Below, in pieces: positions 1 to 32,864 of a DNA stretch of 32,864 nucleotides. Both the position numbers and the translations under genes were made by a program. The stretch comes from Lachnospiraceae bacterium (lineage in GTDB: Bacteria > Bacillota > Clostridia > Lachnospirales > Lachnospiraceae): contig JAFZDQ010000027.1 in assembly GCA_017561085.1 (NCBI GenBank), forward strand, positions 1 to 32,864, in the 5' to 3' direction. The notes below the pieces were generated by a model. It did no database searches. It had not been told where the DNA came from and saw only the letters and a program-made list of their open reading frames with translations. The stretch's first letter is position 1, and each line of letters begins with the position of its first letter.

Positions 1-3000
1 CAGCTTTCCGATGCATATGTATTCCAGGCTGGCGGCAGTCCCGATTTAGACGAAGCAGATGTGACACACGGTGCTGCGGACGTCGGGGAGACAGGCACGG
101 ACCCGGAAACCGGACTTCAGACGGCGGTAGATCAGGATGCGGTAGATGCCTATATTTATCAGCAGCTGATGGCGAAAAAAACTAAGATTAATTTGGAGCA
201 GTTTACGATTCCTTTTGAAAGGTCAGTAGGAAATCTGATTTATAACGTGGTGAATGAGAATCCGGACCTTTATTTTGTGAATGTGGGAAGTGCGCTGGTT
301 TTTGGAAATAATACCATAGTGACATATGCCACAGTCAGCTATTATGATTCCTATGATATAGCGGCTTTTGATGCGGCGGTGGAGGATGCGCTTTCTGCTT
401 TGGATGACTCCATGAGCAGCCTGCAGAAGGCAATAGCCCTGCATGAATATATGGTGCTGAATTGTAAATATGATACAGGAAGTCCCATTAAGAGTAAGTC
501 TTATAATGCTTATGGTGCACTGGTAGACGGCGTTGCCGTTTGTCAGGGGTATGCCCTTGCTTATAAATATTTGTTAAATAAGGCCGGTGTAGCGTGCTAT
601 ATGGTCACCAGTGATACCATGAATCATGCCTGGAATATGGTAAAAACAGACGGGCAGTATTATCATGTGGATGCCACCTTTGATGATCCCCTTGCTGACA
701 GGATTGGCTACGTGCGCCACCATTATCTGCTACGTAGTGACGCAGCCATGTTAAATGGCGACCACGAGGGCTGGAAGGTAGTCTACAAGAACAAATCTGC
801 CGGCTACAAAGCAACAAGCACCGCTTATGACAATGCTTTTTGGGATGGCGTGAATTCCCCGCTGGTTATGAAGGGAAATGATTTGTTTTATATCAGTGAT
901 GCAAGCCGTGCCATCATAAAGCGCAGTATGAGTAGTGGCGCGGAAACGGTTTTGTATCAGGATTTTGAAAAGTGGAAGTCCATTGACGGAAAATATATCT
1001 GGAACTATGTCTGTTCCGGTCTGTTTCTGATTGGTGAAAGATTATATTTTAACTCCCCGGATTATATTTACAGTATTGATTTAACCGGCGGAAACGGCCG
1101 GGTGGAAACCAATAAGTTAAGTACTGCCCAAGGTTATGTATACGGCAGTGCCTGTATCGGCGGAAGTGTGAAGTATGCGCTCCACGCCAACTATTCCTTT
1201 AGCGGCGAAGAAACCGTTTCGGAAACCAAACTCCTTCACGGGGAAGGAATTCCGGTAAATAAGATTCTTTTGGACAAGGAAGAAGTGAAGCTTTCCGTAG
1301 GAGAGACAGCAGGGATTAGTGCCAAGGTTTATCCAAGTTATGTAAACCACGATGGAATTACGTGGAAAAGCAGCAATCCCTCTGTGGCCACAGTGGAAAA
1401 CGGTGTGATTACTGCCGTAAAAGACGGAACAGCCACCATTACGGCCTCTGTAGGCGGGGTTAGTGCATCCTGCCTTGTGAGTGTGCGTTACCGCCTGAAA
1501 AAGCCCGTATTTACCCCTTATACGCCTTTTAGGGGGGATGAGAGCAGTGGGGAGGATACAAGCACCATAGACAAGGGCGCGCAGGTGACCATTACGGCAG
1601 AAAATGGGGCAGTAATTTATTACACCACCGATGGCAGCAAGCCGGCTTTGGCGGTAACGTCAAAGACCAAGGAATATACGGCACCCATTACGGTTTCCAA
1701 GAATATGACCATCAAGGCCATTGCTGTTCGGGCAGACGTCGATACAAGTGAAGTAACTACTGTAAATTATATCGTTTGTACCAATAATCTGGTACTTGGC
1801 GAGACTACCCTTACCATGACAGAGGGAGAAAGTAAGACCCTGCAGTTAACGGAACTGCCTACCACCAAAACTTTGGCGGATGTTACGTTTACTTCTTCAA
1901 ATAGTAAGGTGGCAAGCGTGGATGCACAGGGGCAGATTACTGCTTTGTACGAAGGAACTGCTACCATTACGGCGCAGGTTACCGACCATCAGGGCAGAGA
2001 AGTGAAAGCTACTTGTGAAGTAACTGTGGAGCCTCCGGTTTATACCGTGACCTTTATGGGCAAGGGAAGCAATATCCCCATCAAAACCGAGAAAGTAAAA
2101 GCCCGCCGCAGTGCCACTCCGCCGGAGATTACGTTAGAGAGAACGCCTGAGGGGTATTACTTTATCGGCTGGAGAGGAAACTATACCAATGTTCAGGCGG
2201 ATACGGTGATACAGGCCCGTTTTCAGGCCATTATTTATACCATTGATTATGAACTGGGCGGTGGCGTCTTTGAAGCGGCGGTGCCAGACAGATTCACTAT
2301 AGAACATGACGATATCCTGCTTCCGGAGCCTACGCAAAACGGCATGAAATTTGCAGGCTGGTACTTGAATGAATCATTTACGGGCAGTCCTGTGGTGTGC
2401 ATTGAAGGCGGCAGTGTCGGAGATGTCACCCTTTATGCCAAGTGGGTAAATGCAAAAGGACTTTGGTTCAAGGAAGCTACTACGGAGGAGGAAAATGTCA
2501 TTCCTGCGAAAGCCTACACAGGCAAAGAAGTAAAGCCCTCCATTCAGGTATATTACGGCGACAAGCTTTTAAAGAAGGGCACCGATTATACTATTTCTTA
2601 CAAAAATAACGTGAAGGCCAATCTTCTTCAGACGGAAAAAGAACTTGCCGCAAAGCCTGCCGTAGTGATTACCGGAGAGGGCAATTACAAGGGGACCTTG
2701 CGGAGGAACTTTGTGATTGAAAAAAAGGCCCTTTCTGACAGCGATATTCAGATTGATAACCTGGCGGTAGCCTACAACAAGGGCAAAGCCGTAAAACCCG
2801 TTCCTGCCGTGAAATGGAAGGACACCAAGCTGGTTTACAAAACTGATTTTACGGTTTCTTATCCGGACAGTGAAGAGAATCTGTCTGCTTATAAAGAGCC
2901 CGGTACTTACCGCGTGATTGTGAAAGCCAAAGCAGGCGGTAACTTTTGCGGGGAAAAGGAAATAACCCTGACCATTGCAAAGCCGGCAGAGGAGCGCCTG

Positions 3001-4428
3001 ATTAGCAAGGCGACGGTAACGGCTATCGGGAAAAAGAACTACACCGGTGAGGCGATTAAGCCTACTGCAGAGCAACTGAAACTGACTTACGGAAAGAAAA
3101 AGACGCCCCTTGTGCCGGAAGTAGACTATACCGTGAAATATGACGATGCGAATGACGATTATACGAATATCGGTACCCATCAGATTATCATTGAAGGACT
3201 GGGGAAATATGTGGGCCAGCGCAGAGTCAGCTTCCAAATTAAGGGAACTGACGTAAGTACCATGAAAATTAAAGTGCCTGTTTTGACTTATGACGGAACC
3301 GCGCAGATGCCTCCCGTCAATCCGCCGGAAGTATTTGAAAACGGTGTTTTGAAAGAGGGAGCAGACCTTTCCGGCAAAATCATTATCCGGGATAAAAACG
3401 GACAGGCCTTGAAGGAAGGGGAGCACTTTACCCTGAAATTCAGCAGTAATAAAAACGCAGGAACCGCCAAACTGACGGTGAAGGGTATGGGACCCTACAC
3501 CGGAAGCGTAACCAAGGAATTTACCATTAAAAAGGCTTCTTTGGGCACTGCTAATGAGGCTGTGACGGCGGTATTTGCAAGCGATGCAGCAGGGAACGGC
3601 GCGTATGCGGGCGCCGGCGGCGCGGCGGCAGGAGGTGCAGGTGCAAATGCAAGCGGCGCGGACGTTTTCGCGTACCAGAAGGGCGGCACCAAGCCCAAGG
3701 TGGTAGTAACCTTTCGGGGACAGGTGTTAAAGGAAGGCACGGATTATACCTTAAGTTATGCAAATAATACCGCTGTGAGAGCGGCGGGCGATAATGGGGC
3801 CGGCGCTACCGCTAAATCCAAAGCACCCACCGTCACCATCACCGGCAATAAGAACTTTACAGGCAGCCGTAAGTTGACCTTCAGTATCGAAAAACAAGAC
3901 TTATCAGCTGTGAAGATTTCCGCTCCTGACAAGGTGGCAAGCAGCAAGGCGGGCGCTTTTTACAGTACGCCTGTGTTAACCGACGTAAACGGCAAAAAGC
4001 TGGTTGCCGGAACGGACTATAAGAAAACTTATGTTTATAAAGATGGTGCAGGCAACACGCTGACGAAGAAGAGTAAGCCCGGCGCAGAAACTACCGTGAC
4101 TGTCATCGTCACCGGTAAGGGTAACTACACCGGCACAGCATCCACTACTTACCGCATTATTAAGAAGAGCAACATGCTTTCTGAAGCGAAGGTGAGCTTT
4201 ACCCGGAAGTTCTACTACACCGGCGAAAAGGTGGTACTTTCCAAGGATGATTTAGTAGTGAAGGTGGGCGGCAAGACCCTCACCCCGGAGCAGTATGAAA
4301 TTGTCAGCACCAGCTACAAAAATAATGTGAAGTGCGGTACCGCCAAAGTGACCATTAAGGGCAAAGGTGAGTACGGCGGCACCAAGATCATAAGCTTTAC
4401 CATTAACCGGCAGACGATGAAGTGGTAG
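1..4428 (+). CDS. Large surface protein, transglutaminase-like plus Big_2, InlB-like and YTG-type repeats (5' partial)
   Basis: The reading frame is open from base 1, so the true start and any signal peptide lie outside the window. The first recognisable domain is transglutaminase-like (about 400-720), with a Cys at 541 (VCQGYA), a His at 625 (NHAWN) and an Asp at 670 (HVDATFDDP), in the family's Cys-His-Asp order. Next come a segment resembling a WxxG/DUF5050-type repeat (840-1240), a Big_2 Ig-like domain (1250-1490), a chitobiase C-terminal-like domain with YYTTDGSKP (1500-1770), a second Big_2 (1780-2035) and two InlB B-repeat-like units ending in FIGW and FAGWY (2040-2455). Seven YTG-type modules finish the protein. 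The domain set indicates a secreted, surface-exposed protein that may crosslink or cleave peptide bonds; the substrate is unknown. There is no LPxTG motif or C-terminal membrane anchor. A Gly/Ala-rich insert lies at about 3585-3665. Confidence 0.85.
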   Translation, partial: QLSDAYVFQAGGSPDLDEADVTHGAADVGETGTDPETGLQTAVDQDAVDAYIYQQLMAKKTKINLEQFTIPFERSVGNLIYNVVNENPDLYFVNVGSALVFGNNTIVTYATVSYYDSYDIAAFDAAVEDALSALDDSMSSLQKAIALHEYMVLNCKYDTGSPIKSKSYNAYGALVDGVAVCQGYALAYKYLLNKAGVACYMVTSDTMNHAWNMVKTDGQYYHVDATFDDPLADRIGYVRHHYLLRSDAAMLNGDHEGWKVVYKNKSAGYKATSTAYDNAFWDGVNSPLVMKGNDLFYISDASRAIIKRSMSSGAETVLYQDFEKWKSIDGKYIWNYVCSGLFLIGERLYFNSPDYIYSIDLTGGNGRVETNKLSTAQGYVYGSACIGGSVKYALHANYSFSGEETVSETKLLHGEGIPVNKILLDKEEVKLSVGETAGISAKVYPSYVNHDGITWKSSNPSVATVENGVITAVKDGTATITASVGGVSASCLVSVRYRLKKPVFTPYTPFRGDESSGEDTSTIDKGAQVTITAENGAVIYYTTDGSKPALAVTSKTKEYTAPITVSKNMTIKAIAVRADVDTSEVTTVNYIVCTNNLVLGETTLTMTEGESKTLQLTELPTTKTLADVTFTSSNSKVASVDAQGQITALYEGTATITAQVTDHQGREVKATCEVTVEPPVYTVTFMGKGSNIPIKTEKVKARRSATPPEITLERTPEGYYFIGWRGNYTNVQADTVIQARFQAIIYTIDYELGGGVFEAAVPDRFTIEHDDILLPEPTQNGMKFAGWYLNESFTGSPVVCIEGGSVGDVTLYAKWVNAKGLWFKEATTEEENVIPAKAYTGKEVKPSIQVYYGDKLLKKGTDYTISYKNNVKANLLQTEKELAAKPAVVITGEGNYKGTLRRNFVIEKKALSDSDIQIDNLAVAYNKGKAVKPVPAVKWKDTKLVYKTDFTVSYPDSEENLSAYKEPGTYRVIVKAKAGGNFCGEKEITLTIAKPAEERLISKATVTAIGKKNYTGEAIKPTAEQLKLTYGKKKTPLVPEVDYTVKYDDANDDYTNIGTHQIIIEGLGKYVGQRRVSFQIKGTDVSTMKIKVPVLTYDGTAQMPPVNPPEVFENGVLKEGADLSGKIIIRDKNGQALKEGEHFTLKFSSNKNAGTAKLTVKGMGPYTGSVTKEFTIKKASLGTANEAVTAVFASDAAGNGAYAGAGGAAAGGAGANASGADVFAYQKGGTKPKVVVTFRGQVLKEGTDYTLSYANNTAVRAAGDNGAGATAKSKAPTVTITGNKNFTGSRKLTFSIEKQDLSAVKISAPDKVASSKAGAFYSTPVLTDVNGKKLVAGTDYKKTYVYKDGAGNTLTKKSKPGAETTVTVIVTGKGNYTGTASTTYRIIKKSNMLSEAKVSFTRKFYYTGEKVVLSKDDLVVKVGGKTLTPEQYEIVSTSYKNNVKCGTAKVTIKGKGEYGGTKIISFTINRQTMKW
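2494..4428 (+). repeat. Seven-module YTG-type repeat cassette, copy 1
   Basis: Seven degenerate modules of about 75-110 residues. Each carries variations of YTGxxIKP, then GTDYTxSYxNN, then GTAxVTIxGKGNYTG, then a TFTIxK end. The modules start near 2494, 2731, 3001, 3247, 3535, 3898 and 4168. The same seven modules occur in the same order in the downstream surface protein (8320-10189). Module 2 carries VSYPD and AYKEPGTY, module 5 carries KGGTKP, and module 6 carries DVNGKKL. Such modules are beta-rich and common in Firmicute surface proteins; the function (spacing, wall binding or adhesion) is not known from the sequence. Confidence 0.8.
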
Positions 4429-4468
4429 CGGGATAGTAAAAGTAGAATAGAAGATAATTGAAGAAAAT

Positions 4469-4496
4469 AAAACCGCGTGGGCGACCATGCGGTTTT
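4469..4496 (+). terminator. Intrinsic terminator-like hairpin after the transglutaminase-like gene
   Basis: Arms AAAACCGC (4469-4476) and GCGGTTTT (4489-4496) are perfectly complementary around a 12-nt loop region in which TGG and CCA can also pair. The U-tract is short and lies inside the right arm, so it could act in both directions. It lies 41 bases after the stop codon. Confidence 0.65.
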
Positions 4497-4540
4497 GATA
4501 TATGGCAATCATTAAAAATTTATAAAATGTATCTATCCAA

Positions 4541-4569
4541 TTGTTTTTTTTATTCGTCAGTGTTATACT
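4541..4569 (+). promoter_or_regulatory. Sigma-A type promoter for the structured leader and PBECR4-like gene
   Basis: TTGTTT (4541-4546), a 17-base spacer, and TATACT (4564-4569). This predicts transcription starting near 4576, just before the first hairpin of the leader. Confidence 0.6.
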
Positions 4570-4575
4570 AAAAAT

Positions 4576-4781
4576 GCCGAAAGAGAAATCTTTCCCGTAT
4601 TTTACGGACACGCGATATAAGGAGCGTATCGCCGTTAGACCGGAAACGTTAAAACTATGCACCTACTTTACGAAATAGTTGATTTCGCATGAAAGTGGAA
4701 GGCTTTCAATTGGGTGGCACGCACCTAAATAAACCGGTATGCTTTGTAAATGTAGGAGTCTTGCAGATGCAGGACTCTTTT
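4576..4781 (+). ncRNA. Structured 5' leader, candidate attenuator or riboswitch of unknown class
   Basis: Between the promoter and the ribosome binding site there is a chain of local hairpins: GAAAGA/TCTTTC with a GAAA tetraloop (4579-4594), CCGTA/TACGG (4595-4607), GCGATA/TATCGC (4612-4632), AACTAT/ATAGTT (4653-4680), TGAAAG/CTTTCA (4690-4708), then a strong terminator. A long-range ACCGG (4639-4643) with CCGGT (4734-4738) pairing is also possible. The string GGGTGGCAC at 4712-4720 resembles the T-box element of tRNA-sensing leaders. However, I do not see the AGTA bulge of a canonical Stem I or an antiterminator that uses the terminator's 5' arm. The terminator sits only 5 bases before the ribosome binding site, the usual layout of transcription attenuation. 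The class is unassigned; it could also be an independent small RNA. Confidence 0.5.
4754..4781 (+). terminator. Leader terminator immediately before the PBECR4-like gene
   Basis: GAGTCTTGC (4756-4764), loop AGAT, GCAGGACTC (4769-4777), followed by TTTT. The stem is 9 bp with one G-U pair and extends by a further A-T and G-T. The position between promoter and start codon indicates conditional termination. Confidence 0.75.
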
Positions 4782-4796
4782 ACATAGGAGAACTTA

Positions 4797-5450
4797 ATGA
4801 TTATCAATTCTAAACTTTCAGATGAGGCTTTGTTAAAAGCTATCTATCAAGCAACTTCTGCTTATTCTAATCTAATAGGTAATTCTTATCTGATAATTGG
4901 AAAAAATAAAAATTCCAATTATTTTTATTTCCAGAACTTTTTCGAGAAAAAACATCTTATGCATTTACTGGGGATTAATTCTAAAACCTTGAGTGCAACG
5001 GAATTTTATGAGAAATGTGATTTATACAATAAGGGAAAAGGAGCGGGAATAGCATTATCAGATTGTACTCCATCGAGAAATCATAATCGAACCACGATTA
5101 ATGAGAAGTGTTCTTGTTGTGCTGATGTTTTACGTATACAGGATGCAAAGTATATGAAGATAGGCTTGAAAGATAAAATTTCTCAATATGTGAATTTTTC
5201 ATTCGGATATGGAAATGAAGCAACTTTGGGATTTCAAAAAATACGAGATACTTCTTTTCCTGTTACGTTGATACCAAGAAGTATTGATGAATTTGTTTTG
5301 CAAAAATATAGAATTATTTTTGTGCTAGAGAAAAAAGCAGAAGAAGAAAAATTTTCCCGAATAATAATGGAAGTAAAAGGCGGATTGTTTAAAGAATTAT
5401 ATAGTGATTTCCCAGATGACTTAAAAAAGTTAATAAATTTTGAAAAGTAG
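4797..5450 (+). CDS. PBECR4-like domain protein (RNase-fold, toxin-like)
   Basis: A 217-residue protein without signal peptide or membrane segment, so probably cytosolic. The start is set by AGGAG at 4786-4790, 6 bases before the ATG. The central part, with FEKKHLMHLLGI at residues 49-60, matches the pattern I know from the phage-Barnase-EndoU-ColicinE5/D-RelE-like nuclease (PBECR) families, where an aromatic/basic stretch precedes HLxGI. The remainder has a Cys cluster (CSCC, residues 105-108) and a C-terminal beta-rich part. PBECR proteins are predicted RNases or toxins linked to phages and mobile elements. The gene is visibly more AT-rich than both neighbours and breaks a run of surface-protein genes, which suggests acquisition by transfer. 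No antitoxin-sized gene is adjacent. The family call is from memory of the motif and remains tentative. Confidence 0.55.
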   Translation: MIINSKLSDEALLKAIYQATSAYSNLIGNSYLIIGKNKNSNYFYFQNFFEKKHLMHLLGINSKTLSATEFYEKCDLYNKGKGAGIALSDCTPSRNHNRTTINEKCSCCADVLRIQDAKYMKIGLKDKISQYVNFSFGYGNEATLGFQKIRDTSFPVTLIPRSIDEFVLQKYRIIFVLEKKAEEEKFSRIIMEVKGGLFKELYSDFPDDLKKLINFEK

Positions 5451-5522
5451 CCATCAAAATAGTAAATATTTCCTATTTTTTAGTCGATACATATAAAGAC
5501 TATCTTTTAGGAGGGGCATAAA

Positions 5523-6176
5523 ATGAAACGAAGAATTTTCAGCATGATTCTGGCAGCGGTGATGGTATTTACCAATGTGGATATCACAGCTTTTGCGCAG
5601 ACCGAAAGCGGCGCGGAAGTAATTGCCGTTACAGAAGATGAAACCATATCAGAAGAAGGAGAGGGCGAAAACGGTCAGACAGAAGGTACTGGTGAAGCGA
5701 CTGCGGAGCCAACAGATGAGCCTACGACAGAGCCAACTAAGGAACCTACTGAGGCGCCAACGGAGGCGCCGACCACGGAGCCGTCACCTGAGGCGACTGT
5801 AGAGCCTACCGAAGCACCGGCAGCAAGCGAAACACCAACAGCTTCCATAGAGCCTTCGCCTGCAGCAAGCGAGAGTCCTTCAGCAACGGAGAATCCTACA
5901 GGAACTCCGGCAGCTACAGAAGAACCTACCACAGCGCCAACAGAAACGCCGGCAACATCTGCAGAACCGACTGTAGAACCCACTGTGGCACCCACCCAAG
6001 CGCCAACTACGGCACCCGAGGTGGACGTGGAGGATTTCCAAGTAACCCAGAATACCACCTTAACTGAGGATATGAAGGTTACCACTCTTTATATCAAGAA
6101 AGGCTACGACCTGTTCTTAGCGGTTATGACTTGGAAGTATATGGTGATGCTGAAATTTACGGAGATATTGATTTAG
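5523..6176 (+). CDS. N-terminal part of a secreted beta-helix/YTG-repeat protein, cut by a frameshift
   Basis: The ATG is preceded by AGGAGG at 5510-5515. Residues 1-26 are a signal peptide (basic MKRR, hydrophobic core, AFAQ cleavage region). Residues about 30-165 are a Thr/Glu/Pro/Ala-rich linker of EPT and APT units, a typical flexible, probably glycosylated spacer. The last sensible in-frame residues are GYDLFL (ending at 6119). After that the frame gives a non-homologous tail of 19 residues up to the stop at 6174-6176. The -1 frame continues with SGYDLEVYGD, which aligns with ELSLDGHRLTLNGD in the downstream repeats. This ORF and the next are therefore one ancestral protein of about 1550 residues. 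A missing A at TTA-AGC would explain the break. Confidence 0.8.
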   Translation: MKRRIFSMILAAVMVFTNVDITAFAQTESGAEVIAVTEDETISEEGEGENGQTEGTGEATAEPTDEPTTEPTKEPTEAPTEAPTTEPSPEATVEPTEAPAASETPTASIEPSPAASESPSATENPTGTPAATEEPTTAPTETPATSAEPTVEPTVAPTQAPTTAPEVDVEDFQVTQNTTLTEDMKVTTLYIKKGYDLFLAVMTWKYMVMLKFTEILI

Positions 6177-8300
6177 GTGGCGGAAGCCTGATTATACACG
6201 GAAATGTGTTGCACACCTACGGTGGAATAACCTTTGCGGGCGGTAGTATGACAGTCGCCGGAGATTATCACTTAGAAGAACTGGCTAAAGACGGCACCTA
6301 TAATAAAGGCAGCGGTTCCTTCAAAATGGAAAACAGCGCAGACATCCTGGATGTAAACGGCGATTTTTATTGTAACAGCGCTACGAATAATCTTTCAGCA
6401 GGAACCATATCCTTTGCAGGGGATGTAATCATTAAGACCGTATTCAAGTGTACCGGTACCCACAAGATGATTTTTGACGGAACCGGAGAACAGGATATTT
6501 GCTTTGGTACCAATAATGACCAAATCTTTGCCAATGAGCTGGACATCCAAAATGACAAAGTAGCGGTAGAGCGCCTTAGTTTTGCAAAACTTTTGTCAGA
6601 TGCAACGATAAGCGCAGACGAAGCGGATATTTGGGCATATAGTGATAACGCTGCCATTAATTTAGATGGGCACTCATTCGCTGTTAACGGTAATTTGAAG
6701 TTAAGAGGGACTGTTAAAAAAGGTATCGACCTTGCAGGCGGCGAACTTATTGTAAACGGCAATTTACTCCATTCCTCGGGAAAGGTTTTCCTGAATGGCG
6801 GTAAACTTAAAGTTTCCGGGGATTACCGTATAGAAACCAGAGAAACAGACGATCAGGGACAGGTAGTATATTCAAGTAGCGATGGCTTTTTGGTTATGAC
6901 AAATCCGCAGGATGTATTAGATGTAGACGGCGATTTTATCACCAATAGTTCCGGTTCCAATTATGAAATGAATGCAGGAACCATTTATCTTGCGGGTGAT
7001 GTACAAATTGCGGAAGGATATTTTAGGGGAACAGGAACACATCGGGTAGTACTCGACGGAACAGATGAACAAAGGGTTAATATAGCCAACAGTAACAGTT
7101 ATTTTAGTGAACTGGACATTCAAAACCAAAGTACGGTAATAGAACGTATCGGATTTAGTAAATTGATATCAGATGTAACTTGCAGTGCCGATGACGCAGT
7201 GATTTGGGCAGGCGGTAAAGAATTATCTTTAGACGGCCATAGACTGACTTTAAATGGCGATGTCACGGTTGGCGTTTATCAGTATTTCGCTATGGACCTG
7301 GCAGGCGGCGAATGTATCGTAAACGGTGACCTTACACATACCGCAGGTGACCTTGTGTTCAACAAAGGTAAGCTTCAAGTTAACGGTGATTACCGCGCAG
7401 TCACCAAAGTAACCGGCGAAAACGGCGAGATTACTTATGATGACAGCCATACGGCTCTTTTCATGAATTTTGCGGAAGATTATATGGATGTAAACGGAGA
7501 TTTTAACTCTGACAGTTCCCGTAATTCCAAGCATGAACTCAATGCCGGCGTTATGGAAATTGAAGGAAGTATCCTGATTATAGACAGATTTTTCCGTGGA
7601 AAAGGGACCCACAAGCTGGTACTTAACGGTACGGAAGAACAGAACATTTTTATGTATCACACGGATAGCTATTTCAACGAAGTAGAATTTTTAAATGAAA
7701 ATGTTGTGATAGAAAGATTTGGTCTTTGCAAATTAGGATCCGACGCAGTGATTACTCCTGAAGACGCAGTGATTTGGGCGGGCGGTAACGAATTGTCTTT
7801 AAATGGGCATAAATGGACGATAAACGGTGATATTACCTTTGGTATTTACGGATATTTTGTGCTGAATCTTGCAGGCGGCGAGCTCATCGTAAACGGTGAC
7901 CTTATCCATACCGCAGGAGACCTTGTGTTCAACAAAGGTAAACTGTTGGTTAGCGGAGATTACCAAGCGGCCACAAAGACAGTTGCCGAGAACGGTGAAA
8001 TTGATTATGCGGCAGGTCACTCTGCGCTTTTCATGAGTTATCCTGAGGATTACATGGACGTAGATGGTGATTTTAAGTCAAACAGTACCCGTAGTAGCAA
8101 TACGGAACTCAAAGCAGGTATTATGGAACTGGCCGGGGACGTAATCATCAGCGATACCTATTATAAATTCACCGGCACCCATAAGGTGATTTTGGACGGT
8201 GATGAAAAGCAGACCATCATTGTTACAGGCCGCAGTGCATTCTTTAACATCCTGCAGCTTACCAAAAAGATGGACAACTATGATTTCCATCCTTATGGTT
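6111..8300 (+). repeat. Four tandem ~190-residue beta-strand-rich repeats
   Basis: Repeats start at about 6111, 6656, 7223 and 7793 (spacings 545, 567 and 570 bases). Each begins with LxLxGHxxxxNGD, continues with LAGGExIVNGDLxHxxG, GKLxVxGDY, DxMDVxGDF, and ends with GTHKxxLDGxxxQ and a VIERxGFxKL segment. Copies 3 and 4 are close to identical in DNA over parts of their length (for example around 7318-7375 and 7888-7946), which points to recent duplication or gene conversion. Copy 1 contains the frameshift. Confidence 0.8.
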
Positions 8301-10189
8301 GCTGGAAGATGCTGATTGAAGCAAAGGATTTCTTAATTAAGTACGTGGACACCTATTATTACACCGGACAGGCCATTAAGCCGGAAGTGGAGGTTTACGA
8401 AGGAGAGACTCTCTTAGAGAAGGATAAAGATTACACCGTATCCTACAAAAATAATATTAAGGTGAATGCCACTGCATCAGGAAAGACTCCTCCTACCATT
8501 ATCGTAAAAGGAAAAGGCGGCTACAACGGCACCAACACGGAAACCTTCAAAATCCTGAAGCGGGATATCGCGGATGAGGAAATTATCGTAGAGGAGTTCA
8601 CCGCATCCTATAACGGAACAGTACTGAAGAAAACGCCCGTGCTTTCTCATAACGGAAAGAAACTGGTGGCGAAAACAGACTTTACCGTTTCTTATCCCGA
8701 CCTTTCTGCAGAAGCGTACAAAGAAGTGGGAACCTACTCCGTACTGGTGAAGGGCAAAGGAAGCTACACCGGTACAAGGGAAGTAATCTTTACGGTAACG
8801 CCCGTGAAGTTTATGCAGGATGTGAAGGTATCTGCCATTGCATCCCAGACTTACAAGGGAGAGGCTATTACCCTGCAGAATATGACAGCGGCTCCGACCA
8901 TTAAGTACGGCACTACTGTGTTAACAGAAGGCGTACACTTTACGGTGGCTTATGAAAATAATGTGAAGGTGGGAACTGCAACCATTACCCTGACAGGAAC
9001 CGAAAAAGAAACCCCGGAAGGCTTTTTCAAAGGAATCAAGACCGTAACCTTCAAGATTAGCGGCAAGAGCCTTGCCAAAGCGAAGGTGACGGGAGTTCCT
9101 ACAGCTTTGACCTATACCGGTCAGGAAATCAATGAACAAACCGAAGGCTGGACGAAACCTATTAAGGTAACTCTTTCAGGAAAGACCTTAACCCGCGCGG
9201 CAAATGAAGATTCCGCAGGCGATTATGTGGTTATTTTTGCGAAAAATGTAAACAAAGGTACCGCTTCCGTGACCATCAAGGGTGTAAACAACTACGCCGG
9301 CAGCGTGAAGAAAACCTTTACCATTAATGCTTACAATATAAGTGATAATAAGGGTAAAAATCTTGTGACGGAAGAAATGGCTCCTTCCATTGTCTTTGTG
9401 AAAGGCGGCAGCAAGCCGGAGCCTGTGGTAAAATTCGGCGACACCGTTCTTCAAAAGGGCAAAGATTACACATTATCCTATGTAAATAACACCAAGTATC
9501 ACAGTGGTACCGGTAAAAACAAACCTACCGTAACCATTACCGGTAAGGGCAATTTTAAGGGTAGCGTGAAACTTACCTTTGCCATCGATAAGCAGGACAT
9601 TGGTGTTGCGACACTGACTGCGCCGGATGCAACCTACAAAAATGCTAAGGGAGCGTACAAGTCAGCCCTTGTGGTAAAGGATGTAAACGGCAAGGCGTTG
9701 AAGAGCGGAACCGATTATACTGCTGCTTACACTTATGCGCAGGATGTAACCTTAAAGAACAAGGCAGAGCGTAAGGAAGGCGATGCAGTAAAGGCTGCGG
9801 ATATCGTACCTGCAGGTACACGCCTTAGAGTAACGGTTTCCGGTAAGGGAAGTTATACCTCTGAAAATCCCCTTACTGCTACTTATCTGGTAGTAAAAGG
9901 AAGCGTGGCAAATGCAACAGTTACCGTACCTTCCCGAACGTACACCGGTGAACCCATCATCTTTGAAAATACTGCAGAAGATAAAGCGAAAATTAAGGTG
10001 ATGATTGGGAAACAAAGATTAAAATCTGAAGATTTTGAAATTGTGGAAGGAAGTTTTTCAAACAATACGGAAGCAGGCACCGCAAGCTTTATGGTGAAAG
10101 GTGTAGGAAACTACGGCGGTATCAAGAAAGTGACTTTCACCATTACCAAGAAGAAATTCGATGCATGGTGGAGAGTGATTTTCAGGTAA
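6131..10189 (+). CDS. Main part of the secreted beta-helix/YTG-repeat surface protein (frame-shifted from its signal peptide)
   Basis: The annotated start is an in-frame TTG without a ribosome binding site. The homologous frame extends upstream to at least 6116 and joins the preceding signal-peptide ORF through a -1 shift near 6119. Up to about 8300 there are four tandem ~190-residue repeats rich in short beta strands (LSLNGHKWTINGD, LAGGELIVNGDL, YMDVDGDF, GTHKVILDG), which look like a right-handed beta-helix or polymer-forming stack. From 8320 seven YTG-type modules follow, paralogous to those of the upstream transglutaminase-like protein. The protein ends with an aromatic/basic tail (DAWWRVIFR). 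Without the signal peptide it would not be exported, so the gene is either inactivated, phase-variable, or affected by a sequencing error. A strong terminator follows at 10218. Confidence 0.8.
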   Translation: MEVYGDAEIYGDIDLGGGSLIIHGNVLHTYGGITFAGGSMTVAGDYHLEELAKDGTYNKGSGSFKMENSADILDVNGDFYCNSATNNLSAGTISFAGDVIIKTVFKCTGTHKMIFDGTGEQDICFGTNNDQIFANELDIQNDKVAVERLSFAKLLSDATISADEADIWAYSDNAAINLDGHSFAVNGNLKLRGTVKKGIDLAGGELIVNGNLLHSSGKVFLNGGKLKVSGDYRIETRETDDQGQVVYSSSDGFLVMTNPQDVLDVDGDFITNSSGSNYEMNAGTIYLAGDVQIAEGYFRGTGTHRVVLDGTDEQRVNIANSNSYFSELDIQNQSTVIERIGFSKLISDVTCSADDAVIWAGGKELSLDGHRLTLNGDVTVGVYQYFAMDLAGGECIVNGDLTHTAGDLVFNKGKLQVNGDYRAVTKVTGENGEITYDDSHTALFMNFAEDYMDVNGDFNSDSSRNSKHELNAGVMEIEGSILIIDRFFRGKGTHKLVLNGTEEQNIFMYHTDSYFNEVEFLNENVVIERFGLCKLGSDAVITPEDAVIWAGGNELSLNGHKWTINGDITFGIYGYFVLNLAGGELIVNGDLIHTAGDLVFNKGKLLVSGDYQAATKTVAENGEIDYAAGHSALFMSYPEDYMDVDGDFKSNSTRSSNTELKAGIMELAGDVIISDTYYKFTGTHKVILDGDEKQTIIVTGRSAFFNILQLTKKMDNYDFHPYGCWKMLIEAKDFLIKYVDTYYYTGQAIKPEVEVYEGETLLEKDKDYTVSYKNNIKVNATASGKTPPTIIVKGKGGYNGTNTETFKILKRDIADEEIIVEEFTASYNGTVLKKTPVLSHNGKKLVAKTDFTVSYPDLSAEAYKEVGTYSVLVKGKGSYTGTREVIFTVTPVKFMQDVKVSAIASQTYKGEAITLQNMTAAPTIKYGTTVLTEGVHFTVAYENNVKVGTATITLTGTEKETPEGFFKGIKTVTFKISGKSLAKAKVTGVPTALTYTGQEINEQTEGWTKPIKVTLSGKTLTRAANEDSAGDYVVIFAKNVNKGTASVTIKGVNNYAGSVKKTFTINAYNISDNKGKNLVTEEMAPSIVFVKGGSKPEPVVKFGDTVLQKGKDYTLSYVNNTKYHSGTGKNKPTVTITGKGNFKGSVKLTFAIDKQDIGVATLTAPDATYKNAKGAYKSALVVKDVNGKALKSGTDYTAAYTYAQDVTLKNKAERKEGDAVKAADIVPAGTRLRVTVSGKGSYTSENPLTATYLVVKGSVANATVTVPSRTYTGEPIIFENTAEDKAKIKVMIGKQRLKSEDFEIVEGSFSNNTEAGTASFMVKGVGNYGGIKKVTFTITKKKFDAWWRVIFR
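8320..10189 (+). repeat. Seven-module YTG-type repeat cassette, copy 2
   Basis: Seven modules in the same order as copy 1 (2494-4428). Matching marks are YKNN in module 1, VSYPD with AYKEVGTY in module 2, KGGSKPEPVV with FAIDKQD in module 5, DVNGKALKSGTDY in module 6, and GTASFMVKGVGNYGG in module 7. Copy 2 lacks the Gly/Ala-rich insert of copy 1 module 5. Confidence 0.8.
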
Positions 10190-10217
10190 AAGATTAGGTA
10201 AAAGAATAGATAGAATG

Positions 10218-10252
10218 AAAAAACACCGGGACTTAATGTCCCGGTGTTTTTT
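10218..10252 (+). terminator. Strong intrinsic terminator
   Basis: Arms AAAAAACACCGGGAC (10218-10232) and GTCCCGGTGTTTTTT (10238-10252) are perfectly complementary around a 5-base loop. It separates the second and third giant surface genes, so they are transcribed separately. The A-rich left arm would let it work in both directions. Confidence 0.9.
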
Positions 10253-10269
10253 ATGGTGCTACAGACATA

Positions 10270-10299
10270 TAGACAGATTTCGCTAATAAATGATAAAAT
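10270..10299 (+). promoter_or_regulatory. Possible promoter of the C1A peptidase surface gene
   Basis: TAGACA (10270-10275), an 18-base spacer, and an extended -10 TGATAAAAT with TAAAAT at 10294-10299. A GAGAGGAATT ribosome binding site follows before the ATG at 10344. Confidence 0.45.
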
Positions 10300-10343
10300 A
10301 ACTATATATTGCCTTTTTATCTGTAAAAGAGAGGAATTCACTT

Positions 10344-13300
10344 ATGAAAAACCGTAGAAAAACAAAATTTTTGTCATATTTACTTTGCTTGGCGATGCTG
10401 GTAGGAAGTCTGGCTCCGGCCACCGTTTCTTATGCAGCCGGCCCCGGGGAGGTTTCCGGATACGAAGCGGTAGCGGAATCTATACAAGAGCCGTTAGCGG
10501 AACAGCTGTTGGAGGAACAGGTGGAGATGCCTTCCGAAGAACCAATAGCGGAATTCCCGGAGGAACCTTCCGGAGAACCTGACGAGGCAGAGACGCCGGA
10601 GGTAGTTGCAACGCCCGGAGTAACAGAAACTCCCGGAGCAGAAAGTACGCCTGTGTCAACAGAAGTCCCTGCGGGGGAAAGTACGCCCGAAGCCACGGAA
10701 ACACCTGCGGCTGTAGAAACGCCCGAAGTGCCTGCAGAGACGCCTTCTGCAGACCCGAATGCAACCATTGACCCGAATGAGACAGCAGAGCCGGAGGCGA
10801 CGGCAGACCCTGAGGCAACCATAGAACCGGCGGAAACAGAAACGCCCGAAGCAACGGAAGAACCCGAATCCACGGAAATGCCCGAAGAGACCGGGGAACC
10901 GGCGGATTTGGATTACATATTGGGACGTCCCATGACAGAGGCGGAGAGAGCGGCAGAGCAGGCAGCAATGCCCCGCACCCTTCGCGACTTACCGGAGGAA
11001 ATACCGGTAGAAAGTTACGACAGCGGAATTGCCACATTTGCAAGAATACCGGCCTCTTACGACTCCAGAAATGAGGGCTTTAATGTTTCCGTGAAGAACC
11101 AGAATCCTTACGGTTCCTGCTGGACCTATGCTACCATTGCGTCCATGGAAAGTACCTTAATCCGTAAGGGACTTGCAGATGCATCTGAAGTGGACCTGTC
11201 AGAGTGGCATCTGGCTTATTTTGCCACCCATACCGGTGCTGATAAGCTGGGAAATACCAAGGATGATTATGTAAAAGCCGAAGGCGGCGTTCAATATATG
11301 GATAACGGCGGAAATATCCAGATGTCTGCCATTGCCCTGTCTAACTGGAAGGGGGCTACCCTGGAAAGCGACTATCCGGGAAATACAGATAAGAATGCTC
11401 TTTCCATGGCTACCCGTCTTATGAAGCCTGAAGACGCATGGCAAAAGAACCAGTATTATATGAAGAATTGTCATATGTCTCCTGCAAAAGACAGGGATAA
11501 TGTGAAACTGCTTATTATGGAATACGGTGCGGTTTACGGTTCCTATTATCATGATGACTATTATTACAAAGAGGATACGGCGGCTTACAATTGTGATCTT
11601 ATAGGCAGCAATCATGCCATTACCGTAATCGGTTGGGACGATAGCTACAAGAAAGAGAACTTTTATTTGCAGCCCGAAGGGGATGGTGCGTGGCTTTGTA
11701 AAAACAGCTGGGGAAAGGCCTTTGGAGATGAGGGATATTTTTATATCTCTTATTATGATGCGTCCTTCCACAGACCGGGTGGCAACGTAGCGGCCTACGA
11801 AGCAGAAGTGTTAACGGAAGGCATGAACAACTATTACTATAGCGGCGGCGTGGATTTTTACAATTTTTTAAGCTTGGATGGCATAGCGCAGGTGTATGAA
11901 GCAAAGGCTAATCCCGGCGGCGGCGAAGTGATTACCGGCACCGGTTTTATGACTTATAGTGCCAACGTGGAATACAGCGTACAGGTGTACAAAAATCCCA
12001 AGACAGTTAATGGTGTGGTAGAAGATCCCTTAAGCGGAGAGCCTGTTTGGAATGCGCCTGAAACAGGTGTGACAGGTTTTGCCGGCTATCAGACCATAGA
12101 TTTTGAGAAGCCCGTACAGGTAGATGCGGGGGACTTGTTTGCAGTGGTGATTACCTTTGCGGACACTGCGGAGGTCGTTGTGGATATTAATTATGCGTTA
12201 TATAGCGGTTACAGCTGTGTATATGATAGCCATAATGTGACTAAAGAAGGCGAGAGCTTTGCCAAATTACCGGTAATCGGTGGATTTCTTTCGCTGCATG
12301 ATGAAAAAGAGGGCATTACTCCCCGTATGAACGTTTTTACCAAAAAGGAAAAGACCGTCAGACTCTTGCAGGAGAGCGGTTCCGGGCAGGAAACCTTGGG
12401 TGATTTTTATTCCCTTCAGGAAGCATTACATACAGCAGCGGAGCAAAATAATCCCAGCGGAAATTATGTGATAGAGTTACTTGCCCCCACAACAGCAGTG
12501 GGAGGTATCACGGTTCCGGAAGAAATCGGCAGTCTGAAAGTAACCGGCAGTAAGTTGACCGTAAAAGGCACGAAAGACGCAGAAATTACATCAGCGGCCA
12601 ATCTGTCCTTTGAGAACATCACGCTGGAAAGCACAGACAGAACTTTTGACATTCAGATAAGCGGCAGCACTTTAACGCTGAATGATATGGTATTTTTTGT
12701 AAACCCTGCTACACTGACCGGTAACGGCGGACAGCTTTTCGTGGAAGGCGACGTTTCCATGGAATTTACCACGGAATTTTTGCAAGGTGAAATCAGCGGA
12801 TTTGACAAGGTAGTAATTAATAATCTCTTTGTTTTAAAAACTTATACGGTGGAAGGAATTGCAGAAGGCGGAAACCTTAAGACAGAGGAACTCCTTTTAA
12901 ATGCACGCCTGGATGTGATGGGAGACCTGACGGCGAAGGAGTGTGACCTGGCAAAGGGCACCAGACTGGTAGTGGGACATCCGGATAGCCCTTCTGATGC
13001 AAGTATTACCAATTTGCGTGCCATGGAGGACACCTATCTGACCATTACCGGTAAGTTCGTTTCTGACGGGTGCGTATCTTTCTACGGAACCAATATCGGT
13101 ACGGTAGAAGAACCGGTTTATCTTCGTGCAGGGCTGGAAGCAGCTTCCGTAACCATGCAGGACGTAACCATGATGGAAGCCTGGATTGAGTCTGCAGGTA
13201 CTTTTACAATTTCAGGAAATGTACTGAGTGAAGGCAGAGGCAATGTGCTGGTGACCAGACAAAAGCCCCAGGAAAATTATAATATCCCGAAAACCTATCT

Positions 13301-16300
13301 GGAAATTGCCGGAGAGGTAACGCTGGCAGAGCCGGAAGACCAAATTGCAATCTATGTGAAGGAAGAAAAAACAGACGATTCGGATAATGAAGCGGCTTAC
13401 TTTTGGCTTGCAGCAAAGACCCCGCTGCTTGTTGCAGCAAAAGCAAGTACGAAGTGCTTCCGCGTATCGGATGAAAATCTGGCGGTAAGCAATAGCGGAT
13501 GCGTACTGGGTAAGGTAGGAACTTCTATTTTCGCGTATTATGCCGAGAATTGGGAAATTGAAGTAATCAGGGAAAAAGACGGCCAGGAGACCTCCGTTGG
13601 CTGTTATCGGACCTTTGAAGACGCAACGGCAGCAGTAAATACCTTAAAGGATAAGAAGTCAAACTATATCTTCCTGTTAAATGACCATATCGGGGCATTG
13701 GATGAGCGGGTTAATCTTGTACTTCCTTCCTACGCCGCCCATGTAACGGTCCGTGGCAGAGAATTTGCGCAGACCATATACCTGAAGAGTCAGACCATTA
13801 CTTTAAAGTCAGATACTACTTTGGATTATCTTGATTTGCGTACAACTTCCGGGAAAATAGATGTTGCTATGGGTGCATATGACCTGACCTTATGTGATAT
13901 ACGGGAAACCAACGGATTTGGTAAAATAACACATGATACCAAAAAGAAGGTGGCATTACGGTTTGAACAGGGAACAGAACGCAATCAGTATCAGTTTACG
14001 AGTGTTAATGTGGATGATTTATTCATTGCTGACGGCATAGGTGTAGAATTTGACGGAAAGTTGACCGTCGCAAACCTTTCTCTGGGAGCGGATTCCTGGA
14101 TTGATGTTACTACCAAGGGCAACGTCATAACGAATCTGGTTTCCTATGTTCCGTATGTAGAAAACAGTAGTGTGGAATACTCCGCCATTTACATATCATC
14201 AAATGCAAATTTAACAATTAAGAATAATTTCGCCCACAGTGAGAGTGAACGGTTATATGTCGGGAGTTATGATGGGGCGGTTGCCAATTTGACCAAAGAC
14301 AATTGGTTCGTTTCCGCGCCGAATGCGGCATTATCCTCTTTCTATTTTGATTACTTGGGAAGGGAGTTTAAAGGTTGCAAGCATGACGGTAAAATTTACT
14401 ATCTGTCCCCATTTTCTGCCAATGTAACCCTGGCCTACGGGGAAAACGGCGGCTATGAAAGTGCGTTTATCGACTGGTATCAGGCTGTTGCCGAAATCAA
14501 CCGTTTAAACAGGAAGAATGAGCATTATCTGCTTAAATTATCTAACAGTAGCGATACGGTACCCCGTTTGCTTTCTGCGGAATACAAAAAAATAAATACG
14601 CCTTCCGCGCTTGTAATGCCCGGCAAGGATAAGTGCGCTTCCTTTACGGCAGACGGCGATGCCGGCATTATCGTTTGGGCGATGAAGTACAAAGGAAACA
14701 TTACCGCCTACGGTGATGTGACACTGAAGAATTTCTGTTTGGCGCCTATCAAGATAGAAAGCAAAAAGACCTACTGGGCACCCGGTAATCTGGTGTTAAA
14801 GTCCAATTCAAGCGGTGTCAGCAGACTGACTTTGGACGGGGTGGAAAGTGATTGGTCATTAGAAACTGTCAATGAAGGTTATGGAGTGGTCTTTAACAAC
14901 ATTACCGGAGAAGCAGGAAAGTCTGAGCTGTATTTGGAAAACGAAATCGGCATCAACATAAGCGGTAATGTGACCGGTTTGAAAGGCTTCTATATTGCGA
15001 AGGATTCTTATCAGCAAGGAGAGATTATCAGTCCCTCCATAGGCGGAAAGGTAACGGTTACGGAGCTTGGTATCTGGTCTAAAGATCTGCCTAAGACGGA
15101 AAACATTGGTATTTCTAACGGATTGTTGGTTTTGGGCCAGTTGACGGCTGACAGATTAGTGGGGGCAAACGGACTTTTATGGGTGCGGCAGACCTCTTCA
15201 TCCAATAAAAATACCTTAGCACAAATTAAGAAAACAGTGACTGTACCTGACGGAAAACCCATGATGATTGGTATTATAAAGCCTTCATGTTCGACATATA
15301 CCAAATTGATAAAAGCAAGTAGTCAGGGAAAAAATCCTTTTGTGGAATCCGTTAGGAACCTGCCTCTGATTAAAGCGCCGGCAGCTTCTGCCGAGAATTT
15401 TAGGGCACTTAACATCATAAGTGATGTGAGCCGCTTATCAATGTCTATTCCTTCCGGCATGCGCTATTACAAGGATACAAACGGTTACATCCGCGCAGAG
15501 GATGCGGATGCCATGAGTATCAGGATTACGGCAGTGCCTACGGAAGGAGAGGCTTCCGTAAGTTATGCAAGAAACTGGTATGAAGCCATGAAAGACATCA
15601 CTAAGATGGGCAATCATTACGCAGAGTACAAGGTTGAACTTTGCGAAAACAGAGCCTATATGACCGGCTATAATACCAAGACGAAAAAGGAAACGTTCGG
15701 TTCCCTTACGATGCCTACAAAGACGAAAGCAAAGATTACCGTCACCGCCGAACAGGATGTGTCAGCAACTCTTGTCTACAGCGGCGAAATGAAGGTGCCG
15801 GATGGCGTAAACCTTGCCTTTGAAAAGGTTTCCGTGGATTGTCAGAACAGCAGCAAAGCATCCGTAGCCCACAAGGTGACCATCGGCAAGAATGCAAACC
15901 TGTCCCTGAACAGTATGACGGCTTCTTTTGGAAATATGTCGAAGATAGCAGCAGGAAACGGTAGTCTGACCCTGAAGGATACCGCCCTTTCCGTAAGCGG
16001 TACCACAAGTATTAAGAATCTTTATGTAGTATATGATAATAATAAATTAAGCGGTAAAGGAACCATTACCGTTCAGCATGTTGCGCCTGTAGGGGGCAGC
16101 CTGGGAACGGTAACTGTAGAGACCACAAGTGTTTATACCAAGAATAAAAACGGAACCTATACCAAAACGAAACTTTCCGGTTTTTCCGTAACCGGCGGCA
16201 TTGAAGCCGGCGCAGAAGTGCGCCTTACCATCAAAAAGGACATGGCTAAGGAGCCGGAAGGAGCGTCTGCATCTTACGGCAAAGCAGACCTTCGGGTAGC

Positions 16301-18113
16301 GGATTTGGACGGACTTACCGCTCTGAACAGACTGGCAGTGGTGAAAGGAAATGCTTCCGAAAACAGAATCCGCATCAGACTGGAAAACGGCAGTCTTTTA
16401 AGTCATCCTGCGGACGGCCATTTGATTACCGAAAGCAGCGGCCTTTATTTGATACAGGAAGCCCCTGCCATCAAGGTGCTTTCCGAAGGTGGTACAACCA
16501 CAGACTATTTGGGATATTTCAGAAGCTTTGACAAGGCTCTTGCGGCGGTAGAAGCATCTGCAAAGAAGGATTTTGCCATTTCTTCTAAGAACGCGAAGCG
16601 TTATGAAGTGATATTCCTTCAAGAACCCACCGGAGAAGTGACCGGCGTTTTACCCAAGAGTGCAAAAGAAATCGTGATTTCCCATGATCTTGGCGCGCGC
16701 AAGATGCCTCTTACCATTAAAGGCGGTATCAGTCACGGAAATGCAAGCGGAACCGTGACAATTCGGGATATGGAGCTGAAAACAACCGGTAATGTAACAG
16801 CATCCGCTTTGGTCCTTAGCAACACAAACATAACTACCGCAGGCAGCATCAGTCTGAAAAATCTGACGATGGAAGATGCATTTTTGTTAGGAAATAAGGT
16901 GGCGGTTACGAAGACCACTGCCATGGCGGAAAGTCATATTTCTGCGGCTGCAGACAAAAAAGCATCCACCGGTACATTGAAGCTGGCGAAGCTGATTGAT
17001 ACAAGCGTAGACGGACAGGGCATGAACTACCTTAGTGCCAAAGCAAATGATAAGGGCGCGACAGGACTTAGTATTTCCGGTGAGATTTTGGCTCTTCATG
17101 CGCGTAATGAAATCGGACAGCGTTTTGCAATCTGGATTTCCAAGAATAAAGATAATACGGTGCCCATGGCTCTTACGCAGGGCACGAAGCTTTGTGAAGC
17201 ACCCAAGGCAGATGCGGGATTGCTCCGTCCTGCTTATTCCGATATTGATAGCTGGGGAATGGCACAGTGGCAGATGGACCGCGGCCTTTACAAGAAGGGA
17301 ACAGCCCTTTGCTACGGCGATATAAGTAAGATAAAAGCAGTGCTTGTGAATGAAACACTGGCAGAAGATGCTGTGTACCCCGGCGAAACCTTGTGCGGCT
17401 CCGATACCGGCTTTTTGAGCCTGAAGGAAGCTTTTGCAGAAATCAACAGCAGAAAGAATAAGAAAGCCTCCTACCGCGTACTGGTTTACGGAGATGCGGC
17501 ATTTAAAAGCAGCGGTAAATACACAGCCCTGACCCTTCCGGCCTATGCCAAAGAAATGGCACTGGAGGGAATCAGTGGTGCTTATGCAGAATCCGGAGAG
17601 CCGGAGGATTTGGTAACCCTTTCCTATCTTGGCAAGGTATCACCCAAGTATCCTTTAACCCTTCAGAATATCAGGCTGGATGCTTATAAGAAATCCGGTA
17701 AAAAGCAGATAAGCGGCGGTCCGGCGCTTGCAGGCGGCACAAATCCTGTCTTTGTAAGCGGTGCGGTAGTAATGAATGGCAGTGCAAATATTAATAAACT
17801 TTCCTTAAGTGGTGAGGCGGCACTTTATGTACGTGACGGTTTGAGCGCAGGAGAGGTATCCTATGAGGCGGGAGCCAAAGTTCTCTTAGACAGCAGCAGG
17901 CCGCTTACCTTAACCGGCACATTAAAGCCGGCGTCCGCAGGGGCGAAACTGTCTCTTTGGTTGCGGGAAACATCTGCAAAGAGTGGTACCAAAGTGGTAA
18001 AGACAGGCTTCTTTATGCAAAAGCCCGATTTGGATTGCCTTCAGGTAAAAGACGCATCCGGAAACAGTTATAAACTTTATCGAGACGGAAGATATGTCTA
18101 CGTCAGAAAGTAA
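10344..18113 (+). CDS. Giant secreted C1A (papain-like) peptidase with lectin-like domain and six beta-rich modules
   Basis: A 2589-residue protein. It has a signal peptide (residues 1-32, ending VSYAAG) and a Glu/Thr/Pro-rich linker (about 70-195). The C1A peptidase domain covers about 230-490: oxyanion Gln253, Cys259 in GSCWTYA, His424 in NHAITVIGWDD and Asn454 in CKNSWG are all present, so it should be active. Residues about 490-680 match the lectin-like domain that follows C1 peptidases in Firmicute surface proteins (YYSGGVDF, AYxxxxANPGG region). The rest is a long beta-rich region in which a ~75-residue unit recurs six times, each followed by beta-helix-like strands. There is no LPxTG, SLH or C-terminal membrane anchor, so wall attachment would need another mechanism. 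It is likely to degrade or process proteins at the cell surface; the substrate is unknown. It is longer than typical C1A surface proteases because of the C-terminal array. Confidence 0.88.
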   Translation: MKNRRKTKFLSYLLCLAMLVGSLAPATVSYAAGPGEVSGYEAVAESIQEPLAEQLLEEQVEMPSEEPIAEFPEEPSGEPDEAETPEVVATPGVTETPGAESTPVSTEVPAGESTPEATETPAAVETPEVPAETPSADPNATIDPNETAEPEATADPEATIEPAETETPEATEEPESTEMPEETGEPADLDYILGRPMTEAERAAEQAAMPRTLRDLPEEIPVESYDSGIATFARIPASYDSRNEGFNVSVKNQNPYGSCWTYATIASMESTLIRKGLADASEVDLSEWHLAYFATHTGADKLGNTKDDYVKAEGGVQYMDNGGNIQMSAIALSNWKGATLESDYPGNTDKNALSMATRLMKPEDAWQKNQYYMKNCHMSPAKDRDNVKLLIMEYGAVYGSYYHDDYYYKEDTAAYNCDLIGSNHAITVIGWDDSYKKENFYLQPEGDGAWLCKNSWGKAFGDEGYFYISYYDASFHRPGGNVAAYEAEVLTEGMNNYYYSGGVDFYNFLSLDGIAQVYEAKANPGGGEVITGTGFMTYSANVEYSVQVYKNPKTVNGVVEDPLSGEPVWNAPETGVTGFAGYQTIDFEKPVQVDAGDLFAVVITFADTAEVVVDINYALYSGYSCVYDSHNVTKEGESFAKLPVIGGFLSLHDEKEGITPRMNVFTKKEKTVRLLQESGSGQETLGDFYSLQEALHTAAEQNNPSGNYVIELLAPTTAVGGITVPEEIGSLKVTGSKLTVKGTKDAEITSAANLSFENITLESTDRTFDIQISGSTLTLNDMVFFVNPATLTGNGGQLFVEGDVSMEFTTEFLQGEISGFDKVVINNLFVLKTYTVEGIAEGGNLKTEELLLNARLDVMGDLTAKECDLAKGTRLVVGHPDSPSDASITNLRAMEDTYLTITGKFVSDGCVSFYGTNIGTVEEPVYLRAGLEAASVTMQDVTMMEAWIESAGTFTISGNVLSEGRGNVLVTRQKPQENYNIPKTYLEIAGEVTLAEPEDQIAIYVKEEKTDDSDNEAAYFWLAAKTPLLVAAKASTKCFRVSDENLAVSNSGCVLGKVGTSIFAYYAENWEIEVIREKDGQETSVGCYRTFEDATAAVNTLKDKKSNYIFLLNDHIGALDERVNLVLPSYAAHVTVRGREFAQTIYLKSQTITLKSDTTLDYLDLRTTSGKIDVAMGAYDLTLCDIRETNGFGKITHDTKKKVALRFEQGTERNQYQFTSVNVDDLFIADGIGVEFDGKLTVANLSLGADSWIDVTTKGNVITNLVSYVPYVENSSVEYSAIYISSNANLTIKNNFAHSESERLYVGSYDGAVANLTKDNWFVSAPNAALSSFYFDYLGREFKGCKHDGKIYYLSPFSANVTLAYGENGGYESAFIDWYQAVAEINRLNRKNEHYLLKLSNSSDTVPRLLSAEYKKINTPSALVMPGKDKCASFTADGDAGIIVWAMKYKGNITAYGDVTLKNFCLAPIKIESKKTYWAPGNLVLKSNSSGVSRLTLDGVESDWSLETVNEGYGVVFNNITGEAGKSELYLENEIGINISGNVTGLKGFYIAKDSYQQGEIISPSIGGKVTVTELGIWSKDLPKTENIGISNGLLVLGQLTADRLVGANGLLWVRQTSSSNKNTLAQIKKTVTVPDGKPMMIGIIKPSCSTYTKLIKASSQGKNPFVESVRNLPLIKAPAASAENFRALNIISDVSRLSMSIPSGMRYYKDTNGYIRAEDADAMSIRITAVPTEGEASVSYARNWYEAMKDITKMGNHYAEYKVELCENRAYMTGYNTKTKKETFGSLTMPTKTKAKITVTAEQDVSATLVYSGEMKVPDGVNLAFEKVSVDCQNSSKASVAHKVTIGKNANLSLNSMTASFGNMSKIAAGNGSLTLKDTALSVSGTTSIKNLYVVYDNNKLSGKGTITVQHVAPVGGSLGTVTVETTSVYTKNKNGTYTKTKLSGFSVTGGIEAGAEVRLTIKKDMAKEPEGASASYGKADLRVADLDGLTALNRLAVVKGNASENRIRIRLENGSLLSHPADGHLITESSGLYLIQEAPAIKVLSEGGTTTDYLGYFRSFDKALAAVEASAKKDFAISSKNAKRYEVIFLQEPTGEVTGVLPKSAKEIVISHDLGARKMPLTIKGGISHGNASGTVTIRDMELKTTGNVTASALVLSNTNITTAGSISLKNLTMEDAFLLGNKVAVTKTTAMAESHISAAADKKASTGTLKLAKLIDTSVDGQGMNYLSAKANDKGATGLSISGEILALHARNEIGQRFAIWISKNKDNTVPMALTQGTKLCEAPKADAGLLRPAYSDIDSWGMAQWQMDRGLYKKGTALCYGDISKIKAVLVNETLAEDAVYPGETLCGSDTGFLSLKEAFAEINSRKNKKASYRVLVYGDAAFKSSGKYTALTLPAYAKEMALEGISGAYAESGEPEDLVTLSYLGKVSPKYPLTLQNIRLDAYKKSGKKQISGGPALAGGTNPVFVSGAVVMNGSANINKLSLSGEAALYVRDGLSAGEVSYEAGAKVLLDSSRPLTLTGTLKPASAGAKLSLWLRETSAKSGTKVVKTGFFMQKPDLDCLQVKDASGNSYKLYRDGRYVYVRK
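12340..18110 (+). repeat. Six-fold repeated beta-rich module array in the C1A protein
   Basis: Recurrent units start at about 12340, 13547, 14417, 15522, 16470 and 17330. Each has a strand of the type xxIxVxxE, an F/WYxxxxAAxxINxxxxKxxxYxVxL helix-strand segment (FEDATAAVNTL, WYQAVAEINRL, WYEAMKDITKM, FDKALAAVEAS, LKEAFAEINSR), then a LPxYAKxxxxxG segment followed by many short strands. Spacing varies from about 860 to 1200 bases because the following beta-helix tract differs in length. Confidence 0.7.
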
Positions 18114-18173
18114 GGATGCTTCATGGGCGGAAAATGAAAAAACGGAGCGATAATTCGCGTATAAGAGGGAAAC

Positions 18174-18202
18174 TTGACGCTTTTGAAAAAGAATGATAGT
18201 AT
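18174..18202 (+). promoter_or_regulatory. Sigma-A type promoter of the radical SAM gene
   Basis: TTGACG (18174-18179), a 17-base spacer, and TAGTAT (18197-18202). This would give a 5' leader of about 65 bases. AGGAG at 18263-18267 lies 6 bases before the ATG. No clear terminator separates it from the preceding gene. Confidence 0.55.
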
Positions 18203-18273
18203 TTATTGTTGAGTGATACATATTTTTATGAAATTTCATAAGAATAATTAAGAGCACAATAAAGGAGAAAGAT

Positions 18274-19257
18274 ATGCCAATCAGATATCATAATTTTGGT
18301 GGAAGAATCGGTTGGGAACTTCAGAAAAGAGTTCCGATGCTTTCATCAGAAAGTTATTTAAAACTGCAGCGTATGGCCAGAAACAAACTGCAGTCTAAGT
18401 ATATTGAATATTTTTTAAACAGCGAAGAAACACCTATGCCGCTGGTAGTTAACTTAGAAACCATCAACCGTTGTAACAGTACCTGTTCTTTCTGTACAGC
18501 CAATAAGCATGCAGAAAAAAGACCTTACAAGCGGATGGAGGACGAGCTGTTTTATCAGATTATTGACCAGCTCCGTGATTGGGGATACAAGGGCCATCTG
18601 ACCCTTTACGGAAATAATGAACCTTTCCTGGATACCCGAATCGTAGAATTCCACAAGTATTGCAGAGAGCAGCTTCCCGACAGCTTTATTTTCTTATCTA
18701 CCAACGGACTGCTTCTGACTGTAGAAAAATTAAAAGAAATCGTTCCTTACGTAAATCAGTTTATTATTAATAACTATTGTAGGGATATGAAACTGCATGA
18801 CAATGTACAGGAAATTTATGATTATGTAAAAGCACATCCTGATGAGTTTAAGGATGTGGATATCCTGGTGCAGATGCGTTATATGGATGCGGTACTTTCT
18901 AACCGTGCCGGTAGTGCGCCCAACAAGAAGACCAAAGAAAAACTGGTGAAGGAAACCTGTCTGATGCCTTATACAGATATTTTTATCTTCCCTGACGGAA
19001 GAATGGGTATCTGCTGTTGCGATAACTTTGAGGTGACCAATCTGGCTGACTTAACCAAGGTTTCCATTCAGGAGGCTTGGAACAGCGAAGAGTACAAGAA
19101 ACTCCGTGCTGCCATCAGAGAAAGCCGCAGTAACTTCCCCTTCTGTAAGTATTGTGACTTTATCGATGCGGGACTTCGTATGGATGCTGTGGACGATACA
19201 CTTCAGAACCGTGAGGCAAATCACGGCGCCCGCCAGTCCATGTTCAAGAAGAAATAA
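18274..19257 (+). CDS. Radical SAM/SPASM domain protein
   Basis: A 327-residue cytosolic enzyme. Cys67, Cys71 and Cys74 form the CxxxCxxC [4Fe-4S] cluster motif (CNSTCSFC) that binds S-adenosylmethionine. The glycine-poor strand LTLYGNNEPFLD corresponds to the GGE region. A SPASM-like C-terminal part (residues about 229-300) has Cys residues in CLMPYTD, in ICCCDN and in CKYC, for an auxiliary cluster. The family covers radical modification of peptides, sugars and small molecules; the substrate here cannot be told from the sequence. No small precursor peptide lies next to it. It is monocistronic, with its own promoter and terminators, and its neighbours concern surface glycans, so a glycan or envelope role is a guess. 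Two hairpins end the transcript. Confidence 0.85.
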   Translation: MPIRYHNFGGRIGWELQKRVPMLSSESYLKLQRMARNKLQSKYIEYFLNSEETPMPLVVNLETINRCNSTCSFCTANKHAEKRPYKRMEDELFYQIIDQLRDWGYKGHLTLYGNNEPFLDTRIVEFHKYCREQLPDSFIFLSTNGLLLTVEKLKEIVPYVNQFIINNYCRDMKLHDNVQEIYDYVKAHPDEFKDVDILVQMRYMDAVLSNRAGSAPNKKTKEKLVKETCLMPYTDIFIFPDGRMGICCCDNFEVTNLADLTKVSIQEAWNSEEYKKLRAAIRESRSNFPFCKYCDFIDAGLRMDAVDDTLQNREANHGARQSMFKKK

Positions 19258-19282
19258 ATAGTAACATAGCAAGTAAAATACG

Positions 19283-19320
19283 AAACGACCGCTCCTACAT
19301 ACCGTAGTGAGCGGTCGTTT
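19283..19320 (+). terminator. Terminator hairpin after the radical SAM gene
   Basis: AAACGACCGCTC (19283-19294) pairs with GAGCGGTCGTTT (19309-19320), followed by more T residues. The inner bases TAC and GTA can also pair. Confidence 0.85.
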
Positions 19321-19387
19321 TTGGTAAGCGGTAATGTCTGCTTCGCACATGCAAATCGTAGTGAGTGGTCGTTTTTAGTAAGCGGTA
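19303..19387. repeat. 31-bp direct repeat containing half of the terminator
   Basis: The segment 19303-19333 (CGTAGTGAGCGGTCG then TTTTTGGTAAGCGGTA) recurs at 19357-19387 with two substitutions, 54 bases downstream. Only the first copy has the complementary left arm. It is probably a partial duplication of a terminator or a degraded small repeat element. Confidence 0.7.
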
Positions 19388-19433
19388 TCCCCTGTTCTCG
19401 TAATGCACCGTGAGAAAGACCAAGCAAAATAAT

Positions 19434-19476
19434 AAGTCCGTGGAGGACAGATTTTAATCTGAAAATCCACGGACTT
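19434..19476. terminator. Bidirectional terminator between convergent genes
   Basis: AAGTCCGTGGA (19434-19444) and TCCACGGACTT (19466-19476) are perfectly complementary, and the loop contains a second perfect hairpin (CAGATT/AATCTG, 19448-19461). Flanking CAAGCAAAATAAT and TTATTTGCTTTG are partly complementary and give a U-tract on either strand. It fits the convergent radical SAM and oxidoreductase genes. Confidence 0.8.
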
Positions 19477-19545
19477 TTATTTGCTTTGTCTTTGGCTTCG
19501 GTGTGTGAGAGAATTGGGGTACCGATTATCTAAGAACTATACCGC

Positions 19546-21123
19546 TTAATCTACCTCACCGGCATCGGAAGTCTTACTTTCTTCGTGATATTCCTTTTCG
19601 GTGTTAACGCTCCAGATGTTATCTTTATTCTTTTCACCGGTTAAGATATTCTTAACGGTTTCAAAGGAGGTAACCATGGAGTGGTCGATATTGTTGTATC
19701 TGTGCTGACCATTACGTCCTACACAGTAAAGGTTATCAATAGTCTTTAAGTAATCAACCAGTGTGTCGATTTCATCATAGGTATCAAAGTAAGCAGGATA
19801 TGCTTTCTTAACCTTTTCCATGTGGGTATCAATGACTACGTCTGCGCTGTCGATGAGACCTAACTTAATCATTTCTTCTACGCCAATCTTGGAGAATTCT
19901 TCTTCGCTCATGCACCAGAATTCATCGCCTTCGTTTACGAAGTATTCAAGACCGATCCAAACGGTATTTTCAAGGTCTTTAATCATGTAAGGAGACCAGT
20001 TGTTGTAAATCTGGAAACGTCCCAGTTTTACGTTTCTGTCCTGTACGTAAACCCAACAGTCGGGAACGATATTGCCAACGGTCTTGATGTCTGTTTTGTT
20101 CTCCAGATTGATTTTGGGAACCAGTACACCAAGGGTCATATAATCACGGTAAGGAAGTCCGGCAGCGATTCTTGCGGGATCTGCAGGAACATCATTCATA
20201 CCTGCTACTAAATCCCTTACGGGCATGGAGGAGATGATGTAATCACCTTCTACGGTGATTTCCTGTCCGTCCGTTTCGTAGGTAAGTCCGGTCAGAACAT
20301 TGTTTTCGTTTTTGTGAATCTTGGTAACTTTAGCATTTTTATAAATAGTACCGCCAAGCTTCACAACTTCATCTGCGGTTACATCCCATAACTGGCCGGG
20401 ACCTAATTTGGGATATTTAAATTCTTCAATCAGGGAGGTTTCAACCTTACGGTTCTTCACCTTGAAAATCTTACCGAAAATGTCCTTCATAATAGCGATA
20501 ATGGAAAGTCCTTTTACACGCTGTGCACCCCAGGATGCGTCAATCTCTCTGGGATGACGTCCCCAAAGGTTTTCGGTATAATATTCGAAGAACATGGAGT
20601 AAAGCTTGCGTCCGAAACGGTTTACATAGAAATTCTCCAAATTATCTTCAGGAAGCTTTCTGAATAAGCATGCAAGATAACTGAAGCCTACCTTCATCGT
20701 GGTGAGAAATCCCATGTTTTTCAAGGTTTCCATTTTCAGGGAAATGGGATAATCATAAAACTTGGTATCAAAAAGAATACGGGAAACACGGTGTCTGGTT
20801 AACATAACACGGTCTTCTTTTTCCGGGTCGGGGCCACCTTCGGTAAGAGGCATGGGACGATTTAAAAGAATATCATCATAAGTAGGATGTCCCTGCATGG
20901 GAAGCATATTGTCCCACCATGCGTTTACTTCCGGAATTTTGGAAAAGAAGCGGTGTCCGCCCATATCCATACGGTTGCCTTTATAATTTACGGTTTTGGA
21001 AATACCACCAAAACAATCGCTTTCTTCAAATACGATTACTTCAATGTCTTTTGACTTGGTCAGCAGTTCGTATGCCGCGGTAAGACCGGCAGGACCTGCA
21101 CCGATAATCAGAGCTTTTTTCAT
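19546..21123 (-). CDS. FAD-dependent oxidoreductase of the amine oxidase / UDP-galactopyranose mutase type
   Basis: A 525-residue cytosolic flavoprotein. The N-terminus [20 protein letters not shown] is the Rossmann GxGxxG dinucleotide-binding motif, followed by an acidic strand end (VIVFEESD) and [22 protein letters not shown], the FAD-contact region of the amine oxidase/protoporphyrinogen oxidase/UGM group. A conserved C-terminal FAD region is seen in [18 protein letters not shown]. An upstream in-frame ATG at 21166-21168 would add 15 residues before the nucleotide-binding strand and lies inside the promoter, so 21123 is preferred. Members of this group often sit in polysaccharide loci, but the substrate is not defined. 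It has its own promoter with a 12-bp inverted repeat and lies next to the alpha-L-rhamnosidase on the same strand, 122 bases downstream of that gene's stop. Confidence 0.8.
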
Positions 21124-21156
21124 AAATACCCATACCTTTCTCATTATATTACTGTC

Positions 21157-21185
21157 AGTATAGCACATTTCTGAAATAGTGTCTA
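21157..21185 (-). promoter_or_regulatory. Sigma-A type promoter of the oxidoreductase gene
   Basis: Read on the minus strand: TAGACA (21185-21180), a 17-base spacer, and TATACT (21162-21157). It lies about 35 bases before the chosen ATG and inside the longest possible ORF, which supports the shorter start. Confidence 0.65.
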
Positions 21186-21217
21186 CTTTTGGCTGAAAAG
21201 GTCGTACACTATTTCAG
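21171..21217. promoter_or_regulatory. Perfect 12-bp inverted repeat at the oxidoreductase promoter, putative operator
   Basis: CTGAAATAGTGT (21171-21182) and ACACTATTTCAG (21206-21217) are exact reverse complements separated by 23 bases. The left arm covers spacer and -35 positions of the promoter. It lacks a T-run, so it looks like a regulator site rather than a terminator. It could also terminate the upstream rhamnosidase weakly, since a T-rich stretch lies on the far side. Confidence 0.5.
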
Positions 21218-21245
21218 GCAGACTTAAAAAATTTTTTTAAGAAGA

Positions 21246-24200
21246 TTATTGGCCTTCCGTAAAAGAATAATTCCCCGATGAAAGTCCGTAAACGACTTGG
21301 GTTTCGTCCTTGGAAATAAGGGTTACGCCGTCGGCCTTCACAGCGGCTTTCTTTCCTTCGAAATAATCTTTTCCGTCGGGAAGCGCAGGCAGTGTCAGGG
21401 TGGCGGTGGTGTTGGCCGGAACCGTAAAGTCGAAGCGGTAGCCGTCCTTAGTCCGTTCCCATTTGGAGGCAATCAGCCCATAGGCACTTTCGTAGCTGCC
21501 GCCGGCGTAGGATAAGTCTTCCGTGACATGAGGCGCAAAATAAAAATGTTTAAAGCCGGGGTTATTTTCATCGCTTGTAATACCCAGGGTATGGGTATAA
21601 AGAAAACCGGCACTTGTACCGTAGGTGTAGTGGTTAAAGGAGCCGTCAAGGAAGTAGGTGCCGTCAGGCTCTTCCCGGTAAGCATCCCACATTTCCCAGG
21701 TGGTGGTGGCACCTTTTTGTACCTGGGACAAAAGGGAAGGCGCTTCTTTTTGTAAAAGAAGATTGTAAGCGGCCGCATCATGGTCCTGTGCACTTAAGGA
21801 GGGCAACAGGTAGCCTATGCCGGAAAAACCGGTATTTATATGATAATTACTGTTTTCAATTAGCTGTAAAAAGAATCCGGTGGCTGCCGGAACCAGCTCT
21901 TCCGGGAACAAACCGAAGGAAAGACCCAGCGCATAAGAGGTCTGGGAGTTGCAAACCGTCATACCGTCCGGCAGGATGTAGGCATTTTGCCAGGCGGTTT
22001 TGAAGTTTTCATAAAGCGCCCGGTAACGGGCTGCATCTTCGGGCTTATCCAGGATTTTGGCCATCCGGGACAAAAGGTCTGCACTGCGGGCACACCAGGC
22101 GGTGTCCGTAATTTCCGCGGGGGTACTTTCCAGGGCCAGATGGTCCCCGTAGCCGCCCCAACGACGGATATAATTTTCACTGGTGGCTTCCAGGACATCC
22201 ACCCATTTGCAAAGGGCTTCATAGTTTTCTTTCAAGATGGAGACATCCCCGTATTGGGTGTAAAGGTTCCAGGTAATTACCACAGGCGCATCACCCCAGC
22301 AGTTGTTGGTGGCAGCGCCGCCTCTGCCCTCCGGATCTGTGCCGAAGTTTCTGGGTGCCATGTCTGTAAAAGAGCCGCCGTCTGTTTGTAAAAGGCGCAT
22401 GTCATCCAGATATTTCCGGTAAAAAGAATAGGTATCCGCATGATAAGAAGCGGTGCCGGAAAAGACCTGCGCATCCCCGGCCCAGCCGTGCCGCTCGTCC
22501 CGCTGGGGACAGTCGGTAGGGTTGTCCATAAAATTGCTCTGCATACTGTTTACGGTGTTCTGATAATACTGATTCAGTAAAGGATCGGAGCATTCAAAAC
22601 TGCCGGTTTGAGGCAGGTCTGTGGAAAGCACAAGTCCCTGTACATCCTCAGCCGCAAGGGGCTCCTTCAGACCTTCAATTTGCAAATAGCGGAAACCGTG
22701 ATAGGTAAATTCCGGTACAAAGATTTCTCCCTTTGCATCGCCCTTTAACACATAATAATCGGTGGCGTCTGCGGTCAGCAGGTTTTCCGTAAATACCGTG
22801 CCGGGAAGGTCGTCTTTGTTGATTAAATTTTCTGTATTTAAATGTTCACCGTAGCGGAGGGTTAAGAGTTGTCCTTTTTCTCCTTTCACGCGGATGCGGC
22901 AAGTGCCGGCAAAGTTTTGGCCGAAATCATATACGGAAATATTTTCGGCAGGCGTGGTAACGGTAAGCGGCGTAAGCTCCCTGATACAAACAATGGGCTC
23001 ACTGATTTTAGAGGCAGCAGGGAGCGTCAGGTACGCTTCGTCAACCTGATTTTCAGCGGCAGCAGTCCAATCGGAAGCGTCAAAGCCGGGCAAATCAAAG
23101 CCGGCAAACTCTTTGTTGGCATCATAAAATTCCCCTTGGTAAATATCATCATTTCTTACAGGGGTATCCGTAGAACAAAGGAAATTTTGGTCTGTGCCGA
23201 TAACCTGCACAGTACCGTCCGTGTACTTGATTTCCAGTTTGCCAAGGAGCGCGTTGGTATCGCCCCAGGGGTTATAGATTTCAGGGTATCCCACCGCCCG
23301 GTCGTACCAGCCGTGGAGTAGGATTGCGCCCAGCACGTGGTTTTTTCCGGGAGAAAGAAGCCCTGTGATATCATAGGTTTCGTAGGCAATCTTACGGTTG
23401 TACGCAAGCTTTCCGGGAGCAAAATAATCATTGCCGATCCGGTTTCCGTCGAGGGAAAGGGCAAAGCTTCCCAGTGCGGTCATATAAATGCGCGCACTTT
23501 CTATCGTTTTGTCCTCTGTGGTAAATTCCCTGCGGAAATAGGGCGCAGGGGATTCATAAAAAGGAGTAAGAAGCATACCGCTTCCGGCTTTCAGACGACC
23601 TTCTTCAAGTACGGTATGGTAAGGTGCAAAGATGGTGTCTTTGTCTTCGAAATCTTCCCGATAAAGCTCTTTGCCGTCAGGCTCCGTCACCAGAATATTG
23701 TCAAAACGGGTATAAGAGGTACCGCGGCTTTTGTAATAGCCGATACTGCCGACGGGAATACTTTCCATAGAAAAGCTGCCCACAGGCATATCGTTAATCA
23801 TTACGTTGAGGGTATTCTCGCGGACGGAAAGTATCACATTGTAGTTGGTTTCAGCTTTGGGGTCGGCGCCGTCGGCTGTAGCATTTGTACAACAGGCGGT
23901 GATATCAACGGATTCCTTGGAAACAAAGGTGCCGCCTTTCATCTTCTGGAAGGAAAAGGTGCTTTGTCCCTCCCGTTCCCAAATCTCACACAGGTACAAG
24001 CTTCCGTAGCGTCCTTCATGGGCCCCGAATACAAAAGAAGCACCGGTTCCTTTACAGGAAAAGTCATACGAAATATCATAGGAGAAAGCATCCGAAACAG
24101 GATGGTAAGCAATAGCATTTTGCTTCGGTGCGCTAATCCACTTGGCATCTCCGAAAACAGCGGCACATGAGTTGCCTGTTCCGCCTTCCGGCATGCTGAT

Positions 24201-24764
24201 TGCACCGCCTTCCGGCATGCTGATTGCACCGCCTTCCGTCATGCTGCCGGCCTTGCTTGCAAGGGAACTTTCAGACAGGCTGCCTGACCCTGTAAGAAGT
24301 CCTGTTTCAAAAAAGGCTTCCTCCGTGGAAACTGCTTCCGTGTCGTTTTCGTCCCATACACTGACCTGCCAGTAATAGCGGGTTTGGGGCAAAAGAGCAG
24401 GACCTTCATAAGGGATTCCCACAGAAAGTCCGGAAAGAACCTTGCCGCTGTCCCAAAGATAAGTACCGCCGCTTAAGGCCTCTGCGCTTTCGGAAACCGT
24501 AATCCGGTAGGCGCTTTGTATACTGCCTCTTTTGCTGCTTTTCATTTGCCAGCCAAAGACAGGATAGGCATCATCAATGCCAAGAGGATTTTGGTAATGA
24601 CAAAAGGTAAGTTTTTCAATGGAAAATCCTTCCGGAGCCATAGCCGCCTCTTTGGCGGAAAGGCGCCCCAAAAGAAGGAGTACGATGCCTAAAAGAACTA
24701 GTCCCGGCAGGAGATAAAGAAGTATATTCGGATGGTTTGCTTTTTCTTTGGTATGATGTAACAT
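21246..24764 (-). CDS. Membrane-anchored alpha-L-rhamnosidase (GH78)
   Basis: A 1172-residue extracytoplasmic glycoside hydrolase that releases alpha-L-rhamnose from glycans. The start MLHHTKEK at 24764 is chosen because the promoter -10 lies at 24821-24816, inside the longer ORF. Residues about 14-36 form one membrane segment (ILLYLLPGLVLLGIVLLLLG), an uncleaved anchor. Next comes a Fn3-like N-terminal domain with SAYRITVSES and a short tandem peptide repeat (ISMPEGGA). A concanavalin-like insert follows (about 210-380), then the rhamnosidase N domain (RREFTTEDK, ARIYMTALG), the concanavalin-like rhamnosidase domain (VYDFGQNFAG) and the (alpha/alpha)6 catalytic domain with CPQRDERHGWAGD carrying the acidic active-site residues. 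The C-terminal domain ends the protein. It may trim the cell's own rhamnose-containing surface polymer or dietary glycans; the glycan-synthesis neighbours favour the first. Confidence 0.9.
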   Translation of the reverse strand: MLHHTKEKANHPNILLYLLPGLVLLGIVLLLLGRLSAKEAAMAPEGFSIEKLTFCHYQNPLGIDDAYPVFGWQMKSSKRGSIQSAYRITVSESAEALSGGTYLWDSGKVLSGLSVGIPYEGPALLPQTRYYWQVSVWDENDTEAVSTEEAFFETGLLTGSGSLSESSLASKAGSMTEGGAISMPEGGAISMPEGGTGNSCAAVFGDAKWISAPKQNAIAYHPVSDAFSYDISYDFSCKGTGASFVFGAHEGRYGSLYLCEIWEREGQSTFSFQKMKGGTFVSKESVDITACCTNATADGADPKAETNYNVILSVRENTLNVMINDMPVGSFSMESIPVGSIGYYKSRGTSYTRFDNILVTEPDGKELYREDFEDKDTIFAPYHTVLEEGRLKAGSGMLLTPFYESPAPYFRREFTTEDKTIESARIYMTALGSFALSLDGNRIGNDYFAPGKLAYNRKIAYETYDITGLLSPGKNHVLGAILLHGWYDRAVGYPEIYNPWGDTNALLGKLEIKYTDGTVQVIGTDQNFLCSTDTPVRNDDIYQGEFYDANKEFAGFDLPGFDASDWTAAAENQVDEAYLTLPAASKISEPIVCIRELTPLTVTTPAENISVYDFGQNFAGTCRIRVKGEKGQLLTLRYGEHLNTENLINKDDLPGTVFTENLLTADATDYYVLKGDAKGEIFVPEFTYHGFRYLQIEGLKEPLAAEDVQGLVLSTDLPQTGSFECSDPLLNQYYQNTVNSMQSNFMDNPTDCPQRDERHGWAGDAQVFSGTASYHADTYSFYRKYLDDMRLLQTDGGSFTDMAPRNFGTDPEGRGGAATNNCWGDAPVVITWNLYTQYGDVSILKENYEALCKWVDVLEATSENYIRRWGGYGDHLALESTPAEITDTAWCARSADLLSRMAKILDKPEDAARYRALYENFKTAWQNAYILPDGMTVCNSQTSYALGLSFGLFPEELVPAATGFFLQLIENSNYHINTGFSGIGYLLPSLSAQDHDAAAYNLLLQKEAPSLLSQVQKGATTTWEMWDAYREEPDGTYFLDGSFNHYTYGTSAGFLYTHTLGITSDENNPGFKHFYFAPHVTEDLSYAGGSYESAYGLIASKWERTKDGYRFDFTVPANTTATLTLPALPDGKDYFEGKKAAVKADGVTLISKDETQVVYGLSSGNYSFTEGQ
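24183..24246. repeat. 24-bp tandem repeat inside the rhamnosidase gene
   Basis: Two exact 24-bp units (24183-24206 and 24207-24230) and a third partial unit with one change (24231-24246). They encode the in-frame octapeptide ISMPEGGA in a linker between the Fn3-like domain and the concanavalin-like insert. Copy number changes would stay in frame and alter linker length. Confidence 0.85.
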
Positions 24765-24815
24765 AATTTGCTTCCGTTTCTTTTGTTTATAACATGTATT
24801 GTATTGATAGCATTT

Positions 24816-24844
24816 ATTATAAGGGAAATAACGGGCGGCTTCAA
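24816..24844 (-). promoter_or_regulatory. Sigma-A type promoter of the alpha-L-rhamnosidase gene
   Basis: Read on the minus strand: TTGAAG (24844-24839), a 17-base spacer, and TATAAT (24821-24816). The resulting leader is about 45 bases and contains GGAAG before the ATG at 24764. Confidence 0.65.
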
Positions 24845-24954
24845 TTGTCAAAACGTAAAATCCGGGGAATTTGGAAATAGATACTAGTGCTTACAGGGAA
24901 TTTGTTGTAAAATGAATTTTGTATGAATTGTTTGAGTAAAGACGAGGTCTGACT

Positions 24955-26058
24955 ATGGTTTTTTTGAATTGTTTGGGTCTGATATTCTGGCTTTTGGTAC
25001 TGCCTTTTGGCATCGGCCTTTTGCCGGCAGCCTTATTACCGTCTAAAGACAGAACCCCCGGAGTAATCTTCCTGGCGGGATACTTTGGCGTGTTTGCCCT
25101 GTTGGAGCTGGTGGGAATCCCTATCGTGCTTACGACGGTTTATCACGGCTTTTCCTATCTGACCTATGTTTATATGAGTGTCTGCCTTCTGGCAGCGGCG
25201 GCAGGCGTTCTCTTGTTCTTACAGAAGAAAAAGAAAGGACTGTGGCGCTTGGAAGCCGGCATTTGCCTAAAGCGCTTGTCCATGGAAGAAAAGATTGGGT
25301 ATCTTTTGTTTTTCCTGGTGCTCGGATTCCAGCTTTATATGGCTTTTACCCGCGCATCCTTTGACGGGGATGATGCTTACTACGGGGTACAAAGTGTGAT
25401 AGCGCAGCAGATTGATATGCTGTACCGTTTTAATCCTTATACCGGAGACAGTATGCCTCTGGATGCCAGACATGCCCTGGCGCTGATTCCTGCCTGGGAG
25501 GCCTTTGTGGGACGGATGAGCGGCGTACATGCCACCATCATAAGTCACAGTGTGATGCCCCTTGTATTGTTGCCGCTGACCTACTTATTGTATTTTCAGA
25601 TTGGTAAGAAATTATTGGCAGATAAAAAAGAAATGCTGCCTATGTTTATGATTTTAATTTCTCTCTTCCAGATGTTTGGGAATGTTTCCATTTACACGGC
25701 GGAAACCTTCCTTCTGACCAGAACCTGGCAGGGGAAATCCGTGGCGGCGAATCTGGTATTGCCTGCGGTGATTTGGATATTCCTTATGTTGTTTGATGAG
25801 GCGAAACAGGAGCAGGAAACGGATATAAACGGAAACGACGGAAGTTCTGCGGCGTCCGGCTATTTTGTGCTTCTTGCCTGCGTCATTACGGCAGCAGGCG
25901 TCAGCAGTTCCCTGGCAGTGCTTTTGGCAGTGATTTTGTCGGCAGGACTTGCGGTGCTGTTTGCAATCAAAAACCGTAGCTTCGGCATCTTGGTAAAGAC
26001 GGGACTTTCCTGTATTCCGGGTGCGGTTTACATGCTGGTTTATCTGCTTGTCAGTTAA
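24955..26058 (+). CDS. DUF6077-like polytopic membrane protein, N-terminal part (split gene)
   Basis: A 367-residue protein with about nine hydrophobic segments (for example residues 5-30, 38-60, 70-88, 117-132, 200-220, 230-250, 265-285, 305-345, 350-366). After the fourth segment an extracellular-type loop carries DGDDAYYG and DARHAL, motifs I associate with DUF6077, a family of large glycosyltransferase-like (GT-C-like) integral membrane proteins in surface polysaccharide loci. It stops at TAA (26056-26058) just after a membrane segment. The next ORF, in the -1 frame, continues with the expected remaining membrane segments and the soluble C-terminal part. The two together have 634 residues, close to what I remember for the family. 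It is probably one gene broken by a one-base change near 26040-26075. Confidence 0.65.
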   Translation: MVFLNCLGLIFWLLVLPFGIGLLPAALLPSKDRTPGVIFLAGYFGVFALLELVGIPIVLTTVYHGFSYLTYVYMSVCLLAAAAGVLLFLQKKKKGLWRLEAGICLKRLSMEEKIGYLLFFLVLGFQLYMAFTRASFDGDDAYYGVQSVIAQQIDMLYRFNPYTGDSMPLDARHALALIPAWEAFVGRMSGVHATIISHSVMPLVLLPLTYLLYFQIGKKLLADKKEMLPMFMILISLFQMFGNVSIYTAETFLLTRTWQGKSVAANLVLPAVIWIFLMLFDEAKQEQETDINGNDGSSAASGYFVLLACVITAAGVSSSLAVLLAVILSAGLAVLFAIKNRSFGILVKTGLSCIPGAVYMLVYLLVS

Positions 26059-26072
26059 TCTTTTGGAGAAAG

Positions 26073-26876
26073 GTGTGGCTTTTTATGTACGGAATTTTTA
26101 TGGAAAGCTTTGTAATCCTAAAACTTTATACCGGTTTAAAGCCTTTGTTTTTACTGTTTGCGGCGGCCTGGCTGTATTTGTTATTCACTGAGAAAAACAA
26201 GACCCGCAGGCTATTGTTCGTGACGGCACCGATTTTGATTATTGCGTTATTTTTATTTCCCCTTAGCAGGAAATATTTTGTGGCACTGTTAGACGGTACC
26301 ATTTATTACAGGGTGCTTTGGACCATCCCCTATGGGGTGATTGTGGTGTATGCGGCTTGCCGGTTGTTTGAAAAACACCGCAGGATCGGGCTTTTGGTGA
26401 TGACGGCGCTTATCGTCCTTTGCGGCAGCCTTGTTTACAAAAGTCCCTATATATCTAAGGCAGAGAATGCTTATCATATTCCGGAGACGGCAGTGAAAAT
26501 ATGTGAGTTGATTGGCCCTGAAGAAGACGGGGATTTTGTGAAGGTGGTTGTGCCTGAGGAGCTGGTGTATTTCATCCGCCAGTATGATGCGCGAATCCGT
26601 ATGCCTTACGGCCGTGACATGATTGAAAGTCAGTGGGGCTATTATCATGAAGTGCATCAGATTATGGAGAATGCCGATGGCATCGAACTTGAGAAACTTC
26701 TGGAGGTTTTGCGGCCGCAGTATTGCAGATATATCGTGCTTTCTCCGGCGAAAAAGGTGATTGGAGACCCGGAAAAGCTGGGACTTATCTGTCTTGCGGA
26801 AATTGACGGATACCGGATTTACAGTGACCCGGTGACGGAAAAGGCATTGGCAGAGCTTGAGGAAGCGTATTATTAA
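26073..26876 (+). CDS. DUF6077-like membrane protein, C-terminal part (split gene)
   Basis: A 267-residue ORF opening at a GTG (MWLFMYGIF). GGAGAAAGG precedes it closely, so independent initiation is conceivable. It has about four hydrophobic segments (residues 5-60, 85-100, 108-124) and a soluble C-terminal part with PEELVYFIRQYDARIRMPYG, typical of the end of DUF6077 proteins. The frame is open upstream to at least 26043 and would read straight on from the preceding ORF after a -1 shift. If both halves are made, they might assemble in the membrane; otherwise the gene is inactive. The MBOAT gene starts 63 bases later in the same direction, so they are probably co-transcribed. Confidence 0.65.
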   Translation: MWLFMYGIFMESFVILKLYTGLKPLFLLFAAAWLYLLFTEKNKTRRLLFVTAPILIIALFLFPLSRKYFVALLDGTIYYRVLWTIPYGVIVVYAACRLFEKHRRIGLLVMTALIVLCGSLVYKSPYISKAENAYHIPETAVKICELIGPEEDGDFVKVVVPEELVYFIRQYDARIRMPYGRDMIESQWGYYHEVHQIMENADGIELEKLLEVLRPQYCRYIVLSPAKKVIGDPEKLGLICLAEIDGYRIYSDPVTEKALAELEEAYY

Positions 26877-26938
26877 ATGTCTGAATGGGCAGACTGACGC
26901 CGGTTATACCGTTTGGACAAAGAATCAGAGGGGGAGCT

Positions 26939-28348
26939 ATGAGTTTTCATTCATTTGCTTTTGTATTTCTCTTTTTTCCCTTGTGTATGTTGGGATTTCA
27001 TATGGTAAAAAAGACAGGAAAAGCTTCCTATGCCAAGGCTTTTCTTGTTTTGATGTCCTTGTGGTTTTACGGTTTTGTAAGCCCGGTGAATTTGCCGGTG
27101 CTGCTTGTGAGCATGGTGGTGAATTTCGGGATTGTTTTTCTGATGAAAAAGGCAGAGGCGAAGAAACCTTATCTGATTGCGGGCCTTTTGCTTTCCGTCG
27201 GGACATTGTTTTTCTTTAAATATACAGGGCGGCTTTTTGTGCCCTTATCTATCAGCTTTTTTACCTTTAGTCAGATTGCCTTTTTGGTGGAAAACTACAG
27301 AGGAACTTTGCAAAAGTCAGAGTGGCTGGACTACGGCTTTTATGTGACCTTTTTCCCGAAGATGATTCAGGGACCCATTGTGCTTCCGAAGGAGCTGGAA
27401 GGGGCGGTAGAAGAGGTGCTGGAACAGCCCTTTGACTGGGAGAAGTTTTACAGGAGTCTTCTTTTGTTTATTATGGGACTTGCCAAGAAGGTGCTTTTGG
27501 CGGATACCTTAGGGGCAGCGGTAGCGTTCGGTTACGGAAACCCGGCGGCCTTAAGCAGTAAGGAAGCGTGGGTTTTGATTTTGGCTTATACCCTGCAGCT
27601 TTATTTTGATTTCAGCGGCTATTCGGATATGGCCATGGGATGTGCCGGTATGCTGGGCTTTTCTTTGCCGGTGAATTTCTCATCGCCCTATAAAGCAGCC
27701 AATATCATAGAATTCTGGAAGGGCTGGCATATGACCCTGACCCGTTTTTTTACCCAGTATGTGTATATTCCGCTGGGAGGAAAAAGAAAGGGACTTGCCC
27801 GGACCTGCCTTAATATTTTGTTTGTGTTTTTTATCAGCGGCATCTGGCACGGTGCAGGCGTCACCTTTATTGTCTGGGGACTGATGCATGGAGTGGCCTA
27901 TGTGGTTTGCCGCCTGTTTGATAAAGCGAAAAAGCCTACCGGCAAAATCCTGCGGGTGTGCGGTGTGCTGCTTACCTTTTTGTATGTGAATATTGCCTGG
28001 GTATTTTTCCGTGCACCATCTGTTTCAGATGCAGTGTCTGTCTTAAAAAAAGCATTTACCTTCAGTGCCGGCAAAATCGGTAAAAATTTCGCACAGTGCT
28101 TTCAGCTGGATGAGTTTTGGTATGTGATTAAGGTGCTGGGGATGGATTCCCTTCCCTTTGCCCATTTGATTCTGCTGTTTTTCATGCTGGCAATTGCCCT
28201 TCTCCTGGTATTTTGGGGCAAACCGGCCCATGTCATCTGCGAAAAAATAAAACCCGGCTTTTTCGTGACAGTTATCGCGGCGGTGCTGTTTGTGTGGTGC
28301 GTGGTTTCGTTAGGTCAGGTCAGCAGTTTCTTATATGTGAATTTCTAG
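26939..28348 (+). CDS. MBOAT family O-acyltransferase (AlgI/DltB-like)
   Basis: A 469-residue polytopic membrane protein. The start MSFHSFAFVFLFFPL is chosen because GAGGGGGAG lies directly before this ATG, and the longer ORF would add 18 residues without a ribosome binding site. It has about ten membrane segments. The MBOAT signature is present: FPKMIQGPI, LYFDFSGYSDMAMG, NFxSPYKAxNIIEFWKGWHMTL, the family-conserved His304 in SGIWHGAG and His317 in GLMHG. Members move acyl groups (usually acetyl) from the cytosol across the membrane onto extracellular polysaccharides or teichoic acids, together with an SGNH-fold partner. That partner is encoded just downstream (28465), so the pair forms an O-acetylation module. 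It is close to AlgI; a gene name is not given because the polymer is unknown. Confidence 0.9.
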   Translation: MSFHSFAFVFLFFPLCMLGFHMVKKTGKASYAKAFLVLMSLWFYGFVSPVNLPVLLVSMVVNFGIVFLMKKAEAKKPYLIAGLLLSVGTLFFFKYTGRLFVPLSISFFTFSQIAFLVENYRGTLQKSEWLDYGFYVTFFPKMIQGPIVLPKELEGAVEEVLEQPFDWEKFYRSLLLFIMGLAKKVLLADTLGAAVAFGYGNPAALSSKEAWVLILAYTLQLYFDFSGYSDMAMGCAGMLGFSLPVNFSSPYKAANIIEFWKGWHMTLTRFFTQYVYIPLGGKRKGLARTCLNILFVFFISGIWHGAGVTFIVWGLMHGVAYVVCRLFDKAKKPTGKILRVCGVLLTFLYVNIAWVFFRAPSVSDAVSVLKKAFTFSAGKIGKNFAQCFQLDEFWYVIKVLGMDSLPFAHLILLFFMLAIALLLVFWGKPAHVICEKIKPGFFVTVIAAVLFVWCVVSLGQVSSFLYVNF

Positions 28349-28464
28349 AGAAGTGAATTTGCGGATTGATGGAGCTTCTTGGGTTTCATTTGCGGAATTT
28401 AAAGTTTGATTGTGCGGAGGAATTGGTTTACGTGGTAATACTTGGTTTGAAAGGGACGTTTCGG

Positions 28465-29628
28465 ATGGAGAAAAAGAAGCTTGCCCAAAGTACAACTGAA
28501 TATCATAAGCCCGGTAAAGAGAGAAGTAAAAAATCCGTGAAAGGATTGCTTGCCCTGTTTGCCCTCTCAGTGCTTGGTATGCTTTTATGTGTGGCACTTT
28601 TGGTAGCATACGTGGATCCCTTTTTCCATTACCATAAGCCACTGCCCGGCTTCCCGTATCAGGTGGACAATCAGTTGTCCCAGAATCCCGGTATGGCGAG
28701 GCATATGGAATATGACAGTGTGCTCCTTGGCTCGTCCATGACGGTGAATTTTAACACCCGTTGGTTTGCCGAGCTGATGGATTTAAATACCTTAAAACTC
28801 AGCTATAGTGCGGCTTATCCTAAGGACCAGGCCAATATCATGGAAAAGGTTTTCGGCAGCGGTCACGAGGTGAAGCAGGTGTTTTTGGGAATAGACGTGA
28901 TTACTTATACCGGCGGTGTGGAGGAAACCAAATATCCCATTCCGGAGTATTTGTATGATGATAAGCCCATCAATGATATTTATTATCTGCTGAATAAGGA
29001 TGTGCTTCTGAACTATATTTTACGGCCCATAGCGGACCCGGAGCCTACGGATTTGGCTACCATGTATGCCAGCTGGTGGACGGAGGAGTATTATAGTGAG
29101 GATTGGGTGCTATTAAATTACGTGCAACCGGAAATCATCAGCGAAGAGACCAATCCGGAGGATTTTACAGGCAGGGCGAAACGTAACCTGGAAACCAATA
29201 TTTGTCCCTTTATTGAAGCAAATCCGGATACGGAGTTCGTGATTTTCTTCCCGCCTTACAGCATTTTGTTTTGGAATAATGTGCTTAGGGAGAATCATAT
29301 GAAAGCAACCATAGAGGAATACCGCTATATTGCCAATCATTTGAATTCCTATGACAATGTGGAACTTTATTTTTTCCCGGACAGGGAAGATATCGTACTT
29401 GATTTAAACAACTACGCGGATTACAGTCATTATCATCCTAGGTTTAACCGCTTCATGGCAGAATGCTTTGTGGACGGAACGGGAATTGTGGCAAAGGAGT
29501 CCGGCATACCTGCAGATGCCTCCCAGGAGAAGGAAAAGCGCTATGAAAAGGCGCAGACCATTGATGCCTATCTGGCCCATATGGAGGAAGTGGTGGAAGC
29601 CTTTGATTTTGACGGACTTTTAAATTAA
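28465..29628 (+). CDS. DltD/AlgJ-like SGNH-fold partner protein of the MBOAT acyltransferase
   Basis: A 387-residue type II membrane protein. The start MEKKKLAQ at 28465 gives a short basic cytosolic tail and one membrane segment (about residues 25-48), with the rest extracytoplasmic. The alternative TTG/ATG at 28366/28369 would add 32-33 residues without a good ribosome binding site. Family marks are VLLGSSMTVNF (Ser90/Ser91 as nucleophile region) and a late DYSHYHPRFN (a D-x-x-H dyad), as in DltD and AlgJ/AlgX-type acyl-transfer proteins. The MBOAT gene ends 116 bases upstream on the same strand. It likely takes the acyl group from the MBOAT protein and puts it on a surface polymer. A terminator follows. 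Confidence 0.75.
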   Translation: MEKKKLAQSTTEYHKPGKERSKKSVKGLLALFALSVLGMLLCVALLVAYVDPFFHYHKPLPGFPYQVDNQLSQNPGMARHMEYDSVLLGSSMTVNFNTRWFAELMDLNTLKLSYSAAYPKDQANIMEKVFGSGHEVKQVFLGIDVITYTGGVEETKYPIPEYLYDDKPINDIYYLLNKDVLLNYILRPIADPEPTDLATMYASWWTEEYYSEDWVLLNYVQPEIISEETNPEDFTGRAKRNLETNICPFIEANPDTEFVIFFPPYSILFWNNVLRENHMKATIEEYRYIANHLNSYDNVELYFFPDREDIVLDLNNYADYSHYHPRFNRFMAECFVDGTGIVAKESGIPADASQEKEKRYEKAQTIDAYLAHMEEVVEAFDFDGLLN

Positions 29629-29643
29629 AAAACCAAAAACGAA

Positions 29644-29683
29644 AAACCCGGAATTCCCTGTGAACAAAGGAAATGCCGGGTTT
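29644..29683. terminator. Intrinsic terminator between convergent genes
   Basis: AAACCCGG (29644-29651) and CCGGGTTT (29676-29683) are perfectly complementary; ATTCC and GGAAAT inside can extend the stem. TTATTTTTAT follows on the + strand and an A-rich flank on the other side gives U residues on the minus strand, so it can serve both converging transcripts. Confidence 0.8.
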
Positions 29684-29730
29684 ATTTTTATGGTTTGACA
29701 TTTGATGAAACAAGCCCCATGGGCACTGTT

Positions 29731-30738
29731 TTAGTTACTGTTTACCACGCCAAGGTTATTGTTAATAATATCTGCAATACGCTGCGCTAACTTGTCGTAG
29801 CCTGCATCATTGTAATTCATGTGATCAATCATATATTCGGAATAATTGTCTTCATTAATGGTTCCGTAGTAGTTGTCGATAAAGGAAACACCGCAGTCCA
29901 TAACCGCCTCTGCTTCCTTCACCAGATAGTGGTTTAAGGTTCCGTTACCCAAATCGGTCTGGGTGCCGTTACGCAGATTACCGTCTCCGTCTAAATACTG
30001 TGCGTAGGTGGGAGACATAACAAAGGTTCTGATATGAGGCCAGGTGGCGGTAATGTTCTTCAGGGTCGTTCTGAGGCCACCGGTAAAAGCAGTTACATCA
30101 TAAGGGTTTCCGGGGTTGTCGGAAGGAGTACCGTTATTGTAATCGGTACTGTCATACATCACAATGATGATATCCACCTTATCCATATCCACGGTCTTCA
30201 TCACATCAACAGCCTGCTGGTATCTGGGGTCCACTTCATGGCTGGCAATGGAGTTAATGGCGGTAAATTCGTTGTTACGGAAGCATTCCACTACATAGTA
30301 GAAGTTGAAATGATCCTGAGGGAATTCCGGGTTGTAAATGGGATACTTACAAGCGGCGGAAGACACGGGGAAACCGCAGTTATAAACAACAGCGCCGGTC
30401 TTTTCGGCGATTTTGACAGCCAGTCCGTTTTCCCTGTTTTCGGAAAAAGGATTATTGCCCAGACAAAGGATGGTGGTCACTCCGTCATCTTCGCGGCCTT
30501 CTAAGCGGGAAGCATCCATGGGAATAATCATATCCAGTGTTTCCACATCAAATTGGGAAGGGTCTACGGAAGGATCGTCTTCAATGGTAGTACCCTGATT
30601 CCAACGCAGCAGACGGATTACGGAAACTGCAACAATAATCAGAATTGCCAGTATGATAATGAAGTGAAAATTGGGACGGAAGGAGCGTTTCTTTTCTTCG
30701 CCGGTATTTTCAGTGATATTTTCTTTATTTTGATTCAT
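29731..30738 (-). CDS. Membrane-anchored SGNH/GDSL-hydrolase-like protein with atypical catalytic blocks
   Basis: A 335-residue protein with a basic N-terminus and one membrane segment (about residues 26-43), the rest extracytoplasmic. AAGGAG precedes the ATG. The SGNH fold is suggested by block I-like TILCLGNNPFSENR (88-101), block III-like VMYDSTDYNNG (about 195-205) and block V-like IDHMNYNDAGYDKL near residue 312. At the usual nucleophile position of GDS there is Asn (GNN), and the usual D-x-x-H reads D-H-M-N, so the classical Ser and His are missing or shifted. It may bind rather than cleave, or use other residues. Lachnospiraceae carry many such proteins near polysaccharide genes. It is convergent with the MBOAT module and divergent from the SMR pair. 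Confidence 0.65.
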   Translation of the reverse strand: MNQNKENITENTGEEKKRSFRPNFHFIIILAILIIVAVSVIRLLRWNQGTTIEDDPSVDPSQFDVETLDMIIPMDASRLEGREDDGVTTILCLGNNPFSENRENGLAVKIAEKTGAVVYNCGFPVSSAACKYPIYNPEFPQDHFNFYYVVECFRNNEFTAINSIASHEVDPRYQQAVDVMKTVDMDKVDIIIVMYDSTDYNNGTPSDNPGNPYDVTAFTGGLRTTLKNITATWPHIRTFVMSPTYAQYLDGDGNLRNGTQTDLGNGTLNHYLVKEAEAVMDCGVSFIDNYYGTINEDNYSEYMIDHMNYNDAGYDKLAQRIADIINNNLGVVNSN

Positions 30739-30916
30739 TCTTTTTCTCCTTACTTAAAACATTGCTTAAATACATTACTTAAATACATTACTAGTCATTT
30801 TACTATTATTTGTTAAAAAAATCCACATATTCATAAAAATTTAATATACGCCGGCTTTTTTGTGTGCTAAAATCTAAAAGCGAAAGGGCCTGCAAATAAG
30901 CAGGTTTGGGTGAAAA
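30739..30916. promoter_or_regulatory. Divergent intergenic region with extended -10 promoter and small repeats
   Basis: On the + strand TGCTAAAAT with TAAAAT at 30868-30873 is an extended -10 without a clear -35, 44 bases before the SMR-pair start. A small hairpin CCTGC/GCAGG (30889-30904) lies in that leader. On the other side a 13-bp sequence CTTAAATACATTA is tandemly repeated (30765-30777 and 30778-30790), close upstream of the SGNH-like gene. No confident minus-strand promoter was found. Confidence 0.4.
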
Positions 30917-31288
30917 ATGAAAACCGGAATGAAACTGAAAGACATCCTGCTTTTGCAGTTTGTATTTTTGATTTACAGCATGAACAGCATTGTGGCGAAA
31001 TTTGCCTCAACAGAGGAATTTGGCCTTAAATTTATCCTGCTTTACGGATTGGAAGTTGCTATTTTGGGGATTTATGCGATTTTGTGGCAGCAGGTGATAA
31101 AGAAATTCGAATTGTCCGTAGCCTATGCTAATAAGGCGGTAACCCTCATTTGGGCCATGCTTTGGGGAAGTGTTCTTTTTAAAGAGCAGATTACCGTAAG
31201 CAAGGTGGCCGGTATTTTACTGGTGATTACGGGTATTGTGATTCTGAACAGTAAAGATAGGGAAAAAGAAAAGGAGGAGACGGTATGA
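30917..31288 (+). CDS. SMR/EamA-like four-helix membrane protein, first subunit
   Basis: A 123-residue protein with four hydrophobic segments (about residues 9-28, 38-58, 68-88 with AYANKAVTLIWAMLWG, 95-112) and a charged tail rich in Lys/Glu. This is the size and layout of small multidrug resistance and ArnE/ArnF-type subunits, which export small cations or flip undecaprenyl-phosphate-linked sugars. The LFKEQITVSKVAGILLVITGIVIL end is the usual last helix pair of this superfamily. It overlaps the next gene by four bases (ATGA), so both are made together and probably pair as a heterodimer. The envelope setting favours a lipid-linked sugar flippase over drug export, but this is inference. Confidence 0.75.
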   Translation: MKTGMKLKDILLLQFVFLIYSMNSIVAKFASTEEFGLKFILLYGLEVAILGIYAILWQQVIKKFELSVAYANKAVTLIWAMLWGSVLFKEQITVSKVAGILLVITGIVILNSKDREKEKEETV

Positions 31289-31620
31289 GTATGCATTTTT
31301 GGATTCTGCTTTTGTCGGTGCTGATTGCCTCTTTTTCCCAGATTTTGTTAAAAAAGAGCGCAGAGAAAAGCTATGACAGCTTTTTGAAAGAGTATTTGAA
31401 CCCGTACGTGATTTTCGGTTACGGTATGATGTTTGTTTCCATGTTTCTGACTATTATTGCCTATGCGGGGATGGAATTTACGGGCGTGCAGATTGTGGAA
31501 GCGACCGGCTATATCATGGTGCTGGTGCTGAGTTATTTCTTTTTCCGTGAGAAGATTACGGGAAGAAAACTTCTTGGGATGGCATTTATTTTTGCAGGAA
31601 TTGCAGTGTATTATTTGTAA
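31285..31620 (+). CDS. SMR/EamA-like four-helix membrane protein, second subunit
   Basis: A 111-residue protein with four membrane segments. It begins with LLLSVLIASFSQILLKKSA (the SQxLLKKSA pattern common in EamA/SMR first helices) and ends with FFFREKITGRKLLGMAFIFAGIAVYYL. The ATG overlaps the stop of the preceding gene (31285-31288), and AAGGAGGAG lies just upstream inside that gene. Paired, non-identical small subunits are typical of heteromeric SMR proteins and of ArnE/ArnF-like flippases. A terminator follows at 31659, so the operon has two genes. Confidence 0.75.
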   Translation: MSMHFWILLLSVLIASFSQILLKKSAEKSYDSFLKEYLNPYVIFGYGMMFVSMFLTIIAYAGMEFTGVQIVEATGYIMVLVLSYFFFREKITGRKLLGMAFIFAGIAVYYL

Positions 31621-31658
31621 AGTTTTTATAAAGTTTATCTATAAAAAGGAAAGTGAAA

Positions 31659-31686
31659 AGCCGGATTGTTCTTATGCAATCCGGCT
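31659..31686 (+). terminator. Intrinsic terminator after the SMR pair
   Basis: AGCCGGATTG (31659-31668) and CAATCCGGCT (31677-31686) are perfectly complementary around an 8-base loop. The T-rich stretch that follows is interrupted (TATATTGTTATTTC). Confidence 0.75.
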
Positions 31687-31724
31687 TATATTGTTATTTC
31701 TTTCTTTATCTTTGGCGGGGAAGC

Positions 31725-32063
31725 TTAGGTGTCCGGTGTTTCAAAAATCCGGGTTTCCTGTTGTTCTTTGGTTTTGGCGGAAAGCAGGGTGCTGACCGGA
31801 AGATGCTCCGTGTTGTTTTCCTGCAGATTCCGGTACCATTTACTGTATTTGTACATTCGGTAGGTGGCGCTGAGTTTGCTTAACTGTTCCTCGTCCCGGC
31901 AAGCGTCCACGTACGCTTTTCTTTGGGCAACATCCAGATTTACATACTCCAGATAGGAGATACGGAGTTCCGCAAGCGGTTCCGTGCATTTGGGACAAAT
32001 GATTTTGTGCCCGTTCAGCATGAAAATCCGTTGACAGCAATTACAATAATGCATGTACATCAT
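31725..32063 (-). CDS. Small zinc-ribbon protein of unknown function
   Basis: A 112-residue protein, probably cytosolic. The start ATG at 32063 follows AAGGGGA at a good distance. The N-terminal 30 residues hold CNCC and CPKC about 13 residues apart, a Cys4 zinc-ribbon arrangement. The rest is helical and charged (AYVDACRDEEQLSKL, TYRMYKYSKWYRNLQ) without recognisable domains. I do not recognise the family beyond the zinc ribbon. It has its own sigma-A type promoter with an inverted repeat around it. It may bind nucleic acid or another protein; nothing in the neighbourhood fixes its role. Confidence 0.7.
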   Translation of the reverse strand: MMYMHYCNCCQRIFMLNGHKIICPKCTEPLAELRISYLEYVNLDVAQRKAYVDACRDEEQLSKLSATYRMYKYSKWYRNLQENNTEHLPVSTLLSAKTKEQQETRIFETPDT

Positions 32064-32113
32064 AATAAATTTCCCCTTTATGATTCTGTTTTCATGGTGC
32101 GGTTGTAAGCTCC

Positions 32114-32142
32114 ATTATTTGGTCTTTTGCGAAAAAAGTCAA
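32114..32142 (-). promoter_or_regulatory. Sigma-A type promoter of the zinc-ribbon gene
   Basis: Read on the minus strand: TTGACT (32142-32137), a 17-base spacer, and AATAAT (32119-32114), giving a leader of about 45 bases. Confidence 0.6.
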
Positions 32143-32166
32143 TTACTTATACCTGATTCGCAAGAG
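32124..32166. promoter_or_regulatory. Inverted repeat around the zinc-ribbon promoter, putative operator
   Basis: CTTTTGCGAA (32124-32133) and TTCGCAAGAG (32157-32166) match as inverted copies at nine of ten positions with a 23-base spacer; the -35 hexamer lies between the arms. No T-run follows. Confidence 0.4.
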
Positions 32167-32270
32167 GATTCCGTCGCGCAAAAATACCGGTTAAGAAACG
32201 GGAGAGTTATGTAAACCGGACAGGGCGTTTTTCTTTAGTCTTTCTTAAGGGAAACCTTAGGATAAAAAGA

Positions 32271-32299
32271 TTGTGTATATAGGGCAAAAATGGTATAAT
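32271..32299 (+). promoter_or_regulatory. Sigma-A type promoter of the acidic membrane protein gene
   Basis: TTGTGT (32271-32276), a 17-base spacer and a consensus TATAAT (32294-32299), about 50 bases before the ATG. Confidence 0.65.
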
Positions 32300-32354
32300 G
32301 CAAAAAGAAATAAGTGAAATGTTACAAATTTGTTACGATGGAGAAGTTATATAA

Positions 32355-32864
32355 ATGAGCAAGTTATTGCATGGAAATAAAAGAAAAACATACAACTCTA
32401 AGTCTAAGCGGGACTTGGAATGGATGGATTTTGATGATGATGATGTCTTCGAAAACGGCAGAGCCGGTTCCTTGGCGCAGGAAGCGTCTTTTGATGCAGA
32501 GTACGACGAAGAAGCGTATGAGGATGACGCATATGAAGATGACACATATGAGGATGAAGATTACGACGACGGGTTTGATGACGACGAAGACTATGATGAA
32601 GACTATGACGACGAAGATGATGACGATGAAGAAGATGATTACGACGACGATGATATCATAGGATATATTCCTGCAGCAGGAAAGAAAGCCCGGAAGGTAC
32701 GTCGCCGGAAGAGTTTGTCCGATTATATGCTGATTGTTACAGGAGTGCTGGTGGTAGCCCTTTTGGCGGTAACCGGAAGTCTTGTGATGAAAGAACGGAT
32801 GGAAGAAAAACAGGTAGCAGCTTTTGCGGAACTGGGCGCCGGTTTGGAAGAGATTCCCGTCATC
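32355..32864 (+). CDS. Acidic type II membrane protein, 3' partial
   Basis: The frame opens with MSKLLHGNKRK at 32355, preceded by GGAG, and runs without stop to the window edge; 170 residues are visible. Residues 1-25 are basic. Residues about 26-112 are extremely acidic, built of Asp/Glu/Tyr units such as AYEDD and DYDED. A basic stretch (KKARKVRRRKS, about 120-130) leads into one membrane segment (YMLIVTGVLVVALLAVTGSLVM, about 134-155), after which the chain would be extracytoplasmic. This is a cytosolic acidic tail plus anchor layout. The product downstream is unknown, as it lies outside the window; an exported enzyme or surface protein is likely. Confidence 0.8.
   Translation, partial: MSKLLHGNKRKTYNSKSKRDLEWMDFDDDDVFENGRAGSLAQEASFDAEYDEEAYEDDAYEDDTYEDEDYDDGFDDDEDYDEDYDDEDDDDEEDDYDDDDIIGYIPAAGKKARKVRRRKSLSDYMLIVTGVLVVALLAVTGSLVMKERMEEKQVAAFAELGAGLEEIPVI

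What the first reader, a model, noticed from the sequence alone, without database searches (positions are those of the whole stretch)
4541..5450. PBECR4-like toxin-type gene behind an attenuator-like structured leader
The sequence shows a sigma-A promoter, then about 200 nt with five consecutive local hairpins, then a strong intrinsic terminator ending 5 bases before the ribosome binding site of a 217-aa ORF. That layout is what riboswitches and T-boxes use. The ORF resembles the PBECR4 RNase-fold family, for which I know of no riboswitch control. A leader that senses a ligand, tRNA or phage product and releases an RNase-like toxin would be a new kind of regulated defence or stress unit. The function is inference.
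Basis: partly seen in the sequence, partly recalled or inferred. Interest (0 to 1): 0.72.

Follow-up and report, generated by a model that had tools for sequence, protein, structure and literature searches.

The report
RNase toxin leashed by leader RNA
A gut bacterium carries a predicted RNA-cutting toxin gene behind a conserved folded RNA that looks like its antidote rather than a metabolite switch; relatives of this pair are common in the same bacterial family, and some viral sequences carry an antidote-like RNA without the toxin.

Summary
In detail: promoter, folded leader, terminator and a PBECR4 ORF lie where stated. The attenuator reading is not supported. The leader is a conserved RNA without an Rfam match, about 90% identical to four relatives, with covariation in each of eight helices counted, two pseudoknots included; the terminator arms show no shared alternative pairing.

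The evidence points to an RNA antitoxin. In 299 genomes, 43 of 74 PBECR4 hits lie just downstream of one of three RNA types: this leader, a pseudoknot-unit RNA, or Rfam's orphan 'drum' RNA (23 of 30 drum hits). Terminator-like hairpins precede 39 of 58 PBECR4 genes and 12 of 239 control ORFs. RNA type follows the toxin tree. Toxins are often broken or absent while the RNA persists, and seven IMG/VR contigs carry RNA copies with no PBECR4 in the stretch held, three in or next to tRNA genes, like pseudo-ToxI of phage PhiTE.

Best reading: a type III-like toxin-antitoxin module with a toxin family and RNA architectures outside ToxIN, CptIN and TenpIN. Toxicity, neutralisation and defence are inferred.

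The parts
4541..4569 (+). sigma-A-type promoter: TTGTTT, 17 bases, extended -10 TGtTATACT
   Evidence: sequence; similar -10 in L003-L005; not reported by the consensus scan
4576..4738 (+). conserved RNA (proposed antitoxin), window class
   Evidence: R1 191.5 bits, the model includes it; 89.6-91.5% identical to L003-L006; covariation
4579..4594 (+). hairpin P1
4595..4607 (+). hairpin P2
4612..4632 (+). hairpin P3, loop begins TAAGGAG (TAAGGTG in some relatives)
4633..4660 (+). first ring unit: hairpin P4 CGTT[AGACCGGA]AACG, TTAAAA linker, strand CTATGC
   Evidence: P4 is absent from the nested best fold
4671..4687 (+). hairpin P5 (weakly conserved in distant relatives; not counted)
4690..4708 (+). 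hairpin P6 with loop TGGAAGG or TGAGAGG
4710..4738 (+). last ring unit: hairpin P7 TTGGGTG[GCACG]CACCTAA, A-rich linker, strand CCGGT. CCGGT pairs with 4639-4643 in the loop of P4 (PK1); the P7 loop pairs weakly with 4655-4660 (PK2)
   Evidence: 14 sequences: PK1 68 of 70 cells, PK2 68 of 75 cells
4754..4781 (+). intrinsic terminator, 11-bp stem and short T run
   Evidence: missed by the stricter scan
4786..4790 (+). ribosome binding site AGGAG
4797..5450 (+). PBECR4 protein, 217 aa, predicted RNase toxin
   Evidence: Pfam; H56 in 12 of 12 rows of A4 and 7 of 8 of A7, Ser or Thr at 157 in 12 of 12 and 9 of 9; dN 0.196 and dS 2.7 against L003

Best explanation
The locus is a type III-like toxin-antitoxin module. 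One promoter makes the structured RNA 4576-4738. Most transcripts stop at the terminator, so RNA exceeds toxin; read-through yields the PBECR4 protein, an RNase of predicted BECR fold. The RNA binds the toxin directly and keeps it inactive. When transcription or RNA turnover is disturbed, for example by a phage, the RNA decays, the toxin is freed and growth or phage multiplication stops. Shown here: layout, conservation, covariation, linkage to the toxin lineage, toxin loss with RNA retention, toxin-less copies in viral contigs. Inferred: toxicity, RNase activity, binding, neutralisation, defence.
For: (1) Linkage: a PBECR4 hit starts on the same strand within 420 nt downstream of 23 of 30 drum, 18 of 35 class A and 2 of 8 window-class RNA hits; 43 of 74 PBECR4 hits have one of the three upstream. 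Of the 28 other hits fetched, I labelled 16 by eye as having further RNA-like repeats. (2) Terminator-like hairpin upstream: 39 of 58 PBECR4 genes, 12 of 239 control ORFs, Fisher p 6e-24. (3) Covariation: window class, 14 sequences, 494 of 509 cells paired, 86 cells changed on both sides against 24.7 +/- 5.6 when arms are shuffled; class A, ten sequences, 36 cells against 13.2 +/- 2.6. (4) Co-evolution: 55 toxins, six RNA classes, 5 changes on a quick tree (the minimum), shuffled mean 28.6, 0 of 200 as low. (5) Broken toxins with RNA kept: L002, L003, L005, L006, possibly L056 (by eye); class A remnants L101, L106, L110; drum remnant L067. (6) Toxin-less RNAs in viral contigs: L153, L155, L156, L159, L163, L164, L165. 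(7) No shared antiterminator. (8) Same layout in C. difficile AbiF/RCd22, reported there as toxin and neutralising RNA (PMC12373285, abstract and one section).
Against: No wet evidence. The window RNA is not a tandem repeat, a hallmark of ToxIN, CptIN and TenpIN. Its second pseudoknot is weak (UGC/GCA plus one pair). Of 8 window-class hits in 397 genomes only 2 have a PBECR4 hit next to them, the window and G157, whose protein scores 23.7 bits, below Pfam's cut-off; one (G275, 29 bits) is probably false. 17 of 35 class A and 7 of 30 drum hits have no PBECR4 hit next to them. 19 of 58 PBECR4 genes gave no terminator by my rule. On the tree drum, A and window class each need 2 changes, so none is a single clade there. 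One covariation measure, further pair types, was no better than shuffles (414 of 500). Labels E, F, G and H were given by eye; E, F and H entered the tree count. Four of the seven viral copies are single units or pieces scoring only 20.9-31.6 bits. L153's viral nature rests on IMG/VR: of three proteins scanned two gave only weak PHROG matches of unknown function and one none. No defence-type Pfam family appears among the window neighbours scanned.
Confidence: 0.78

Rival explanations
1. Attenuator or riboswitch: the leader senses a ligand, tRNA or phage product and opens the terminator to release the toxin.
For: Leader-terminator-RBS layout and strong fold. In three related leaders (L002, L053, L148) the terminator's 3' arm can pair 6-7 nt with the same AAACTTT stretch. 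In AbiF the ncRNA also lowers toxin expression and the authors mention a riboswitch-like step (PMC12373285, section 7).
Against: No T-box or riboswitch match. Across 12 leaders the complements are near chance length and not shared between sub-groups. Terminator regions are 71-75% identical while the core is 90-96%. The RNA persists without the gene and in viral tRNA arrays.
Confidence: 0.09
2. The RNA is a guide, activator or substrate of the PBECR4 nuclease rather than its inhibitor.
For: Tight RNA-protein linkage and co-evolution do not by themselves tell an inhibitor from a cofactor.
Against: A cofactor would be pointless where the protein is broken or gone, yet the RNA stays conserved; viral contigs carry the RNA alone.
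Confidence: 0.08
3. Autoregulation only: the protein binds or cuts its own leader to set its level; the gene is a regulator, not a toxin.
For: RNA class tracks protein clade; type III toxins also process their RNA (PMC5086642, passages).
Against: Frequent loss of the protein with RNA retained, and RNA-only viral copies, are unexplained.
Confidence: 0.05

Closest known systems
Type III toxin-antitoxin systems (ToxIN, CptIN, TenpIN)
   Same: One promoter, structured pseudoknot RNA, intrinsic terminator, predicted RNase toxin gene; toxin-less RNA copies in viral contigs resemble pseudo-ToxI of phage PhiTE (PMC3475682, abstract and outline); toxin and RNA co-evolve.
   Different: Toxin is PBECR4; NCBIfam gives none of 12 relatives a type III toxin name. 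The window RNA is a ring of two unlike units closed by loop-strand pairing between first and last unit, not a row of like repeats each folding alone.
AbiF / RCd22 of Clostridioides difficile
   Same: SigA promoter, structured ncRNA, terminator, toxin, read-through transcript; RNA acts in cis and trans (PMC12373285, abstract and section 7).
   Different: Abi_2 (AbiF) toxin and abiF RNA motif RF03085; neither appeared in the Pfam and Rfam scans here.
drum RNA (RF02958)
   Same: Directly upstream of PBECR4 in 23 of 30 hits; same logic of hairpin loop, A-rich linker and distant strand, seen by eye, not counted.
   Different: The window RNA is not drum: no match even at E 10. Rfam types drum as an sRNA.
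PBECR domains of phage polyvalent proteins
   Same: PBECR clade; RNase predicted from a conserved His and a C-terminal Thr/Ser (PMC5512222, passages).
   Different: Here a stand-alone gene behind an RNA; the passages seen mention no partner RNA.

Membership tests
Type III toxin-antitoxin | one promoter, RNA first, toxin gene second | tested here: met
   layout by sequence; transcription not measured
Type III toxin-antitoxin | Rho-independent terminator between RNA and toxin | tested here: met
   an 11-15 bp hairpin in 12 of 12 leaders; 39 of 58 against 12 of 239
Type III toxin-antitoxin | antitoxin made of tandem nucleotide repeats | tested here: not met
   window RNA has two unlike cross-paired units; class A relatives do have two to three similar units
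Type III toxin-antitoxin | RNA contains pseudoknots | tested here: met
   PK1 and PK2; class A helices 2, 3 and 6
Type III toxin-antitoxin | toxin is a ToxN/CptN/TenpN homologue | tested here: not met
   by sequence only: no ToxN-type Pfam, NCBIfam or PDB match; fold not testable
Type III toxin-antitoxin | RNA neutralises an RNase toxin by direct binding | not testable with these tools
   needs an experiment
PBECR4 (PF18813) | Pfam score over the curated cut-off | tested here: met
   53.5 bits against 27
PBECR4 (PF18813) | conserved helix His and C-terminal Thr/Ser of BECR RNases (PMC5512222) | tested here: met
   H56 12 of 12 and 7 of 8; Ser/Thr at 157 12 of 12 and 9 of 9; that these are the catalytic residues is inferred
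drum RNA RF02958 | covariance model match | tested here: not met
T-box / riboswitch | Rfam match | tested here: not met
T-box / riboswitch | alternative antiterminator pairing with the terminator | tested here: not met
   best complements 4-7 nt, shuffled means 5.2-6.4; same place only among close relatives

The most novel reading that the evidence does not exclude
PBECR4 proteins are the toxins of a large, overlooked superfamily of RNA-neutralised toxin-antitoxin systems in Bacillota. Their antitoxins are ring-closed pseudoknot RNAs (the loop of the first hairpin pairs with the strand after the last, and the reverse), of at least three modelled classes including the orphan drum RNA, which would thereby get a function. 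Phages answer with toxin-less RNA decoys, some embedded in tRNA arrays.
Probability: 0.6. Interest if true: 0.9.

Novelty: new variant of a known kind. Interest (0 to 1): 0.82.

Why it matters
It would give a function to a protein family (PBECR4) and an Rfam RNA (drum) for which I found no described function in the searches named in the report, add a toxin lineage and new RNA folds to RNA-neutralised toxin-antitoxin systems, and suggest a counter-defence in which phages carry decoy antidote RNAs among their tRNA genes. The prediction is simple to test: a toxin, an RNA, rescue in trans.

Tried and rejected
T-box: GGGTGGCACG looks like the T-box GGGTGGNACC (recalled), but Rfam gives nothing up to E 10 and the bases form hairpin P7. 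A general riboswitch regulon: no window-class hit looked at drives an operon of another function; one (L053) lies before genes that look like AbiEi/AbiEii (names recalled) with their own promoter-like stretch. L016 at 21.6 bits with R1 proved to be class A. L058 (29 bits) is probably false, L158 a chance match in coding DNA. Searching viral contigs by protein found nothing; by RNA pattern it worked (97, 99, 126), while one drum pattern found none. The two drum contigs both have PBECR4 downstream, one with a broken frame. blastn of the window RNA found nothing in the phage and plasmid collections, nor the L165 RNA in the phage collection (122-124); blastn is too weak here, as it missed L148. 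PBECR4 was found in 2 of 219 genomes of the phylum sample, one being the window's own. PADLOC and NCBIfam know nothing of the window protein.

Slips: one search failed and was redone. In one search one arm (L005 P4) was mistyped, counting one true pair as a mismatch. In one search the stretches printed for L068 and L077 were wrong, redone; that for L100 was wrong, so L100 is judged only by the profile scan of the whole locus. G289:C154 was never fetched. The profile scans read the RNA's strand only. In one search the PBECR4 regions end at the profile match, the control regions at the first ATG. 58 of 74 PBECR4 hits entered; of the other 16, 13 (the window among them) have an RNA model hit upstream and 3 are second pieces of a gene. 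One search was a filing with fields missing.

Full report
Observation. Between a large surface-type protein gene (ending 4428) and another (5523 on) stand a promoter (4541-4569), a leader, a terminator (4754-4781), an RBS (4786-4790) and a 217-aa ORF (4797-5450). The leader folds better than each of 200 shuffles (z -3.93). The ORF is PBECR4 by Pfam (53.5 bits, cut-off 27). Rfam has no credible match. The tool's promoter and terminator scan listed neither element; they are read from the sequence and its relatives.

The leader is a conserved RNA. Four relatives in Lachnospiraceae MAGs keep its core at 89.6-91.5% identity to the window, while 160 bases further upstream in three of them are 49-55% alike, with no control for chance, and synonymous sites of the ORF are saturated against L004 (pS 0.77) and nearly so against L003 (dS 2.7, dN 0.196). 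A covariance model (R1) found it in 8 of 397 family genomes (one of the eight, G275 at 29 bits, is probably false) and in Lachnospira eligens ATCC 27750 (L148, 120.5 bits), where it also precedes a PBECR4 gene. I counted eight helices in 14 sequences: the window, L002-L006, L052-L057, L148 and L153 (P1-P3 not counted in L153; P5 not counted at all). 494 of 509 cells pair and 86 cells differ on both sides from the commonest pair, against 24.7 +/- 5.6 with arms shuffled. Two pseudoknots belong to it: the loop of P4 with the strand before the terminator (CUGG/CCAG in relatives, CCGG/CCGG in the window, a compensatory change in the window itself), and the strand after P4 with the loop of P7 (CUUUGC/GCAAAG, CUUUAC/GUAAAG, CUAUC/GAUAG; weak in the window). 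Shuffling arms reached the observed pairing in 3 and 0 of 2000 trials. Arms were placed by hand, which favours pairing; the shuffles use the same arms, and related sequences are not independent.

It is not an attenuator as far as sequence can tell. The 12 leaders examined (L057 and L153 were left out) have an 11-15 bp hairpin after the core. Its arms find only 4-7 nt complements in the core, near the shuffled means of 5.2-6.4. The places differ between sub-groups, though close relatives share some: AAGGCT in the window, L003 and L004, and AAACTTT in L002, L053 and L148. The terminator region drifts (71-75% identity) while the core does not (90-96%).

Other PBECR4 genes carry other RNAs. In 299 genomes of the family 57 have PBECR4, 74 hits. 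Of the 30 loci fetched with that search, 17 have Rfam's drum RNA directly upstream; the other 13 have a second RNA, class A, built of units of hairpin, A-rich linker and strand (model scores). In class A the loop of unit 1 pairs with the strand of the last unit, the strand of unit 1 with the loop of the last, and the middle unit with itself: 95.1% of cells paired, 36 cells changed on both sides against 13.2 +/- 2.6, and all three pseudoknot helices 100% paired with compensatory changes; helix 4 reaches only 70%, and the number of pair types is no better than shuffles (ten of 13 sequences; L030, L032 and L034 were left out). The window RNA is a two-unit ring of this kind with extra hairpins. 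An Erysipelothrix phage locus and an Enterococcus plasmid locus show the same rule with different letters. Twenty-eight further PBECR4 hits (L119-L146) gave no Rfam hit other than tRNAs and no R1 or R2 hit; by eye 16 of them have further repeat-type RNAs, which I labelled E, F, G and H; of the other 12 some look like truncated genes or false hits. The window's own genome has such a second PBECR4 (G000:C22, L139, class H).

Linkage in both directions. A PBECR4 hit starts within 420 nt downstream on the same strand for 23 of 30 drum hits, 18 of 35 class A hits and 2 of 8 window-class hits; 43 of 74 PBECR4 hits have one of the three upstream (several hits are pieces of one gene). Terminator-like hairpins precede 39 of 58 PBECR4 genes and 12 of 239 control ORFs from the same loci (p 6e-24). 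On a quick tree of 55 toxins the six RNA classes need 5 changes, the least possible, against 28.6 in shuffles. E, F and H are each one side of a branch; drum, A and the window class need 2 changes each. Six of 61 labelled loci dropped out as too short or without a profile hit. Drum, A and window labels come from Rfam, R2 and R1, those of E, F and H from reading.

Loss of the toxin, not of the RNA. Window-class RNAs stand before a broken toxin in L002 (internal stop, match ends early), L003 (start codon and RBS missing), L005 (first 53 residues not found) and L006 (residues 37-59 and those after 123 not found), possibly L056 (a PBECR4-like start by eye, frame soon closed, contig end), and before none in L052, L053, L055 and L057. 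Toxin ORFs without visible damage follow in the window, L004, L148 and L054; the last scores below Pfam's cut-off (23.7 bits). For drum, 7 of 30 hits lack a PBECR4 hit: one keeps a C-terminal remnant (L067, 14.5 bits), one is followed by what looks like an insertion element (L071, by eye), one lies at a contig end (L064), and four have none. For class A, 3 of the 16 non-adjacent hits scanned keep clear remnants (L101, L106, L110). This asymmetry is what toxin-antitoxin decay gives and a gene switch would not.

Viral contigs carry the RNA alone. A window-class pattern hit one IMG/VR contig (L153): R1 110 bits, 89-93% identical over about 100 bases to the window and L003-L006, the 5' part having been replaced. 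There is no PBECR4 in the 10 kb held, 1.4 kb of it downstream, and the RNA ends 4 bases before a tRNA-Thr gene, one of 8 tRNA genes in the stretch. A class A pattern hit 12 contigs: five with PBECR4 downstream (L154, L157, L160, L161, L162; in L161 the match lies in two frames), six without in the stretch held (L155, L156, L159, L163, L164, L165), one chance match (L158). In L165 the full three-unit RNA lies between tRNA-Thr and tRNA-Pro in a run of 19 tRNA genes; in L156 a single unit lies between tRNA-Met and tRNA-Phe. L156, L159, L163 and L164 hold one unit or a piece and score only 20.9-31.6 bits. L155, L156, L163 and L165 have clear phage proteins; L153 does not. This resembles the pseudo-ToxI of phage PhiTE, which lets it escape ToxIN (PMC3475682, abstract and outline).

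Mechanism. The layout equals that given for type III loci (PMC5086642, passages) and for AbiF/RCd22 (PMC12373285, abstract and one section): RNA in excess, toxin by read-through, direct neutralisation. I propose the same here at 0.78. Steps shown: anatomy, conservation, linkage, loss pattern, toxin-less viral copies. Steps inferred: toxicity, RNase activity, binding, release on infection.

Known or new. The protein family is named (Pfam; NCBI plasmid records call it PBECR4 domain-containing protein) and its clade is predicted to be RNases (PMC5512222, passages). drum is an Rfam family (a figure legend in PMC7779021, one passage). I found no paper that links them or describes PBECR4 as a toxin with an RNA partner: searches 28 (PBECR4, 0 papers), 47, 50, 84, 90, 91 and 130, mostly seen as listings, in open PubMed Central papers only; one listed paper that names PBECR was opened and speaks of PBECR3 (PMC9403866, passages). 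bioRxiv is not held and the drum paper recalled as Weinberg 2017 could not be read. By sequence the toxin is not a ToxN relative, so I call it type III-like, not a member of ToxIN, CptIN or TenpIN.

Noticed in passing
G000:C22:53697-54188 (L139), the window's own genome: A second, divergent PBECR4 gene with a different structured RNA (class H, by eye) and a terminator upstream.
   Followed up: partly
L007, L013-L015, L017, L019, L021-L025, L028, L029, L031, L033, L035, L036: The Rfam orphan drum RNA (RF02958) lies directly upstream of PBECR4; 23 of 30 drum hits in 299 genomes do.
   Followed up: yes
L165:9956-10083 (-), L156:about 3150-3190 (+), L163:about 796-837 (+), L153:1441-1602 (-): RNA copies without PBECR4 in IMG/VR contigs, two inside tRNA arrays and one (L153) 4 bases from a tRNA gene: possible decoy antitoxins.
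   Followed up: partly
L147 and 79 other plasmid records: PBECR4 on 80 plasmid records, 74 of them Enterococcus; 55 of the 80 predicted conjugative. L147 has two near-identical RNA repeats upstream.
   Followed up: partly
L053: A toxin-less window-class RNA directly before two genes that look like AbiEi/AbiEii (recalled, not scanned) with their own promoter-like region.
   Followed up: no
L092: A class A RNA and terminator followed by a GNAT-like acetyltransferase gene (by look) instead of PBECR4.
   Followed up: no
window 5523-6176 and 6131-10189: Two overlapping frames look like one long secreted protein split by a frameshift, real or from assembly.
   Followed up: no
window 4618-4626 and relatives: The P3 loop begins TAAGGAG (TAAGGTG or CAAGGAG in some relatives), a Shine-Dalgarno-like word exposed in a loop; reason unknown.
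   Followed up: no
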